A program made the position numbers and the translations under genes. The notes below the pieces were generated by a model. That model was not told the origin of the DNA. It did not search any database and saw only the letters and a program-made list of their open reading frames with translations. 64,000 nt of DNA from Flavivirga jejuensis (lineage in GTDB: Bacteria > Bacteroidota > Bacteroidia > Flavobacteriales > Flavobacteriaceae), in NCBI RefSeq assembly GCF_030540765.1, contig NZ_JAUOEL010000009.1, positions 124,001 to 188,000 on the forward strand, read 5' to 3'. Shown here piece by piece: positions 1-64,000 of the stretch (within the stretch, counting starts at the first letter, position 1; every line of letters starts with the position of its first letter).

Positions 1-31
1 AGATAATATCTGGTTTCATTAATGAATATTC

Positions 32-673
32 ATGCATTTTATACCTGAAGCATTAGACGATTATGTTGTAAAACATTCTGAAAACGAACCAGAATTATTA
101 CAGCAACTCAGCAGAGAAACCTATCAAAAAATATTACAACCACGCATGCTTAGCGGACACTACCAAGGACGTGTTTTGAGTATGATTTCAAAACTGGTTA
201 ACCCTAAAAATGTTTTAGAGATAGGAACTTACACAGGGTATTCTGCCTTATGTTTAGCTGAAGGCATGCAAACTTCTGGAGAATTGCATACTATTGATGT
301 GAATGAAGAATTAGTAGATTTTCAAAGTAAGTATTTTAACAAATCTGATTATGGAAATCAAATTTCTCAGCATGTAGGGGACGCTCTGGAAATTATTCCA
401 AATCTAGATATAACTTTCGATTTGGTGTTTATTGATGCCGATAAAGAAAACTATCCTAACTATTTTAATATAGTTATTGATAAACTAAATACTGGAGGTA
501 TTATTTTATCTGATAACGTTCTCTGGAGCGGAAAAGTACTTGAAGATTTAAAACCTGATGACACATCCACAAAAGCCTTGTTGGAATACAATACGCTTTT
601 AAAAAATGATAACAGAGTTGAAACTGTAGTCTTACCTATTAGAGATGGATTAACAATTAGCCGAAAGATTTAA
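32..673 (+). CDS. O-methyltransferase, class I SAM-dependent (caffeoyl-CoA OMT-like)
   Basis: A 213-residue cytosolic protein of the methyltransferase_3 family, which moves a methyl group from S-adenosylmethionine to a hydroxyl group of a small molecule. Seen: the SAM-binding signature VLEIGTYTGYSALCLAE near residues 60-76, a second acidic loop ending strand 2 (HTIDVNEE), and the LVFIDADKENY motif near 131-141 that carries the metal and substrate contact residues in this family. The C-terminus reads DGLTISRKI, typical of the bacterial branch, and the length matches. The ATG at 32 is used; another ATG at 22 is out of frame. It converges on the kinase gene with a gap of about 10 bases. The true substrate cannot be read from sequence. 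Confidence 0.9.
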   Translation: MHFIPEALDDYVVKHSENEPELLQQLSRETYQKILQPRMLSGHYQGRVLSMISKLVNPKNVLEIGTYTGYSALCLAEGMQTSGELHTIDVNEELVDFQSKYFNKSDYGNQISQHVGDALEIIPNLDITFDLVFIDADKENYPNYFNIVIDKLNTGGIILSDNVLWSGKVLEDLKPDDTSTKALLEYNTLLKNDNRVETVVLPIRDGLTISRKI

Positions 674-683
674 TTATACCAAT

Positions 684-2978
684 TTAGGCTATTAAAGCAT
701 CATTAATGAATTTATTATTTTTAGACAATTCTGATTTACTAAATTGAATGTTTGTTTCAATTATTTGGTAAAATTCATAATTATCAAATGGTTTATAAAT
801 AATATCATTAAAACCAATATCATTACCATCACTATCCTTTTTTACACTATCATCAACATCTGATGCGGTTAAAGCTATTATAGGAATATGAGTATTAAAT
901 TTTCTAATATTAATGGTTGACTCTTGCCCGTTCATAATCGGCATATTAATATCCATTAAAATAAGATCAAACTCATCTTCTTTAACTGCATTTAATGCTT
1001 CTAATCCATTACAAACAATAACAGGTTCATAATTAGCCTTTTTTAATAAGTTTTGTGTAACTATCTGATTTATCTTATTATCTTCTGCCACCAAAATCTT
1101 ATACCTATTTAAAGACTTCGTTTCTATTTGATTTTTCGATTCTAATTGATTTCCCCCTTCTTTATCTATTTCAAAAGCTACATTAAAACTAAATATACTA
1201 CCTACCCCTACCTCACTTACAAGATCAATTTTACTATTAAATAACTCCACTAATTTTTTAGTAATGGAAAGCCCTAAGCCTGTACCTTGGTAATTTATAT
1301 TATTATTTTCGTCTAATTGTGAAAAATTATCAAAAACAGCATCGAATTTGTGCTGCGGAATTCCACAGCCATTATCTTCAATTTCAAAACGTATATTAAC
1401 TTCTTTTGTATTTGTATTTAACATTATTACACGAAGACTAATACGTCCGCTTTCAGTAAATTTTATGCTATTTCCTATTAAATTAATTAAAATTTGTGAC
1501 AATCTTACATTATCACATTTTATGTATTCTGGAAGACTCTCATCTATTAATACGTTAATCTTATTATTAGTTTCTTTTAATCTAAAATCAAAAGAATCTA
1601 CAATGTTTTTTATTAGTACTTTTAAACAAACAGAAGTATTTTTTAATTCTATTTTTTGCGATTCAATTTTACTTACTTGCAAAATATCATTAACAAGATT
1701 TAATAAATAGTCTCCCGAATACTTAAGTGAATTTATAAGTTTACTATCACTTTCCCTCAAATCACTATTTTCAAGAAGTAATGAGGTTATACCAACAACT
1801 CCATAAAGAGGAGTTCTTAATTCGTGCGTTACATTCGATATAAATTTCGTTTTTAATTCTGATGATTTCACAGCTTCATTTCGAGCAAGCTCCAATTCTT
1901 CATTCTGATTTTTTAAAATATTAGTCAGCCTTCTTTTAGAAACATAACTTTTATAAACTGTTATTAACGATACAAGAAATAGAAATAATGCTATCGTAAT
2001 AATAATATTTAAGTTTTTTACTTTATTAGTAACCTCAACTTGATGTATTCTTTCCGAATTTGCTATTTGAGCATCCTTTTTATAATCTTCAATAAGAAAC
2101 TTTGACTCAGTAATTAATTTTCTTTCAGATTGCGCTTTATGCATATATTTATACATGTGTTCATTATACTCCAATAGCGCACTATAAGCTTGCTTATCTA
2201 AATCTTGTTTACTTAGAGACGAGGCTAATTTTTTATAAACATGAAGTAAAAGCAAATTAGAATCTTGACTATTATTTTTATAGTTTTCTTCTAATAATGT
2301 TAGTGCTTCATTAAATTTTTTATTCGCATTATTAAACAATCCTTTTTTAATAAAATATAACCCTTGAACATACTTTAAACTCGCATAGTTTTCTGAATTT
2401 GCTCTGTCGTAATTATCTAAATTTTCTTCCGCTCTTATAAGATATATTAATGCTTTTCCTGTTAAGTTATTCTCTAAATATATCTGACACAAATTAATTT
2501 GAATATCAAATAGAACTTTCTGTTCTTTATCAAGGTTATTATGATCTTTAAGATCTCCCAGTGAAGCAAAATTTAGAGCATTTTTAAAATAAGGATGTAC
2601 CTCATCAAATGATTTCTTTTGTTTATATAACTTTCCTAAGCTTAAAAAGGAATTTGCTATTAAATAATTATCATCAATTTCTAACGAAGATTTAAGCGAT
2701 GTAACAAATCGCCTTTCGGCTGCATCATACTCCTGCATAGAACTATAAATTTGTCCCTGAATAAAATTTGCTAAAGCATAACCATAAATATCATTAATTG
2801 ATTCGGATAAGTTTTTAGATTGCTTAATTGATAATAACGAATTTATTATTTCGTTGTTATCATAAAACATCAAAGCATTTGAATTTAAACTATCAATTTG
2901 AAAAATAATATCTTTCTCGTCTTGAGAAAAAGAGGAAGTTATAATACATAGAAAACATACAAGTAGGCTCGTTTTCAT
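684..2978 (-). CDS. Hybrid sensor histidine kinase with periplasmic TPR domain and receiver
   Basis: A 764-residue membrane sensor kinase. Order of parts: signal peptide (about 1-19), TPR-like helical repeats (about 30-300) that would lie in the periplasm, one membrane segment (about 322-341), a short coiled coil, HisKA with the H-box around His385 (NVTHELRTP), HATPase_c with N-box near Asn503, DNGCGIP (535-541) and GTGLGL (565-570), then a receiver domain with AEDN (631-634), phospho-acceptor Asp676 in DLILMDINMP and Lys729. All key residues are present. TPR-type sensor kinases of this design are common in Bacteroidota, where they often control stress or surface genes. No response regulator or output gene sits next to it, so the target is unknown. 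It probably passes phosphate to its own receiver and on to an unlinked partner. Confidence 0.92.
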   Translation of the reverse strand: MKTSLLVCFLCIITSSFSQDEKDIIFQIDSLNSNALMFYDNNEIINSLLSIKQSKNLSESINDIYGYALANFIQGQIYSSMQEYDAAERRFVTSLKSSLEIDDNYLIANSFLSLGKLYKQKKSFDEVHPYFKNALNFASLGDLKDHNNLDKEQKVLFDIQINLCQIYLENNLTGKALIYLIRAEENLDNYDRANSENYASLKYVQGLYFIKKGLFNNANKKFNEALTLLEENYKNNSQDSNLLLLHVYKKLASSLSKQDLDKQAYSALLEYNEHMYKYMHKAQSERKLITESKFLIEDYKKDAQIANSERIHQVEVTNKVKNLNIIITIALFLFLVSLITVYKSYVSKRRLTNILKNQNEELELARNEAVKSSELKTKFISNVTHELRTPLYGVVGITSLLLENSDLRESDSKLINSLKYSGDYLLNLVNDILQVSKIESQKIELKNTSVCLKVLIKNIVDSFDFRLKETNNKINVLIDESLPEYIKCDNVRLSQILINLIGNSIKFTESGRISLRVIMLNTNTKEVNIRFEIEDNGCGIPQHKFDAVFDNFSQLDENNNINYQGTGLGLSITKKLVELFNSKIDLVSEVGVGSIFSFNVAFEIDKEGGNQLESKNQIETKSLNRYKILVAEDNKINQIVTQNLLKKANYEPVIVCNGLEALNAVKEDEFDLILMDINMPIMNGQESTINIRKFNTHIPIIALTASDVDDSVKKDSDGNDIGFNDIIYKPFDNYEFYQIIETNIQFSKSELSKNNKFINDALIA

Positions 2979-3106
2979 TTGGTTAGGGTTTTAGATTTGG
3001 TAACGCAATATATTTTTCAATGTATGAGAAATTGAAAATATTCGATGAAAACACTAATTAAAACGTTTATAGGTAAGGTGTGAAATAAAAGGCTACAGGG
3101 GGTAAA

Positions 3107-3394
3107 TTAAAATTTACGCTTTACTGAGCCTGTAAAATCATCTAAATTGTCTTTAACTTTGTTAAGTTCTTTACTAACATCGTCTTTGATACTCGTATCA
3201 ATACCATTTTTTTCAGCAGTTTTAGTAATTTCATGCTTAATATCGTTGGTAGCATCTTTAAGAGTACGCATCCCTTTTCCTAAACCACGAGCTATTTCTG
3301 GCAACTTATCTGCACCAAAAACCATAATAACAACAAATAGTATAACTGCTATTTCGGCACCACTAATAAATAAAAATGTAGCTGATTGTATCAC
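3107..3394 (-). CDS. tatA: Sec-independent protein translocase subunit TatA/TatE
   Basis: A 95-residue TatA/B-type protein: a short N-terminal membrane helix (residues about 12-27, EIAVILFVVIMVFGADKLPE), the conserved FG-(A)DKLPE hinge, then an amphipathic helix (ARGLGKGMRTLKDAT) and a charged tail. TatA forms the pore for folded twin-arginine substrates together with TatC, which is not in this window. The start read here is GTG at 3394; there is no in-frame ATG before residue 22, which lies in the membrane helix, so the non-ATG start seems real. A TATATTTG promoter box lies only 4 bases upstream, which would give an almost leaderless message. TatA and TatB cannot be separated reliably, but the short tail and FGADKLPE favour TatA. 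Confidence 0.9.
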   Translation of the reverse strand: MIQSATFLFISGAEIAVILFVVIMVFGADKLPEIARGLGKGMRTLKDATNDIKHEITKTAEKNGIDTSIKDDVSKELNKVKDNLDDFTGSVKRKF

Positions 3395-3397
3395 AAT

Positions 3398-3405
3398 GCA
3401 AATAT
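3398..3405 (-). promoter_or_regulatory. Bacteroidota -7 box upstream of tatA
   Basis: The minus strand reads TATATTTG followed by C, matching TAnnTTTG, the -7 element of Flavobacterium-type promoters. It ends 3 bases before the GTG at 3394, so the transcript would start at or next to the start codon. Confidence 0.5.
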
Positions 3406-3430
3406 AGTGAGTTGTTTTGTTAGAATAAAA

Positions 3431-3456
3431 AAAAGCCGATTATAAAATCGGCTTTT
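3431..3456 (-). terminator. Intrinsic terminator after the M1 aminopeptidase gene
   Basis: A perfect 10-bp stem AAAAGCCGAT / ATCGGCTTTT with a 6-base loop sits about 20 bases past the minus-strand stop of the peptidase gene. On the minus strand the hairpin is followed by a run of T residues. It separates this series from tatA. Confidence 0.8.
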
Positions 3457-3474
3457 AATTTAAATATTCTTTTT

Positions 3475-5739
3475 TTATCCTTTAACCTTTTCTTTAAATT
3501 GATCAAAGTCATTTTTCTTTACTTTTCTTGGCCACGAATTATTTGACGTATCTACATCGGCGGTTTCTAAATCTGGGTCTATCATAATATTAGTAATTGC
3601 TTTTTGAGTTTTGAAAACCCTTTTTACTTCACTATCATTATGCCTCCAAATTTGTGCTGGATATGTTTTTCTCTCTTTAGTACCATCTTCATAGGTTAGC
3701 TCTAAAATTATTGGCATTACCAATCCTCCTGGTTTTTCAAAAGTAACTTCATAAAAATATTTTGGAGCATCATCTAACTGTGCTTTTTCTTCATCACTTA
3801 AACTGTTTAAATAATTATTTAAGAATTCAAAATCTGAAGCTTTCTTTGCATCTTCTGGCGTTTTCCCTTCTTTTACTTCGGCAAAATAAATCAGCTTATC
3901 CTTATAATCATCAAGGTTTATATTGTATCGCTTAGCAATTTTTTCATCTTTTTCAGATGGTTTATCTGTTAAATAAAAGCTCTTAACTTCTTTAACTCCT
4001 ATATCGGTATAGTCTGTTGTATAAAACCATCCTCTCCAAAACCAATCTAAATCCATAGCAGAGGCATCTTCCATACTTCTAAAAAAGTCTGCAGGTGTTG
4101 GGTGTTTAAACATCCAACGTTTTGAGTATGTTCTAAAAGCATAATCAAATAACTCAGGTCCCATAATGGTTTGCCTTAACATATACAAACCAGCCGCTGG
4201 TTTAGTATAAGCGTTCGGTCCAAATTGATAAACATAATCCCCTTGCGACATAATTGGAGAAATATAACTTTGGTCTCCTCCCATATAGGGCACAATATCT
4301 TTAGGTAAATTACCTGTTTCATAATTAGGATCGTAATCTAACTCTGCTAATGTTTCTACAAACGAGTTTAAACCTTCATCCATCCATGTCCATTGGCGCT
4401 CATCACTATTTACAATCATTGGAAAAAAATTATGTCCAATTTCGTGGGTAATTACACCAATCATACCTCTTTTAAGTCGTTTTGAATAAGTTCCATCTGG
4501 ATTAGGCCTTCCGTAGTTAAAACAAATCATAGGATATTCCATTCCCATTTCTGCGTGTACAGAAACAGCCTTATTGTATGGATAATCAAAAGTAAGCTTA
4601 GAATACTCTTCTAATGTATTTGCTACAACTCTTGTTGAATGTTCTTCCCAAAGTGGATTTCCTTCTTTAGAATATAATGAAATTGCCATAACAGTTCTAC
4701 CATTTATATCTACAGCCATGGCATCCCATAAAAATTTTCTTGAAGTTGCAAAAGCAAAATCCCTAACGTTATTTGCTTTAAAGTGCCATGTTTTCGTTTT
4801 TGTGCTTCTTTCTTTCTCTGCTTTTTCAGCTTCTTCCTGCGTTACAATAAAGACAGGATCTTTATATGATTTTTTAGCCAACTCAAAACGCTTAATCTGC
4901 TCTTTTGTTAAAACGTCCTTTTCATTTTGCAATACACCTGTTGCTTCTAATTTATGGTCTGCGGGAACTGTTAATTTAACATCAAAATCTCCAAACTCTA
5001 AAGCAAACTCACTACGTCCCCAAAACTGCATATTTTGCCACCCTTCAACATTATCGTAAACACAAAGTCTTGGATAAAATTGAGCTATTACATAATTACT
5101 ATTTCCATCTGGAAATGACTCATAACCAGACCGTCCTCCATCTGCAACATGATTATTAACATTATACCACCATTTTATTTGAAATTTAAATTCTCCACCT
5201 GGAGCTAATGGTTTTGGTAAATTAATTCGCATCATCGTTCGATTTATCATAAAAGATAAATCTGAACCATCAGATTTTTTAACAGCCTCAATATTAAAAC
5301 CACCATCAAAACGTTTTTTTAAATTTGTTTTAGTGAAATTTACTGGGCCATTAAATGTCGCATTGAAATTTTCTGATTCTACCTCTGGAGTTTTTGAATC
5401 TTTAGCTCGCATATTTTGATCAAGCTGCACCCATAAATAATCTAAATAATCTTTAGAATTGTTATGATATGTTATTTTTTCGTTTCCAAAAATCTGATTT
5501 TTAGATTCGTCTAAACGAATATCCATGACGTAATCAACTTTTTGTTGCGTATACTGATAACCAGGTGCTCCTGAAGCTGTTCTGGTATTACTTGGCGTAG
5601 GTAACACATCTTTCAATTGTCTGAATTTGTTCTGATCTGTGTGACCCTGAACTTTAGCCTTTTCTTGTTCTTGTGCAAAAATAGTCGTAGAAATAAAAAC
5701 AACAGAAAGGAAATAATACTTAAACTTTTTCATTATCAA
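3475..5739 (-). CDS. M1 family zinc aminopeptidase-like metalloprotease, exported
   Basis: A 754-residue protein with a signal peptide (cleavage likely after ...TTIFAQ, about residue 23). The M1 catalytic core is clear: GMEYP (399-403) in place of the usual GAMEN exopeptidase loop, HEIGH at 432-436 and the third zinc ligand in WMDEGLNS (Glu455), spaced as in gluzincins. Such secreted M1 proteins of Bacteroidota are thought to trim peptides outside the cytoplasm. No T9SS sorting domain or lipobox was seen, so it is probably periplasmic. A second ATG two codons downstream (MKKFKYYF) may be the true start. It is the last gene of a minus-strand series with the DUF6702 gene 100 bases upstream and a terminator behind it. 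Confidence 0.92.
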   Translation of the reverse strand: MIMKKFKYYFLSVVFISTTIFAQEQEKAKVQGHTDQNKFRQLKDVLPTPSNTRTASGAPGYQYTQQKVDYVMDIRLDESKNQIFGNEKITYHNNSKDYLDYLWVQLDQNMRAKDSKTPEVESENFNATFNGPVNFTKTNLKKRFDGGFNIEAVKKSDGSDLSFMINRTMMRINLPKPLAPGGEFKFQIKWWYNVNNHVADGGRSGYESFPDGNSNYVIAQFYPRLCVYDNVEGWQNMQFWGRSEFALEFGDFDVKLTVPADHKLEATGVLQNEKDVLTKEQIKRFELAKKSYKDPVFIVTQEEAEKAEKERSTKTKTWHFKANNVRDFAFATSRKFLWDAMAVDINGRTVMAISLYSKEGNPLWEEHSTRVVANTLEEYSKLTFDYPYNKAVSVHAEMGMEYPMICFNYGRPNPDGTYSKRLKRGMIGVITHEIGHNFFPMIVNSDERQWTWMDEGLNSFVETLAELDYDPNYETGNLPKDIVPYMGGDQSYISPIMSQGDYVYQFGPNAYTKPAAGLYMLRQTIMGPELFDYAFRTYSKRWMFKHPTPADFFRSMEDASAMDLDWFWRGWFYTTDYTDIGVKEVKSFYLTDKPSEKDEKIAKRYNINLDDYKDKLIYFAEVKEGKTPEDAKKASDFEFLNNYLNSLSDEEKAQLDDAPKYFYEVTFEKPGGLVMPIILELTYEDGTKERKTYPAQIWRHNDSEVKRVFKTQKAITNIMIDPDLETADVDTSNNSWPRKVKKNDFDQFKEKVKG

Positions 5740-5840
5740 TTTTATATTTTATTTAATAAACTGAATATTTGAATAATAACTGAATTATTATTACAAAAAA
5801 CGTTCGAAAATAATGAATCTGAAAATGCTTTAACTTATTT

Positions 5841-6344
5841 TTAGTTAAACTTTAACAATGAATTATCATTTTGGGAAGTCAGTATAAAACTTTTTTGTTT
5901 GGAATTGATTTTTGTTTTTATAATGTTTTGCTGTTCTTCAAATAAATCAAATAAGACTTTATTGCTAATTTCAAAAGATTTAATAGTATCAACACGTTCT
6001 ATTTCCAAATAACAACGCATAATATCTGCATCATATTCTTTACCTATAAAAACAAGATTGACTTCTTCATCATTAATCTTAACTTTTATTTTTTCATTTA
6101 AATAGCTATCAATATAGGTGTCGTTTGTTTTTGGTTCGTCTTTACCTGCTAACGTAATAGTTTCGTCATAGCGTTCTCGTAACAGGCTTTCAAAATCGTC
6201 AATAAAAATTCTTGTTGTTATTTGTACAGATTGCTTCTCTTCAATAAAATTAATTTGAGTCACACTTATATAATATTTATGCAGTGTAGTAAATGCAAAA
6301 AATGGTATAATTAAAAAGAACAAAAAGGGTTTAATTAATTTCAT
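5841..6344 (-). CDS. DUF6702 family exported protein
   Basis: A 167-residue protein with an N-terminal hydrophobic signal (residues about 4-19), then a mostly beta domain whose opening HKYYISVTQINF and RIFIDDFESLLRERY are hallmarks of the Bacteroidota DUF6702 family. The function of the family is unknown. In flavobacteria it frequently stands next to an M1 peptidase gene, as here, which suggests a shared periplasmic role, but that is inference. The upstream spacer holds a MITE-like element, so it may be transcribed separately from the three paralogues further upstream. Confidence 0.8.
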   Translation of the reverse strand: MKLIKPFLFFLIIPFFAFTTLHKYYISVTQINFIEEKQSVQITTRIFIDDFESLLRERYDETITLAGKDEPKTNDTYIDSYLNEKIKVKINDEEVNLVFIGKEYDADIMRCYLEIERVDTIKSFEISNKVLFDLFEEQQNIIKTKINSKQKSFILTSQNDNSLLKFN

Positions 6345-6494
6345 CTATATATTTTTTGCTAAAGTAATTATTTTGGTACTTAACTTGCTTAGTCTTTATT
6401 GTTTTATAATATGTGGTATAACATTCATATAATGAATACACAATAAAAATACGCTTTAGTAATATATGTTTCAAAAAGCATTCCAAAAAGCATT

Positions 6495-6632
6495 AGAAAC
6501 TGTTTGGGAAGATTAAGTTCTCAAGTCAACACAAAATAAATGCGAATAGCATCGCTATTTAAAGAAATTTTGCTGCAGAATGAGCACTTAAGACTACAAA
6601 ACAAACTAAAGGATAAAATTTAAACAGTTTCT
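6495..6632. repeat. MITE-like element with terminal inverted repeats
   Basis: About 138 bases bounded by AGAAACTGTTT (6495-6505) and its exact inverse AAACAGTTTCT (6622-6632). The right end touches the stop codon of the minus-strand paralogue ending at 6632. The last 30 bases (6603-6632) recur identically at 53820-53849. It holds no ORF, so it would depend on a transposase or recombinase from elsewhere. Confidence 0.6.
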
Positions 6633-7429
6633 TAATCTTTACCTTCTTCTAAATTTTCCATATACTGTCTATACTTATATCTTAAAAAAACCAATATGTT
6701 AAAATCGGTTTGGTTTTTACAACGCTTAATAAAATTTTCATCATCTGCACAGAAATAGAAAAAGTCCGCTACTAAATTTTCTTCCAATGGATTTGATGCT
6801 AAAAAATCTTTTGATAATCTTGATTTTATACTTTGCATCAATGGTTCTTTAGTTTCGATTTCTACACGATTTTTCAACATCTTAGTTCTTCCAGAAATCG
6901 CATTCAATATAGGATTTAAAGGAACTGAACCTGTTAAAGGCTGATACCATTTAATACCACCACCACGCGCTTCGTCCAATCGTCTTTCACTTTGTGTTGC
7001 TAATTTACCCGTATAACCTGGAATACCTAAGTCAAAAAAATTAACAGGAGGCTTACCTTCCATGTTTTTAATATCCATAAATATATTTCCAGTTAAAACC
7101 TTACCAACTACAACTTCATCCAACTCATTAACTTGCTCGTCTAATGTTACTAGAATCACTTTTGTAGAAATAACATTTTTTGAAACAACAACCTCTTTTA
7201 GTTTATGTTGAATAGATGAAAACACTAAAGTATCATTTAAGTTAGCATCCATATTAAACTCCCCATCTTTATTTGTTATTGTAAAAACTTGTGCTGTCTT
7301 ATTAATTACATGAATATTTTCAATATCCGACTTACTTTCAACTTTTCCGAATATTTCTACCGTTTGAGAAAGAACGCCCTGAAAACAAAATAAAGAGAGT
7401 ATGGTACTATAAAGTTTAATTTTCAACAT
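6632..7429 (-). CDS. Carboxypeptidase-regulatory-like domain protein, paralogue 3 of 3
   Basis: A 265-residue protein with a signal peptide (about 1-21) and an N-terminal CarboxypepD_reg-like beta-sandwich (about 24-105: VEIFGKVESKSD..., TNKDGEFNMDANLNDTLVFS). Then comes LDEVVVGKVLTGNIFMDI, which resembles the linker to the plug of TonB-dependent receptors, but no beta-barrel follows. The rest is a charged, partly helical region. It overlaps the preceding paralogue by 14 bases, so the two are surely co-transcribed. Its C-terminal half has diverged most from the other two copies. Function unknown; a periplasmic or outer-membrane-associated role is likely from the signal peptide. Confidence 0.75.
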   Translation of the reverse strand: MLKIKLYSTILSLFCFQGVLSQTVEIFGKVESKSDIENIHVINKTAQVFTITNKDGEFNMDANLNDTLVFSSIQHKLKEVVVSKNVISTKVILVTLDEQVNELDEVVVGKVLTGNIFMDIKNMEGKPPVNFFDLGIPGYTGKLATQSERRLDEARGGGIKWYQPLTGSVPLNPILNAISGRTKMLKNRVEIETKEPLMQSIKSRLSKDFLASNPLEENLVADFFYFCADDENFIKRCKNQTDFNILVFLRYKYRQYMENLEEGKD

Positions 7430-8228
7430 TCTGAAGTTTTAAAAACAATTCGTTTTGTTTTATTAAAAACTCGATAAGATACATTTCATTCTCACGCTTA
7501 AAAAGCTCTGAATTTATCCCCTTTTCCTCCACAAAAGCCACAAAATCTCCAACATGTTCTAAGGGCAAGTTAAAAATGGTACTTATAGCTTTATGATCAT
7601 AAACATCTAAAAGATCTTTTTGTTCTGGCCTTTCTTTTACTTTTTCTTTTAATAGATTTACTTTAAGAGGCAAATCCTTCTTAGTTAATAATTTGAAAAT
7701 TTTCACAATATCAGGCATAAAATTACGTGCCTCTGGATTAATTATAGCTTTTAAATGATTAACAACAACCTCATTGTCGAATGCTTTAACATCATTATAT
7801 TCAAAATCCACATCCATATTACCCATATCAATATATATAGGTTTAATGGTTTTAACATTTGCTACATCTGTTAATATGTTTCCAGAAAGACCAGACGAAA
7901 GTACAACAGCATCTAATCGGTTAACTTGTTGAACCAAGTGTATTTTTAATTGTTGCGTTTTAATAACGTCTGCATCTATAGTAATTGAAACGGTTTGAAA
8001 TTGTAATGCTGAGATCTCAATAATATCACGTAATGCAGCTTTAATAACAAAAACGCCTTTTTCATTTGTGATCGTACCTTTATTCGATGACGTGTTAAAG
8101 ATTGTTACAGCTTCAACATCATTATCAGTCGAAAGAATAATTCCATTTATTTCTATTCTATCGATTGATTGACCACTGGCATAAAGTGATAAAAAAATGA
8201 ATATAAAAGGGGTTAGTACTAGTTTCAA
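7416..8228 (-). CDS. Carboxypeptidase-regulatory-like domain protein, paralogue 2 of 3
   Basis: A 270-residue exported protein. After the signal peptide (about 1-19) the regulatory-like domain reads IEINGIILSTDNDVEAVTIF and then TSSNKGTITNEKGVFVI, very close to paralogue 1 (IYNASSNKGTITDGNGAFTL), so these two are recent duplicates. LDAVVLSSGLSGNILTDV marks the domain end. The C-terminal part (about 210-270) contains FVAFVEEKGINSELFKRENE, matched in paralogue 1 by FIRFVESKDFDFSLLNYGKE. It has its own terminator-separated unit with paralogue 3 downstream. Role unknown. Confidence 0.75.
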   Translation of the reverse strand: MKLVLTPFIFIFLSLYASGQSIDRIEINGIILSTDNDVEAVTIFNTSSNKGTITNEKGVFVIKAALRDIIEISALQFQTVSITIDADVIKTQQLKIHLVQQVNRLDAVVLSSGLSGNILTDVANVKTIKPIYIDMGNMDVDFEYNDVKAFDNEVVVNHLKAIINPEARNFMPDIVKIFKLLTKKDLPLKVNLLKEKVKERPEQKDLLDVYDHKAISTIFNLPLEHVGDFVAFVEEKGINSELFKRENEMYLIEFLIKQNELFLKLQNVEN

Positions 8229-8278
8229 GCTGCTTAAATTAAAGCATAAAGAACGGCTTTCAAATCTTAAATAAAATA

Positions 8279-8313
8279 AAAAGCTGTTTTAAACTTTTGT
8301 TAAAACAGCTTTT
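8279..8313 (-). terminator. Terminator between paralogues 1 and 2
   Basis: A 14-bp perfect stem (8279-8292 with 8300-8313; AAAAGCTGTTTTAA arm) and a 7-base loop, 20 bases beyond the stop of paralogue 1 and followed on the minus strand by A/T-rich DNA with T runs. It suggests that paralogue 1 is transcribed apart from 2 and 3, or that expression falls off between them. Confidence 0.7.
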
Positions 8314-8332
8314 AAAACTTAAAACAGTTTTA

Positions 8333-9139
8333 TTATTTTTTCTTATCTAAACTTAAAAATTCAGTACTTTTTTTATTCAATAATTCAAGAAACTCCATTT
8401 CTTTTCCGTAGTTAAGTAACGAAAAGTCAAAATCTTTACTTTCAACAAACCTTATAAATTCTTCAACTCGGTGCGTTGGGATATTAAAATTATCAACTAT
8501 AAACTCCGACCCAAAATAATACTTAATAGATTCTACAGGAACATCGGGAATACCCGATCCCTTTTTATCTGCAATCCCAGATCTAAATAATGGTAGTAAT
8601 AATTGATCGACCACATTTACCACATTAAGCCCATTAATCATCCTTTGGCGCTGCGTATTCATAGTCATGTTCTTTGTTTTAGGTCTGTAATCATCCTTAA
8701 GATCAAGATTATCACTGTATTTAACCCCAAAATACAAAGCATCTAATTTGGGTTTAAATGTATTGGTATTCTGTATATCGGTATTTAAGTTCCCTGATAA
8801 TCCTTTTGTTGAAACAACAATCTCATCAAGCTTATAAATTTCTTCAATTAAAAAAAGTTTCATGGATTTAGATTGAATAATTGCTTCATTAATTTCAAAA
8901 TTAATATTTTGATATTGTAAGGCGCTTACTTCTATTAAATCGTCCTGCTTTACACGCAATGTAAATGCACCATTTCCATCAGTAATAGTCCCTTTATTTG
9001 ATGACGCATTGTAAATTGTAATACCAGCAACATCACTACTTTCAACAATTATTTTTCCGCTAATTTGTATGCGCTTAATACCTTGAGACATCACATGCAT
9101 TGTAGATAATAATGCAAAAAAGAAAATGGCTTTTTTCAT
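8333..9139 (-). CDS. Carboxypeptidase-regulatory-like domain protein, paralogue 1 of 3
   Basis: A 268-residue exported protein when started at the ATG at 9139 (MKKAIFFFALLSTMHVMSQG, a good signal peptide). The longer reading from 9181 would put 14 residues ahead of the signal, so the inner start is preferred. The regulatory-like domain covers about residues 21-100, ending in LDEIVVSTKGLSGNLNTDI. The region after it is unassigned, rich in charged residues, and carries the same C-terminal FVES-type motif as paralogue 2. First of three tandem minus-strand paralogues that precede the DUF6702 and M1 peptidase genes. Function unknown. Confidence 0.72.
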   Translation of the reverse strand: MKKAIFFFALLSTMHVMSQGIKRIQISGKIIVESSDVAGITIYNASSNKGTITDGNGAFTLRVKQDDLIEVSALQYQNINFEINEAIIQSKSMKLFLIEEIYKLDEIVVSTKGLSGNLNTDIQNTNTFKPKLDALYFGVKYSDNLDLKDDYRPKTKNMTMNTQRQRMINGLNVVNVVDQLLLPLFRSGIADKKGSGIPDVPVESIKYYFGSEFIVDNFNIPTHRVEEFIRFVESKDFDFSLLNYGKEMEFLELLNKKSTEFLSLDKKK

Positions 9140-9650
9140 GTTATTTTTTATTGAAAATACCATTTTTATTAGACTTTCCAATACCTAAAGCCACAAAAAT
9201 TTTCCTAAACATAATATTTCATTTAATTTTGTCGTGCAAAATTTTTAATAAACCCATCGTTTCTTTTTGTTATTAACCGAAAATGAGATAAAATTTGTTC
9301 AGGTGAGAGACTTTTTACAAGACAAAATTAAAAATAATATTATATAAAAAAGCAGACACTAATTTCACTAATTCTTCTACCTACCTGTTTACCAAGCCAA
9401 AGACATGGTAGCATAGACTGAAAGTCTGATTCGTGTTTATGATAAACATAGAGACCTCATTTTATTCGTGTAAATTTGTGCAATTCGTGTCTTAATTATA
9501 GTTTGATGCTCAGAGTTTAGTTTGTAGTCGTAGTTTATATAGATTAAAATTCTATAAAACCGATAGGAAAAATAACTTAAAAAGATGTGGATATTATCAT
9601 AGCCTATCACAACTAGGCTTTAAAAAACAAAAAAATAAGATGTGTTCAAT
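9140..9650. other. Intergenic region with interspersed repeat, no gene seen
   Basis: Divergent spacer between paralogue 1 and pepE, A/T-rich. No ORF with plausible codon use. From 9415 to 9492 it holds a member of the AGACTGAAAGTCT repeat family. The rest shows no structure I can name. Confidence 0.6.
9415..9492 (+). repeat. Interspersed repeat, AGACTGAAAGTCT family (copy 1)
   Basis: Starts with the small palindrome AGACTGAAAGTCT then gATTCGTG, and ends with TTCGTGTAAATTTGTGCAAT followed by TCGTGTC. The same two modules recur in the same order at 42364-42452 and, less well preserved at the end, at 55453-55534. Confidence 0.65.
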
Positions 9651-10358
9651 ATGAAAAATATAATTATTGCAAGTACTTCAACAATTCATGGTAGCGGTTA
9701 TTTAGATTACATCTTAGATGATTTAACCGTTTTATTTAAAGAAACCGAAGAGATTCTTTTTGTCCCCTATGCTAGACCCAGTGGTATATCTCATGATGAA
9801 TATACCAAAACGGTTACTAATGCTTTTGCAAAAATTAATAAAAAAGTAAAAGGCATCCATACTTATGAAGATCCTATTGAAGCCATAAAAAAAGCCAAAG
9901 CTATTTTTATTGGCGGTGGTAATACATTTGTTTTAACAAATCAACTTTATAAAAACAATTTAATAGGCGCCTTACAAACGGCTATAAAAAATGGAATCCC
10001 CTATTTAGGCACAAGTGCAGGCAGTAATATTTGTGGACTTACTATAAAAACGACGAACGATATGCCTATAGTATACCCTCCAAGTTTTAATGCTTTAGGG
10101 TTTGTTCCTTTCAACATTAACCCGCATTATTTAGATCCAGATAAGGGCAGTAAGCATATGGGTGAAACCAGAGAAACTAGAATAAAAGAATTCCATAACT
10201 TTAACAACCAGCCTGTTATAGGCTTACGAGAAGGTAGCTGGCTAGAAGTTAAAAATGATTCGATTATTTTAAAAGGACATTTAACTGCGCGTATTTTCGA
10301 ATATAATAAAACGCCTTATGAGGTTAATCCAGAAACAGAGTTAGACCATTTAAAATAA
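9651..10358 (+). CDS. pepE: Dipeptidase E (peptidase S51, alpha-aspartyl dipeptidase)
   Basis: A 235-residue cytosolic serine peptidase that cleaves dipeptides with an N-terminal aspartate. Seen: the nucleophile elbow GTSAGSN (Ser about residue 122), the IFIGGGNTFVL strand-loop, and NPHYLDPD with the His expected of the family; length is close to E. coli PepE (229). The ATG at 9651 is chosen. A GTG three codons upstream is possible but adds nothing conserved. It is followed by a bidirectional hairpin shared with the convergent tRNA gene. Confidence 0.9.
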   Translation: MKNIIIASTSTIHGSGYLDYILDDLTVLFKETEEILFVPYARPSGISHDEYTKTVTNAFAKINKKVKGIHTYEDPIEAIKKAKAIFIGGGNTFVLTNQLYKNNLIGALQTAIKNGIPYLGTSAGSNICGLTIKTTNDMPIVYPPSFNALGFVPFNINPHYLDPDKGSKHMGETRETRIKEFHNFNNQPVIGLREGSWLEVKNDSIILKGHLTARIFEYNKTPYEVNPETELDHLK

Positions 10359-10386
10359 AAAAGCTCCATATTTCTATGAAGCTTTT
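10359..10386. terminator. Hairpin terminator between pepE and tRNA-Gly
   Basis: A 12-bp stem (10359-10370 with 10375-10386) with a 4-base loop and one mismatch, which on the minus strand becomes a G-U pair. On the minus strand it is followed by six T residues, so its main role is probably to end the tRNA transcript; the plus side has four T residues and may also serve pepE. Confidence 0.65.
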
Positions 10387-10389
10387 AAG

Positions 10390-10462
10390 AGCGAGAGACC
10401 AGGTTCGAACTGGCGACATTCAGCTTGGAAGGCTGACGCTCTACCAACTGAGCTACTCTCGC
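10390..10462 (-). tRNA. tRNA-Gly (anticodon TCC)
   Basis: The minus strand folds as a full cloverleaf: acceptor GCGAGAG / CTCTCGC, D-arm with AGCTCAGTTGGTAGAGC, anticodon stem-loop CAGCCTTCCAAGCTG giving anticodon TCC, T-arm GTTCGAACC, discriminator T. No CCA is encoded, as usual in this group. TCC reads the GGA and GGG glycine codons. Confidence 0.95.
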
Positions 10463-10512
10463 ATTACTGGGTGCAAATATATACAAACTGTTAACTCTTA
10501 TGCAAGAAAAAA

Positions 10513-10938
10513 TTATAACTTTTTCAAAAAATGATATCCTAAAATGTTAAACCCCTCATTATAATAGAACTTATGAGAAGGATTATTGCCTACATATGTG
10601 TTTAACTCAACAGTTTCGCAACCTTTTTCTAAAACATAATTATAGATCCATTCAAAAAACTGCTTCCCTAAACCTTTACCTCGGTAAGCATCATCTATAT
10701 AAACATGATCTGCTTCTACGCTCTTTCCTGAATAATGCCTTGTGCAAAACCACAAACCACTTACTCCTATTATTTTATTATTGTCATATATTACTGCACA
10801 TTCATAATTTTGAGTAATCATTTCAGAAAAACGCTGTTCTAAAATAGCATAAGGAACTTTATCTTCATTTAGCTTATACACTAAAGGAATAACAGAATTT
10901 ATATTTTCTTTTTCTATAATTTTAAATATGAAAGACAT
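10513..10938 (-). CDS. GNAT family N-acetyltransferase
   Basis: A 141-residue cytosolic acyltransferase using acetyl-CoA. Motif A is clear near residues 78-97: HVYIDDAYRGKGLGKQFFEW, with the RGKGLG pyrophosphate-binding loop. Motif B lies near the C-terminus (NPSHKFYYNEGF). The substrate (amine, amino sugar or protein N-terminus) cannot be told. It stands alone upstream of the tRNA-Gly gene on the same strand. Confidence 0.88.
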   Translation of the reverse strand: MSFIFKIIEKENINSVIPLVYKLNEDKVPYAILEQRFSEMITQNYECAVIYDNNKIIGVSGLWFCTRHYSGKSVEADHVYIDDAYRGKGLGKQFFEWIYNYVLEKGCETVELNTYVGNNPSHKFYYNEGFNILGYHFLKKL

Positions 10939-11253
10939 AGATTATTTATTTAAAACGACTGCCTAAAATTAATTCTATTTTTTATAATTACGACTAGTGA
11001 CTCGTAATAAAATATGGGGTCTAACAAGTAATTAGTTTTTGTTTAGAATTATATTAATTCCAAATGAACCAGCTATATGTATTAAAATTTTATATTTTTA
11101 GTTGCGTTAAATAAAAAAATCTTTTTTGTATTTTACATCACCCAGAACTGCAAAAAAAGGCAGTTCTGACCTCTTCAAAGGAGAGAGGTGAATTGGAAAC
11201 CCAGCCTGTCCAGGCAGGCCCGATCCAAGGATCGGAGAATTTTTAGATTAAAA
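10939..11253. other. Leader region of the M48 gene with four successive palindromes
   Basis: No gene. From 11144 to 11234 four short hairpins follow one another: AGAACTGC/GCAGTTCT (11144-11167), ACCTCT/AGAGGT (11169-11189), GCCTG/CAGGC (about 11204-11219) and CGATCC/GGATCG (11221-11234). These resemble short palindromic repeats that are scattered in Bacteroidota genomes. They end 20 bases before the ATG at 11254, so they would lie in the mRNA leader if transcription starts upstream. Confidence 0.6.
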
Positions 11254-12027
11254 ATGAGAGGAAAAAATCTTAAAGTCCGTTTATTAATTGGTGCTGCCAT
11301 TGCAATATTCTTTGTTTTAAAAAAGTGTAGCCAACAAGAAGTGAATCCTTACACAGGAAGAACCCAAACCATATCTATGACTCCTGATAAGGAAATTGCT
11401 ATTGGATTACAAAATGCGCCTCAAATGGCACAGCAACATGGTGGATTACACCCTAAGAACGAATACCAAGCTATGGTTGATAATGTTGGGAACAAACTAG
11501 TTAATAACAGTATAGCTAAAGATACACCGTACCAATATGAGTTTCATTTATTGGCCGATCCAAACACGATCAATGCTTTTGCGTTACCTGGAGGACAAAT
11601 ATTTATAACCTATGCGTTATTCTCTAAATTAAAAAACGAAGACCAATTGGCTGGAGTACTAGGACATGAAATCGGGCATGTTTTAGGGCGCCATAGTGCA
11701 GAAAGAATAGCGGAAAGTGAATATTGGCAAGGACTAACAACCGCAGGATCTGTTGGTGCAGATATGGGAGGACTGATAAGTGGTATTGGACAAAACACAC
11801 TACTTACTAATGGAAGAGATGATGAATTAGAAAGTGATGATCTTGGTGTTCTTTTTATGATTAAGGCTGGTTATAACCCTGAAGAGATGATTGGTGTTAT
11901 GGAGATTTTGAAAGCCGCAGCTGGTCCTAATCGAGTTCCAGAATTTCAAAGCACGCATCCAGACCCCGATAATAGAATTGAAAAAATTCAAGAAGCCATA
12001 GAAAAACACAGAAATAAAAAGGATTAA
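11254..12027 (+). CDS. M48 family zinc metalloprotease
   Basis: A 257-residue protein when started at ATG 11254 (MRGKNLKVRLLIGAAIAIFF). A GTG at 11188 would add 22 residues translated from palindromic repeat DNA and is rejected. Residues about 9-21 form a signal or anchor segment; the Cys just after it (FVLKKCS) lacks a good lipobox. The peptidase domain has the zinc motif HEIGHVLGRHSAER (HExxH) and the downstream glutamate in DELESDDLGV, with the ending STHPDPDNRIEKI typical of BepA/LoiP-like M48B/C proteases. These act on misfolded outer-membrane proteins in the periplasm; that role is inferred here. Confidence 0.9.
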   Translation: MRGKNLKVRLLIGAAIAIFFVLKKCSQQEVNPYTGRTQTISMTPDKEIAIGLQNAPQMAQQHGGLHPKNEYQAMVDNVGNKLVNNSIAKDTPYQYEFHLLADPNTINAFALPGGQIFITYALFSKLKNEDQLAGVLGHEIGHVLGRHSAERIAESEYWQGLTTAGSVGADMGGLISGIGQNTLLTNGRDDELESDDLGVLFMIKAGYNPEEMIGVMEILKAAAGPNRVPEFQSTHPDPDNRIEKIQEAIEKHRNKKD

Positions 12028-12079
12028 ATCCAGATCCCTCAAAAAGAAGGATTTACCTGCCATGCAATAGAAGCATGAA

Positions 12080-12120
12080 CTCATAAAAAAAACCTTGATT
12101 TTCAAGGTTTTTTTTATGAG
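12080..12120. terminator. Bidirectional terminator between M48 protease and ankyrin genes
   Basis: A perfect 19-bp stem with a 3-base loop (12080-12098 with 12102-12120). The core is ACCTTGA/TCAAGGT flanked by eight A and eight T residues, so it works on both strands for the two convergent genes. Confidence 0.88.
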
Positions 12121-12152
12121 CGACTAACTCAAAATAATTATTTATTTTATAA

Positions 12153-12554
12153 TTATTTTTTCTTTTTTGATTTTAATATAGCTTCTTTTATAATTGCTGC
12201 AGCATCTTTTGCTCCGTGCAATTCTGCATATTTTAATGCTGTCATTTTTTTAGCAGATTTTGCTTTTAAATTAGCGCCTTTAGCAATTAAAAGCTTTAAA
12301 ATATCTGTTCTGTTAAATTTAGCAGCATACATTGCTGGGGTCATTCCATTAGACTTTTCATTTACGTCTGCACCTCTGTCAATAAGTTTTTTTACTGTTT
12401 CTAAATCTCCTTTTGCAATTGAAACACAAAATGAGTTCACTTTAAATACATACTCAACATTCGTATTATTAGTGTTTTCTGTAATAGTTTTGGCATTAAC
12501 GGCTACAATAGAGAAACATAATGCCATGGTTGTAATAATGATTGTTTTTTTCAT
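12153..12554 (-). CDS. Exported ankyrin-repeat protein
   Basis: A 133-residue protein with a signal peptide (about 1-21, ending VAVNA) and about three ankyrin repeats from residue 45 on: GDLETVKKLIDRGADVNEKS, then MTPAMYAAKFNRTDILKLLI with AKGANL, then MTALKYAELHGAKDAAAIIK. The tail is lysine-rich (KSKKKK). Ankyrin repeats bind other proteins, so a small periplasmic adaptor is the likely role, but no partner can be named. Flavobacteria carry many such short proteins. Its gene converges on the M48 protease gene. Confidence 0.85.
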   Translation of the reverse strand: MKKTIIITTMALCFSIVAVNAKTITENTNNTNVEYVFKVNSFCVSIAKGDLETVKKLIDRGADVNEKSNGMTPAMYAAKFNRTDILKLLIAKGANLKAKSAKKMTALKYAELHGAKDAAAIIKEAILKSKKKK

Positions 12555-12755
12555 GATGAAAGATTTAATTTATTGATTTAGTTTTCTGATATACTAAAGA
12601 GACGACAATAATTCTAATCTGTTACATAAAAAAGAAAAAATAACACATTTTTAACTTTTTTTTCACAAATAATTAGTCGATCTATTCTTTTCTAAAAAAC
12701 TCGCAAAAAGCCTTTAAAAACCTAGTATTTTTAAAGATGTTTTATTTAACTTCTT

Positions 12756-12763
12756 TATCTTTG
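12756..12763 (+). promoter_or_regulatory. -7 box upstream of gpmI
   Basis: TATCTTTG matches the Bacteroidota TAnnTTTG element 22 bases before the gpmI ATG. No clear -33 TTG was seen. Confidence 0.5.
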
Positions 12764-12785
12764 TTTTGTCTTAAAATTTAAAAAA

Positions 12786-14303
12786 ATGAACAAAAAAGTT
12801 ATCTTAATGATACTTGATGGGTGGGGTAATTCTCCAGATCCTAAGGTGTCTGCTATCGACCATGCAAACACATCTTTTATAGACTCCCTTTATAAAAAAT
12901 ATCCATTCGCTACATTGAGAACTGATGGGTTACATGTAGGGTTACCAGAAGGTCAAATGGGGAATAGCGAGGTTGGTCATATGAATCTTGGCGCAGGACG
13001 TATTGTCTATCAAGATTTAGTAAAAGTTAATTTAGCTGTAAAAAACAAAACATTAAATAACGAAAAAGTGTTGGTAGATGCCTTTAATTATGCAAAAACT
13101 AACAACAAAGATGTTCATTTTTTAGGATTATTAAGTGACGGTGGTGTGCATTCACATATAAACCACTTATTAGGGCTATTAGATGCTGCTAACGATTTTG
13201 GTTTAACCAAAACTTTTGTGCATGCATTTACAGATGGGCGCGATGTAGATCCAAAATCGGGATATGGTTTCCTTACCGAATTAGAAAGTCATTTAGAAAA
13301 AACAAATAGCAAACTGGCTACCGTTACGGGGCGTTACTATGCTATGGATAGGGACAAACGCTGGGAACGTGTAAAATTAGCTTATGATGGATTAGTTAAT
13401 AGTATTGGAGAAAAATCTACTAACGTTACTGAGACCATTCAAAAAAGTTATAAAAATGATATTACTGATGAGTTTATAAAACCAATTATCATGGTTGATG
13501 AATCTGGTAATCCTCAAGCAAGTATCAAAGAAGGTGATGTTGTTATCTTTTTTAATTTTAGAACAGACCGTGGTAGAGAATTAACCGAAGCTTTATCTCA
13601 AACCGATTTTCATGAGCAAAACATGCACAAATTGGATTTACATTATGTTACGCTTACAAATTATGATGAGACTTATAAAAATGTAAACGTTATATTCAAT
13701 AAAGATAATTTAACCGAAACACTAGGTGAAGTTTTAGAAAAACATAATAAAAAGCAAATTCGTATTGCTGAAACAGAAAAATATCCACACGTTACATTCT
13801 TTTTCTCAGGAGGACAAGAACAACCTTTTAATGGAGAAACGCGAATCCTAAGAAACTCACCAAAAGTAGCCACATACGATTTAAAACCAGAAATGAGTGC
13901 TTACGAATTACGTGATGCATTGATTCCTGAACTACAAAAAGGAGATGTTGATTTTGTTTGTTTAAATTTTGCAAATGGCGACATGGTAGGTCATACAGGA
14001 GTTATGGAAGCAGCTATAAAGGCTTGCGAAGCAGTAGACAAATGTGTTGAAGACGTTATCACTACAGCTTTAGAAAATGACTATACGACATTGCTTATAG
14101 CAGATCATGGAAATTGTGAAACCATGATAAATCCAGATGGCTCACCAAATACAGCGCACACAACAAATCCCGTTCCTGTAATTTTAATAGATAAGGAATT
14201 AAAAACGATCAAAGATGGTATTTTGGGTGATATGGCTCCTACTATTTTAAAATTAATAGGTATTGAACAACCAGAATCTATGACACAACATCCTTTAGTT
14301 TAA
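12786..14303 (+). CDS. gpmI: 2,3-bisphosphoglycerate-independent phosphoglycerate mutase
   Basis: A 505-residue glycolytic enzyme that interconverts 3- and 2-phosphoglycerate with two manganese ions. Seen: ILDGWG with the metal ligand Asp11, the phosphoserine site GNSEVGHMNLG with Ser61, HAFTDGRDVDP, the TVTGRYYAMDRDKRW block, HVTFFFSGG, and the second metal cluster NFANGDMVGHTG and LLIADHGNCE. All catalytic residues and the full family length (about 505-515) are present. Single gene with its own promoter box; the HAD-like gene follows after 52 bases with another promoter box. Confidence 0.97.
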   Translation: MNKKVILMILDGWGNSPDPKVSAIDHANTSFIDSLYKKYPFATLRTDGLHVGLPEGQMGNSEVGHMNLGAGRIVYQDLVKVNLAVKNKTLNNEKVLVDAFNYAKTNNKDVHFLGLLSDGGVHSHINHLLGLLDAANDFGLTKTFVHAFTDGRDVDPKSGYGFLTELESHLEKTNSKLATVTGRYYAMDRDKRWERVKLAYDGLVNSIGEKSTNVTETIQKSYKNDITDEFIKPIIMVDESGNPQASIKEGDVVIFFNFRTDRGRELTEALSQTDFHEQNMHKLDLHYVTLTNYDETYKNVNVIFNKDNLTETLGEVLEKHNKKQIRIAETEKYPHVTFFFSGGQEQPFNGETRILRNSPKVATYDLKPEMSAYELRDALIPELQKGDVDFVCLNFANGDMVGHTGVMEAAIKACEAVDKCVEDVITTALENDYTTLLIADHGNCETMINPDGSPNTAHTTNPVPVILIDKELKTIKDGILGDMAPTILKLIGIEQPESMTQHPLV

Positions 14304-14322
14304 ACAAAAAAATAATTTGTTG

Positions 14323-14330
14323 TACTTTTG
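14323..14330 (+). promoter_or_regulatory. -7 box upstream of the HAD-like gene
   Basis: TACTTTTG matches TAnnTTTG and lies 25 bases before the ATG at 14356, within the short gpmI-HAD spacer. Confidence 0.4.
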
Positions 14331-14355
14331 TTATAAACCCAAGTTTGTAACTTAA

Positions 14356-14760
14356 ATGAAATTTAACAACCAACTTATTATTGCAATAGATTTTGATGGA
14401 ACTATTGTTGAGGATGCATACCCAAAAATAGGAAAGCCAATATTGTTTGCTTTTGAAACTTTAACAAAGTTACAAGATGATGGACACCGACTTATTTTAT
14501 GGACTTACAGATCTGGCAGAAGATTAAAAGAAGCCGTTAAATTCTGTGAAGATCATGGTATCATTTTTTATGCTGTAAACAATAGTTTTCCAGAAGAGGA
14601 ATATACTAATAATGTAAGCAGAAAAATTAATGCTGATTTATTTATTGACGATAGAAATATTGGAGGGCTTTTAGGTTGGGGTGAAATATACCAAATGCTT
14701 ACTAATACAAGCCCTCCTAAAATTCAAAAAAAGAAAGGCCTGTTCGGTTTTCTAAAGTAG
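14356..14760 (+). CDS. Small HAD-like hydrolase (BT0820 type)
   Basis: A 134-residue cytosolic protein with HAD motif I IAIDFDGTIVED (Asp12 and Asp14), motif II in LILWTYRSGRR and a motif IV-like FIDDRNIGG. No cap domain is present, as in the short phosphatase-like group known from Bacteroides BT0820. The substrate is unknown. The C-terminal tail KIQKKKGLFGFLK is basic and hydrophobic and may touch the membrane. It follows gpmI on the same strand. Confidence 0.85.
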   Translation: MKFNNQLIIAIDFDGTIVEDAYPKIGKPILFAFETLTKLQDDGHRLILWTYRSGRRLKEAVKFCEDHGIIFYAVNNSFPEEEYTNNVSRKINADLFIDDRNIGGLLGWGEIYQMLTNTSPPKIQKKKGLFGFLK

Positions 14761-14789
14761 GCTCTTTTGAACCTATCTTGATTTTCTTT

Positions 14790-16055
14790 TCAAATTAATT
14801 GGTAATAGGCTTTATCGATAGATTCTCTATGGTCTGGGTGCGCAATATTCACTAACGCTTTAACTCTTTCTTTAATGGTTTTCCCATATAAGTTAGCTAT
14901 ACCATATTCGGTCACCACATGATGTACATGCGCTCTGGTCGTAACAACACCTGCTCCCAATTTTAAAGATGGGACAATCCTACTAATACCCGTTTTTGTT
15001 ATAGAAGGCAATGCTATAATAGCTTTCCCGCCATCACTCAAAGATGCGCCTCTTATATAATCCATTTGCCCTCCTACTCCCGAATACATTTTAGCTCCTA
15101 TAGAGTCTGCACAAACCTGACCTGTTACATCTACTTCAATAGCAGAATTAATAGCAACCATTTTTGGGTTTTGTTTAATAATAGAAACATCATTCACATA
15201 ATCTGAAGCACGCACTTCTACAAACGGATTATCATCAACATAATCATACAATCGTTTAGAGCCAATTAAAAAAGTAGCTAATGCACGCCCTGGATTAACA
15301 CCTTTAAAGTTTCCATTAATCACATTTTTCAGAATTAAATCAATAACGCCATCAGAAAACATTTCAGTATGTAATCCTAAATCTTTATGATTCGTTAAAC
15401 GAGATAATACGGCATTAGGAATTGTTCCAATGCCCATTTGCAATGTGCTTTTATCTTCAATTAGACTAGCAACATAATCTCCAATTTTATTTTCAATAGC
15501 CGATGGAGTCCCATACACATGTGTAGGTATCGGTTCATTACATTCAACAAATAAATCGATCTCTGCAATATGAATAATACCGTCTCCATGAATTCTTGGC
15601 ATCTGCTCATTTACTTGCGCGATTACAATTTTTGCATTATCTATAGCTGCCAGAGTAGCTTCTACCGAAACGCCTAACGAACAATACCCATGCTTATCTG
15701 GAACAGATACATGAATTAATGCCACATCTAATGGTAAAATATGTCTTTTAAATAATAATGGTAACTCACTTAAAAAAACGGGCGTATAAGACCCATTTCC
15801 TGCTGTTAATGTATGTCTTACATTATCTCCAATAAAAAATGAATTTACATGAAAACTATCGCTTAACTCTGGGTTTGCATACCCCGTGTCGCCTTCAACA
15901 TGTAAATGACAAACCTCAACATTTCTTAATTCCTGATGACGTTCTGTTAAGGCATTCATTAATAATTGCGGAGCTGATGCAGCTGCCTGAATATAAATTC
16001 TATCATTACTTTTAACGACTTTAACGGCTTCTTCTGCACTAACAATTTTATACAT
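14790..16055 (-). CDS. Acetyl-CoA hydrolase/transferase family protein (4-hydroxybutyrate CoA-transferase-like)
   Basis: A 421-residue cytosolic class I CoA-transferase. Seen: GIGTIPNAVLSRL, the catalytic glutamate in LHTEMFSDGV (Glu231), and the CoA-binding block GVGGQMDYIRGASLSDGGK followed by TSGIS-like TKTGISRIVP. Full length for the family (about 420-440). It would move CoA between acetate or another short acid and an acyl-CoA; 4-hydroxybutyrate and acetate:succinate activities cannot be separated by sequence. It is divergent from map and stands alone. Confidence 0.88.
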   Translation of the reverse strand: MYKIVSAEEAVKVVKSNDRIYIQAAASAPQLLMNALTERHQELRNVEVCHLHVEGDTGYANPELSDSFHVNSFFIGDNVRHTLTAGNGSYTPVFLSELPLLFKRHILPLDVALIHVSVPDKHGYCSLGVSVEATLAAIDNAKIVIAQVNEQMPRIHGDGIIHIAEIDLFVECNEPIPTHVYGTPSAIENKIGDYVASLIEDKSTLQMGIGTIPNAVLSRLTNHKDLGLHTEMFSDGVIDLILKNVINGNFKGVNPGRALATFLIGSKRLYDYVDDNPFVEVRASDYVNDVSIIKQNPKMVAINSAIEVDVTGQVCADSIGAKMYSGVGGQMDYIRGASLSDGGKAIIALPSITKTGISRIVPSLKLGAGVVTTRAHVHHVVTEYGIANLYGKTIKERVKALVNIAHPDHRESIDKAYYQLI

Positions 16056-16151
16056 CTCGTTTTATTTATCACAATAAATGTATTCATTAGCAGACTCCTA
16101 AAAAATGTCAAAAGTCATATTATCATAAAAATATTAATGCTTAATTTTAAG

Positions 16152-16159
16152 TATCTTTG
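16152..16159 (+). promoter_or_regulatory. -7 box upstream of map that fixes its start
   Basis: TATCTTTG followed by C matches TAnnTTTG 16 bases before the ATG at 16176. It lies inside the longer reading frame that begins at 16137, which argues against that longer start. Confidence 0.55.
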
Positions 16160-16175
16160 CCATTATTTTTCAAAT

Positions 16176-16994
16176 ATGATTATAGTAAAAACAAAAGAGG
16201 AAATAGAGTTAATGCGCAAAAGTGCTTTAATAGTTTCAAAAACGCTTGGCATGCTTGCTAAAGAAGTCAAGGAAGGTGTTACCACAATGCAACTTGATAA
16301 GCTTGCTGAAGAATTTATAAGAGACCAAGGTGCCTTACCTGGTTTTTTAGGATTGTACGACTGCCCTTCTACCTTACTTTGTAGTGTGAATGAAGCTGTA
16401 GTACATGGTTTACCAACAAAAACACCTTTAAAAAATGGGGATATTGTTTCCATCGACTGCGGTGCTTTAATGAACGAGTTTTACGGAGATCATGCGTATA
16501 CTTTTGAGATTGGTGATGTAGATCCTGAAACTAAAAAGCTGATACAAATAACTAAAGAGTCTCTTTATGTTGGTATCAAAGAACTTAAAATTAACAATCG
16601 CGTAGGAGACGTAGGCCACGCTATACAGCAGCATTGTGAAGTGCATGGGTATGGCGTTGTTCGAGAATTAGTTGGTCATGGATTAGGTAGAAAAATGCAT
16701 GAAGATCCAGAAATGCCTAATTATGGCCGTCGTGGTCGTGGTAAAAAGTTTATTGAAGGTATGGTAGTAGCCATAGAACCTATGATAAATGGAGGCACAC
16801 ACAAGGTAAGACAATTAAAAGACGGGTGGACTATTGTTACACAAGACGGAAAACCTAGTGTCCACTTTGAACATGATGTGGCTATTGTAGACGGAAAACC
16901 AGAAATACTATCGACTTTTGCTTATGTACATGAGGCTTTAGGTATTGTGAGTCATGAGGAGGATGAATTTCGTCAGACTGCTTTGGTGTTATAG
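16176..16994 (+). CDS. map: Type I methionine aminopeptidase
   Basis: A 272-residue enzyme that removes the N-terminal methionine from new proteins. The five metal ligands are visible: two Asp in SIDCGALMNEFYGDHAY, His in VGHGLGRKMHEDP, Glu in VVAIEPMI and Glu in HFEHDVAI. Start at 16176 (MIIVKTKEEIELMRKSA) is the family start; the frame opens 13 codons earlier but a promoter box sits there. The last 25 or so bases (TCAGACTGCTTTGG...TATAG) are copied twice in the repeat array that follows, so the array grew from this gene end. Confidence 0.95.
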   Translation: MIIVKTKEEIELMRKSALIVSKTLGMLAKEVKEGVTTMQLDKLAEEFIRDQGALPGFLGLYDCPSTLLCSVNEAVVHGLPTKTPLKNGDIVSIDCGALMNEFYGDHAYTFEIGDVDPETKKLIQITKESLYVGIKELKINNRVGDVGHAIQQHCEVHGYGVVRELVGHGLGRKMHEDPEMPNYGRRGRGKKFIEGMVVAIEPMINGGTHKVRQLKDGWTIVTQDGKPSVHFEHDVAIVDGKPEILSTFAYVHEALGIVSHEEDEFRQTALVL

Positions 16995-17060
16995 GTTATT
17001 ACACAGAGATGCGCGAAGATTCACTGAGATACACAGAGAAAATTAATAGATAGTAATAAA

Positions 17061-17162
17061 TTATAGATGCTGGTATTGAAGTGCATCGAGCCTTAGGTTT
17101 TGGATTATTAGAGTCTGAATATCAAGAATGTTTGCTTTTTGAGTTTAAATATTTAGGTTTAC
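17061..17162 (+). pseudogene. GxxExxY gene fragment 1 (residues ~10-43)
   Basis: Translates to AGIEVHRALGFGLLESEYQE and then CLLFEFKYLGL, matching residues about 12-43 of the intact protein at 17509. The start codon region is degraded (ATAGATAG in place of ATGAATAATG), and the reading frame runs directly into repeat copy 2. Non-functional. Confidence 0.8.
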
Positions 17163-17213
17163 AGGTTATTACACAGAGATGCGCGAAGATTCACTGAGAT
17201 ACACAGAGAAAAC

Positions 17214-17288
17214 TAATGAATAGTAATTAATCTTACTGAAAAAATTATGTTTGCTTTTTGAGTTTAAATATTTAGGTTTAATGTTACT
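17214..17288 (+). pseudogene. GxxExxY gene fragment 2 (internal deletion)
   Basis: Keeps the first codons (ATGAATAGT, then stop TAA, ...CTTACTGAAAAAATTAT) joined directly to the stretch for CLLFEFKYLGL, so about 80 bases including the GxxExxY motif are missing. It then joins the copied map tail. A stop follows the third codon. Confidence 0.75.
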
Positions 17289-17360
17289 TCAGACTGCTTT
17301 GGTCTTATAGGTTATTACACAGAGATGCGCGAAGATTCACTGAGGTACACAGAGAAAATT

Positions 17361-17434
17361 AATGAATAGTAATTAATCTTACTGAAAAAATTATGTTTGC
17401 TTTTTGAGTTAAAATATTTAGGTTTAAATGTTAC
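17361..17434 (+). pseudogene. GxxExxY gene fragment 3 (same internal deletion)
   Basis: Nearly identical to fragment 2, with the same deletion junction and early stop, so both come from one duplicated unit. It is followed by a second copy of the map tail and repeat copy 4. Confidence 0.75.
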
Positions 17435-17508
17435 TTCAGAATGCTTTGGTGTTATAGGTTATTACACTGAGATGCGCGAAGATTCACTGAGATACACAGA
17501 GAAAATTA

Positions 17509-17886
17509 ATGAATAATGATCTTACTAAAAAAATTATAGGAGCTGCCATTGAAGTGCATCGAACCTTAGGCCCTGGATTATTAGAGTCTGCATATCAAGA
17601 ATGTTTACTTTTTGAATTAAAATATTTAGGTTTAAATGTTACTAAAGAAGTGGCTCTTCCCATAATATATAAAGATCTAAAATTAGATCATGGTTATAGA
17701 ATTGACTTATTAGTCGAGAATAAAATTGTGGTAGAACTTAAAACAGTTGAAACTTTTAGCGATGTCCATTTTGCTCAAATATTAACTTATATGAAATTAG
17801 GGAAGTATCCTTTAGGATTATTAATAAACTTCCATACCAAACTTTTAAAAAACGGCATTAAACGATTTATAAACACCCCTCAGTGA
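17509..17886 (+). CDS. GxxExxY protein (PDDEXK-like family)
   Basis: A 125-residue protein with the naming motif GPGLLESAYQECL (G-x-x-E-x-x-Y, about residues 21-33). The later strands HGYRIDLLVENKIVVELKTV carry D-x-x-V...E-x-K, the PD-(D/E)xK nuclease-like core (Asp near 66, E-L-K near 77-79), and the ending LLINFHTKLLKNGIKRFI is typical. The biochemical function of the family is not established. It appears intact. The left repeat copy abuts its ATG and its stop codon lies within the inverted right repeat, so gene and repeats form one compact cassette. Confidence 0.88.
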   Translation: MNNDLTKKIIGAAIEVHRTLGPGLLESAYQECLLFELKYLGLNVTKEVALPIIYKDLKLDHGYRIDLLVENKIVVELKTVETFSDVHFAQILTYMKLGKYPLGLLINFHTKLLKNGIKRFINTPQ

Positions 17887-17917
17887 ATCTCTGCGAATTC
17901 TCTGTGTAACTCAGCGT
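17877..17917 (-). repeat. Right inverted copy of the array repeat
   Basis: Reads on the minus strand as TTACACAGAGAATTCGCAGA and then GATTCACTGAG, which aligns with the array repeat TTACACAGAGATGCGCGAAG and ATTCACTGAG. Together with copy 4 (17457) it frames the GxxExxY gene as an inverted pair of about 31 bases. Confidence 0.75.
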
Positions 17918-17923
17918 AACAAA

Positions 17924-18691
17924 TTGAAAAAACTCTTTAAATTCATACTAAATTTTATCCCAAGACCTTTACTCATTAGGTTGAGTTACGTTATTCGTCC
18001 TGTTTTAGCGTATTTTTTAAAAGGCAACACATATACCGATCCTATAGATGGCAGAAGCTTTAAAAGCTTTTTGCCTTATGGTTATGGTAAACAACGTAAT
18101 AATGTACTATCACCTTCTTCGCTTTCCTTAGAACGTCATAGGTTATTGTGGTTGTATTTAAAAAACGAAACTAAGTTCTTTCAACCTGACGTTTTAAAAG
18201 TATTACATTTTGCTCCAGAGCAAGCCTTTTACAAACGGTTTAGAAAGATGAATCATCTTGAATATATAACCACCGATTTAAATTCTCCTTTGGCTGATGT
18301 GAAAGCCGATATTTGTAATCTGCCTTTTAAAAATGATACTTTTGATATTATTCTTTGTAATCACGTTTTAGAACATATCCCAGACGATACCAAAGCCATG
18401 CAAGAATTGTATCGGGTATTAAAAGTTGGAGGCATGGGGATTCTCCAAATTCCACAAGATTTATCAAGGGAAAACACTTTTGAAGATGATACGATAACAG
18501 ATAAAAAAGAGCGTGCTAAAATCTTCGGACAATATGATCATGTACGTGTATATGGCCGTGATTATTTTGATAAACTCCGTAGTATTGGTTTTAAGGTTGA
18601 AGAAGTAGATTACACAGCTAACCTTTCAAATGAAGCTATTGAAAAGTATTGTTTAGCAAAAGGTGAAATTATTCCCGTAGTTTATAAATAA
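17924..18691 (+). CDS. Class I SAM-dependent methyltransferase (type 11)
   Basis: A 255-residue methyltransferase. An N-terminal basic/hydrophobic stretch (MKKLFKFILNFIPRPLLIRL) is followed by the SAM fold: VLHFAPEQAFYKRF, DLNSPLADVKADICNLPF, DIILCNHVLEHIPDD and RVLKVGGMGILQIP. The start is TTG at 17924; no in-frame ATG exists before the core, and the N-terminus read from TTG looks natural. The TTG lies only about 7 bases beyond the right GxxExxY repeat, so the cassette probably replaced this gene's original leader. Substrate unknown. Confidence 0.85.
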   Translation: MKKLFKFILNFIPRPLLIRLSYVIRPVLAYFLKGNTYTDPIDGRSFKSFLPYGYGKQRNNVLSPSSLSLERHRLLWLYLKNETKFFQPDVLKVLHFAPEQAFYKRFRKMNHLEYITTDLNSPLADVKADICNLPFKNDTFDIILCNHVLEHIPDDTKAMQELYRVLKVGGMGILQIPQDLSRENTFEDDTITDKKERAKIFGQYDHVRVYGRDYFDKLRSIGFKVEEVDYTANLSNEAIEKYCLAKGEIIPVVYK

Positions 18692-18714
18692 TAAGATATT
18701 AAATCTATTTTTTC

Positions 18715-19083
18715 ATGACACAACAAATTATAATTGCTACAGGTGCTTTATTTGGTATGCTATCTGTAATTTTTGGAGCTTTCGGAGCTCATGCCTTAAA
18801 AAAAATTTTATCTACCGAACAGTTACATAGTTTTGAAGTTGGTGTAAAATACCAAATGTATCATGCTATTGTATTATTAGCTATAGGTTTAAATTCTAAC
18901 AGCCTAACTTCTGCGGTCTACTGGTGTTTTACCTTGGGAATTATATTATTCTCTTTTAGTATTTATGGGTTAGTATTATCAGACGCTAAAGGAAAAAAGT
19001 TGCGGTTTTTAGGTCCTATTACTCCAATAGGTGGTTTACTTTTAGTTATTGGCTGGCTCCTTTTACTAATTAACGCTTTATAA
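18715..19083 (+). CDS. DUF423 family inner-membrane protein
   Basis: A 122-residue protein with four membrane helices. The family opening GALFGMLSVIFGAFGAHALK near residues 10-29 is unmistakable, as is FSFSIYGLVLSDAKGKK... and LGPITPIGGLLLVIGWL. The function of DUF423 (YgdD-like) proteins is unknown. It follows the methyltransferase by 23 bases and is probably co-transcribed with it. It converges on apbE with a 13-base gap. Confidence 0.9.
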   Translation: MTQQIIIATGALFGMLSVIFGAFGAHALKKILSTEQLHSFEVGVKYQMYHAIVLLAIGLNSNSLTSAVYWCFTLGIILFSFSIYGLVLSDAKGKKLRFLGPITPIGGLLLVIGWLLLLINAL

Positions 19084-19096
19084 AACTAAAAATCAG

Positions 19097-20071
19097 TTAC
19101 TCTTCAGGAAACCCATTTAAAGATAAGGTTTCCAACTCTTTTTTATCATTTTCAAAAATAAGATACACTTTAAATTCTGGATGTGATCTCAAAAACGCTT
19201 TTACTTTTTCAACACCCATAGCTTTAAATGCCGTAGCATACCCATCAGCTGTTATACAATCTTTTGCAATAACAGAAATGCTTAGCAAATTAGTTTTACT
19301 TGGATAGCCCGTTTTAGTATCAATAATATGGGCGTACCGATTTCCATTTTCATCTATTTTAAACTTTCTGTACGTTCCAGAAGTTGCCATAGCCTCATTC
19401 GTTAAAACAAGTGTTCTGGAAAGGGACTGGGTATCATCAAAATTAGGGTTTTCAATACCGACCTTCCAACCACTGTTCTTTTCAACATTAAGTCCTTTGG
19501 CATGAAGCTCCCCTCCAATATTAACTATATAGTTATGAGTATGTTTAGTATCTAAAAAGCTTGCAATAACATCTACCGCATAGCCTTTTGCTATCGCATT
19601 AAAATCTAAAAATGTTCCTTTTGGTTTAGTAATAGTATTATGATCTCTATGTACTTTATTAAAGCCAACGGTATGCATCAAGCTATCAATTTTCAAACTG
19701 TCTAAGTTTACAATTTTACCTTCTGGACCAAAGTCCCATGCATTTACAATAGCTCCAATGGTAGGATCGAAAGCACCTTCGGTTTCTTTATAAATTGTTT
19801 TAGAAACGTCGTATACGTTTCTAAAATGGGCATCAATTTCAATCGTTTCGTTTCTGTTTAATTTAGAAATATCTGAGTTTGCTTGATACGTAGACATCGA
19901 TTTATTAATCACATAAAATAAGCTATCAACCTGTTTTTCATAATTCACATCAGAACTATAGGTTACCTCATAAAATGTTCCAAAAATGGTTCCAGAAAGT
20001 TTTGTGTTTTTTGGTTCCTTTTTACAAGACATTAAAACGAAAACAATTAATAGACTTGTAAGATGTTTCAT
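19097..20071 (-). CDS. apbE: FAD:protein FMN transferase (ApbE), lipoprotein
   Basis: A 324-residue lipoprotein (MKHLTSLLIVFVLMSC with the lipobox Cys at 16) that takes FMN from FAD and links it to a threonine in target proteins. Seen: TIGAIVNAWDFGP, LDFNAIAKGYAVD, NIGGELHAKGLN, and the metal/active-site block TSGTYRKF with HIIDTKTGYP. Expected targets here are NqrC (AGATIT) and NqrB in the NQR operon 3 kb away on the same strand. Its start codon directly touches the stop of the upstream 125-codon gene, so the two are co-transcribed. Confidence 0.94.
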   Translation of the reverse strand: MKHLTSLLIVFVLMSCKKEPKNTKLSGTIFGTFYEVTYSSDVNYEKQVDSLFYVINKSMSTYQANSDISKLNRNETIEIDAHFRNVYDVSKTIYKETEGAFDPTIGAIVNAWDFGPEGKIVNLDSLKIDSLMHTVGFNKVHRDHNTITKPKGTFLDFNAIAKGYAVDVIASFLDTKHTHNYIVNIGGELHAKGLNVEKNSGWKVGIENPNFDDTQSLSRTLVLTNEAMATSGTYRKFKIDENGNRYAHIIDTKTGYPSKTNLLSISVIAKDCITADGYATAFKAMGVEKVKAFLRSHPEFKVYLIFENDKKELETLSLNGFPEE

Positions 20072-20449
20072 TTAGTTAAAATTTGTTTCTAAAACCTGTA
20101 TCCCATTATACTCTAAAAGGTATTCTTCATCTAAAAATATGGGGCCTTTTTCGCCATTTGCATTACCTAATCCAACACCTGCATATAAAACTTTTGCGTT
20201 CTTTTCACGAGCATGCTTTTTAAACGACTCCATCCAAACGACATCATAATTATTAGGATTTTCTGGCAATACTACAGCTCTTACTATAACAAAATAATAC
20301 TGCTTGTTTTTATCGATACAAACAAACTGTGGATGCTTTTTAAGCTTACTGTTTACAGCTATAAATTCAAAACCTTGTTCCACTAACTCTTCTCCAACAT
20401 GGTTCATAGCTAAATTATGTAATTCCTGTTTCGTAAGTGGTTTGCTCAT
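20072..20449 (-). CDS. Conserved hypothetical protein upstream of apbE
   Basis: A 125-residue cytosolic protein with no signal or membrane segment. I recognise the type from flavobacterial genomes, where it is sometimes labelled as related to Na+-NQR subunit F, but no ferredoxin or flavin motif is present, so that label is not supported by sequence. It shows an alpha/beta pattern: YYFVIVRAVVLPENPNNYDV, then AKVLYAGVGLGNANGEKGPI. The gene abuts apbE without a gap, so a role tied to flavinylation or NQR assembly is a reasonable guess. Confidence 0.7.
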   Translation of the reverse strand: MSKPLTKQELHNLAMNHVGEELVEQGFEFIAVNSKLKKHPQFVCIDKNKQYYFVIVRAVVLPENPNNYDVVWMESFKKHAREKNAKVLYAGVGLGNANGEKGPIFLDEEYLLEYNGIQVLETNFN

Positions 20450-20562
20450 GTAACAAAATTAATATTTTTCTACTTATGTTAAAATAAAAAAATGGTTAAC
20501 TTTATAAATCATTAAAATTCAAATGAATTCAAAAAAATTAAATTCTTCTCTAAAATATCTCA

Positions 20563-22002
20563 ATGATCAAGTTTCCGGTTTCTAAAAAAATAGGTCTATT
20601 CTTAGGACCTCTATTTTTCATTATTATTCAATTATTATCCTTTGAGCTTGTTTCCGAAAAAGGAGATCATGTTATAGCAATAGCGTTATGGATGGTTAGT
20701 TGGTGGGTTACGGAAGCTGTTTCTATTTCGGTAACAGCATTACTACCTTTACTTCTATTTCCTTTGCTTAAAGTAATGCCTATTGGTGATGTTGGCGCAA
20801 ATTACGGGAGCCCTATTGTGTTTTTATTTTTTGGGGGCTTTGTTCTTGCATTAGCTTTAGAAAAAGTAAACCTTCATAAAAGAATTGCTTTAAACATTAT
20901 AAAAAGGACGGGCACAACCCCCAATAAAGTTATTTTAGGATTTATGATTGCTACAGCTTTTATGAGCATGTGGATTAGCAACACTGCAAGTACCGTTGTT
21001 ATGCTTCCTATCGCCATGTCGGTTATAAAATTACTTATTGATGATGAAGATGGTTTCACTAAGAAGGATCAAAATTTTGCAATTAGTGTTATGCTTGGCA
21101 TTGCTTTTTCTGCTAATGCAGGTGGTATTGCTACTGTTATTGGTACACCTCCAAATTCTGTTTTAATAGGATTACTTGAAAATGAATATGGTATTGAAAT
21201 ATCATTTCTTAACTGGATGGTTTTAGGACTCCCTTTTTCTATTCTTTTAATCTCCATTATTTACTTAGTTATGGTAAAAGGGATGTTTCCCAATACGGGA
21301 TTAGAGTTTAAAACGTCTCATAACGTTATAGATTCAGAATTAAAAAAGCTTGGTAAAACATCGGCAAAGGAAAAACATGTGCTTGTTATATTTGGAATTA
21401 CGGTAGCTCTTTGGATATTCAGGACTGTTATTAACTCTTTCATTCCTAGTTTAGAGTTAACAGATACTATGATTAGTATTTTTGGAGCTTTAGCTCTCTT
21501 TACAATTCCTTTTAACATACAAAAAGGAGACTTTATTTTAGTCTGGAGTGATACTCAAAAACTAGCTTGGGGCATCTTAATTTTATTTGGCGGTGGTTTA
21601 GCTTTAGCTAAAGGTATGTCTTCAAGTGGTATTGTAGATTTAGTTGCTACAACTATTGCGAATAGTAATATTAGTATTTTATTAATGGCTTCTTTACTTA
21701 TAATCTTAATGCTATTTATGACTGAATTAATGAGCAATGTTGCTTTAGTTTCTGTTCTCGCTCCTGTTGTGGCGGGTATTGCTATCGGATTAGAGATTCC
21801 TGTTCTCTATTTATTAATTCCTGTAACGATGGCTAGTAGTTGTGCTTTTATGTTACCTATGGCAACGCCCCCCAATGCTATCGTATTTGCTAGCGGATTT
21901 ATTAAAGTGCATGAAATGGCACGTGTTGGTATTGTACTAAATTTAATAGCTGTTGTATTATTGATATTGGTATTCGAATATTGTGTGCCTTTAATTTTTT
22001 AA
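20563..22002 (+). CDS. SLC13/DASS family sodium:anion (dicarboxylate) symporter
   Basis: A 479-residue inner-membrane transporter with about 11-12 helices. The DASS signature is present twice as expected of the inverted-repeat fold: SNTAS (MSWISNTASTVVMLPI-like, about residue 139) in the first half and SNVAL (ELMSNVALVSVLAP) in the second, along with IGTPPNSVLIG and MATPPNAIVFASG, the paired sodium-site loops. It would import C4-dicarboxylates or related anions with sodium; the exact substrate cannot be assigned. It diverges from the apbE pair and may use the sodium gradient made by the nearby NQR. Confidence 0.92.
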   Translation: MIKFPVSKKIGLFLGPLFFIIIQLLSFELVSEKGDHVIAIALWMVSWWVTEAVSISVTALLPLLLFPLLKVMPIGDVGANYGSPIVFLFFGGFVLALALEKVNLHKRIALNIIKRTGTTPNKVILGFMIATAFMSMWISNTASTVVMLPIAMSVIKLLIDDEDGFTKKDQNFAISVMLGIAFSANAGGIATVIGTPPNSVLIGLLENEYGIEISFLNWMVLGLPFSILLISIIYLVMVKGMFPNTGLEFKTSHNVIDSELKKLGKTSAKEKHVLVIFGITVALWIFRTVINSFIPSLELTDTMISIFGALALFTIPFNIQKGDFILVWSDTQKLAWGILILFGGGLALAKGMSSSGIVDLVATTIANSNISILLMASLLIILMLFMTELMSNVALVSVLAPVVAGIAIGLEIPVLYLLIPVTMASSCAFMLPMATPPNAIVFASGFIKVHEMARVGIVLNLIAVVLLILVFEYCVPLIF

Positions 22003-22017
22003 TTTTAGCTAGGAAAA

Positions 22018-22887
22018 TTATTTAAATCGAACAAATTTAGAACTCCCAAAGGTGTAATTTGAAACAGGAATTACAGCATCTTTTTTAAGCTGATACCATG
22101 GCGACATATTCGAATCCTCTAAATTCTTAACTAAATGAACACTTTGCGCAGGTGTGTTACCTTGAAATAATAAATATAGTTTTTCTCCTTTACTATTTAC
22201 AACTTCATCACATATCATAACAATATGTCCAGGAGCTCCTCCTCTAATTAACATGTCTCCAATTTCAAGATCTTTTGCATCCTCTATCTTAGGTAATTCA
22301 TTATACAACGAGAGTGTTCCAGAATACATATAAATCAAGTTTAAATACTTATAAAAATTTTCTTTAGAATGATCTACGGATGCTGATTTATGAAACGTGA
22401 CCTTATTGCCCTTAATTTTTGGTCTGTATCCTTTTGCATACTGCTTCCAGGAACAGTAATGCCCGCTGGTGAAATTAAAACCAATCTCATCTTTTCTTTG
22501 ATTATCCCATAAATATTCACTCCTTATTCTAATTAAAGCATCGGCACACTGTTGTAATCCATTTTTAGGCACAGGAATTTCCAAAATACCAATGTGTCCC
22601 AGTTGCCAATAATATTCTGAATTATCATAATTAATAATCTTACTCCCGAATGGTTTCAATTTATAATTTCTAAGATAGTCTTGAAACGATCCTTTAGAAT
22701 AGGTAACGCGCTTATAGTTTTCAGGAACTATTACTCTTGATTTAATCGTTAAACTATCTTCGTTTATTAAATTTTGGGGTTCAACTGAAGCGACTAAAGC
22801 TGTCACATTCTTTTTAACAGGTTTTAATTGATATACTAAAACCATAGTGAGTACTAAGACACAAATAACGAAGAAACTTTTTTTCAT
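22018..22887 (-). CDS. DUF4846 domain protein, exported
   Basis: A 289-residue protein with an N-terminal signal or anchor helix (about 4-19). Family marks: SFQDYLRNYKLKP near 77-89, LQQCADALIRIRSEYLW near 127-143, FNFTSGHYCSWKQYAKG near 153-169 and the C-terminal DMLIRGGAPGHIVMICD with QGNTPAQSVHL. The last part has a Gly-His strand like cysteine/histidine hydrolases of the NlpC/P60 or amidase fold, with Cys161 as a possible partner, but the family has no proven activity. It lies downstream of the NQR operon beyond its terminator. Confidence 0.85.
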   Translation of the reverse strand: MKKSFFVICVLVLTMVLVYQLKPVKKNVTALVASVEPQNLINEDSLTIKSRVIVPENYKRVTYSKGSFQDYLRNYKLKPFGSKIINYDNSEYYWQLGHIGILEIPVPKNGLQQCADALIRIRSEYLWDNQRKDEIGFNFTSGHYCSWKQYAKGYRPKIKGNKVTFHKSASVDHSKENFYKYLNLIYMYSGTLSLYNELPKIEDAKDLEIGDMLIRGGAPGHIVMICDEVVNSKGEKLYLLFQGNTPAQSVHLVKNLEDSNMSPWYQLKKDAVIPVSNYTFGSSKFVRFK

Positions 22888-22903
22888 AAACTCTTAAACG
22901 AAA

Positions 22904-22929
22904 AAACCCAACACTTTCGTATTGGGTTT
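22904..22929 (-). terminator. Terminator of the nqr operon
   Basis: An 8-bp stem AAACCCAA / TTGGGTTT (22904-22911 with 22922-22929) with a run of six T residues on the minus strand, 44 bases past the nqrF stop. Confidence 0.75.
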
Positions 22930-22972
22930 AATTTATATGATTTAATATCAAGTATGAAAAGACAGTTATTGT

Positions 22973-24292
22973 CTAGCCTCCAAAATCATCAAATCTAATA
23001 TTCTCGTCAGCAAGACCAAAGTCTTCACCCATCTTTTGAACTGCTTTGTTCATTAATGGAGGACCACAGAAATATAATTCTATATCTTCTGGCGACTCAT
23101 GCAAACTTAAATAATTATCTATAACACAATTATGAATAAATCCTACGAAACCATCTCCTTCTGTATCATTAATATCTTTTTTTACTTTCCAATTATCTTC
23201 TTCCATGGGTTCAGATAATGCTAAGTGAAATTTAAAGTTAGGAAAATCTTTTTCTAATGCTTCAAAATGTTCTAAATAGAACAACTCACGTTTAGAACGA
23301 CCTCCATACCAATACGACACTTTTCTACCTGTTTTCAAAGTTCTGAATAAGTGATATAAATGAGAACGCATTGGTGCCATACCTGCTCCTCCTCCAACAT
23401 AAAGCATCTCTGCTTCAGACTCGTTGATGAAGAATTCGCCATAAGGTCCTGAAATAGTTACTTTATCGCCTGGTTTTTGATTAAATATATAAGAAGATGC
23501 GATACCTGGGTTAACATCCATCCAACCGTTCTTAGCACGGTCCCATGGTGGTGTCGCAATACGTACATTTAGCATAATTTCACGCCCTTCAGCTGGGTAA
23601 GAGGCCATAGAATAGGCTCTTTCAACTGTTTCGGTATTCTTCATTACTAAAGGCCAAAGGTTAAATTTATCCCATTCTGCTTGAAACTTATCAGGTGTTT
23701 CATGTTCTTCTGGGTGCGCAGTAATGTCCATATCGGCAAACTTAACTTCACAGTTAGGAATTTCTATTTGAATATAACCTCCTGCTTTGTACCCCATATC
23801 CTCAGGAATTTCAACTACAAATTCCTTAATAAAAGAAGCCACATTATAATTACGTACAACGGTAGCTTCCCATTTTTTAATACCAAAAACTTCTTCAGGA
23901 ATGGTAATATTCATGTCTTGCTTTACTTTAACCTGACATGATAAACGTGCGCCTTCCTTTAATTCTTTACGTGTAAAGTGAGGTGTTTCTGTTGGAAGTG
24001 CTTCTCCTCCGCCTTCTAATACATGACATTCACATTGAATACATGTTCCACCACCTCCACAAGCTGATGGTAAAAATATTTTTTGAGCACCTAATGTAGA
24101 TAATAAACTATCTCCAGAGGCTACTTCAATTTCTCTTTCGCCATTGATGGTAATTTTTACTGGACCTGATGGTGACAACTTTTGCTTTACAAATAATAGC
24201 AATGCTACCAACAACAATGTAATAATTAAAAAAGCTGTTACGGTTACTATAATTGTTCCTAATGTTCCTGCTGCTAAGATCATATTACTCAT
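22973..24292 (-). CDS. nqrF: Na+-translocating NADH:quinone reductase subunit F
   Basis: A 439-residue subunit that takes electrons from NADH. One N-terminal membrane helix (about 10-35), a 2Fe-2S ferredoxin domain with Cys78, Cys84, Cys87 and Cys119 ([13 protein letters not shown]), an FAD-binding domain with RAYSMASYP, and an NADH domain with [15 protein letters not shown] and YFCGPPLM near the end, closing with RFDDFGG. All cofactor motifs are intact. It is about 30 residues longer than the Vibrio protein. The start overlaps the nqrE end by 8 bases, showing translational coupling. Last gene of the operon. Confidence 0.97.
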
Positions 24293-25070
24293 TTACTTTT
24301 ATGTTGTTAGCTATCACTTTTTCTTCAGATGTTTCGACTGAATTTATACTGAGCGTATTTGAAGTAGTACTCAACGTGACATTTTCGTTTCCTTTTAAAC
24401 CTTCATGCGTCTCTACAGAAGCTGTTTTCTCTTCTTTAGCTCCTTCTTCATCACCACCAGTTAGCATCCCACCAAAACTCATAAAACCTATGGCCATTAA
24501 ACCTGTAATAATAAATGTGATTCCTAAACCACGTAATGCTGGCGGTACGTTTGAATATCTTATTTTCTCACGAATCGCTGCAATAGCAAGAATTGCTAAA
24601 AACCAACCAATTCCTGATCCGATACCATAAGTTGTTGCTAATCCTAAAGTTGGAATCTCACGAGATTGCATAAATAAAGAGCCTCCTAAAATAGCACAGT
24701 TTACAGCAATAAGTGGTAAAAAGATACCAAGTGAGTTATATAACGATGGTGAAAATTTCTCAACCACGATTTCTACTAATTGTACCATCGTTGCAATGGT
24801 TGCAATAAACATGATGAATGATAAGAAACTTAAATCGTAAGTTGCATATTCTTCACCTAACCATGCTAATGCACCAGGTTGTAATAAATACTGATCTAAT
24901 AACCAGTTTAAAGGTACCGTAATAGCCAATACAAATATAACAGCAGCACCAAGACCAACAGCTGTACTTACTTTTTTAGATACGGCTAGGTAAGAACACA
25001 TTCCAAGGAATGTAGCAAAAACCATGTTATCTATAAATATTGATTTGAAAAATAATTCTATATGTTCCAT
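24285..25070 (-). CDS. nqrE: Na+-NQR subunit E with repeat-derived C-terminal tail
   Basis: A 261-residue membrane subunit (six helices in about residues 1-205): [20 protein letters not shown] at the start, [12 protein letters not shown] in the inner half and [20 protein letters not shown]. NqrE and NqrD form the sodium channel core and hold an iron centre by paired cysteines (Cys25 in MCSY and Cys120 in NCAI). The usual protein ends near residue 200-210; here about 50 extra hydrophilic residues follow ([20 protein letters not shown]...). Part of that tail is encoded by an interspersed repeat. The cytoplasmic or periplasmic tail probably has no catalytic role. Confidence 0.95.
24329..24381. 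repeat. Interspersed repeat translated inside nqrE
   Basis: GTTTCGACTGAATTTATACT, then GAGCGTATTTGAAGTA and CTCAACGTGAC: two half-sites of the TTGAG...TCGAAAC type that are scattered through many Bacteroidota genomes, usually between genes. Here it lies in frame within the 3' end of nqrE and encodes part of its extra C-terminal tail. Confidence 0.6.
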
Positions 25071-25080
25071 TTTTTCTAGT

Positions 25081-25140
25081 ATTCAGTATCTCAGTGTTCA
25101 GTGTTCAGTAACTACTTACTGCAACTGCCAACTGCATACT
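25081..25140. repeat. Interspersed CAGTGTTCAGT-type repeat between nqrE and nqrD
   Basis: A 60-base stretch made of CAGT/GCAACTGCCAACTGC units (ATTCAGTATCTCAGTGTTCA, GTGTTCAGTAACTACTTACT, GCAACTGCCAACTGCATACT). It fills the only wide gap in an operon whose other genes touch or overlap. It is of the simple shifting CAGT/AACTGC class often seen between genes in Bacteroidota. Confidence 0.65.
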
Positions 25141-25143
25141 AAT

Positions 25144-25788
25144 TTAATCTTCTATTAATGCTTTGTTTCTACTACGTTGTATCCAAATAATAATCCCTAC
25201 AACGACTAATGCCATAGGCGCTAATAACATAAATCCGTTATTCTCATAGCCATATTGGTAGACACCCGTTTTTTCAATAGGATCTCCTAAAACCTTAATT
25301 CCTAATAAAGTACCTGCTCCCAATAACTCTCTAAAAAATGCTACTATAATTAATATAACACCATAACCTAACGAGTTACCAATACCATCTAGAAACGAAC
25401 GCCATGGTCCGTTAGCTAAAGCAAATGCTTCAAAACGTCCCATAATAATACAGTTAGTAATAATTAATCCAACAAATACAGAAAGTGTCTTACTTAACTC
25501 GTAAGCAAAGGCTTTTAGCACTTGATCTACAATAATTACTAGGGCTGCCACTACAATCAATTGAACAATGATTCTAATTTTTGACGGAATAATGTTTCTC
25601 ATTAAAGAAATAACTACGTTTCCTATTCCTAATACAAACAACACAGAAACAGACATTACTATGGCCGCCTCTAATTCTGCTGTAATTGCCAATGCCGAAC
25701 AAATACCTAATACTTGAATAGTAATCGGGTTATTATCTGCTAATGGATCTTTAATTAATGCTACATCTTTTTTTGATAAAAGTCCCAT
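25144..25788 (-). CDS. nqrD: Na+-NQR subunit D
   Basis: A 214-residue membrane subunit with six helices, homologous in fold to NqrE and inserted in the opposite sense. Seen: [20 protein letters not shown] near 17-36 with the conserved Cys30 in [10 protein letters not shown], and [20 protein letters not shown] near 107-126 with Cys113, the pair that holds the intramembrane iron centre; then [19 protein letters not shown]-like [20 protein letters not shown]. Two bases separate it from nqrC upstream; a 73-base gap with a repeat separates it from nqrE. Confidence 0.96.
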
Positions 25789-25790
25789 AA

Positions 25791-26531
25791 TTATTTCAAT
25801 GTTTTAAAATAAGGTACATATTGTCTTAATTCAGACTTAAGCATTGCAGAAACTCCGTCACCAGTAATGGTGGCTCCCGCAATTGCATCTACCTCGTTAT
25901 CATTTTTATCTATATTCTTTGGATCATTGTTTCCTTTAGCAACTGTAATGCCTTTAAAGCTTCCATTGCTCATTAAATCTTCACCTATAAAATCATCCAT
26001 AAAATAACGTTGCTTAATATTAGCACCCAAGCCTGCTGTTTCTCCTTTATGATCAAAATAAGCACCTTGAACAACCATATTAGCATCTAGAGCAACATAT
26101 GCCCAAATAGCATCCCAAAGTCCTTTACCTCTAATAGGTGCTATATAAAATGTTTTTCCATCTTTAGTACCAACAAACAATGGTAAGCGTCTTTTATTAC
26201 CTGCTTTAGCACTGGTTTGTTCCTTTTTCACATCAATTAAATAGGCTTCAGAGTCTTCTGTTACATCATCACCTTGTATAACTAATTGCTTAGTAATGTA
26301 TTTAGAGAACAACTCGGGAGCTTCATCTGTAGAAACGAAAATAGCACTGCTTTCATCGTTTGCATTAACGCCCATAGCATACAAAATGTTTTGCTGCTTT
26401 TCTAATCGCTCGTTATTATCAATTCTTGGTCTTAGGGCAGAAGCTGTAAACGCTAGTACCCCTCCAACTACTATTACCATGATTATGGCAAAAAGTATGG
26501 TATATATGTTTGAATCCGTTTTTTTACTCAT
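25791..26531 (-). CDS. nqrC: Na+-NQR subunit C (FMN-binding)
   Basis: A 246-residue subunit with one N-terminal membrane helix (about 10-30) and a periplasmic FMN-binding domain. The flavinylation site is [14 protein letters not shown] near residues 216-229, with the acceptor threonine at about 223 (S/AGAT-x-T pattern). [18 protein letters not shown] and [10 protein letters not shown] are typical. FMN is attached by ApbE, encoded nearby. It lies 2 bases from its neighbours on each side. Confidence 0.96.
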
Positions 26532-26533
26532 GA

Positions 26534-27760
26534 TTAAGCTGTTTTTGCTTTTAAACGTTTCATTCTTTGTTTTATATTACCTTGAACCACATAATGGTCA
26601 ATTGTAGGTGCAAACACATTCATTAATAGAATCGCTAACATAACACCTTCTGGATATGCTGGATTAAATACACGAATTAAAATTGAAATAAAACCAATTA
26701 AAAATCCGTAAATCCATTTTCCTTTATTGGTTTGAGACGCTGTTACTGGATCTGTTGCCATAAACACCGTACCAAAAGCAAAACCTCCAATAAGTAAGTG
26801 ATGCCACCATGTTGTACTCATTAGTCCGTAGAATTTACTACTTTCTGTAATCCAACCAGAATCAACCACTTGATTAAAAATTAATCCCATTACTATAGCA
26901 CCTAAAGCAGATGATAACATGATTCTCCAACTTCCTATTTTTGCAAAGATTAAGAATAACCCACCTAATACAATTAATAAGGTTGACGTTTCTCCAACAG
27001 AACCAGGAATAAACCCTAAGAACATGTCCATAACTTCATAACCTGCAGCTTTTCCTTGGGCAAGACTTCCTAATATTGTTTCTCCAGAAATAGCATCTAG
27101 ATTGGCTCCTGCAGCAATGTTATTAGCTCTTTCCACAGCACCTTCAACCCATACCTTATCTCCAGACATCCATGTTGGATAAGCAAAGAATAAAAAGGCT
27201 CTAATAGTTAATGCAGGGTTTAATATATTCATTCCTGTACCACCAAATACTTCTTTACCAATTACAACTCCAAATACAATGGCTACTGCTAGCATCCATA
27301 ATGGAATATCTACTGGTACAATAAGTGGTACTAACATACCTGTTACTAAGTACCCTTCTTCTACTTCGTGCCCTTTAATGATGGCAAATATGAATTCAAT
27401 TCCTAAACCAACAGCATAAGACACAATGACTAATGGTAATATTTTCCAGAAACCAATCAAGAAATTATCCATAGTCCAAAACTCCGAACTAAAGAAACTT
27501 CCTGCTGCTGCCTGAATATCTCCGATTTCTAAATTATGTTGGTAACCAGCATTAAACATTCCGAAAATTAAACACGGTACCATCGCCATAATAACGGTAT
27601 TCATGGTACGTTTTAAATCATCGGCTGCTTTTATATGCGTACCATTATGTGTAGTCTCGTTTGGTAAGTATAAAAACGTGTGGATTGCAGAAAATGCAGG
27701 TAACCACTTCTTGTCCTTATTCTTTTCCTTAAAATTATGTAAACTATCTTTTAAACCCAT
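26534..27760 (-). CDS. nqrB: Na+-NQR subunit B
   Basis: A 408-residue membrane subunit with about ten helices that binds riboflavin and a covalent FMN and forms part of the sodium path and quinone site. Seen: MNTVIMAMVPCLIFGMFN near the N-terminus, GKEVFGGTGMNILNPALTIR-like GKEVFGGTGMNILNP, the flavinylated threonine region PGSVGETSTLLIVLGG, and MATDPVTASQTNKGKWIYG. The C-terminus YVVQGNIKQRMKRLKAKTA is basic. The gene overlaps nqrA by one base. Confidence 0.96.
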   Translation of the reverse strand: MGLKDSLHNFKEKNKDKKWLPAFSAIHTFLYLPNETTHNGTHIKAADDLKRTMNTVIMAMVPCLIFGMFNAGYQHNLEIGDIQAAAGSFFSSEFWTMDNFLIGFWKILPLVIVSYAVGLGIEFIFAIIKGHEVEEGYLVTGMLVPLIVPVDIPLWMLAVAIVFGVVIGKEVFGGTGMNILNPALTIRAFLFFAYPTWMSGDKVWVEGAVERANNIAAGANLDAISGETILGSLAQGKAAGYEVMDMFLGFIPGSVGETSTLLIVLGGLFLIFAKIGSWRIMLSSALGAIVMGLIFNQVVDSGWITESSKFYGLMSTTWWHHLLIGGFAFGTVFMATDPVTASQTNKGKWIYGFLIGFISILIRVFNPAYPEGVMLAILLMNVFAPTIDHYVVQGNIKQRMKRLKAKTA

Positions 27761-29115
27761 TATCCTATCTCTTTAAGCATTAAGTCTAAACCTTCTCTTA
27801 TTATTTTTTGATGTGGTTGCTTAGACACACATACAAATTCTGTTAATGCAAAATCTTCAGGAGCTACTTCATACATTCCTAAAGCTTCCATTTCATCTAA
27901 ATCTTTATATAAACATGCTTTTAAAACTTGCATAGGAAAAATATCTAAAGGAAAAACTTCTTCATAAGTTCCTGTAGTTACAAAAGCACGATGTTCACCG
28001 TTGGTATTGGTATTTAAATCGTATGTTTTTTTAGGGGCTAACCAAGAAAAAGTAAGCGCTCTAGATATAGATACTTTATTAAAAACAGGTTTAGTCCATC
28101 CAAAAAATTCGTAGTCATTACCTTCTGGAATTATAGAAATAACATTACTATAATAATCTAAGTAACCATCTGGTTTTATTTGTTTTCCCGTTAATACGTT
28201 TCCAGAAATAATACGATCGTTAGTATCTCTAGAAATGCCTTTATCATAAACCATAGTAGCAACTTCGCTTCCTATCTTGGTAACAAAATACCTTGGCTTT
28301 TGAACAGAAGAACCTACTAAAGCGACAATACGTTCGGCATTAAACTTTCCTGTTAATAATAACTCACCAATAATAACCAGGTCTTGAGGATTTACTGTCC
28401 AAACAACCTCTCCTTTATTTACTGGATCTATCTTATTTATTTGTGTTCCTACATTCCCTGATGGATGTGGTCCAGAAACTTTATGCAATGTAATACCTGC
28501 TAAACCTATTAATGGAGAATTTCCATTTTTTCCAACAGACACATGTACTTTGCCTTCGGTAAGTTTTCCTAAAGCTTTAATAGCAGCTTGTAATTCAGGT
28601 TCTTTTCCTTGCAAAGTAAAATCTAAATCGGCAGCTAATGGTGCACTTGCATACCCTGAAATAAAAATAGCCTTTGGCATTTTATCTGGGTTTGCAATAA
28701 CATCGTATGGGCGTTGTTTTATAAACGGCCAACAACCAGATGCTAATAAATGTGATTTAACAGTTTCAGAATTGGCAGTATCCACATCAAACGTACCATT
28801 ATCCTGGTAAGCTTGTTCTTTATCTGCTTGAATCTTAATTGCTAAAATTTTACGTTTTTCACCACGAGAAATTTCTAAAATTTCACCAGAAACTGGAGAA
28901 GCAAACTTGATAGTTTCGTTAGACTTATCGAAAAAAACAGTTTCACCTGCTTTTACTTTTGTACCAACTTTAGATATTAATTTAGGAGTAACGCCGTGGA
29001 AATCTTCAGGTCTTAAAGTATAAAAGTTGCTTAAAATTGCCTTTTCTGAGGTTTTTTCAGCTTCACCCTTAAGTTTAATGTCTAGACCTTTTTTAATGCG
29101 AATGTCGTTTGACAT
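27760..29115 (-). CDS. nqrA: Na+-NQR subunit A
   Basis: A 451-residue peripheral subunit on the cytoplasmic side. Seen: IKKGLDIKLKGEAE at the N-terminus, DFHGVTPKLISKVGTKVKAG with the biotinyl-lipoyl-like fold, GPHPSGNVGTQI near 225-236, and the end of the protein with CVSKQPHQKIIREGLDLML. First gene of the six-gene operon. It has a TATTTTTG box about 40 bases upstream. Confidence 0.96.
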   Translation of the reverse strand: MSNDIRIKKGLDIKLKGEAEKTSEKAILSNFYTLRPEDFHGVTPKLISKVGTKVKAGETVFFDKSNETIKFASPVSGEILEISRGEKRKILAIKIQADKEQAYQDNGTFDVDTANSETVKSHLLASGCWPFIKQRPYDVIANPDKMPKAIFISGYASAPLAADLDFTLQGKEPELQAAIKALGKLTEGKVHVSVGKNGNSPLIGLAGITLHKVSGPHPSGNVGTQINKIDPVNKGEVVWTVNPQDLVIIGELLLTGKFNAERIVALVGSSVQKPRYFVTKIGSEVATMVYDKGISRDTNDRIISGNVLTGKQIKPDGYLDYYSNVISIIPEGNDYEFFGWTKPVFNKVSISRALTFSWLAPKKTYDLNTNTNGEHRAFVTTGTYEEVFPLDIFPMQVLKACLYKDLDEMEALGMYEVAPEDFALTEFVCVSKQPHQKIIREGLDLMLKEIG

Positions 29116-29152
29116 ATTTTTTTTATTGAAATTAGTTGTCTAAAAATCGGTG

Positions 29153-29160
29153 CAAAAATA
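29153..29160 (-). promoter_or_regulatory. -7 box of the nqr operon
   Basis: The minus strand reads TATTTTTG followed by C, matching TAnnTTTG, 37 bases before the nqrA ATG. No clear TTG at -33. Confidence 0.45.
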
Positions 29161-29272
29161 CGAATTTAAAATACAGTTTTCATAATAATTTTGATAGAAA
29201 TTTACATGCTTTTGAAGAACTTAAAAATCGGGCATCATTTTTGCTTATCTTTATGCAAAAAACTGCTTACAA

Positions 29273-30523
29273 ATGCCATTAAAGTTTAAACAAACCATCT
29301 TTTTTATATTTTTCCCTTTAGTCCTTTTGTCTCAGGTAGAAGAAATAAATCCACCAGATCATATTAAAACTATCAATTTTAAAGGTGATACCCCAGAAAC
29401 ACAATTACCAATTTTAAAACTCGGTGAATATGTTGTTTTAGAATTTGATGTTCTAAATGGTGATGAAGACGATTTTTATTATAAAGTGGAGCATTTTAAT
29501 GCTGATTGGACACCTTCTGTTTTAATAAAATCTGAATACATGGATGGTTTTGACAACCAACGTATTAGAAATTACGAGAATTCTTTTAACACTTATCAAA
29601 TTTATTCTCATTATAAACTCACTATTCCTAACACACAAACCAGGCGTTTAAAAGTCTCAGGAAATTATATGCTTTCTATTTTTGATAATGATGATGTCCT
29701 TGTTTTTTCAAGAAAATTCATGATTTATGAAGACACCTCTAATGTTGGTGTTATTGTTAAGCGTTCACGCGATATCGGAGTTATTCAAGAAAAACAACGT
29801 ATTGAGATTGTTATTGATTCCAACACCATGCAATTTAATAATCCTGTACAAAATGTAAAAACTGTTATCGTTCAAAACAACAATCTAAAAACAGCCATTT
29901 CAAATATAAAACCGCAATATACTATTGGTAATCAGTTAATTTACAAATACGATACAGAAACTAGTTTTTGGGGTGGTAATGAATTTTTGTATTTCGAAAA
30001 CAAAGATGTACGGGCTGCAAATACAGGAATACAAAGTATCGATTTAAAAGATTTATACCATAATTATTTATACGCAAACCTTGAGAGAGCGAATAAACCT
30101 TATACCTATAACCCAGATATTAATGGGAACTACGTTATTCTAAACCTTGATGCAGAAAATCCAGATATTGAAGCAGATTATGTTTGGATGCATTTCTCAT
30201 TACTTCCTACGGAATCTTTAAAAAACAAAGACATTCACATATATGGTAATTTTAATAATTATGCTATTGACGAAAGTACCAAAATGATTTTTGATGAATC
30301 TCGTAACGTTTATACAAATGATATGTTACTAAAACAAGGCTTTTATAACTATAAGTATATTGTTGTAAATAGTAATAAAAGTATTGATGAAGGTTTTATT
30401 AGTGGAAACTTCTATCAAACAGAAAACAATTACAAGGTGATTGTTTACTATAGAGATTTAGGTGCGCGATACGACAAAATTATTGGTCTTGGTGAAGGAA
30501 GTTCTATCAATATTTCTAATTAA
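29273..30523 (+). CDS. DUF5103 protein, type IX secretion system plug protein
   Basis: A 416-residue exported protein (signal about 1-20, LLSQVEEINPP). Family marks: INFKGDTPETQLPILKLGEY near 33-52, YYKVEHFNADWTPSVLIKSE and MDGFDNQRIRNYENSFNT near 66-105, and QGFYNYKYIVVNSN near the end. This family includes the Plug protein that closes the SprA translocon of the T9SS in Flavobacterium. That link is established for the family; the role here is inferred. Divergent from nqrA. Confidence 0.88.
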   Translation: MPLKFKQTIFFIFFPLVLLSQVEEINPPDHIKTINFKGDTPETQLPILKLGEYVVLEFDVLNGDEDDFYYKVEHFNADWTPSVLIKSEYMDGFDNQRIRNYENSFNTYQIYSHYKLTIPNTQTRRLKVSGNYMLSIFDNDDVLVFSRKFMIYEDTSNVGVIVKRSRDIGVIQEKQRIEIVIDSNTMQFNNPVQNVKTVIVQNNNLKTAISNIKPQYTIGNQLIYKYDTETSFWGGNEFLYFENKDVRAANTGIQSIDLKDLYHNYLYANLERANKPYTYNPDINGNYVILNLDAENPDIEADYVWMHFSLLPTESLKNKDIHIYGNFNNYAIDESTKMIFDESRNVYTNDMLLKQGFYNYKYIVVNSNKSIDEGFISGNFYQTENNYKVIVYYRDLGARYDKIIGLGEGSSINISN

Positions 30524-30630
30524 TAGTGCGTTTTAACTATTTTTTTTACCAAAGACGTTAAAAATCATCGCTAACCACTTAATATTTATTATTTTAGCAC
30601 CAACAAAAACTTTGTACACTCAGTATTAGC

Positions 30631-31017
30631 ATGGTTCAACAAGTTACAAGAGGCATAAAAATATCAGTGATCACCACTTTTGAAGGCTCATTTTATAAAA
30701 ATTATAAAATGCAGTATGCTTTTGGATATACCGTAACTATTGAAAATCAAAGTAAAGATTCTGTGCAGCTTAATGCACGCCACTGGGAGATTTTGGATGC
30801 TTTAAATAATGTTGAAATAGTTTCTGGCGAAGGTGTTATTGGTAAAAAACCCGTTTTGAAACCAGGAGAATCTCACACTTATACTTCTGGATGTTTGCTT
30901 ACCTCTCCTTTTGGAGCTATGCAAGGTCATTATAGTATGATAAACTTTACTACTACTAAAAAGTTTAAAGTAACTATACCTACTTTTAAACTTAGCGCTC
31001 CTTTTGCTATAAATTAG
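30631..31017 (+). CDS. apaG: ApaG family protein (Co2+/Mg2+ efflux-associated)
   Basis: A 128-residue single-domain beta-sandwich. The family core is plain: YTVTIENQSKDSVQLNARHW near 29-48 and GVIGKKPVLKPGESHTYTSG near 64-83, then SPFGAMQGHYSM. ApaG was linked to cobalt/magnesium handling in Salmonella, but its molecular function is unsettled. Follows the plug gene by 107 bases. Confidence 0.95.
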   Translation: MVQQVTRGIKISVITTFEGSFYKNYKMQYAFGYTVTIENQSKDSVQLNARHWEILDALNNVEIVSGEGVIGKKPVLKPGESHTYTSGCLLTSPFGAMQGHYSMINFTTTKKFKVTIPTFKLSAPFAIN

Positions 31018-31104
31018 ACCATTCAATCTTTTTGCTAATAATTTAGCGTTTTCAAACATATTATTAATAACTCAAAATAAATTGAGGCAAACGACATAAT
31101 ACAG

Positions 31105-31143
31105 ATTCTCACGTCGCGCTTTTGACGCTCCTCAGAATGACGG
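31105..31143. repeat. Interspersed repeat with palindromic core
   Basis: GATTCTCACGTCGCGCTTTT followed by GACGCTCCTCAGAATGACGG. This matches a short repeat type common between flavobacterial genes (GATTCTCACG...CGCTCCTCAGAATGAC). It lies between the convergent apaG and DUF6695 genes. Confidence 0.5.
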
Positions 31144-31148
31144 AAAGA

Positions 31149-32141
31149 TTAAACTTTTCGTTTAAACCTAAAAACCTTCTTACTTTGTTTCACATGAAAA
31201 AATTTGCAATTTGAATAATGTACGAATTCAAATGCCTGATTGTAATTAAAAGAATCATCATCAACTACAAAAACAGCATCAACATCAATATTTCCATAAG
31301 GAGAAATACGTCTAAACCTGTATTCAATTTCACTGTCTGCGGGGAACAATTCAAACCACGCACCAGCAGCAATTCCAGATAACCACTGCGCCTTTTCATT
31401 TAAACCTTCTACAGGTCTGGGCTCTAGTGTACCTATAAAATTAGGTTTATGATCTTTTAACCTATCTAAAAAGCAACGAATGTTTTCACTTTTTTGGGAT
31501 CCTTTAAATTCTGAAATCATACCCGTTTCTGAGACTTCAAAAACATAATTTTCGGTATTTGAAAGCAATACATTACCAACTGTACTAGGTGTAAACCATT
31601 TAGAGTTTTCTAATTTCTTTTTAATATCTAAATTGGTAACCGATGCAATTAAACTATCCGTTACAAAATGCGCACAATTACATCCCTCCTTTATAAAAGC
31701 TGCATACCTAATAAAATGCTTCTCTTGCATTTTGGTAATATGTGTTCTTGCCTTTTTATAATTAACAGCATTACAAACCGAAGCTACGAGTTTACCTTCA
31801 CCATGTGTTAACTTAGGATGCGTTCCTAAAAACTCTAAAATTTCGTCTAAGTTTTTGATGGAATCGTTTTCAATCTCTGCTTTAATTGGAAAACCTAATT
31901 CATTATCAGTATCTCTCCCCCGTACTCTTCCATTAGGCTCTGGTGTAATGTAGCGTCCGAAATCATGATATTCTAAAACACCCGTTCTTTTATCAATCAA
32001 TACTAAAGCGGCATGCCCTGCTCTTAAATAGTTTTTTTTACCAACACCTATAAATCTTAAATAAGGCGAAAACCATTCTTCAGAAACCATAACGACTGTA
32101 TCTGGATACGCCAATGTTAAAATAATACCTGTATTATCCAT
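31149..32141 (-). CDS. DUF6695 family protein
   Basis: A 330-residue cytosolic protein without signal peptide. It contains YLRAGHAALVLIDKRTGVLE with His43, and KEGCNCAHFVTDSLIAS with Cys153/Cys155. A His-then-Cys pair in this setting resembles the permuted papain-like (LRAT/NlpC-type) hydrolase pattern, so an amidase or protease activity is possible, but this is inference and the family is uncharacterised. It overlaps the upstream NRDE gene by 8 bases, a strong sign of coupled translation. Confidence 0.78.
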   Translation of the reverse strand: MDNTGIILTLAYPDTVVMVSEEWFSPYLRFIGVGKKNYLRAGHAALVLIDKRTGVLEYHDFGRYITPEPNGRVRGRDTDNELGFPIKAEIENDSIKNLDEILEFLGTHPKLTHGEGKLVASVCNAVNYKKARTHITKMQEKHFIRYAAFIKEGCNCAHFVTDSLIASVTNLDIKKKLENSKWFTPSTVGNVLLSNTENYVFEVSETGMISEFKGSQKSENIRCFLDRLKDHKPNFIGTLEPRPVEGLNEKAQWLSGIAAGAWFELFPADSEIEYRFRRISPYGNIDVDAVFVVDDDSFNYNQAFEFVHYSNCKFFHVKQSKKVFRFKRKV

Positions 32142-32859
32142 TTACAACTTCTGGCAGATTGAATGTTTTAGTTGTAATCGTTTTATTTTGAAGATTTTCA
32201 TATTGCATTTTTACAGAATCAGATGTTTTTATTATTTGCGTGACACTCGTTGTTTTAACAAAACCACGATTCATTACAACGCCATAGTCATCATTATCCT
32301 TCCCTGCCGTTTTATGAAATTTTAATGCAGAAACCGCATCTAATTCATGCTCTTTTTTAAAAGACTCAAACCAATTTAACCTTTCGCTTTTCATCTCTTT
32401 AGAATATAATGTCGAAGAAGACCAAATTTTTGGTTCATGTGCCAGTTGCTTAAAATGCTTATTTTCTCCATCCCAAACCAATTCATAAAACTTTAAAGTG
32501 GCGTTCCAATCTACAATAACCATAGTAAATGGCTCTATTTCTTGAAGATTATAAGCATCAATCGTAATCTCTATATCATCAGTTACCATAAAATCTTTAG
32601 CAACCACGCCTCTACTCTTCCTATAACTCAATTTTCGTTCATGCAATGTAAACCCGCCGTTTAACACACAAACCACTCTGTTTTTTTCGCTCAAACCAAT
32701 CCATGTCCCTCCAGCCATCTGATCTTTAGGAAATAACGTTTTAACATCATTAATCATATAAAAATCTGGGGCAATCGATATTCTATCTGGAGCTTCATCT
32801 CTATTTGAAGTTAAAACAAACCCATTATTAGCTTTTGGAATAATTGTTACTGTACACAT
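32134..32859 (-). CDS. NRDE family protein (TANGO2-like)
   Basis: A 241-residue protein starting MCTVTIIPKANNGFVLTSNR followed by DE, the N-R-D-E motif that names the family. Cys2 next to the initiator is conserved and recalls N-terminal nucleophile hydrolases. TANGO2 proteins in eukaryotes are tied to lipid or heme handling; the bacterial role is unknown. MAGGTWIGLSEKNRVVCVLNGG near 66-87 is also typical. First gene of a two-gene unit with the DUF6695 gene. Confidence 0.9.
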   Translation of the reverse strand: MCTVTIIPKANNGFVLTSNRDEAPDRISIAPDFYMINDVKTLFPKDQMAGGTWIGLSEKNRVVCVLNGGFTLHERKLSYRKSRGVVAKDFMVTDDIEITIDAYNLQEIEPFTMVIVDWNATLKFYELVWDGENKHFKQLAHEPKIWSSSTLYSKEMKSERLNWFESFKKEHELDAVSALKFHKTAGKDNDDYGVVMNRGFVKTTSVTQIIKTSDSVKMQYENLQNKTITTKTFNLPEVVNG

Positions 32860-32938
32860 AAAACTTATAGTCTAAATACGGTTTAGCAACTTACAAAAAA
32901 TAAATAAATTTTAACTTGTTTTTAAACATTGTTAACGC

Positions 32939-32967
32939 TTGCAACTATTAAATTATTCGTAAATTTG
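32939..32967 (+). promoter_or_regulatory. -33/-7 promoter of pruA
   Basis: TTG (32939-32941) and TAAATTTG (32960-32967) are spaced 18 bases apart, matching the Bacteroidota TTG / TAnnTTTG promoter, 42 bases before the pruA ATG. Confidence 0.6.
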
Positions 32968-33009
32968 CACCCTATTTAATGAAAATTCAATAACAAAAAA
33001 TCAAGAATC

Positions 33010-34638
33010 ATGGGAAAAGGCTTTTTTAATGTACCAGTAGCTGTTAACGAACCAGTTAAGAGTTATGCTCCTGGGACTCCCGAACGCGAAGCAGTACTAG
33101 AAACATATAAAGAAATGTTTAATAGTAAAATAAACGTTCCATTATATATAAACGGAAAAAACATAGAAACTGGTAATACCAGAACGATGTCTCCTCCACA
33201 CGACCATAAACACAGTGTCGGAACTTATCATCTGGCTGAGAAATCACATATTGACGATGCTATTTCTACAGCATTAGAAGCCAGAAAAAGTTGGTCTTTA
33301 ATGCCATGGGAACAACGTGCTGCTATTTTCTTAAAAGCTGCCGAATTAATTGCGGGCCCTTATAGAGCCAAAATAAATGCTGCAACCATGATGGCGCAGT
33401 CTAAAACCATTCATCAAGCAGAAATTGATGCTGCTTGTGAGTTTATAGATTTCTTACGTTTTAATGTGCAGTTTATGACTGACATTTATATGGAGCAACC
33501 AGAAAGTACAAGTGATGCCTGGAATAGAGTTGAGTACCGACCTCTTGAAGGGTTTACATACGCCGTAACTCCTTTTAACTTTACTGCCATTGCTGGAAAT
33601 TTACCTGCATGTATGGCATTAATGGGTAATGTGGTGGTTTGGAAGCCTAGCGATAGTCAGGTATACTCTGCTAAAGTAATTATGGATGTTTTTGAAGAAG
33701 CTGGTGTACCTCCTGGTGTTATCAATGTTGTTTTTGGTGATCCTGTTATGATTACGAATACAGTTCTGGCAAGTCCAGATTTTTCTGGCTTACACTTTAC
33801 AGGTTCTACCTTTATTTTTAAAGAACTTTGGAAACAAATAGGAAATAATATCCACAACTATAAAACGTATCCAAGAATTGTGGGAGAAACTGGCGGTAAA
33901 GATTTTGTCGTTGCTCATAAATCTGCTAATCCAGAACATGTAGCTACCGCTATTGTACGTGGGGCTTTCGAATTTCAAGGACAAAAATGTAGTGCTGCTT
34001 CAAGAGCCTATATTCCAACAAGTTTATGGAGCGATGTTAAAAGTAAAGTTATAAAAGATGTAAAATCTTTTAAAATGGGGTCTCCAGAAGACATGAGCAA
34101 CTTTATTACTGCAGTGATTCATGAAGGTTCTTTCGATAAGCTAGCAAAATATATAGATCAGGCTAAAGCTGATGCTAATGCCGAAATTATTGTTGGTGGG
34201 AATCATGATAAAAGCAAAGGGTATTTTATTGAGCCTACTGTTATAGTGACTACAGATCCTAAATACACCACCATGTGTACAGAGTTATTTGGTCCTGTGA
34301 TTACCATTTATGTTTACGAAGATGATGCTTACGCAGACACTTTAAAATTAGTAGATGAAACGAGTGAATATGCTTTAACTGGAGCTATTATATCTAAAGA
34401 CAGGTACGCGGTGACTCAAGCAACTGAAGCTTTACAAAATGCTGCTGGAAATTTCTATATTAACGATAAACCAACTGGTGCTGTTGTTGGACAACAACCT
34501 TTTGGTGGTGCCAGAGCTTCTGGAACTAACGATAAAGCTGGAAGTGCTCAAAACTTATTACGTTGGGTATCTCCTAGAATGATTAAGGAAACTTTTGTGA
34601 CTCCTACGGATTATCGCTATCCTTTTTTGGGGGAATAA
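33010..34638 (+). CDS. pruA: L-glutamate gamma-semialdehyde dehydrogenase (1-pyrroline-5-carboxylate dehydrogenase)
   Basis: A 542-residue aldehyde dehydrogenase that oxidises glutamate semialdehyde to glutamate with NAD+, the second step of proline breakdown. Seen: TPFNFTAIAGNLPACMALMG with VVWKPSDSQ (NAD site), HFTGSTFIFK, the general base in IVGETGGKDFV, the catalytic Cys in FEFQGQKCSAASRAY, and QQPFGGARASGTNDKAG. The family length (about 540) is kept. It has its own promoter and terminator, so it is a single-gene unit. Confidence 0.96.
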   Translation: MGKGFFNVPVAVNEPVKSYAPGTPEREAVLETYKEMFNSKINVPLYINGKNIETGNTRTMSPPHDHKHSVGTYHLAEKSHIDDAISTALEARKSWSLMPWEQRAAIFLKAAELIAGPYRAKINAATMMAQSKTIHQAEIDAACEFIDFLRFNVQFMTDIYMEQPESTSDAWNRVEYRPLEGFTYAVTPFNFTAIAGNLPACMALMGNVVVWKPSDSQVYSAKVIMDVFEEAGVPPGVINVVFGDPVMITNTVLASPDFSGLHFTGSTFIFKELWKQIGNNIHNYKTYPRIVGETGGKDFVVAHKSANPEHVATAIVRGAFEFQGQKCSAASRAYIPTSLWSDVKSKVIKDVKSFKMGSPEDMSNFITAVIHEGSFDKLAKYIDQAKADANAEIIVGGNHDKSKGYFIEPTVIVTTDPKYTTMCTELFGPVITIYVYEDDAYADTLKLVDETSEYALTGAIISKDRYAVTQATEALQNAAGNFYINDKPTGAVVGQQPFGGARASGTNDKAGSAQNLLRWVSPRMIKETFVTPTDYRYPFLGE

Positions 34639-34681
34639 TTCCTCCAAAGGAAGGAATCTCATAGTAGAGAAACTTATATAA

Positions 34682-34710
34682 AGAGGCTGTCTAAAATTAA
34701 GACAGTCTCT
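34682..34710 (+). terminator. Terminator of pruA
   Basis: An 11-bp stem (AGAGGCTGTCT with AGACAGTCTCT, one G-U pair), 7-base loop, followed by six T residues. Confidence 0.85.
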
Positions 34711-34864
34711 TTTTTGTTTTGTAAACTTTTGTGATTGAGACTATTCTATTTGTCAGAAAAATTATCGTACTTCGTTTAACATTAGATATAAAACAACCTG
34801 TATTGAACTTGTTTCAGTATTAAAACGATTTCATATCATATCGTTAGCCACAATAAAAAACTAC

Positions 34865-35239
34865 ATGGCAAAATATAAATATCATGAAAGGTATGCAGTT
34901 TGGCTAAATCATGAAAAAAGATGTTGGCTTTGTAAAGAACCTTTAAGGATAGATGAAACCACAATTGATCATATTTTACCAGAATCACTTCTCGATGATG
35001 AAAAGAAAAAGAAGAAAGTATTTGAAATATATGGATTGAATGATAAATTCAGAATAAATGGGTTTGAAAATTGGCTTCCTGCACACCTAGTATGTAATCA
35101 AAACAAAGGGAGTTCTATTTTAAATTGTGTTCCACTTTACGCATTCATATTGAATAGAACAATTAAGAAAGCAGAAAAAGTTTTAAGAACTTCACAAGCA
35201 ATGCAAATAAAGATAAACTCTTATCAAAAATTGCAGTAG
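34865..35239 (+). CDS. HNH endonuclease-like protein
   Basis: A 124-residue cytosolic protein. It has a CxxC knuckle (CWLC, about residues 20-23), IDHILPES with the D-H catalytic pair (Asp33-His34), and LPAHLVCNQNKGSS with the His, Asn and second zinc cysteine, the layout of an HNH nuclease. It is short, with only a basic C-terminal helix beyond the domain. The immediately following small gene (2-base gap) is surely co-transcribed. The pair could be a defence, toxin-like or mobile-DNA module; nothing in sequence decides. Confidence 0.82.
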   Translation: MAKYKYHERYAVWLNHEKRCWLCKEPLRIDETTIDHILPESLLDDEKKKKKVFEIYGLNDKFRINGFENWLPAHLVCNQNKGSSILNCVPLYAFILNRTIKKAEKVLRTSQAMQIKINSYQKLQ

Positions 35240-35241
35240 CA

Positions 35242-35454
35242 ATGGAACTTAATCATTTAAGTAAGATAGATATAGAAAGTTTCTTAAATAATAACGAGAT
35301 TAATCGTGATTCACTTGAAGATATGATTAAACTTGACAACGGATATTGGATTAGTCGTTCCGATATCGCTTATGAAGGGTTTTGTAACTGTGAAAGAGAT
35401 AAATGTGTCGATCATGATGATAAAGTATGGATCATGCCTAAAAGTTGTGTTTAG
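35242..35454 (+). CDS. Small cysteine-containing protein of unknown function
   Basis: A 70-residue protein. The N-terminal half is acidic and helical (SKIDIESFLNNNEINRDSLE), the C-terminal half holds CNCERDKCVDHDD and a final Cys, a possible zinc site. I do not recognise it. The start 2 bases after the HNH stop points to translation coupling. Its small size and acidity would fit an inhibitor of the nuclease, which is only a guess. Good codon pattern and no break support a real gene. Confidence 0.6.
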   Translation: MELNHLSKIDIESFLNNNEINRDSLEDMIKLDNGYWISRSDIAYEGFCNCERDKCVDHDDKVWIMPKSCV

Positions 35455-35531
35455 GCATAATCCCTGGTTCGTGTGGATTACAATATGAACTTTCAAATCA
35501 ATAATTTTGACAAAAAAATTAGTTAAAACAA

Positions 35532-35561
35532 AAAAGCATCTGAAGAGACTCAGATGCTTTT
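35532..35561. terminator. Hairpin terminator downstream of the HNH pair
   Basis: A perfect 12-bp stem AAAAGCATCTGA / TCAGATGCTTTT with a 6-base loop. The T run is longer on the minus strand (six T) than on the plus strand (four T), so it may once have served a minus-strand gene; it can also stop the HNH transcript. Confidence 0.7.
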
Positions 35562-36391
35562 AAGCACTTTAAAGCTAATTTCTTTCCGAATACGTCCTTG
35601 TATTTAGTCCGCATATCGTCCTTGAGATGGAATAATATAAACTACTCAAGAATTTTTACTAGTCGCTAAACTAATAAGGCAATAATCTATCCTCATTGGA
35701 ATTGAGGGAATTATATATAATACTTTTAACTTGTACACCAATTTCTCAAGTGCAATCCTGCGGCTTGAACTAAAGAGTGCATACCTGCGGCTCTAAATGG
35801 ACATAATTTGTTTTCACAAACTAAACAATAAGCATTGACTTAAAGGATATAAGCATTACTCTTGATTAAAAGCATTATTTGCTATTGTAAATATAATTAA
35901 TAATCAAGACTTTAGCAGTATGTAATTGAAAAACTTTTGAACATGTTTTTAACATTATAAATTAACTGTAAAACAACTATTACAGTGGCTAACGTGTATA
36001 GTTCATTGCTTGGAAACTCCTATTCGGAATTTCTGTCGCTTCTGAACAAAGGGTTTTGTTTATTTTGCTAACTTAGTGATATCGCAACGAAACCATATAC
36101 GTATTCCAAGATCAAATCCTAATAAATTAGTTTTTTTATGCCGAATGCTGTTGAAGAACCACATAAGGCGTTCCTCGTTTAACCACTGCAAAGGACCTGT
36201 AATTCTAAAACACGTTATAGTTCTCCTCTTTCTCTATTTAAATATATTTATCACAAACTAAAGGAACACGTTAAACGAACAAAAATCCTAAAAAAACTAT
36301 TATATCTATCCCAAATCATTAATCATTTCTTCACCCACATTTAGAATTGAATCACTTCAAATCACATCAGTTACACTAAAATTAAAATAAG

Positions 36392-36421
36392 AGATTCCTG
36401 CCAAAGTTTATCTTGAGCGAA
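36392..36421 (+). repeat. 30-base dispersed repeat (copy 1)
   Basis: AGATTCCTGCCAAAGTTTAT followed by CTTGAGCGAA, identical to 42523-42552. The two copies stand in the same orientation on either side of the glycosyltransferase pair. Confidence 0.75.
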
Positions 36422-36487
36422 GCCAAAAGCGGGAATTTATTAAAAATCAGGGTTTTTAATTAGCACCATTACGCAACGAATAATAGT

Positions 36488-36604
36488 GAAAAAGAAAAAA
36501 AAGTAGTTCTCATTACTTTTGGCGTTAAAACAGCATCTAAAGAACTTAAAAAGAACGATTTCTTGATTAAAAGAAACTTTCGGGTTATCGATTTGACAAA
36601 ATAA
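36488..36604 (+). pseudogene. Possible C-terminal gene remnant
   Basis: An open stretch of 38 codons ending in TAA reads EKEKKVVLITFGVKTASKEL and KKNDFLIKRNFRVIDLTK. It has no start codon but shows protein-like composition. Not recognised; it may be the tail of a lost gene or chance. Confidence 0.25.
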
Positions 36605-36742
36605 CCACTGTAAATTTCACAACTCATTTTTAAATATTCTTAAAATTTTTGAAGTGGTAATTTATTACAAATAACCTTCCAAAACCTTTCATGTTTTTTA
36701 TAAAAATGTATCTTTAGGTACACGAACCCTTATTTAATTTAC

Positions 36743-37987
36743 ATGCGAATAGGTATTATTATTGGTAGAATTGGTGGCGTAGATGGCGTAGCACTTGAAA
36801 CCGAAAAATGGATAGAAGTATTAAAAAAATTAGGACATAAAGTCTTTATTATGTCTGGAGAATTCGAATCTTGGGATATGGATTATGAGCATGATTATCT
36901 CTTTCCTCCCTTATCCTTTTTTTCGGTTGAAGCCGAGTGGGGACAACGTAAAGCCTTTTATGAACCTGATAAAGACCCAGCCCCTTTACTAGATCATGTT
37001 GAAAATGCATCCAACATGATTTATAAAGCCATGCTTCAATGGGTTACAGATAAAAAAATAGACGCTATACTTTCAGAAAACGCTTCAGCACTCCCCTGTC
37101 ATTTATCTATGGGGGTTGCTATAAAAAAACTAATTAAAGATACTGGATTGCCTATAGTAACTCACGATCATGATTTTCATTGGGAACGCGGGCAGCGTTA
37201 TGTTTCAGTACACCCTGAAATTAACCAATATATAGATGATAATTTCCCGTTGTTACTACCCAATGTAAAACACGCAGTCATAAATACCTTTGGAGTAGAA
37301 ACCTTTAAAAACAGATTTAATATAGATGCTACTTTGGTACCTAATGTTATGGATTTTAATCGGGTTTACGGTGTTCCAACTCCAGAAAACCAGTTCTTCC
37401 TAAAAGATATAGGCATTACAGAAGACGAAATTGCATTATTACAAGTAACACGTATCGTTAGGCGTAAAGGTATTGAAACAGCAATCTCCTTAATTGATAA
37501 ACTAGATGATAAAAAACTAAAACTAGTTATTACTGGAAATAATAATGATGACGAAAATAAAGAATATTATAATGAATTAATTGATCAGATTCACGAACTA
37601 AATCTATCAAATCAAATCATATTTGCAGCGCACAAGGTACTAGATCATAAAGATTTATCTGATGTTTATGCACACGGTAGAGCCTGTACTTATTTTAGTA
37701 CTTATGAAGGTTTTGGAAATGCTTTTGTTGAAACTGTACTTGCAAAAAAACCCATATTTGTAAATAACTACAAGCCTGTATATATGCAAGACATTGGCAA
37801 TAAAGGGTTTGAAACAGTCATGATAGAAGACGGACATCTCACGACTAAAAGTGTTCAACAAATGTCAGACATCATATACAATCCAAAACGATGTTTAGAA
37901 ATTGGCGCATATAACTTTAACCTTGGTAAAAAATATTTCTCATTTGATGTCCTTGAAGAAAAATTAAATAACTTATTTACATTTTAA
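36743..37987 (+). CDS. GT-B glycosyltransferase (GT4-like)
   Basis: A 414-residue cytosolic glycosyltransferase. N-domain MRIGIIIGRIGGVDGVALET with the glycine-rich donor loop; PIVTHDHDFHWERGQRY near 140-157; C-domain LQVTRIVRRKGIETAISLID, KLVITGNNNDD and the nucleotide-sugar site YFSTYEGFGNAFVETVLAKK near 315-334 with the E-x7-E pattern. It has no signal or membrane helix. The motif HDFHWERG is shared with the next protein (HDFYWEGG), so the two belong to one unusual subgroup. The gap to the next gene is 11 bases. Product unknown. Confidence 0.85.
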   Translation: MRIGIIIGRIGGVDGVALETEKWIEVLKKLGHKVFIMSGEFESWDMDYEHDYLFPPLSFFSVEAEWGQRKAFYEPDKDPAPLLDHVENASNMIYKAMLQWVTDKKIDAILSENASALPCHLSMGVAIKKLIKDTGLPIVTHDHDFHWERGQRYVSVHPEINQYIDDNFPLLLPNVKHAVINTFGVETFKNRFNIDATLVPNVMDFNRVYGVPTPENQFFLKDIGITEDEIALLQVTRIVRRKGIETAISLIDKLDDKKLKLVITGNNNDDENKEYYNELIDQIHELNLSNQIIFAAHKVLDHKDLSDVYAHGRACTYFSTYEGFGNAFVETVLAKKPIFVNNYKPVYMQDIGNKGFETVMIEDGHLTTKSVQQMSDIIYNPKRCLEIGAYNFNLGKKYFSFDVLEEKLNNLFTF

Positions 37988-37998
37988 GAAACGAACAA

Positions 37999-40900
37999 AT
38001 GACTAAGACAGCGAAAATCACGAATATTTTAAATGAACTTAAAAATGAAAAAATAAACACCTGGTTTGATTTAGGTTTATTTATTGATAGATTTAAAGAA
38101 CAAAATTCAAAATCAGCCTTTAAAGGTGATGCACCGTCATTTGATGCTCATATTGAAAAAGGAGGCATTGCTTTTTTAACATTTTACTTCACTATAGATG
38201 GTATTACGGTAGAAACAGAAAAGTATGCCAAAACTTTTAAGAAGATTTACCCTAATATTCCCATTCATTTTATAGCAGGAGATATTAAACAAGAGGCCGA
38301 TGAATTAATTCCAAAAGACGCTTTTAAAAAAGTATTTCCAGAAATGGAAGCTTTTGATGCCTGGCCGTTATACGATGATTTCTTTAGAATAAAAATGGAA
38401 CGTGGTAGTGAAGCCTACAATAACCTTATTGGTAAGTTCTGGAAAGAGGTTTTAGTATTAGTAGAAAAATTGGGTCGTTATATTGAAGAAAATGATATTT
38501 CGCTGTTGTATTTAATCAATGTGTGCTCTAATCCTGGTAATGTTTCCTTGGCATTGGCTACCGTATTAATTTCAGAATATTTAGGAATTCCTGTCATTAA
38601 TAATAATCATGATTTTTATTGGGAAGGTGGTAATAGAAAAGTAGAAATTAAAAAGAAAGGCCTGAAAAAAGGGCCAAGAGATTTCTTTTTTCATAATGCC
38701 CATGTCGGGGAGTTTTTCTCAGTCATAGAAATGATTTACCCATGGGAAAGTCGGTCTTGGATGCATGTAAATATTAATAAAATTCAACAAAACCATCTAA
38801 TAGATATTAATGGTCATAACCCAGCCAATGTGGCGCTCATAGGAACAGCGGTAGATACCAAAATGCATCAAATGAGTAAGCGCGACATTATAAAAGCGTT
38901 TATGCAAGTGTCTACTATTTTTGCTAACAAAAAAGATACAATAACAGTTCATACAGCCGCACATCATACCGATAGTGAACGGTCATTAAAACCCATATTA
39001 TTAGGTTATAAAACCATTCGTAAATTTGATTTTGTAAACAACAATATTGTTTTCTTACAGCCTACACGGGTAATTAGCAGAAAATCTATCGAGCTTAATT
39101 TTAAATTGATTAAGCGCTTATTTTCTTATGATTCATTTGCCGAAAAATTCATCACAAATCCACAATTAAAACTATCCTTAATTGTTTCTGGACCTATCCC
39201 ACATGGTCAACAAAATTACTATCACGATTTAAAAAAAGATTTTAAAAAGTTCCTTAAGGCACTTCCAAAAACATTCAAATCAAGAGTCCTTCTTGGGTTT
39301 TTATTTAGTGAGTTCGATAAAAATGAATTTAAGAAAAAATATAAAAAGCCATTAGATATTGAGCAACTGTATGATGTGGCTTCCTTAATTTTATTACCAA
39401 GTCAAACCGAAGGCAGGGGCTTACCTATTATTGAAGCTGCAGCTTGTGGCACACCCATATTTTGTAGACAGTACGAACCAAGAGAAGTTTATGATGAAGT
39501 TATTGGTCGTCATTTAGATCAGTCTTTACGTTTAAACGTTTTAGAATTTAAAGGCTCTAAAATCCCTAAACGATTGGCGGAAAAAATATGTGATCATGTG
39601 TTTTATCCTCAAAACAGAATGGTTGATGTTACACATAATAGAAGCGTTATTAATAAGCGCTATAGTATAGAAGCATTGCAAAAAAACATGCAATATATTC
39701 TAGGTCGACTGCATTTGCAGTTAGGAGCTATTTCTAATACCGTTAACCCACAAGTGGTTAATTTATTAGAAGCATACAAAAATATGGTACATTTTGAAAA
39801 TGAAGACCTTCATGCTATACTTAATAAAAAAACGAGACATTACTTACCTGGTTATGGCAGATTGTCGTTTATGACGTATTTAAAATCTCTAATAGATCCT
39901 AGTTTTTTTAGAGTAGAAGAACAGCTCATAAAAGGAAAAGTAATGGGGTATGCCAGAATGATGGAAAATGACATTCCTGATTTAGTAAATACTAATCTTA
40001 ATTTAATCCACAAATATTATAATGCCATAGATGATATTTTTAAATATGTAGATGGAGAATTAACAATAAGACACGATCATGCCTTGGCATACAGGCATAG
40101 AAACAAAAAACAATATGCCTATCAAGCATTTACTTATCATGAGGTAACAGGTTTGGTTAATATGATTTATAGCGATGTTTTTAATCCAAAAAACCTACCA
40201 GATTTAACTTTGGCACCACAATTTTTTGCTGATTGGGAATTGGCATTATTTCAATTAACCAATAGTAAATTTTTAGGAATTGATGATCGAAAAATTTTAA
40301 CAAAAAAATTAAAAAACAATGTTCCTAAAGGGTACTTTCCTGGACGTTATATTAAGCATGAATTGGAATATTTTGTATTGCAACCTATTCGGGCACAACT
40401 TGAGCTTAAAATAGAAGAAGAACTTACTGCAGATGTCCTTAAAGAAAAAGGTAAAGAATTAGAAAAAGTCTATATTTTTATACACGAACCAAGAATCACA
40501 AAATGGTTTTCAAATGCCAATATTAAGGAGTATTTAGAAAGTGGAAAGGAACCTGAACTAGGGTTGTTATTTAAAACAGGCGTTGTTCAGATAATAAAAA
40601 CAAAACAATGGTCTGAAGGGGTTCATTTTCCACAAATGGGAGCCAAAGCAATTAAGATTTTACGAAACATTAAAGAATCTAACGGTTTTATAATTACCAA
40701 TGGCGAGTATGCGGCAATGATGACCGACATTATAGAAATAGATCATTTCCACATAGGAAAGGTACAGCATAGCATGACTGCTAAGATTATGGGAATCCCT
40801 AAGGATAGTGGTTTTATACAATTTGTACCAGCAGCAGTTAGAACCACTTTAGCATTTCCTACCCCCATACAAACAGCCAAAGATTTTGATAATGTTTTAA

Positions 40901-42183
40901 AAAGCAAACTATATAAAAAGCTTAAAAAAATACTTGGCGAAAAGGAATTGTTGCAACTTATATCTAAAGATGCTATTGAAAACGGCACCCCCATAGCGAA
41001 GCTGTTAGAGCAAATAAATGAAAACTTAAAAGACACTAAAACCGTTGAAAAAGTAACAGCGTCATTTGCTGGAGGCGTTTATGAAGATGGTTTACCTTGG
41101 AGCGGTGTATTAGCCGAAATTGATACCAAAAAAGATAACTGGAAGTTCGCAGCCCATATTGCCAAGAAAGAACCTAAAAATGTACCTGCCCTTATCAATG
41201 AGTATAAGAAGGCAAGTAAAAACCCGAATAAAATAGAGCTAGCCTGGAATGGAGGCTACATATTAAATCCAGAATTGGTTGGTAAACTAGGATTGCCAGA
41301 AACCTATATAGGCTCCCCTTTAGGTCTATTAATTATGAATAACACTGTGTTTTGTCCGCCACTTTTTAATAAACCAGCATTCATTATTTATAAAAATGGC
41401 GATGTAGATATTCGAAAGGTAAACAGCAAAGCAGGCTTTATTGTAAAAGGAAAACAAAACATCCTATTTGCTCCAAGCCACTATAATACACACAGCAATA
41501 CCGAACCTTGTTTTTACGATTTGTCTTATCCCGAAGAGACCATACAAGGTGATGGTCATGTTATTTTAAGAATAGCAGGCCATACGGTAAAGCAAATTAT
41601 TAAAACAAAAGCAAATGAAGTTGTGCCCGTTATTCCAGTGGGGATTACCTTGTCTATACCTTTAGAAGTGTTTGCTAATGGGGAATTTGAAGAAGGCATG
41701 CCATTAGATATTCAGTTATTAGAGCCAGAAACAAACCCTTACAAATGGGATGAGATATCGTATGCTATTGAAGCAGGACCGATGTTAATTGATGGTGGCA
41801 AGCAAATTTTAAATATGGAAGATGAAGGTTGGAAAACGGCTAACTCTATTAAAACACAAGCGGCCCGATTAGACTTTACAGATATGCGCGGTCCAAAAAT
41901 AGCTGTAGGTATTACTAAAGCGGGTAAACTTATGGTACTTATGGTAAACGGACGCATTAGAGAATCTGTTGGTGCTACCCATTTTGATATGGTAGATATT
42001 CTTTTAAAATACGGTATGGATAAAGCCATGGGCTTCGATCCTGGAGGTAGTAGCACCTTGGTTGTTGATGGTAACATTATGAATATTTCGCCATACAATA
42101 AAAACTACGAGAAAGATATTTACTCATTACCACCAGAACCGCGATTTGTTGCCAATGCCATTATGGGCTGGATTGAAGGATAA
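37999..42183 (+). CDS. Giant fusion: GT-B glycosyltransferase plus NAGPA-type phosphodiester glycosidase
   Basis: A 1394-residue protein with no signal peptide. About 50-570: GT-B glycosyltransferase with NNNHDFYWEGGN (201-212), FLQPTRVISRKSIEL (352-366) and the donor site LPSQTEGRGLPIIEAAACGT (466-485). About 580-820: mostly helical, unassigned, with a His/Arg-rich patch (RHDHALAYRHRNKKQ, 691-705). About 820-1010: unassigned, with MGAKAIKILRNIKESNGFII. About 1060-1394: phosphodiester glycosidase (NAGPA, PF09992-like) with AWNGGYIL (1082-1089), MVNGRI and the hallmark GFDPGGSSTLVVDG (1345-1358). NAGPA enzymes cut a sugar from a phosphodiester. Joining a transferase and a phosphodiester glycosidase suggests one protein that builds and edits a phospho-linked glycan. 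This is inference. No frameshift is needed to read it through. Confidence 0.85.
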   Translation: MTKTAKITNILNELKNEKINTWFDLGLFIDRFKEQNSKSAFKGDAPSFDAHIEKGGIAFLTFYFTIDGITVETEKYAKTFKKIYPNIPIHFIAGDIKQEADELIPKDAFKKVFPEMEAFDAWPLYDDFFRIKMERGSEAYNNLIGKFWKEVLVLVEKLGRYIEENDISLLYLINVCSNPGNVSLALATVLISEYLGIPVINNNHDFYWEGGNRKVEIKKKGLKKGPRDFFFHNAHVGEFFSVIEMIYPWESRSWMHVNINKIQQNHLIDINGHNPANVALIGTAVDTKMHQMSKRDIIKAFMQVSTIFANKKDTITVHTAAHHTDSERSLKPILLGYKTIRKFDFVNNNIVFLQPTRVISRKSIELNFKLIKRLFSYDSFAEKFITNPQLKLSLIVSGPIPHGQQNYYHDLKKDFKKFLKALPKTFKSRVLLGFLFSEFDKNEFKKKYKKPLDIEQLYDVASLILLPSQTEGRGLPIIEAAACGTPIFCRQYEPREVYDEVIGRHLDQSLRLNVLEFKGSKIPKRLAEKICDHVFYPQNRMVDVTHNRSVINKRYSIEALQKNMQYILGRLHLQLGAISNTVNPQVVNLLEAYKNMVHFENEDLHAILNKKTRHYLPGYGRLSFMTYLKSLIDPSFFRVEEQLIKGKVMGYARMMENDIPDLVNTNLNLIHKYYNAIDDIFKYVDGELTIRHDHALAYRHRNKKQYAYQAFTYHEVTGLVNMIYSDVFNPKNLPDLTLAPQFFADWELALFQLTNSKFLGIDDRKILTKKLKNNVPKGYFPGRYIKHELEYFVLQPIRAQLELKIEEELTADVLKEKGKELEKVYIFIHEPRITKWFSNANIKEYLESGKEPELGLLFKTGVVQIIKTKQWSEGVHFPQMGAKAIKILRNIKESNGFIITNGEYAAMMTDIIEIDHFHIGKVQHSMTAKIMGIPKDSGFIQFVPAAVRTTLAFPTPIQTAKDFDNVLKSKLYKKLKKILGEKELLQLISKDAIENGTPIAKLLEQINENLKDTKTVEKVTASFAGGVYEDGLPWSGVLAEIDTKKDNWKFAAHIAKKEPKNVPALINEYKKASKNPNKIELAWNGGYILNPELVGKLGLPETYIGSPLGLLIMNNTVFCPPLFNKPAFIIYKNGDVDIRKVNSKAGFIVKGKQNILFAPSHYNTHSNTEPCFYDLSYPEETIQGDGHVILRIAGHTVKQIIKTKANEVVPVIPVGITLSIPLEVFANGEFEEGMPLDIQLLEPETNPYKWDEISYAIEAGPMLIDGGKQILNMEDEGWKTANSIKTQAARLDFTDMRGPKIAVGITKAGKLMVLMVNGRIRESVGATHFDMVDILLKYGMDKAMGFDPGGSSTLVVDGNIMNISPYNKNYEKDIYSLPPEPRFVANAIMGWIEG

Positions 42184-42323
42184 GTTTCTTAACCTTAATT
42201 CTGAAATAAAAACTATAACACCAAAAGAGATGTGTCGGAACAGACTATTCTCAAAAAAGTATTTTCTTCACCATCTTAAATACTGAAGTACGTCAAATGG
42301 CATCGATTATACTAAGGTTAGCT

Positions 42324-42360
42324 AAACGAATCTATGGGCAGAAAGTCCATAGATTCGTTT
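42324..42360. repeat. Perfect 14-bp inverted repeat
   Basis: Arms AAACGAATCTATGG and CCATAGATTCGTTT with loop GCAGAAAGT. The loop resembles the GACTGAAAGTCTG core of the adjacent repeat family, so it may be a second, rearranged copy. Confidence 0.65.
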
Positions 42361-42363
42361 TGA

Positions 42364-42452
42364 CAGGCTGAAAGTCTGCTTCGTGAAATATCGAAATATA
42401 AAATAATAAACATTGTAAAATTGAATTCCTGTAAATTGGTGAAATTCGTGTC
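42364..42452 (+). repeat. Interspersed repeat, AGACTGAAAGTCT family (copy 2)
   Basis: Begins CAGGCTGAAAGTCTGCTTCG and ends GTAAATTGGTGAAATTCGTG followed by TC, the same order of modules as at 9415-9492. Confidence 0.65.
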
Positions 42453-42522
42453 AAAAGTTTTTAGAAGCTGAAAACGACATGCACTAAGGCATATAGTTAT
42501 AACTGCATTTGAAACCAATAAA

Positions 42523-42552
42523 AGATTCCTGCCAAAGTTTATCTTGAGCGAA
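42523..42552 (+). repeat. 30-base dispersed repeat (copy 2)
   Basis: Identical to 36392-36421 over 30 bases; the flanks differ. Confidence 0.75.
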
Positions 42553-42645
42553 AGAAAGGCAGAAATTTATTAAATTTGAAAATAATGTCCCCCTTTCTCA
42601 TTTAGCAAACGTCTTAACTATATAACAATTAAAAATATTATAATT

Positions 42646-42993
42646 ATGAAAGAATTTATGATGATTTTCGTGGGAGCAGATTACACCGATCTTGGTTTAT
42701 CTCCTGAAGAGCTTCAAAACAGAATGGGGAAATGGTTTTCCTGGAACGACAAAATGGAAAAAGCGGGTGTCCTTCGTGGAGGAAATGCTTTAACTCCTGC
42801 TATCCGACGTGTTGTTGGTGCAAACAGAACAGTAACAGATCTTACTTCGGCAGAAGTTAAAGAAATTGTTGGTGGTTACTATATAGTTGAGACGACCGAT
42901 TTTGATGCTGTTCAAAAAATTGCTGAAGATTATCCTGATTATGATCTGGGAGGTACTGTAGAAATTCGTGAAATCATGGTATTTGATCGTTAA
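42646..42993 (+). CDS. YCII/DGPF-domain protein
   Basis: A 115-residue protein opening MKEFMMIFVGADYTDLGLSP, then MEKAGVLRGGNAL and VGGYYIVETTDFDAVQKIAE with ending GGTVEIREIMVFDR. This is the YCII-related (DGPF) fold, a small dimeric alpha/beta domain. Genes of this type regularly accompany ECF42 sigma factors, as here, and may sense or modify a ligand for them; the mechanism is unknown. The stop and the next start overlap (TAATG), so expression is coupled. Confidence 0.88.
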   Translation: MKEFMMIFVGADYTDLGLSPEELQNRMGKWFSWNDKMEKAGVLRGGNALTPAIRRVVGANRTVTDLTSAEVKEIVGGYYIVETTDFDAVQKIAEDYPDYDLGGTVEIREIMVFDR

Positions 42994-44237
42994 TGGAAAC
43001 AAAACTTATAGACCATTTATTCCGCTACCATAGCGGAAAAATGGTCTCCGTTTTAACTCGAATTTTTGGACTTTCTCATCTTAGTATCATTGAAGATGCT
43101 GTTCAGGATACTTTTATAAAAGCAAGTATTTCTTGGCGTACCAAACACCCCGATAACCCTGAAGCGTGGTTAACTAAAGCTGCTAAAAATAGAGTTTTAG
43201 ATATTTTCAGGAAACTGAATACCGAAAAAAAACACCTACCTAATATTATTTATGGCACCAATGCCATTGCAATACACGAACTCTTTTTAGATACCGAAAT
43301 TGAGGATGCCCAACTTCGTATGATCTTTACAGCCTGCCATCCAAAATTAGATCCTAGAGATCGCATTTCGTTTGCTTTAAAAACGGTTTCGGGGTTTAGT
43401 ATTAAAGAAATCTCTTCTGCTTTACTAACAAAAGAAGACAGTATAAAAAAACGACTTACTCGTGCTCGAAAAGCCATACAACAATCCCAATTAAAATTCC
43501 AAATTCCACAAGGAGACTTATTACCTCAGCGCTTAGAAAGTGTCATGGAAGTACTATATCTCATTTTTAATGAGGGCTTTCATTCCAATAAAGAAGAAAC
43601 ACTTGTACGCAAAGAATTGTGTGGAGAAGCCATGCGTTTATGCAAAATGCTTCTAAAAAACAAACATACACGTACACCAGAAGTTTACGCCTTATTTGCG
43701 TTAATGTGTTTTCATTCGGCACGTATCGAAGCTAAAACGAATGCTGAGAATGAGTTATTGGATTTAAAAAACCAAGATAGGAGCCTATGGCATTTCCCTT
43801 TAATAAAGCTAGGAAACACCATGATGAATAAAGCTGTTGACACATCCACATTTTCTTGTTACCATTATGAAGCGGCTATTGCTGCTGAACATTTACGAGC
43901 CCCTCGTTTTGAAGATACTAATTGGAATAAAGTACTTCATTGGTATGAATGTCTTCATGCCATCCAACCCATGCCAACACATCTATTAACTATGGCAGTT
44001 GTTTGTTTACAAAACAAAGACTACAAAACGTCTAAAAAATATCTTAGCCAAATTAAACCAGACAATTTCTCCCAAAGAGCATATTTATACTATGGTACTT
44101 TATCAGATTACTATTACGCTACAAACAACCACAAAGAAGCCATTAAGAATATTGATTATGCTATAAACAAGGTAAACAATAAACTCGAAAAAAGCTATCT
44201 GCAAAAAAAGAAATCGGAGTTACTATCTAAAAACTAA
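42993..44237 (+). CDS. RNA polymerase sigma factor, ECF42 type with C-terminal TPR-like domain
   Basis: A 414-residue sigma factor: sigma-2 region (about 10-75: SIIEDAVQDTFIKASISW...), sigma-4 helix-turn-helix (about 110-165: FALKTVSGFSIKEISSALLT) and a long C-terminal DUF6596/TPR-like region (about 185-414) with VLYLIFNEGFHSN. The extended C-terminus is diagnostic of the ECF42 group, which lacks a classic anti-sigma factor and instead uses its C-terminal domain for control. Coupled to the YCII gene. Target promoters cannot be given. Confidence 0.9.
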   Translation: METKLIDHLFRYHSGKMVSVLTRIFGLSHLSIIEDAVQDTFIKASISWRTKHPDNPEAWLTKAAKNRVLDIFRKLNTEKKHLPNIIYGTNAIAIHELFLDTEIEDAQLRMIFTACHPKLDPRDRISFALKTVSGFSIKEISSALLTKEDSIKKRLTRARKAIQQSQLKFQIPQGDLLPQRLESVMEVLYLIFNEGFHSNKEETLVRKELCGEAMRLCKMLLKNKHTRTPEVYALFALMCFHSARIEAKTNAENELLDLKNQDRSLWHFPLIKLGNTMMNKAVDTSTFSCYHYEAAIAAEHLRAPRFEDTNWNKVLHWYECLHAIQPMPTHLLTMAVVCLQNKDYKTSKKYLSQIKPDNFSQRAYLYYGTLSDYYYATNNHKEAIKNIDYAINKVNNKLEKSYLQKKKSELLSKN

Positions 44238-44267
44238 TCTTTTATATTTTATAAATTTAGTCTCGTA

Positions 44268-47200
44268 CTACTCCAGTATAATCTTCTTATTTATAATACC
44301 ATGGTCTGTATCCAACTTAACAATATAAGCACCTTGACCAACACTCATTGGGGTCGAAAAGCTCTCTTCGTTTGTATTCAATTTTACTGTTTTTATATTC
44401 TGACCAAGGATAGTATATAACGAGATCTCCGAAATACGTATTCTATTCTTATTTATCACCTTAATTTCAGAAGTTTTCGAGTTATAATAAATAAACAATC
44501 CATTCGTATTTTCATCAATACTGCCAGTAGACAACTGATCTGAATTACTTTGAAAAACCAATTTAAATCTGTCATTGTATTCACCCGTATCTAAATAAAT
44601 CTCAAATGGCGTGTTATTAATTTTATAGGTTTCACCTGTAAGCTTATCTTTAATATAAAGCGGAACATCAGGATCTAAATTCTCAATAGCATCGACCTTA
44701 ATTTTTACAAGGCCAGATTCTTTAACAATCAAACCTAATTGAAACTCTTTTGTAACATCAAAATAATCTGTTCCTTGAATTACAAACTTATTTTCTGCAA
44801 AATTCCAATACATATCCTCTTCACTAACATCAGCCATAAAGGCGTCATATCCTAAATCAAAACCATCAGAAGCATTCATATCAAAACCTAAAACCAACTG
44901 TCTCTGATATCCCAAAGGAGAGCCATACGCTAATCGTATTATTGGTGTATTATTTTCTTTGCTATCACTAAAGCTTTCGTTCTTTTTATCTTTTGAAGGT
45001 TTTATAAATAAAGACGTCGAACCATATTCTTTAGCAAAAACACGCTGACTGTTATTAAATACAATATCTCCTCCATCAATAGTTGCTAAAGGATTTCCAT
45101 TTCCATCTTCAAAACTTTCGATGCTTGTACTTACAAAGAATCCTTGATTTACAGGAATGTATCGCCCTGGAATTTTCGTCCCTCTATCCTGATTATTATT
45201 AATTCTATGATCATTTGAAATGGCAACAGCACCTCCTATTATATTTCTCGTAGCATATCCAGCTACATAATCTACTAAATCATGTGTATTTACTTCGCCA
45301 AAATGATCAAAAAAATATAAAGCGCCATTAAATATAGTACCTGTGGTATTATTACCGCCAACGGTTGTACTCATATTATCTAATATAAATTTTGTTGCAT
45401 CGATAGCTGAAGGATATGGATTACCTATTAATCGATCCACATCTCCTGATGTTTTATCAATTTTTAACATTATATCTCCATTGTTTGGCACTCCTTTAAA
45501 TACGTAATTTTGTAAGGTTAAAAGTGATACCATATTAGAAGTCCCTTTCATGCTATAACCTTCTCCTGGTAGCAAGGTATGTTTTTCATCAATATATTCC
45601 CATGAATGATAATCATAATTAGGTCCATAAAATTTAAGCAACCAGTATGTACTAATTGTTATAGGGTCTGTTGGAGATGAATCTGCTGCATGGGGAGACG
45701 GCATAAAAGTTATATTTTTATATGATGAAGATGTAGTACCATCATTTAAAATATCTGATACTGTGTAACTAGAATTAGTGTTAGGAACTCCCGTTCCTCT
45801 TGTAGCTGCATTCCCTGTTATTGTACTAACCGAAGATGACCAAAAATTGTAATTATACGAATTTGCAGTACCTTGTTGGTCTCTTTCAATATAGCCTCCA
45901 CTATCGGCATCAACAATACTACCCTCTGTTTGTATTAATTGAGACTCCCCCACTAAATCTATAACACCATCTAATTCTAAATAATGTGAGATTACGAGTC
46001 CCTGTCCTGAATTTGTTTCATCTTGGGTATCATTGGGGTTTGCTATTGTTAAAGTGCCTGAATTACTTTTTAATCCTAAAAGCGAAATATTTCTGTTTCC
46101 TGAAGTAATATCATGCAATGATTCAACAATATTCCAATCTATCATCGTTACACCATCTAAGCCCAATGAGTTTGGTAACATCTGGTCTGTGCCATAACTC
46201 CAAGTAGCACTAGAGTCCCACGTTCCATTAGTTGCTGAAGTATACGGCAATGGAGCTGTTTGTTCTCCTACTATTGTTTTATCTTTGTTTAAACAATTTA
46301 AACGTAAAAAAAGTTGATTAGCTGATAAATCATTAACAGATGTGCCATATAATGAATTAAAATCATAATACGCCCTTAAACTACCCCACGGTATATTAGC
46401 TATCTCATTTTTTAAAATAGCCTGAGGTATTACTTTACCATTTGTATAATTGGTTCCGTTACTCTTAAATTGCTCCATTTCCTGGTTCATCAAATATCTT
46501 ATTTGATCTTGAGAAAGCACGATGTCCCAAATACAAACCTCATCAATTTCTCCTAAAAGCGGGTTAATAATAGTATTTTTATCAATATAAACAGCACCTA
46601 TGGCATAATGATTGGCATTTGGAGATGGGCTTACAACATTCTGTACCGATTTATCTAAAATCCCATCTACATATAACAATATGGTTCCACTATCATATAT
46701 AAATGTTATATGATGCCATTTACCATCATCAACATCCATATTCGATGTGTATTTTGGAGTTGTATCATCTACTAATACCTCAACATTTCCAGAGGTATTC
46801 AATCGTATTTGAAACTTTTCCCCTTTTGCCATAATAGTTCTATGACTTGCATTAGCAGCACAATTAATCCAAGCAGAAATTGAAAATGAGTTCCCTTCTA
46901 AATTAACACTACGTTCTCCAACTAAGTAATCACCCGAAGCTATATTTATAGCATGATTTTCTGTTAAATTAGCTGCTTTACCGAAAGTAAAATACTTTAT
47001 CCCATCAAAATCATACCATGTTTCAAAATTAGAGTTTCCATCAAACGTAAGTGGTAAAACATCAATAATGCTCCCATCTGTAAAATTAGGATCATCTGCT
47101 ACGATTAAAACATATTCTTCGGTTTCCAACTTAGTAAATAATGAGTTAAGTACAATTGATAAAATAGATATCTTCACTGTTTCCACATCCCCATCTACAT

Positions 47201-49130
47201 CTTCATTAGACTCAACTATTTTCCATTTTCTATCAATACGAGTTAAAGATGTAGTAACTCCAGAGCTTATTGTTACAATATTAGTATTAGTCCCCGAAAA
47301 GGTACCTTTATTAGTTCCCCAAACTAAAAAATCGCCATCTTTTGCAAACTCGTTATTATTTGCACTGTTAGTTTCATATATATCTCCTAAACCAATGGTT
47401 ACTTCATATCCATTGTGTAAAGATTTTGATTGTTTTTGATTTAAATCGGAATTAGAATCTCTACCAATCCCAGCTACAAAATAATTAAATCCACTATTAG
47501 CTGTAGCATCCCATATTGTTGTACCAAACGAGTTGACATAATTTTTATTGGCCTCATTGCTAGAACGGCTGCCTAAAGTAATACCATATTTTATTCCCAA
47601 ATACGATTCTATTTTTTGTCTATCATCAGCATCTAGAAGCTCAGAAAACGTAAAAATCTCGGCAATACGTCCATTTAAACTGCCTTGTCTATCAATATTT
47701 CCACCAATCCAATATGGAGACCCATCTACATTTGCAAAAGGACCAGCTATGGCCGCTCCTGTTGATAAAGTAGAAGCATTATACAAAACATCTTCACGGG
47801 ATGGAGAGGCCGCCGCATTATTTTTAAAATTTATTATTCCTGCTCCTGAAAATATACCAATACCTGCTCTAATAAAATAGCTAATGTCCTCATCACCTAT
47901 AAAACATGTCAAAGCTTCATTAGTAAATTTTGTGGTATAATCTCCAAACCCTATCCCTGTAATATCTCCTATATTTCCCGTTGAAACTCCAGAAAAAATA
48001 GTGTTTCTTAACGACGATTTCGACATAGCAGCATCAGGAGTCATAACAATAAAAATGTCCTGTGTATAAAAACCATTTGTATCGTTATACAAATACTGTT
48101 CTAAAGAAGCCCCATCGTTTTCAAATTTAATAACTGGGTTAAAATTAATATTATCTGTAGCGGTATCTAAATATGTTGGCTGTTTTGCTTGGTCAGTCTG
48201 AATAGCATCCTTATCATTGGTTCCTAAATCCTGCCATTCTGAAACTTTAGACCCTGTTTCAACGATACCTCTAGTAGATTTTAACCACAACTTAAAGTTT
48301 GCAGTAACACCTCCTGGACCAGGAATATTTTCGTTAAACATTTCGGCACCCACAGTAAACTTAAATGTTGTATTATCAGAGTTACTAATACTTATAATAG
48401 ATGTTTGTGTTCCAACCCCTCCCATTGGCGCAGTGAACGTAACTAAAATAGTTACAATATCATTGGGTTGAATTGTTGCAGGTAGCGAACCAGACGCTGC
48501 AAAATCACTATTAGAACTGGAAACCGATGTTACATCCAAAGGACAGCTCCCTATATTATTAATAGTATATGTTCTTGTAGCAGATGTTCCTTCTTCTACA
48601 ACTCCAAAAGAAGTCCCATTGGTATCTGAAGTTGTAATATCGCCATGGTTTATATCTCCATTATTACTCCCAACTATATATATTTTGGGTGCCGTATTTA
48701 CCTCTAAAGTAAAAACAAAATCTGCTTGATCACGAACACGTATAGTAACTAATGTACTGCTTGTAGTGGTACAATTAGAATTAATATTTTCCACCTCAAA
48801 ATCTAGCTGGTAACGTTGTTGATTACTATTCAAATTACAAAGTGCTGGTTTAACTCCACCATTAACATTGTTCAGTCCTCCATCAAAATCTGCTGTATTT
48901 GACACTAGTACATCACGTACTCTTAGTTCGTTACAATTTCCAGTTTCTATATTTGTTATTCTAAAATCTAAACTATTACCTGCATTAATTGTAACTATAG
49001 AACCACTAGAAATCGTAGTCCCTCCAATAACTTTCACTTCTGTGACTTGTGCAGTAGCAATCGAACTAATAAATAAAAATAAAATAAAATAAGGAACTTT
49101 AAGTAGGTTGGTAAGGGCATATTTTCTCAT
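44268..49130 (-). CDS. Very large T9SS-exported surface protein (choice-of-anchor D, LamG, sorting domain)
   Basis: A 1620-residue secreted protein. Signal peptide about 1-27; a choice-of-anchor D/HYDIN-like domain about 165-265 (NNIGSCPLDVTSVSSSNSDF); a concanavalin-like region about 270-520 (FKLWLKSTRGIVETGSKVSE..., DADDRQKIESYLGIKYGITL, a DUF8202-like feature); a LamG domain about 750-890 (FSISAWINCAANASHRTIMA, HHITFIYDSG); a beta-rich middle; and a C-terminal T9SS type A sorting domain in the last 80 residues (SLYTILGQNIKTVKLN, MSVGQGAYIVKLDTDHG, KKIILE). It is probably cell-surface or released, binding carbohydrate or neighbouring cells. One uninterrupted frame. The leader holds a direct repeat and a hairpin. 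Confidence 0.92.
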   Translation of the reverse strand: MRKYALTNLLKVPYFILFLFISSIATAQVTEVKVIGGTTISSGSIVTINAGNSLDFRITNIETGNCNELRVRDVLVSNTADFDGGLNNVNGGVKPALCNLNSNQQRYQLDFEVENINSNCTTTSSTLVTIRVRDQADFVFTLEVNTAPKIYIVGSNNGDINHGDITTSDTNGTSFGVVEEGTSATRTYTINNIGSCPLDVTSVSSSNSDFAASGSLPATIQPNDIVTILVTFTAPMGGVGTQTSIISISNSDNTTFKFTVGAEMFNENIPGPGGVTANFKLWLKSTRGIVETGSKVSEWQDLGTNDKDAIQTDQAKQPTYLDTATDNINFNPVIKFENDGASLEQYLYNDTNGFYTQDIFIVMTPDAAMSKSSLRNTIFSGVSTGNIGDITGIGFGDYTTKFTNEALTCFIGDEDISYFIRAGIGIFSGAGIINFKNNAAASPSREDVLYNASTLSTGAAIAGPFANVDGSPYWIGGNIDRQGSLNGRIAEIFTFSELLDADDRQKIESYLGIKYGITLGSRSSNEANKNYVNSFGTTIWDATANSGFNYFVAGIGRDSNSDLNQKQSKSLHNGYEVTIGLGDIYETNSANNNEFAKDGDFLVWGTNKGTFSGTNTNIVTISSGVTTSLTRIDRKWKIVESNEDVDGDVETVKISILSIVLNSLFTKLETEEYVLIVADDPNFTDGSIIDVLPLTFDGNSNFETWYDFDGIKYFTFGKAANLTENHAINIASGDYLVGERSVNLEGNSFSISAWINCAANASHRTIMAKGEKFQIRLNTSGNVEVLVDDTTPKYTSNMDVDDGKWHHITFIYDSGTILLYVDGILDKSVQNVVSPSPNANHYAIGAVYIDKNTIINPLLGEIDEVCIWDIVLSQDQIRYLMNQEMEQFKSNGTNYTNGKVIPQAILKNEIANIPWGSLRAYYDFNSLYGTSVNDLSANQLFLRLNCLNKDKTIVGEQTAPLPYTSATNGTWDSSATWSYGTDQMLPNSLGLDGVTMIDWNIVESLHDITSGNRNISLLGLKSNSGTLTIANPNDTQDETNSGQGLVISHYLELDGVIDLVGESQLIQTEGSIVDADSGGYIERDQQGTANSYNYNFWSSSVSTITGNAATRGTGVPNTNSSYTVSDILNDGTTSSSYKNITFMPSPHAADSSPTDPITISTYWLLKFYGPNYDYHSWEYIDEKHTLLPGEGYSMKGTSNMVSLLTLQNYVFKGVPNNGDIMLKIDKTSGDVDRLIGNPYPSAIDATKFILDNMSTTVGGNNTTGTIFNGALYFFDHFGEVNTHDLVDYVAGYATRNIIGGAVAISNDHRINNNQDRGTKIPGRYIPVNQGFFVSTSIESFEDGNGNPLATIDGGDIVFNNSQRVFAKEYGSTSLFIKPSKDKKNESFSDSKENNTPIIRLAYGSPLGYQRQLVLGFDMNASDGFDLGYDAFMADVSEEDMYWNFAENKFVIQGTDYFDVTKEFQLGLIVKESGLVKIKVDAIENLDPDVPLYIKDKLTGETYKINNTPFEIYLDTGEYNDRFKLVFQSNSDQLSTGSIDENTNGLFIYYNSKTSEIKVINKNRIRISEISLYTILGQNIKTVKLNTNEESFSTPMSVGQGAYIVKLDTDHGIINKKIILE

Positions 49131-49339
49131 ATAAAAACTTAATTTAGGGCTTTAAATTTTTGTCTAATGTTTCTTAATTAAAAAACACTAGACAGGTATA
49201 ATAAAAAAAAACTGATACAAATACATAGTTATAAATGAACGAATAATTAGAAATAGGGCTACTACTCATTTAAGCCATATAAATTATAATCTCATCGACT
49301 TAATAATTTTATAAGCTTAATACAAAATAACGAAATCAA

Positions 49340-49380
49340 AACCTCATAAATTGGTCAATCAACCTCACAAACTGGTCAAT
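49340..49380 (-). promoter_or_regulatory. Direct repeat of 21-base period, LytTR-like operator candidate
   Basis: AACCTCATAAATTGGTCAAT (49340-49359) and AACCTCACAAACTGGTCAAT (49361-49380) are near identical with one base between them. On the minus strand the cores read CCAGTTTGT and CCAATTTAT, 21 bases apart, the geometry of paired LytTR-binding sites. It lies about 210 bases upstream of the large surface-protein gene. Confidence 0.4.
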
Positions 49381-49415
49381 TATTGAGACAAAAACCTTTT
49401 TTAGAAGTGTTTACC

Positions 49416-49458
49416 TACAAAAAACTAAATAAATGATACGTTTATTTAGTTTTTTGTA
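49416..49458. repeat. Perfect 18-bp A/T hairpin, extended inverted repeat
   Basis: TACAAAAAACTAAATAAA (49416-49433) pairs with TTTATTTAGTTTTTTGTA (49441-49458) around a 7-base loop. An outer pair GAAGTGTT / AACACTT extends it to about 49399-49475. It could end a transcript from either side or be a small mobile repeat. Confidence 0.6.
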
Positions 49459-49711
49459 TTATAACACTTCTTTTTTTAGAATATATTTTCCACTACTTTT
49501 CATCACTAATTAGAAAGGTCAAGTTGTTTTCTGATTAACACTAAAATGTTTTGATAACTAAATATTATTTGTGAATTAGGTGAATGCTCTTAATTTAGAT
49601 ATTAAAAAAACAATGCTTTTATTTTAAAATACTCTAATTTAAGATGTATAAAAAATATTGTTAACTTTATTGTTTAAAAAATCAAACCTATAGCAGGTTT
49701 TTATAACCGAG

Positions 49712-50671
49712 ATGAAAAGAACTACTACAATTGTATTATTAACGTTATCCCATTTTGTAATCTATGGACAGGCTAATAAATTTTTTAGAAAAGCGATAAG
49801 AGCAACCGATTTAAATGAAAAAGTAAGCCTTTTTACTAAAGTTATAGAATTAGATGCTAAGAACCTGGATGCTTATTTTTATCGCGGGATTGCCAAAAAT
49901 GATTTGGGGGATTATCATGGTGCTATTGTTGACTATTCTAAGATAATTGTGTTAAAACCCGATGCTGACACTTATTATAATAGAGGAAATTCCAGATATA
50001 GTTTAAAAGATTTTGTTGGAGCTAAAAATGATTATAGCAAATCCTTCGAAATAGATTCTACCTTTGTGGATGCATTGTATAGTCTTGCTTGTGTAAAATA
50101 TGATTTAGAAGATTATAAAGATGCTATAGAAGATTTTAGCAAAGTCATAGAAGCAGTTCCTAACCAGCCAAAAACCTACACACTAAGAGCTGCGGCATAT
50201 ATAGCCATTAATGAGCACAAAAAGGCCTTAAAGGATTATTCTTTGGCCATTATAGCAGAACCAAGCTCTCATAATTTCTATAATAGAGGCGTATTTTATA
50301 TGGATATTAATTACTACCAGAAAGCTAATACAGATTTATCTACGGCATTAAGAATTAATAGAAATAATGCCTTTGCATATTTTTACAGAGGTGTATCGCA
50401 TTTATTATTAGGAAAATATAACAATGCTGTTTCTGATTTTTCTACGGCTTTAAAGTTTGACTCCGCAGATTTTGATGCACTTCTTGGTCTCACATTATCT
50501 TATTACAAAATGGGAGACCTCCCCAATGCCAAATTAAATTTACAAAAAGCAAAGGCTATATTATCTACAGAAAAAAACATAGAAACCTTCGATTTGTTTG
50601 CTAACACTTATTGGTTTCAAAATCGATATTTCTATTTTAATAACAATATGAATGCTTTATTAAAATTGTAA
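49712..50671 (+). CDS. TPR-repeat protein, exported
   Basis: A 319-residue protein with a signal peptide (about 1-21, ending VIYGQA) followed by about seven tetratricopeptide repeats of 34 residues from about 40 to 285: YFYRGIAKNDLGDYHGAIVD, TYYNRGNSRYSLKDFVGAKN, FYNRGVFYMDINYYQKANTD, AFAYFYRGVSHLLLGKYNNA. A protein-binding scaffold in the periplasm or at the surface is likely. It diverges from the surface-protein gene and might be co-regulated through the shared spacer, but that is a guess. Confidence 0.88.
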   Translation: MKRTTTIVLLTLSHFVIYGQANKFFRKAIRATDLNEKVSLFTKVIELDAKNLDAYFYRGIAKNDLGDYHGAIVDYSKIIVLKPDADTYYNRGNSRYSLKDFVGAKNDYSKSFEIDSTFVDALYSLACVKYDLEDYKDAIEDFSKVIEAVPNQPKTYTLRAAAYIAINEHKKALKDYSLAIIAEPSSHNFYNRGVFYMDINYYQKANTDLSTALRINRNNAFAYFYRGVSHLLLGKYNNAVSDFSTALKFDSADFDALLGLTLSYYKMGDLPNAKLNLQKAKAILSTEKNIETFDLFANTYWFQNRYFYFNNNMNALLKL

Positions 50672-50678
50672 TCCAGAA

Positions 50679-51308
50679 TTACCCCCTATATTTTAATGGT
50701 AAGTGTACAACTTTCTTAGTTTCAAAAAAATCTTCAGAATAAAAATCACTTAGGTTATATATAGCTGTTGTTTTATAATCTTGGAGTTCTTCGCTTAAAT
50801 CTCCTCCTTTTAAGTATAAAATACCATTTTTCAGGTCATGCTTTTGCTCTTTAGCTATTTTCCCTTTTACCCAATGCACAAAAGTTGGCATGGCAGCTAC
50901 AGCACGACTTACAATAAAATCGTAAGTCTCTTTAATTTCCTCTACACGACTGTGTGTGGTTCTTATATTAGTTAACCCTAAACCTGTAACAACCTCTTCT
51001 ACTACTTTTAATTTTTTGGCTATACTGTCAACCAAATGAAAAGAGCATTCTGGAAACAAAATAGCCAAAGGCACTCCAGGAAATCCGCCTCCTGTTCCAA
51101 CATCAAGAATTTTACTCCCTTCTTTAAACTTTAAAACCTTTGCTATAGCTAAAGAATGTAATACATGTCGTAAATAAAGTTCATCAATATCTTTACGAGA
51201 CACCACATTTATTTTCAAATTCCAATCTTGATAAAGCATTTCTAACTTTTCAAATTTTAAAATCTGATCTTCTGTTAGCTCTGGGAAATATTTTAAAACT
51301 AGCTCCAT
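50679..51308 (-). CDS. rsmG: 16S rRNA (guanine-N7)-methyltransferase RsmG
   Basis: A 209-residue cytosolic SAM enzyme that methylates N7 of G527 in 16S rRNA. Seen: INVVSRKDIDELYLRHVLHS near 34-53, the SAM loop GSKILDVGTGGGFPGVPLAI near 64-83, and VSRAVAAMPTFVHW near 133-146. Full family length. Its gene is divergent from the desaturase gene, each with a promoter box in the shared 143-base spacer, and converges on the TPR gene. Confidence 0.95.
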   Translation of the reverse strand: MELVLKYFPELTEDQILKFEKLEMLYQDWNLKINVVSRKDIDELYLRHVLHSLAIAKVLKFKEGSKILDVGTGGGFPGVPLAILFPECSFHLVDSIAKKLKVVEEVVTGLGLTNIRTTHSRVEEIKETYDFIVSRAVAAMPTFVHWVKGKIAKEQKHDLKNGILYLKGGDLSEELQDYKTTAIYNLSDFYSEDFFETKKVVHLPLKYRG

Positions 51309-51325
51309 AGGTGTTAAATTTTCAA

Positions 51326-51333
51326 CAAAAATA
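51326..51333 (-). promoter_or_regulatory. -7 box of rsmG
   Basis: The minus strand reads TATTTTTG, matching TAnnTTTG, 17 bases before the rsmG ATG. Confidence 0.4.
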
Positions 51334-51390
51334 TACTTTTTATATGCATATTTTTACAAAAAAACGTTATTACTTCAGTTGGTTTATACT

Positions 51391-51398
51391 TATCTTTG
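51391..51398 (+). promoter_or_regulatory. -7 box of the desaturase gene
   Basis: TATCTTTG matches TAnnTTTG, 53 bases before the ATG at 51452. Confidence 0.5.
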
Positions 51399-51451
51399 TG
51401 CGGTATATAACAATATAAGATGTGTTCCTTCTTATATTTTAAATTAATAGC

Positions 51452-52546
51452 ATGAGCAAACAAGCACTAACCTTTTCAAGAACTGATTCTGCTAAGTTTT
51501 TTAAAACACTTAATAAACGTGTTAACGATTACTTTAAGGACAACAATATAAAACGCACAGGAAACTGGAAATTATACATTAAAGCCATCGTAATGTTTTC
51601 ATTACTTATTGTACCAGTAGTATTGATTTTCACAGTTAACCTTCCTACTTGGGTACAAGTTATTTTTATGATGATTGTTGGCGTTGGCATGGCTGGCGTT
51701 GGCATGAATGTGATGCATGACGCAAATCACGGTTCTTTTTCAAGTAAAAAGTGGGTTAATAAATTAATGGGCAGCAGCATATATATTTTAGCTGGAAATG
51801 ATTATAACTGGAAAGTACAACACAACGTTTTGCATCACACCTATACAAACATACAAGGCCATGATGAAGACATTGATGCTGGTAGAATTATACGTTTTTC
51901 AAAGCATACAAAATGGCTTAAGATTCATAAATATCAAAAATTCTACGCGTTCTTTTTATATGGTTTATTAACTGTAAACTGGGCGATCACAACAGATTTC
52001 AAGCAAACATTCCTATACTTAAAAAGGAAGTTATCTTATGGTAAATTCCCCAACCCTGCAACGCAATGGACCAAACTAATTATTGGTAAAATTCTATATT
52101 ATGCCATTTGGGTTGCTTTACCATTAGTTCTAGGTTTTACCTGGTGGCAAGTCTTAATAGGTTTCTTTATTATGCATTATACCGCAGGAATCATTCTAAG
52201 TGTTATTTTTCAATTAGCACATGTTATGCCAAATACAGACATGCCTTTACCAGATGAAAATGGTAACATGAAAAACACTTGGGCAATACATCAATTATTT
52301 ACAACATCAAATTTTTCGCCTAAAAGTTGGATAGTAGAATTCTATACTGGTGGATTAAATCGACAAGTTGAGCACCATTTATTTGCACAAATTAGTCATA
52401 TTCATTATAACAGAATAGCTCAAATAGTTAAGGAAACTGCTAAAGAGTTTAGCTTACCGTATAATGAGTATGATACCATTTGGAAAGCTATTGGAGAACA
52501 TTACAACCAACTAAAAGTATTAGGTAAAAAACCTAGTTTAGCCTAG
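51452..52546 (+). CDS. Membrane fatty acid desaturase (acyl-lipid type)
   Basis: A 364-residue inner-membrane di-iron desaturase. Three histidine boxes are complete: HDANHG (89-94), HNVLHHTYTN (124-133) and RQVEHHLF near residue 313. About four membrane helices lie around residues 43-85 and 205-250. The Q/VEHH third box points to the front-end or acyl-lipid group that adds a double bond to membrane fatty acids. Temperature or membrane-fluidity control is the known role of the family. The aminotransferase gene follows after 38 bases. Confidence 0.92.
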   Translation: MSKQALTFSRTDSAKFFKTLNKRVNDYFKDNNIKRTGNWKLYIKAIVMFSLLIVPVVLIFTVNLPTWVQVIFMMIVGVGMAGVGMNVMHDANHGSFSSKKWVNKLMGSSIYILAGNDYNWKVQHNVLHHTYTNIQGHDEDIDAGRIIRFSKHTKWLKIHKYQKFYAFFLYGLLTVNWAITTDFKQTFLYLKRKLSYGKFPNPATQWTKLIIGKILYYAIWVALPLVLGFTWWQVLIGFFIMHYTAGIILSVIFQLAHVMPNTDMPLPDENGNMKNTWAIHQLFTTSNFSPKSWIVEFYTGGLNRQVEHHLFAQISHIHYNRIAQIVKETAKEFSLPYNEYDTIWKAIGEHYNQLKVLGKKPSLA

Positions 52547-52584
52547 CATTCACATTTTTACTACAATAACAACACATATAAAAA

Positions 52585-53766
52585 ATGAACTTATTATCAG
52601 ATAGAATTTTAAACATGGCTACGTCTGCTACTTTAGCTATGGCTGCAAAGGCAAGAGAGCTTAGAGGTGAAGGAAAAGATATTATTGGATTAAGCCTTGG
52701 TGAGCCAGACTTTAATACGCCAGATTTTATTAAAGATGCTGCTATTCAAGCTATAAACGATAATTTCAATTCGTACTCTCCTGTTGATGGATACGTAGAA
52801 TTAAAACAAGCCATTATTACTAAATTTAAGCGTGATAACAACTTAAGCTATACCCTACCTCAAATAGTTGTTTCAACTGGTGCTAAACAATCTTTAGCAA
52901 ACATAGCTGCTGTGATGCTTAACAAAGGTGACGAAGTTCTTTTACCTTGCCCTTACTGGGTTAGTTATTCTGATATTGTTAAATTGAACGACGGTGTTCC
53001 TGTAGAAGTTAAAACGTCTATTGATACCGATTTTAAAATGACACCAGAACAACTCGAAGCGGCCATCACACCGAACACTAAAATGATGTGGTTTAGCTCT
53101 CCTTGTAATCCAAGTGGCTCAGTATATAGCAAAGCTGAATTAAGAGCTCTGGCTGATGTATTAGTTAAGTACCCAAACATATATGTCGTTTCCGATGAAA
53201 TATATGAACATATAAACTATATAGGTGGTCACGCAAGTATGGCTGAGTTTGATGATATGTACGATCGCACAATTACTGTTAATGGTGTCTCTAAAGCATT
53301 TGCTATGACGGGATGGCGTATTGGTTTTATTGGAGCTTCAGAAAAAATAGCACGTGCCTGTAACAAAATGCAAGGTCAAATTACCAGTGGTGCTAATTGT
53401 ATTGCACAACAAGCTGTAATTACGGCTCTAAATGCTGCGCCTTCAAAAGTACAGTATATGGTTGATGAATTTAAAGTACGTCGCGATTTAGTCCTTGGTT
53501 TATTAAATGACATTGAAGGGTTCAATTCGAACACTCCAGAAGGTGCTTTTTATGTATTCCCTGATGTTTCTTTTTACTTTGGTAAAACATTACGAGGCAA
53601 AACAATAAACAACGCTACAGATTTTTCTTTGTATTTATTAGAAGAAGCTCTGGTTGCAACCGTAACAGGTGACGCCTTTGGTAACCCTAATTGCATTCGT
53701 ATTTCTTATGCAGCATCGCAAGAACAAATTATTGAAGCCATTAAAAGAATAAAAAAAGTTGTATAA
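52585..53766 (+). CDS. PLP-dependent aminotransferase, aspartate aminotransferase type
   Basis: A 393-residue class I/II aminotransferase of the Iγ/Ib group. Seen: SLGEPDFNTPDFIKDAAI, YSPVDGYVELKQAI, VVSTGAKQSLANI, WFSSPCNPSGSVYSKAEL, VVSDEIYEHINY, the PLP-lysine in NGVSKAFAMTGWRIGFIGA, and a C-terminal arginine in CIRISYAAS that holds the substrate carboxylate. It moves an amino group between aspartate (or a related amino acid) and a keto acid. Bacteroidota usually have this type as AspC. Exact substrate range cannot be read. Confidence 0.92.
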   Translation: MNLLSDRILNMATSATLAMAAKARELRGEGKDIIGLSLGEPDFNTPDFIKDAAIQAINDNFNSYSPVDGYVELKQAIITKFKRDNNLSYTLPQIVVSTGAKQSLANIAAVMLNKGDEVLLPCPYWVSYSDIVKLNDGVPVEVKTSIDTDFKMTPEQLEAAITPNTKMMWFSSPCNPSGSVYSKAELRALADVLVKYPNIYVVSDEIYEHINYIGGHASMAEFDDMYDRTITVNGVSKAFAMTGWRIGFIGASEKIARACNKMQGQITSGANCIAQQAVITALNAAPSKVQYMVDEFKVRRDLVLGLLNDIEGFNSNTPEGAFYVFPDVSFYFGKTLRGKTINNATDFSLYLLEEALVATVTGDAFGNPNCIRISYAASQEQIIEAIKRIKKVV

Positions 53767-53777
53767 ATTTTGTTTTT

Positions 53778-53849
53778 GGAATTAGTCTGGGTGAATTATG
53801 TTCTCAGTCAAGGCAAAATAAACTAAAGGATAAAATTTAAACAGTTTCT
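53778..53849 (+). repeat. Shortened MITE-like element copy
   Basis: Ends with the same 30 bases as 6603-6632 (AAACTAAAGGATAAAATTTA then AACAGTTTCT). The left end is degenerate (GGAATTAGTCTGGGTGAATT aligns with GAAACTGTTTGGGAAGATTA), and the interior is deleted relative to the 138-base copy. Confidence 0.6.
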
Positions 53850-53884
53850 AAGCTAAAAGCAAACAATTTTATAAATTTTGATTG

Positions 53885-53911
53885 AAAAGCCACTATTATT
53901 TAGTGGCTTTT
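53885..53911. terminator. Bidirectional terminator after the aminotransferase gene
   Basis: An 11-bp perfect stem AAAAGCCACTA / TAGTGGCTTTT with a 5-base loop and six T residues on the plus strand. It touches the stop of the convergent 88-codon gene. Confidence 0.82.
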
Positions 53912-54178
53912 TTAATACGTTAAATAAAGAAACATTGAAATTAAAATTAAAAACATTACCACAAATAATATGGTTTGTTTCATTATATCCTTTCTTTTTT
54001 CTTTATGAAGCCGCTCTTTAATTTCTTTTAATAGTTCTGGCGTTGCTTTTGGGAATTCAGCTAACTTAACATTAGAATAACTCCCCCCTAAAGCACTTTT
54101 TTCTTTCCTTTTTGATAAAAGACTTCTATTATTCTTTAAAGAAATAATAGCAGCCATCGCAGATCCTTCTCCTCCCAT
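53912..54178 (-). CDS. Conserved flavobacterial hypothetical, tail-anchored small protein
   Basis: An 88-residue protein. The N-terminus MGGEGSAMAAIISLKNNRSL is followed by a basic region (LSKRKEKSA) and a helical segment (ATPELLKEIKERLHKEKRK), and the C-terminus is one membrane helix (about 70-86, ILFVVMFLILISMFLYLTY). I recognise the opening from other flavobacterial genomes, where it is sometimes mislabelled as a riboflavin synthase subunit; nothing in sequence supports that. It would sit in the inner membrane with its N-terminus in the cytoplasm. Role unknown. Confidence 0.75.
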   Translation of the reverse strand: MGGEGSAMAAIISLKNNRSLLSKRKEKSALGGSYSNVKLAEFPKATPELLKEIKERLHKEKRKDIMKQTILFVVMFLILISMFLYLTY

Positions 54179-54778
54179 AGTTTCTAAGTATTAGAATTTA
54201 TATATTACTGTATTGAAATACATTCAACACATTTAATTTTTTGCAATAAATTGACTGTTCAATAAACATCTTTATCGAAATTCAATTAAAAAAAATAAAA
54301 GATTATTTTGAGGTTAGCTCAAAAGATCATCAGTTAACAATCGTAAAAAAAAAGCTTCTTTATATATGTAGTATATTTTATAAAAACGTTACACTTTTTA
54401 TAAAGTATAATATTACACAATATACTTTAGCAAAAGATCGAAACGATAACAGTAGTAAAAATAAATACTTTTAGAATAGTTTCTGCTCCAGAAACAAACC
54501 CGAAAAACCCATAAACACCTACAAAGCACCACCTTACACAACCGTTTAAGAACAGTATGTATAACAAAAAAGCCACCGGTTATCCGGTGGCAACTTTTGT
54601 CTAAATGATGGAATTCAATATAAATTGCCCTATAGCCATCAAAAAACAAAGTACAAATGAATACTATTTATTTATTAAATTATTGCGGTTTTACCACAAA
54701 TTTTTATTACATTAATAAGACTACAGAAAACAATCTATATTTTTGAATGTTCAATATGACTCTAACAAATAGCTAAGC
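54179..54778. other. 600-base spacer with a possible small RNA
   Basis: A/T-rich and without a convincing protein gene. It holds a strong minus-strand terminator hairpin (54572-54591) not linked to any gene and a candidate small RNA in front of it (54566-54640). A reading frame of 78 codons on the minus strand spans this hairpin and is not accepted. Confidence 0.55.
54566..54640 (-). ncRNA. Candidate small RNA with terminal GC-rich hairpin
   Basis: On the minus strand: a first stem (GATGG 54640-54636 with CCATC 54611-54607) holding an inner CAAT/ATTG stem, an unpaired stretch, then the perfect hairpin GCCACCGG-ATAA-CCGGTGGC (54591-54572) followed by six T residues. A TACTTTG sequence lies at 54653-54647 as a weak -7 box. 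This layout, about 70 bases with an orphan terminator, suggests a small regulatory RNA. Not matched to a known family. Confidence 0.35.
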
Positions 54779-55435
54779 ATGAACCAAATTGTAATTAACC
54801 TTCTTATTATTGAAGACTCTTCTATTATAGCAAATGCTTACAAAAACATATTAACAGAGGTAACAAATGTTACCTTTAATGTAACCTTTGCAAAAAATTG
54901 CGACGAAGCCGTACAAAAGATTCGACGCACTAAAACACAAATAGTCATTCTGGATCTTCAACTACCTATTTCGAAAAACGAACGTTTTATTTGTGGAGAA
55001 GATTTAGGTCTTTTAATAAGAAAAGAATCTCCCAATACAAAAATATTAGTTTTAACATCTATTACAGATCAAGTTCGAATTCAGAATACTATTAATGAAA
55101 TTCACCCTGAAGGATTTATGATTAAATCCGACATTGATGGTATCGATCTAAAAAACGCTATCACAGACACTTTAAAAGGAAAAACATACTACAGCAAAAC
55201 TATTGAAGGATACACTCGTAAAACATATGCCAATAGAATAACAATTGATGATTTTGATAGGCAAATATTGTATCATCTATCAATGGGTGAAAAAACGAAA
55301 GACTTATCAAATTATATTCCATTATCAACCAGAGCTATCGAAGTAAGAAAAACGAAGTTAAAACACTTATTAGATACTAAAAACAATGAAAACTTTAATT
55401 TGGTAAAAGAAGCAAAAAAGCTAGGTTTTATTTAA
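54779..55435 (+). CDS. Orphan response regulator with LuxR-like output domain
   Basis: A 218-residue regulator. Receiver domain about 7-125: NLLIIEDS (Glu-Asp pair), phospho-acceptor in IVILDLQLP (Asp about 59), LVLTSI and the conserved Lys in GFMIKSD. The output domain about 150-210 has a helix-turn-helix resembling LuxR/NarL (DRQILYHLSMGEKTKDLSNY, PLSTRAIEVRKTKLKHLL) but with an altered first helix. There is no kinase next to it. Kinase partners and targets are unknown; the hybrid kinase at 684 is too distant to link on sequence grounds. Confidence 0.85.
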   Translation: MNQIVINLLIIEDSSIIANAYKNILTEVTNVTFNVTFAKNCDEAVQKIRRTKTQIVILDLQLPISKNERFICGEDLGLLIRKESPNTKILVLTSITDQVRIQNTINEIHPEGFMIKSDIDGIDLKNAITDTLKGKTYYSKTIEGYTRKTYANRITIDDFDRQILYHLSMGEKTKDLSNYIPLSTRAIEVRKTKLKHLLDTKNNENFNLVKEAKKLGFI

Positions 55436-55452
55436 CTAAACTACTCGTTTTG

Positions 55453-55534
55453 GCAGACTGAAAGTCTGTTTCGTGAAATACCAAAACAAAAGAATAATCA
55501 TTTTAAAAATGAATTCCTGTGAATTTATGAAACC
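55453..55534 (+). repeat. Interspersed repeat, AGACTGAAAGTCT family (copy 3)
   Basis: Begins CAGACTGAAAGTCTGTTTCG, keeps TGAAATACC...AATGAATTCCTGTGAATT as in copy 2 and ends in a diverged form. It fills the convergent spacer between the response regulator and trkH. Confidence 0.6.
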
Positions 55535-55546
55535 TGCCTTGGTTAC

Positions 55547-57052
55547 CTATCTATCACGCCAAAAGAAAGGTGTAAATAAAATAAGCACCGTAAAGAGCTC
55601 TAAACGACCTATAAGCATTAAAAAAGAAGCCCACCATTGCGCTAAAGCAGGTAAAGCCGAATAATTATTGACTGGTCCATAATCGCCAAGTGCAGGTCCT
55701 ACGTTTCCTAAAGTCGAAGCCGCTAAACCTATGGCCGATTTAAAATCTATTTCAAACATTGAAAAGCCTAAAGCCCCAATAATAAAGGATAACATATAAA
55801 GAATAAAAAATCCTAAAATATTAAATACAATATTACCAGAAATAGCTCTTTTATTATAACGCACTGGTAAAATAGCATTTGGATGCAAAGTACGTTTAAA
55901 CTCTAAAAAACTATTTTTTATCAAAATTATATGGCGCACAACTTTTACCCCACCCGAGGTACTTCCTGCAGAGCCTCCTAAAAACATAAGACCAAAAAAG
56001 AAAACCATTAAAAACGGAGTCCATACTGTATAATCTGCAGTTACAAAACCTGTAGTTGTGATAATTGCTAATACTTGAAACAAAGAATGTCTAAAGGCAC
56101 TTTCTGCCTCTCCCCAAACCATAGGATGTACAATAGAAGATGCCGATATATCTGCTCTAAAGTAAATAATAACCGCTGCTATTATTGTAAAAACTCCTAT
56201 GAATTTAAAGTACAATTTGAACTCTTCGTCATTAATTATTTTTTGAACCTTTCCTTTAAAAGCGAAATAACTTAAAACAAAGTTGGTTCCCGCCAAAAAC
56301 ATAAATAATATAATGATGTATTGAATAATAGGTTCTCCATTCCAATAGGCTACACTAGCATTTTTAGTCGAAAACCCACCTGTAGACAATGTACATAACG
56401 AATGATTTATGGCATCAAAAAAAGACATCCCTGCAACACTTAGCAACAAGGTCTCTGCAGCAGTATATCCAAAATAAATAAGCCATAAACGTTTTGCTGT
56501 ATCTGTAATTCTAGGATGTAATTTATCAGCACTCGGCCCTGGGGCTTCTGCCGCAAAAAGCTGCATCCCTCCAATTCCTAATAATGGGAGTATGGCAATG
56601 GCCAAAACAATAATTCCCATACCTCCAATCCAGTGTGTTAAACTCCGCCAAAATAAAACCCCTTTAGGCACAGCTTCAATATCATTTAAAATAGAGGCTC
56701 CTGTTGTAGTAAAACCAGACATGGTTTCAAAAAAAGCGTTTGTGAAATTTGGTATGCTTTCAGTTAACACATACGGTAAAGTACCAGAAAGTGCCATAAT
56801 TACCCAACCAAAAGAAACGACAATATAGCCTTCTCTCTTATTCATTTCTTTTTTATGATGTCTGGTAAACACCATCGCTAAAAGTCCAGCTATTAAAGTA
56901 AAAATACCTGCCAAGAATAATTGAAACGTAACCCCATCTTTATAAAGTAAACTTACAAGAGCAGATAGCAACATAAAACCACCATTAAAGAGCAGTAGTA
57001 ACCCTAAGAAATGAAAAATTATTTTATAATTTAACTTCATCTTAAAATTCAT
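55547..57052 (-). CDS. trkH: Potassium uptake protein TrkH
   Basis: A 501-residue inner-membrane potassium channel subunit, chosen to start at ATG 57052, which follows the trkA stop by one base (TAA-T-ATG). A longer frame from 57073 overlaps trkA and is less likely; ATG 57040 (MKLNYKIIFHF) is also possible. Four P-loop/filter regions with the K+ signature are visible: METMSGFTTTGASIL, NHSLCTLSTGGFSTKN, ITTTGFVTADY and AASTLGNVGPALG. TrkH with the TrkA ring imports potassium. Co-transcribed with trkA. Confidence 0.93.
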   Translation of the reverse strand: MNFKMKLNYKIIFHFLGLLLLFNGGFMLLSALVSLLYKDGVTFQLFLAGIFTLIAGLLAMVFTRHHKKEMNKREGYIVVSFGWVIMALSGTLPYVLTESIPNFTNAFFETMSGFTTTGASILNDIEAVPKGVLFWRSLTHWIGGMGIIVLAIAILPLLGIGGMQLFAAEAPGPSADKLHPRITDTAKRLWLIYFGYTAAETLLLSVAGMSFFDAINHSLCTLSTGGFSTKNASVAYWNGEPIIQYIIILFMFLAGTNFVLSYFAFKGKVQKIINDEEFKLYFKFIGVFTIIAAVIIYFRADISASSIVHPMVWGEAESAFRHSLFQVLAIITTTGFVTADYTVWTPFLMVFFFGLMFLGGSAGSTSGGVKVVRHIILIKNSFLEFKRTLHPNAILPVRYNKRAISGNIVFNILGFFILYMLSFIIGALGFSMFEIDFKSAIGLAASTLGNVGPALGDYGPVNNYSALPALAQWWASFLMLIGRLELFTVLILFTPFFWRDR

Positions 57053-57053
57053 A

Positions 57054-58403
57054 TTAGCGAAATAATTTTTCAACGCCCTTTATTGATTTAAGTAAGCTAC
57101 AAACCACAACGCGATCGTTTTCTCGAATTCTAAAATCTCCAAGTGCAATAACCCCTAACCCATTCCTAATAACACCACCAATGATAGCTGATCTTGGAAA
57201 ATCGACATCCTTAATGTATTTATTACAAATAGCTGAAGTGGGTTTTACTTCAAACTCTAACAACTCAGCATTCATATTGCTAAGTTTAGTCATAGCAACA
57301 ACTTCTCCTTTTCTTATATACCTAAAAATATTATTTGCGGCTAATAACTTTTTATTTATTAGTGTTTCAATACCAACGGAATGAGATAATTCGAAATAAT
57401 CCATATTCTCAACCAAAGCAATGGTTTTTTTAACCCCTTTTGATTTTGCGACTAAACAAGACATAATATTTGTTTCAGAATTACCTCCCACAGCTATAAA
57501 AGCATCCATGCCACTAATGTTTTCTTCATCAAGCAAATCAACATTACGTCCATCACTATGAATGACTAAAACGCTTGGTAAATCATCTGCAATTTCAAAT
57601 GCGCGCTCTTTATCTTCTTCGAAAAGCTTTACATTAAAGCCTTTATCACTTAAATCTCTCGCCGACTTATAACCAATCTGGCTACCTCCCAAAATCATCA
57701 CGTTCTTTATCTCGCTATTTGATTTCCCGGTAAGTTTACAAAGTTCCTCACCACCGCCTTCAGAAGTAACAAATACCACATTATCGCCTCTTTTAAACTC
57801 GGTATCACCTCTTGGGATGATCGTGTATTGCGTACCAAAACGCTGAATGGCTATAGGAACAAAATGTATTTCTGGGAATATTTTTGCGGCTTCTTTAACG
57901 GTCTTGCCTACAAAAGAAGCAGACCTTGATAGTGTTAAACCAACCATAGTAAGTGCACCACCTTCAAACTCATAAGTATCATTAAAAGACGATTGCTTTA
58001 AAGATAACTTAATCTCTGCCGCAGCCAAAGCTTCTGGAGAAATCAATTCATCAATACCAAATTTGGTAAAACCGACCTCATCTTTATAGTTTATAAATTC
58101 GGTATTAGAAATTCTGGCAATGGTTCGTTTAGCCCCTAATTGCTTTGCTAAAACACATACCGTGATATTAGTTGTTTCGCTTGCTGTAACTGCAATAAAC
58201 AAATCACAATTATTTACCCGAGCATCTTTTAAAATAGAGATTGAAGTACTATCTCCTTTAATAACTTTAATATCTAAATGAGCATCAGCATAAGCTAAGC
58301 TCTCTTTGTTTATATCTATTAATGTTATTTCCTGAGACTCGTAAGACAGCAACTTTGCTAAATGAAATCCAACTTCACCAGCTCCAGCAATGATTATTTT
58401 CAT
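57054..58403 (-). CDS. trkA: Trk system potassium uptake regulator TrkA
   Basis: A 449-residue cytosolic protein with two RCK units: Rossmann fold with MKIIIAGAGEVGFHLAKLLS and LIDINKES at the N-terminus, TrkA_C domain near 140-220, a second Rossmann fold with VMILGGSQIGYKSARDLS (about 234-251) and SDGRNVDLLDEE, and a second TrkA_C domain. It binds NAD(H)/ATP and gates TrkH. All elements are intact. First gene of a two-gene operon. Confidence 0.95.
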   Translation of the reverse strand: MKIIIAGAGEVGFHLAKLLSYESQEITLIDINKESLAYADAHLDIKVIKGDSTSISILKDARVNNCDLFIAVTASETTNITVCVLAKQLGAKRTIARISNTEFINYKDEVGFTKFGIDELISPEALAAAEIKLSLKQSSFNDTYEFEGGALTMVGLTLSRSASFVGKTVKEAAKIFPEIHFVPIAIQRFGTQYTIIPRGDTEFKRGDNVVFVTSEGGGEELCKLTGKSNSEIKNVMILGGSQIGYKSARDLSDKGFNVKLFEEDKERAFEIADDLPSVLVIHSDGRNVDLLDEENISGMDAFIAVGGNSETNIMSCLVAKSKGVKKTIALVENMDYFELSHSVGIETLINKKLLAANNIFRYIRKGEVVAMTKLSNMNAELLEFEVKPTSAICNKYIKDVDFPRSAIIGGVIRNGLGVIALGDFRIRENDRVVVCSLLKSIKGVEKLFR

Positions 58404-58492
58404 TATTCAATTATCATAAAAAGAAAGACAAATATACTATAAAATACATATTGCCACATGAGATATTATAAATATAATATTTGCAATCCTAT

Positions 58493-58523
58493 TGGTTAAT
58501 GCTTTTTTAAAAGTTTATATTTG
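58493..58523 (+). promoter_or_regulatory. -33/-7 promoter of menG
   Basis: TTG at 58493-58495 and TATATTTG at 58516-58523, 20 bases apart, the best match in the window to the TTG/TAnnTTTG promoter. It ends 17 bases before the TTG start codon at 58541, which supports that start. Confidence 0.65.
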
Positions 58524-58540
58524 CCAAAAAAATTACAGTA

Positions 58541-59266
58541 TTGTCAAAAATTAAACCCTACAAAAACAGTGATTTAGGCAAAAAAGAGCAAGTCACTAAA
58601 ATGTTTGATACTATTTCTGGAGATTACGATGGTTTAAATCGTGTTATTTCTTTTGGAATAGATATTAAATGGCGAAAAAAAGTAGTAAAACTTGTTAAAG
58701 AAAGCACACCCGAAACTATTTTAGATATTGCTACAGGCACTGGAGATTTAGCCATTAACCTAGCAGAAACCAACGCTACTAAAATTGTTGGTTTAGATAT
58801 AAGCAGTGGCATGCTAGAAATTGGTAAAGAAAAAATTAAAAAAAAATCTTTAGAGTCTAAAATAGACATGGTTTTAGGTGATAGTGAAAATATGCCTTTT
58901 GGTGATAATTCTTTTGATGCTATTACTGTAGCCTTTGGTGTAAGAAATTTTGAAACTTTAGAAAATGGTTTAAAAGAAATATTTAGAGTATTAAAACCTC
59001 ATGGCACTTTTGTTATTCTAGAAACATCTATTCCTTCGAAAACACCATACAAACAAGGCTATAAATTTTACACAAAAAACGTTTTGCCTCTTATAGGAAA
59101 GCTATTTTCAAAAGACAGAAGTGCTTATAAATATTTATGTGAATCGGCATCTGTTTTTCCTTATGGAGAAACTTTAAACAATATTTTACGAAAAATTGGG
59201 TTTATTAATGTTGAAGATTTTCCACAAACTTTTGGTGTGGCAACAATTTACAAATCATCAAAGTAA
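58541..59266 (+). CDS. menG: Demethylmenaquinone methyltransferase
   Basis: A 241-residue SAM enzyme that methylates demethylmenaquinone in the last step of menaquinone synthesis (also called UbiE-type). The start is TTG at 58541 (MSKIKPYKNSDLGKKEQVTK) and is supported by the promoter just upstream. Family blocks: MFDTISGDYDGLNRVISFGI, SAM loop ILDIATGTGDLAI, LGDSENMPFGDNSFDAITVA, FGVRNFETLENGLKEIFRVL. The cell respires with menaquinone, in line with Na+-NQR. It is followed by porT at 4 bases, the usual order in flavobacteria. Confidence 0.95.
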   Translation: MSKIKPYKNSDLGKKEQVTKMFDTISGDYDGLNRVISFGIDIKWRKKVVKLVKESTPETILDIATGTGDLAINLAETNATKIVGLDISSGMLEIGKEKIKKKSLESKIDMVLGDSENMPFGDNSFDAITVAFGVRNFETLENGLKEIFRVLKPHGTFVILETSIPSKTPYKQGYKFYTKNVLPLIGKLFSKDRSAYKYLCESASVFPYGETLNNILRKIGFINVEDFPQTFGVATIYKSSK

Positions 59267-59270
59267 TAAT

Positions 59271-59999
59271 ATGAAGCAGTTTTTTGCATTAATATCATTT
59301 TTATTTATAATACAAGTATCCAATGCGCAGCTTTTTAGTAAAGAAAAAGTAAGCTATGATGCGAATCAAGGAAGAGGCTCTACTGATAATAAAATATTAC
59401 GTTGGGGTTACTTTTTAGGAATTAACAGTTATGACTTTAATTTTGATTATAATGAAAATTTGCGTGATATTTATGTAAAGAAGAGTCCTGGTTTTAGTGT
59501 TGGTTTAATTGGAAATTTACGTATCAATAGTTTTATCGATTTGCGTTTTGAACCTGGATTATTAATTACAACAAGAGAGTTGCATTACAGTCAAACATAT
59601 TTTACAACAGGAAGCGTTAGTACTTCAGATCTAATTAGAGAAGTTAAATCAACCTATGTACACTTCCCTTTATTGGTAAAAATTTCTACAAAACGTGTTA
59701 ACAATTTCAAACCATTTGTTGTAGGTGGGTTTTCTACTGCTTTAAACCTATCTAGTAATCAGGATAATCCTGAAGATAATCAAAATAGGCAATTTAGAAT
59801 GAAAAAAAGCGCCCTGTATTATGAGCTTGGATTTGGTATAGATTTTTATCTATACAACTTTAAATTCACGCCTTCTATTCGTGGGCTTTTTGGTATAGAC
59901 GACGAGCTTGTTAGAGACAAAGACCCTAATAGTCCCTGGACTAGTAACATTGCCAGTCTGCAAACTAGAGGAGTATTTATTAATTTTACGTTTCAGTAA
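59271..59999 (+). CDS. porT: PorT-family outer-membrane protein of the type IX secretion system
   Basis: A 242-residue exported protein when started at ATG 59271 (MKQFFALISFLFIIQVSNAQ, a clear signal peptide). The longer frame from 59196 runs into menG and is rejected. The mature part reads LRWGYFLGINSYDFNFDYNE and FEPGLLITTRELHY, with aromatic, alternating beta strands of an eight-strand barrel. PorT is required for T9SS secretion in Porphyromonas and Flavobacterium. It follows menG closely, so the two share a transcript. Confidence 0.9.
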   Translation: MKQFFALISFLFIIQVSNAQLFSKEKVSYDANQGRGSTDNKILRWGYFLGINSYDFNFDYNENLRDIYVKKSPGFSVGLIGNLRINSFIDLRFEPGLLITTRELHYSQTYFTTGSVSTSDLIREVKSTYVHFPLLVKISTKRVNNFKPFVVGGFSTALNLSSNQDNPEDNQNRQFRMKKSALYYELGFGIDFYLYNFKFTPSIRGLFGIDDELVRDKDPNSPWTSNIASLQTRGVFINFTFQ

Positions 60000-60118
60000 C
60001 TGTTCATTTCAAGAAGCCGAAAAAGACACAAAGTCTATCTTTGAAAATAACATCTTTTATTGCAAAGTGTGTTACTAAAACTAATTTTCGAATATTATAA
60101 CTAAACACTGCCAACTAA

Positions 60119-60838
60119 TTACCCCCTTCTAAATTCACTTAACAAAATAGCTGTTGCTGTTGCTACATTTAAGCTTTCGGTTGCTTGTAAATCACCAAAT
60201 CTGGGAATGGAAATTTTTTGATTTATAAGTGCTTCAATTTCTTTCGAAATACCATTCGCTTCATTCCCCATTACTAAAACGCCCTTTTCTGGTAATGGCG
60301 TCTTATAAACCGTTTCTCCCTCCATAAAAGCCCCATAAATAGGTAAGCTTGTTTCATTTAAAAACACTTCTAAATCTATATAATTAATGTTTACTCTAGT
60401 AATAGACCCCATGGTTGCTTGTACTACTTTCGGATTAAAACAATCTACTGTCTCCCTACTACAAACCAAATCTTTAACACCAAACCAATCGCAAAGCCTA
60501 ATAATGGTTCCTAGATTTCCAGGGTCTCTAATAGCATCTAATGCTAAAACAAGTCCTTTTTGTTCAATTTGTTTTTCCTTAGGAATTTTAAAAATTGCAA
60601 GTGCTTTATTTGGTGTCGTTAAAAAGCTTATGCGTTTTAATTCTGCCTCTGTAATTAAAATTTCTTCTTTGGCATCAATATTGAATGATTCTGTCGTATA
60701 TAATGCATGAAGTGTTAATTTAGATTGTAATAACTCTTTTATTGTTTTAAGGCCTTCAACAACAAAAAAGCTATGTTGCAATCTAAATTTTTTTTGCTTT
60801 AAACTCGTTATTAATTTTATATGACTTTTAGAGAGCAT
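60119..60838 (-). CDS. SpoU/TrmH family RNA 2'-O-methyltransferase
   Basis: A 239-residue cytosolic RNA methyltransferase with the SPOUT knot: an N-terminal substrate-binding part (about 1-95: RLQHSFFVVEGLKTIKELLQ), then ALDAIRDPGNLGTIIRLCDW (motif 1, about 112-131), GVLVMGNEANGISKEIEALI (motif 2) and QATESLNVATATAILLSEF (motif 3). It methylates a ribose 2'-OH in tRNA or rRNA, target unknown. Its gene is divergent from tamL, a pairing usual in flavobacteria. Confidence 0.92.
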   Translation of the reverse strand: MLSKSHIKLITSLKQKKFRLQHSFFVVEGLKTIKELLQSKLTLHALYTTESFNIDAKEEILITEAELKRISFLTTPNKALAIFKIPKEKQIEQKGLVLALDAIRDPGNLGTIIRLCDWFGVKDLVCSRETVDCFNPKVVQATMGSITRVNINYIDLEVFLNETSLPIYGAFMEGETVYKTPLPEKGVLVMGNEANGISKEIEALINQKISIPRFGDLQATESLNVATATAILLSEFRRG

Positions 60839-60936
60839 GTATTTATATTAACGTGATATTTTATTTTATAAAGAAATGAAAAATACAGTTGCCTCTGACT
60901 AAAATTATTTAAATATTTTTTTTAGAAGAAAAAATG

Positions 60937-60944
60937 TACTTTTG
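60937..60944 (+). promoter_or_regulatory. -7 box of tamL
   Basis: TACTTTTG matches TAnnTTTG, 81 bases before the TTG start at 61026, leaving an unusually long leader. Confidence 0.4.
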
Positions 60945-61025
60945 AGCTCATAACTAGGCACTATCATATTTCTTTTAATAAAAATCAATTCGTAAAACTT
61001 ATAATGTGAATTAATTAAATTTCAT

Positions 61026-63560
61026 TTGAAAAAACAACTTTCGAAAATATTATTTTTTTTGTTACTAATAAGTTACGTTTCATCCTGTGATAGTGTGAAA
61101 AGGGTTGCTGAAAACGAACACTTACTTATCAATAATACAGTGTTAGTAAATAACAAAAAAGTTAACACAGAAACTATAAACAATTTACTATATCAAAAAC
61201 CTAATAGAAAAATCGCGAATATCCCGTTACGCTTATACATTTATAATTTAGCACGTAATAATAAAGATTCATTGTTTGAGGTATGGCTAGATAAGTCTCC
61301 AAAACGTAGAGCTAGATTAACTAAAAGATTATCCCAAAAACAATTAGACCGATTAAAAAACTCATCTATCGGATTTAATAATTGGTTGCGCAAAACTGGT
61401 GAAGCTCCAGTAATTATAGATGAGGAAAAAACACAAAAATCTGTAAAACGCCTTCAAGATTACTATATAAATAATGGTTGGTTTGATGTTAAAACGACTT
61501 TCGATGTAAAAAAAGATGAAGACAAACGTGCAAGCATTAAATATCAAGTTAAAACAGGAGAGGTTTTTATAATTGATTCTATTTCAGAAAAAGTAAAATC
61601 ACCCGTAGTAGATTCTTTATATCAAAATATTAAGAGAGCAGCTTTAATAAAAGCGAACGAACAATATAGAACCACAAATTTTGAAAAAGAACGTAGTAGA
61701 ATTTCCAGTGAATTACGTAACTCTGGTGTATACCATTTTAATCAAGACTACATCACCTTCGAAATTGATACGGTGGGTACTAATAAGAAAGTGAATGTTG
61801 GTATTCAAATTCAAAATAGAGCCATTAAAACACAAGATTCTATTAGACGTGAGCCTTTTAAAATATTTAAAATTAAAGATGTTAAAATCATCACAGATTA
61901 CACATTTGAAAATAGAAAAAAACCGTTTCAAGACTCCATATTCTATAACGGTTATAAACTTTATAGTTATAATAAAATACACTACAGACCAGAAGCTCTT
62001 ACAGATGCCATATTTGTAAATCCAGGTTCCGTTTTTAAAGACCTGGATAGAACACGAACTTATAGACATTTAAGTGAATTACGCACGTTTGAGTATCCAG
62101 ATATTAAATACGACACAGTTGCAAACTCTGATGATGAACTCATCACCACTATAAAATTAACACCTTTAAAAAAGTTTAGTTTAGGGTTTAGTGGAGACGT
62201 ATCTCAAAGCGATATTCAAACCTTTGGGTTTTCACTAAACCCAAGCTTACAAATTAGAAATGTTTTTAGAGGAGCCGAAATACTTGAAGTATCTGCAATC
62301 GGATCTATTGGCGCATCAAAAGATAAAAACAAGCTTGAAAGTGAACCCTTTTTTGATATTAATGAAATTGGTGTTGATCTAAAACTAACGATTCCCAGAT
62401 TATTTTCACCCTTTAATACAGAGAAAATAATTCCTAAATATATGTCTCCTTCTACACGAATGAGTATAGCTACTACGAGTCAGACTAATATAGGGCTAGA
62501 CAAACAAACTTTTAGCGGTACTTTTAATTATAACTGGTATCCAAATAAAAAAGTAAGTAATAAACTGGATTTATTTAATGCACAATACGTAAGAAACCTT
62601 AATGTAAATAACTATTTTGACGTATACCAAAACTCTTTTAGCTCTTTGAATCAAATCGCAAAAGACATTAATTATATAGATTCAGATGACGATCTAGACA
62701 TTTCAGACGAAACAGATGCTTTTTTAGATTATGCTTTAAACCCAGTAACTCCTAGTGAGATTTCAGATAGTCAGTTAGCAATAATAAATAGTATTGATGA
62801 GCGTAAAGACAGATTAACAGAAGACAACTTAATTCTTTCTTCTAGCTTTAGTTTTATTAATGACGAACGTACCAATCTATTTGATGATGATTTTTCAATC
62901 TTTCGTTTTAAGTTAGAACTGGCAGGAAATTTATTAGCAAACACATCAAAACTTTTAGGCTTAAAAAAAAATAGTGATAATCGTTATGAAATTTTTAATG
63001 TTGCATATTCTCAATATATCAAAACCGAATTCGATTATATAAAACACTGGGATTTAGGAAAAAAGAATGTACTTGCTATGAGGAGTTTTTTAGGCATTGC
63101 GATTCCATATGGCAACTCAACAAGCATCCCTTTTTCTAAAAGTTTCTTTGGAGGTGGTCCTAACGACAACCGTGCCTGGACTGCTTATAGCTTAGGCCCA
63201 GGCAGTTCTAAAAGTATCAATGAGTTTAATGAGGCCAATTTAAAAATAGCCCTAAATATTGAGCAGCGCTTTAATATATTTGAAAAATTAAATGGTGCTA
63301 TTTTTCTAGATACTGGAAATATTTGGAATGTATTAGATAACGTAGAAGACGACAACGCTACATTTTCAGATTTCGATTCACTAAAAGACATTGCAGTTGG
63401 TTCTGGTTTCGGTCTGCGTTACGATTTTAGTTTTTTTGTATTTCGTTTCGATATAGGTTTCAAAACTTACGACCCTTTTTACCAAGAAAAAAACAGATGG
63501 TTTAATGATTATAATTTTGCAAATGCTGTTTATAATATAGGTATAAACTACCCTTTTTAA
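61026..63560 (+). CDS. tamL: TamL-type outer-membrane assembly lipoprotein (Omp85 family)
   Basis: An 844-residue lipoprotein with the lipobox ending SSC (Cys21). Residues about 30-380 hold POTRA-like domains (SVKRLQDYYINNGWFDVKTT), and about 390-844 is the Omp85 beta-barrel with GFSGDVSQSDIQTFGFSLNP and GPNDNRAWTAYSLGPG, ending in PF, as typical of barrel C-termini. TamL with TamB assembles or exports outer-membrane components in Bacteroidota. The start is TTG at 61026, with no in-frame ATG nearby and a stop not far upstream. Full length. Confidence 0.88.
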   Translation: MKKQLSKILFFLLLISYVSSCDSVKRVAENEHLLINNTVLVNNKKVNTETINNLLYQKPNRKIANIPLRLYIYNLARNNKDSLFEVWLDKSPKRRARLTKRLSQKQLDRLKNSSIGFNNWLRKTGEAPVIIDEEKTQKSVKRLQDYYINNGWFDVKTTFDVKKDEDKRASIKYQVKTGEVFIIDSISEKVKSPVVDSLYQNIKRAALIKANEQYRTTNFEKERSRISSELRNSGVYHFNQDYITFEIDTVGTNKKVNVGIQIQNRAIKTQDSIRREPFKIFKIKDVKIITDYTFENRKKPFQDSIFYNGYKLYSYNKIHYRPEALTDAIFVNPGSVFKDLDRTRTYRHLSELRTFEYPDIKYDTVANSDDELITTIKLTPLKKFSLGFSGDVSQSDIQTFGFSLNPSLQIRNVFRGAEILEVSAIGSIGASKDKNKLESEPFFDINEIGVDLKLTIPRLFSPFNTEKIIPKYMSPSTRMSIATTSQTNIGLDKQTFSGTFNYNWYPNKKVSNKLDLFNAQYVRNLNVNNYFDVYQNSFSSLNQIAKDINYIDSDDDLDISDETDAFLDYALNPVTPSEISDSQLAIINSIDERKDRLTEDNLILSSSFSFINDERTNLFDDDFSIFRFKLELAGNLLANTSKLLGLKKNSDNRYEIFNVAYSQYIKTEFDYIKHWDLGKKNVLAMRSFLGIAIPYGNSTSIPFSKSFFGGGPNDNRAWTAYSLGPGSSKSINEFNEANLKIALNIEQRFNIFEKLNGAIFLDTGNIWNVLDNVEDDNATFSDFDSLKDIAVGSGFGLRYDFSFFVFRFDIGFKTYDPFYQEKNRWFNDYNFANAVYNIGINYPF

Positions 63561-63765
63561 TTGCAAAAAAACAGATCAATACTTACTTCCTAATTTCTAT
63601 CAAAATTATTGTTGTACCCTTTCAATATAGCTAGTCTTGAGCAAATTCGAAAAACTCAAGGTAAACTCTAAAAGAATCTAATCTTAAATTAGAAAACTAT
63701 AACGTTTTAGTATTGTTTTAGTATTTTCAAATCATTAAATCATATTTATTTATTCAAAAAATGAT

Positions 63766-63773
63766 TACTTTTG
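63766..63773 (+). promoter_or_regulatory. -7 box of fbaA
   Basis: TACTTTTG matches TAnnTTTG, 33 bases before the fbaA ATG. The rest of the 246-base spacer shows no gene. Confidence 0.45.
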
Positions 63774-63806
63774 AAGTCAATTAAATTACTAATCAAATTA
63801 TTTAAA

Positions 63807-64000
63807 ATGGGACACAATATAAAACCAGGAGTTGCTACAGGTCAAGAAGTACAAGCAATTTTTAAACTTGCAAAAGAAAAAGGATTTGCTTTACCAGCTG
63901 TAAACGTAATAGGTTCAGACACTATAAATGGTGTTTTAGAAACTGCAGCCGCTTTAAATGCTCCTGTTATTATACAATTTTCTAATGGTGGCGCACAATT
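63807..64000 (+). CDS. fbaA: Class II fructose-bisphosphate aldolase, 5' part
   Basis: The first 64 codons of a gene cut by the window end: MGHNIKPGVATGQEVQAIFK, LAKEKGFALPAVNVIGSDTI, then TAAALNAPVIIQFSNGG. This is the N-terminus of a zinc-dependent class II fructose-bisphosphate aldolase, which splits fructose 1,6-bisphosphate in glycolysis. Catalytic and metal residues lie past the end of the window, so only the family is secure. Confidence 0.93.
   Translation, partial: MGHNIKPGVATGQEVQAIFKLAKEKGFALPAVNVIGSDTINGVLETAAALNAPVIIQFSNGGAQ

Follow-up and report, generated by a model that had tools for sequence, protein, structure and literature searches.

A conserved two-gene glycosyltransferase cassette with a three-domain fusion protein in Flavivirga jejuensis and related bacteria, and its possible role in soluble glycoside synthesis

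Overview of the cassette

In a window of 64,000 nucleotides from Flavivirga jejuensis (contig NZ_JAUOEL010000009.1, positions 124,001 to 188,000), we found two adjacent glycosyltransferase genes that are conserved together in other species, most of them marine Bacteroidota. We tentatively interpret the pair as a self-contained pathway in the cytoplasm whose product would be a soluble glycoside or a short oligosaccharide, made by enzymology akin to that of mannosylglucosylglycerate (MGG) and serving most likely as a compatible solute or as a stress metabolite. Gene 1 (36743..37987; all features are on the + strand and numbered from the start of the window) is an ORF for a stand-alone GT4-type glycosyltransferase of 414 residues that resembles mannosylglucosylglycerate synthase (MggS). 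Gene 2 (37999..42183) is an ORF for a protein of 1394 residues, which joins a GT4-type part, a domain with a predicted DUF89-like fold and a NAGPA-type domain. The 11-base gap between the genes was as first described from the DNA letters (hereafter the preliminary description). Neither a signal peptide nor a membrane segment was evident by eye, in agreement with the cytoplasmic location that this description had proposed. A promoter scan returned 24 sites against a mean of 36.0 in shuffled sequences, which is fewer than in the shuffles, and a terminator scan returned about as many as the shuffles did (5 against 3.6).

Conservation, pairing and distribution

The fusion in gene 2 was present in relatives as an ORF of more than 1300 residues at 72 of 78 loci of other species (45–97% identity), a sample in which close relatives are over-represented because the 78 loci were drawn from the best 80 of 127 stretches. 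At the remaining loci the gene was cut by contig ends (L070, L082, L084, L085) or frame-broken (L088, L090). An assembly or annotation artefact joining two genes, for which we found no supporting point, is refuted by this recurrence and can be treated as having practically no chance of being correct. Two further loci considered as relatives proved unrelated by eye: L094 encodes a NAGPA-type protein of 1272 residues with a resemblance to phosphoesterases as well, and L095 a multi-glycosyltransferase protein.

The two genes also co-occur. Gene 1 lay at 63 of the 78 gene 2 loci (incomplete or disrupted at L055 and L088). For 13 of the other 15 it was present at another place in the genome, once as a 129-residue stretch only; the partner gene was thus found in 76 of 78 genomes, a few times only in part. 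The pairing is near-obligate. The cassette itself was rare, occurring in 8 of 397 genomes of the family, our own included, and in 1 of 395 genomes of the phylum, namely our own, which argues against a general marine need. Within its own genus it occurs patchily, and a comparison between genera shows it to be more alike than one housekeeping gene at its flank, so we consider the cassette probably transferable, and by these sequence comparisons it has probably passed between species. The cultured carrier genera are Flavivirga, Winogradskyella, Lutibacter, Lutimonas, Hyunsoonleella, Aureibaculum, Algibacter, Maribacter, Polaribacter and Marinifilum, all of them known as marine, and some carriers are MAGs. 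Among the matches listed, we found no account of the cassette in the open-access literature. Much of its interest lies in being a rare, probably transferable candidate pathway of two genes only in culturable marine bacteria.

Genomic neighbourhood

The neighbours that we inspected were mostly housekeeping or unrelated genes and differed between genera. No surface-glycan genes were found among 10 scanned neighbours or among those read by eye, and no sugar-nucleotide genes were found among the neighbours examined; wzx/wzy-type genes, whose absence nearby had been remarked on, were also missing from the neighbours read. At one locus (L028), an NB-ARC protein is encoded directly upstream of the cassette.

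Exported proteins are where NAGPA domains usually occur, and GT4 enzymes commonly serve surface glycan synthesis; the pair could accordingly be imagined as glycosyltransferases for an O-antigen, capsule or EPS with an attached trimming domain. We regard this as improbable, given the lack of a signal peptide by eye, the MggS-type kinship of both glycosyltransferases, and neighbours that vary by genus and, where examined, hold no wzx/wzy-type or sugar-nucleotide genes. Since the examined neighbours are unrelated, a surface-glycan locus is not our leading reading. Glycosyltransferases of a conflict or defence system are far less probable still. The patchy distribution and the NB-ARC protein at L028 would fit such a role, as would a weak match to GT4-conflict (PF20706, 19.5 bits against a cut-off of 26) and weak matches to PHROGs phage glycosyltransferases (E 2.7e-5 for gene 1 and 6e-6 for gene 2) and to two PHROGs families of unknown function. 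PADLOC, however, gave no match, none was found in phage or plasmid records, nor in viral contigs by a search that reaches close relatives only, and the neighbours are mostly housekeeping or unrelated.

Glycosyltransferases related to MggS

Both products matched Pfam Glycos_transf_1 (E 2.9e-16 for gene 1 and 4.8e-7 for gene 2). The glycosyltransferase part of gene 2 (38146..39753, about residues 50–585) was delimited by NF041101, by PF00534 (29.9 bits) and by alignment with gene 1 and an MggS-like protein. NF041101, the model for mannosylglucosylglycerate synthase, aligned with gene 1 end to end (residues 1–410 to model positions 1–429; E 1.3e-62, 211.9 bits, with the next model at 45.7 bits), while the gene 2 part matched at E 3.8e-12 and 45.7 bits, its best stretch being confined to the model's C-terminal half. 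With a curated cut-off of 640 bits, neither protein reached the MggS equivalog score. Gene 1 falls so far below it (212 against 640 bits) that its substrate may differ from that of MggS.

The preliminary description had noted an HDF-x-WE-x-G motif common to both products, and we recovered it as HDFHWERG in gene 1 (HDHDFHWER at 37163–37189) and HDFYWEGG in gene 2 (38608–38631). The basic block that it reported was likewise present in both (TRIVRRK at 37448–37468 and TRVISRK at 39064–39084), but reads TR(I/V)-x-x-RK, one residue longer than claimed. The E-x7-E motif (EGFGNAFVE at 37706–37732 in gene 1; EGRGLPIIE at 39409–39435 in gene 2) was intact in all 62 aligned gene 1 rows and all 73 gene 2 rows. 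Together with the sub-threshold matches of both proteins to NF041101, this agrees with their assignment to one GT-B subgroup.

Gene 1 is 34% identical over 405 residues to the MggS-like enzyme of another Bacteroidota genome (G200), a member of the same family that carries HDFYWER and also an E-x7-E-type motif. In G200, a GpgS gene (NF010496, 395.8 bits against a cut-off of 262) and a gene resembling sucrose phosphorylase stand close to the gene for this enzyme, and the three-domain fusion that partners gene 1 here was not seen at that locus. None of four carrier genomes (our own, G005, G007 and G035) had a protein over the cut-off of NF010496, the GpgS model; the best score was 61.5 bits. Because G200 passed this cut-off and the four carriers did not, the cassette is not the second half of a GpgS route.

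Given the kinship with MGG synthase, a soluble glycoside is a more likely product than a phosphodiester polymer. The substrate of MGG synthase is a glycerate glycoside, however, and two glycosyltransferases could suffice for a repeating glycan, so the product might be an intracellular polysaccharide or a glycolipid head group rather than a free osmolyte, comparable to the glucosylglycerate-primed methylglucose lipopolysaccharides of mycobacteria. Glucosylglycerate has been described as a putative precursor for polymers of the methylglucose lipopolysaccharide type (PMC2581804). We nevertheless think a polymer rather unlikely, as no branching, methyl- or acyltransferase genes accompany the pair in a non-exhaustive sample of neighbours read or scanned.

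Middle domain of gene 2

Between the glycosyltransferase part and the NAGPA-type domain lies a middle domain (39700..41064, residues 568–1022), about 450 residues of which the preliminary description could not assign. In the F. jejuensis protein the domain has no Pfam match (E up to 1), in line with that description and adding to the interest of the protein, but its fold was confidently predicted. The AlphaFold2 model (pLDDT 83.4, pTM 0.84) was compared with the PDB using Foldseek, and ranks 1–16 were all DUF89 proteins (best E 3.9e-7), ten of them at E <= 0.001, with TM scores by target of up to 0.62. The matches included 1xfi, which we take to be a DUF89 protein. As far as the predicted model goes, the domain would thus share the fold of the DUF89/ARMT1-like metal-dependent phosphatases (PF01937).

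The sequence differs from these phosphatases. The DUF89 motifs DN-x-G, KG(D/Q/E)-x-N and RT-x-K were found in 2, 0 and 3 of 73 rows, respectively, when counted anywhere in the middle domain. Alignment by hhalign to 10 DUF89 proteins gave a probability of 0.5%; these came from 10 of 12 loci, since L128 and L133 had no ORF bearing the motifs used for selection, DN-x-G and KG-x-x-N among them. PF01937 was not among the 25 families listed for 48 middle-domain members (each family in 1 or 2 members), and it had no match in the F. jejuensis genome. With no support at the sequence level, the DUF89 link is carried by the predicted structure, and dephosphorylation by this domain is unsupported because the canonical motifs are lacking. 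The domain has an invariant residue set of its own instead, with conserved blocks around IDPSFFRVEE (39889–39921), RHDHALAYRHRN (40069–40104) and MMTDI (40717–40731).

An altered NAGPA-type domain

The C-terminal domain of gene 2 (41062..42180, about residues 1022–1394) was defined by PF09992, Foldseek and motif alignment. PF09992 (NAGPA) matched residues 1244–1369 well over its cut-off (E 2.1e-18, 67.5 bits, cut-off 25) and GFDPGGSSTLVVDG was found, which bears out the NAGPA-type assignment made earlier. Foldseek matches included 5h3k (E 7.3e-21), NAGPA structures (best 6pki_D, E 3.2e-12), 6ozd and 3ohg. The domain shares its Pfam match, its predicted fold and the N, GR and D-x-GGS elements with the NAGPA/DUF2233 phosphodiester glycosidases (PF09992; 3ohg, 6pk-series, 5h3k), but differs from them in being cytoplasmic by eye, in its fusion to a glycosyltransferase and in three signature positions. 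The arginine of the PR(T/S) element is replaced by lysine (K1300) in every one of the 73 gene 2 rows, and DGR has become NGR (N1317 for D) and DGGGS has become DPGGS (D1347-P1348) in 72 of 73 rows each, one row being gapped there.

Other NAGPA proteins of Bacteroidota, read by eye from a printed alignment, kept PR in 29 of 29, DGGGS in 29 of 29 and DGR in 28 of 29, although the D-x-GGS count is partly conditioned because L125 was dropped for lacking [LVIFM][DN].GGS; the second-letter G and the PR arginine are free of this conditioning. The set comprised 29 of 30 fetched loci, the 30 being part of 65 matches listed that include our own protein. The concern that the domain might lack its active-site residues therefore has a mixed answer, with the fold and several signature residues kept but the arginine, aspartate and glycine named above replaced. 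For such a sequence, the usual NAGPA hydrolysis cannot be taken for granted, and the earlier suggestion that the fused protein both builds and trims a phosphodiester-linked glycan is still a conjecture.

The same replacements, fixed in virtually every row and canonical nearly throughout elsewhere, would fit a catalytically dead domain that binds a sugar phosphate or nucleotide sugar and thereby regulates the glycosyltransferase or holds the assembly together. We consider this unlikely, though the strongest of the alternatives, since N1084, R1319, D1347 and GGS, and the long blocks around them, hardly vary across phyla, which is what an active site would show.

A proposed route to a soluble glycoside

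In the two-gene pathway that we favour, the glycosyltransferase part of gene 2 would transfer a hexose from an NDP-sugar to a small, probably phosphorylated acceptor. The DUF89-like domain may bind or process the resulting sugar-phosphate intermediate, and the MggS-like gene 1 product would add the next sugar. The NAGPA-type domain would act on a sugar-1-O-P bond, either in an NDP-sugar or in a glycosyl phosphodiester, and its part could be control, an editing activity or further transfer.

Sucrose-phosphate and trehalose-phosphate synthases offer a parallel, as GT-B enzymes fused to a phosphatase-fold domain that presumably handles the sugar-phosphate intermediate, and as makers of soluble saccharides, which is what we propose for the cassette. 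The attached domains are HAD-type in those enzymes, whereas gene 2 has DUF89-like and NAGPA-type domains. We know of no obvious place for a NAGPA-type domain in any known osmolyte pathway. The marine planctomycete Rhodopirellula baltica is reported to use MGG as an osmolyte (PMC3694870). Osmolyte data for carriers of the cassette were not found in the open-access literature, among the matches listed. If the cassette makes a solute, marine bacteria may gain an osmolyte through one transfer event.

A bolder version, to which we give little credence, is that the NAGPA-fold domain has turned into an NDP-sugar glycosyltransferase or a phosphodiester-forming transferase, and that the DUF89-like domain represents an enzyme family that is new and has a chemistry of its own. 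Gene 2 would then be a cytoplasmic assembly line with three active sites and would produce, jointly with gene 1, saccharides of a class not yet described. Should the NAGPA domain transfer sugar, a glycosidase fold would have been recruited as a glycosyltransferase.

Gene organization and conservation of the fusion

The preliminary description had reported two neighboring open reading frames, and both were recovered: gene 1 (36743-37987, + strand) encodes a 414-aa glycosyltransferase and gene 2 (37999-42183, + strand) a 1394-aa protein, with a gap of 11 bases between them. Pfam matched Glycos_transf_1 in both products and, in the gene 2 product, NAGPA (PF09992) over residues 1244-1369. The sequence motifs said to be common to the two proteins are present, except that the basic block had been miswritten and reads TR(I/V)-x-x-RK. 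The source genome (6.0 Mb) contains one NAGPA match and two matches to the mannosylglucosylglycerate synthase (MggS) model NF041101, all within these two genes. No signal peptide was seen by eye in either protein.

We scanned relatives using one genome per species and kept the best 80 of 127 stretches, which correspond to 78 loci. At 72 of these 78 homologous loci, gene 2 forms one reading frame longer than 1300 aa, which bears out the claim that one protein joins a glycosyltransferase to a NAGPA-type domain; at the remaining six it is cut by contig ends (four) or broken in frame (two). The fusion is real and old, and identity to the window protein ranges from 45 to 97% across the aligned homologs. 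The closest named relative of gene 2 is from Flavivirga aquimarina (97%), Flavivirga being a genus of marine Flavobacteriaceae. Carriers among the best 80 stretches are mostly Bacteroidota, and further copies lie in MAGs labeled Calditrichota, Planctomycetota, Desulfobacterales, Gammaproteobacteria, and Chlorobiota, labels that may be wrong. In W. psychrotolerans RS-3 (locus L088, 6733-12178) both genes have a broken reading frame, and in a second strain (L016) they are intact, while gene 2 is broken in one MAG (L090, 9212-13377); these breaks may reflect either sequencing error or decay.

The pairing of the two genes is near-obligate. Gene 1 was found at 63 of the 78 gene 2 loci (only as a 146-aa piece at locus L055, and broken at L088) and elsewhere in the genome for 13 of the other 15 carriers, one of them as a 129-aa stretch. 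The two genomes in which it was not found are represented by 2.2-2.3 Mb assemblies, which may be incomplete. Pairwise distances for gene 1 and gene 2 were correlated (r = 0.97 over the 59 rows with both, the pairs not being independent). In flavobacteria gene 1 lies immediately 5' of gene 2; in many Bacteroidales it is on the opposite strand, behind a HemW-like gene (named by eye) or farther off. A Caldithrix MAG (L086, 332-2987) has two gene-1-type glycosyltransferases in tandem ahead of gene 2.

Kinship of the glycosyltransferases with MggS

Gene 1 matched NF041101 over its entire length (E 1.3e-62, 211.9 bits), the next model scoring 45.7 bits; the gene 2 glycosyltransferase also scored 45.7 bits against NF041101. 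Neither reached the equivalog cut-off of 640. At E <= 0.001 this model was matched in 28 of 148 Bacteroidota genomes, none above the cut-off, and near-full coverage was found only in the source genome and in genome G200. The MggS-like gene of G200 (252.5 bits) lies near a gene for GpgS (NF010496, 395.8 bits, cut-off 262), together with a HAD-like hydrolase and a sucrose-phosphorylase-like gene, both under the cut-offs of their best models. This compact MGG-type locus (L156, 1498-7859) also encodes a 488-aa protein that looks like a glycosyltransferase and had no NCBIfam match.

Gene 1 is 34% identical to the G200 MggS-like protein across 405 aa. Because the latter carries the motif HHHDFYWER, the HDF-x-WE motif of the preliminary description is common to an enzyme of an MGG-type locus. 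Among gene 1 rows, 61 of 62 carry HDF-x-WER; among gene 2 rows, 71 of 73 carry HDFYWEG. The E-x7-E motif is kept in both glycosyltransferases. Their chemistry is of a known kind. No GpgS above cut-off was found in the source genome, G005, G007, or G035, so the pair does not merely complete a GpgS route.

The middle and NAGPA-type domains of gene 2

Residues 568-1022 of the window protein matched no Pfam family. A set of 48 members matched 26 Pfam families at E up to 1; among the 25 listed, each matched one or two members (best E 0.0086), and we take these scattered matches as chance. A PDB sequence search gave one match (E 0.82). The AlphaFold2 model was confident (pLDDT 83.4, pTM 0.84), and DUF89 proteins filled Foldseek ranks 1-16, among them 1xfi, which we take to be a DUF89 protein; ten of the 16 were at E <= 0.001 (best 3.9e-7), and rank 17 was Csm6 (E 0.037). 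TM by target was 0.62 for 2g8l and lower for the larger eukaryotic DUF89 proteins. A longer gene 2 model matched DUF89 proteins too, ranked after NAGPA-type ones. Profile comparison with 10 DUF89 proteins gave no support. Of the motifs seen in DUF89 proteins, DN-x-G is present in 2 of 73 rows, KG(D/Q/E)-x-N in none, and RT-x-K in 3. The domain has invariant residues of its own, including those around IDPS-F-R-E, DH-YRHRN, and MTD. From the predicted structure, we read it as a putative remote DUF89-fold domain whose activity would be different or lost. It was matched in eight of 397 family genomes, the source genome included (seven in 1398-1406-aa frames, one in a 757-aa frame), and in the source genome only among 395 phylum genomes; no stand-alone copy was seen in either set. 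Both this unnamed domain and the domain combination are without precedent in the libraries searched.

By Foldseek, the NAGPA-type domain has the fold of NAGPA structures (6pki_D, E 3.2e-12) and of 5h3k (E 7.3e-21). In 29 other Bacteroidota NAGPA proteins, (H/D)PR(T/S) was counted by eye in 29, DGGGS in 29, and DGR in 28. In gene 2, K1300 replaces the arginine (73 of 73 rows), DGR becomes N1317-G-R, and DGGGS becomes D1347-P-GGS (each in 72 of 73 rows, one row being gapped); N1084 is kept, invariant in 36 aligned rows. Because these differences are fixed across phyla, the sequences suggest changed function rather than decay, but the domain may be inactive. Human NAGPA, the uncovering enzyme, is described as able to hydrolyze UDP-GlcNAc as well (PMC12024695). 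Left unchecked in the cytoplasm, activity of this type would squander sugar nucleotides; partly for this reason, a gated hydrolase or a transferase is worth considering. A relative without the pair encodes a 1272-aa protein with a NAGPA-type domain and, by eye, a metallophosphoesterase-like part (L094, 712-4530).

Genomic slot and probable mobility

The pair occurs in 2 of 11 same-genus genomes, while a neighboring aldehyde-dehydrogenase-type gene (33010-34638, identified by eye) is in all 11 at 92-95% identity. In G035, which belongs to a different genus, gene 2 shows 82% identity, compared with 68% for the dehydrogenase gene, the one comparison gene. The pair is probably transferable. Against transfer, however, 11 Winogradskyella copies form one group, most Winogradskyella loci have downstream neighbors in common, and no copy appeared in plasmid, phage, or viral-contig searches; gene losses could account for part of the patchiness.

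In the window, the pair has the dehydrogenase gene on one side and, on the other, genes that by eye look YCII-like and sigma-factor-like; an HNH-endonuclease-like ORF (34865-35239, by eye) separates the dehydrogenase gene from the pair. The pair also adjoins the dehydrogenase gene in G005, where the far side is past the contig end. Without the pair, the slot is about 1 kb in G001 and 3-3.6 kb in G003, G007, and G011; the pair of G007 is on a different contig. The 8 kb examined in G004 contained neither the YCII-like nor the sigma gene. Slot content varies among same-genus genomes, and the slot is perhaps an insertion hotspot.

Gene neighbors and possible product

Neighbors examined were mostly housekeeping or unrelated genes. 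The cultured carrier genera are known as marine bacteria; two MAGs labeled Bacteroides and several carriers that may not be marine also have the pair. A soluble glycoside as the product would fit the MGG-type enzymology, the freedom from fixed neighbors, and the marine carriers. MGG is described as an osmolyte of marine R. baltica that rises strongly under nitrogen limitation (PMC3694870). Exceptions among the neighbors are downstream genes resembling a sugar-transporter-like MFS protein (L034) and a sodium/solute symporter (L074), both named by eye, and, immediately 5' of the pair in Aureibaculum luteum, a gene whose product has an NB-ARC domain (L028, 4988-7561).
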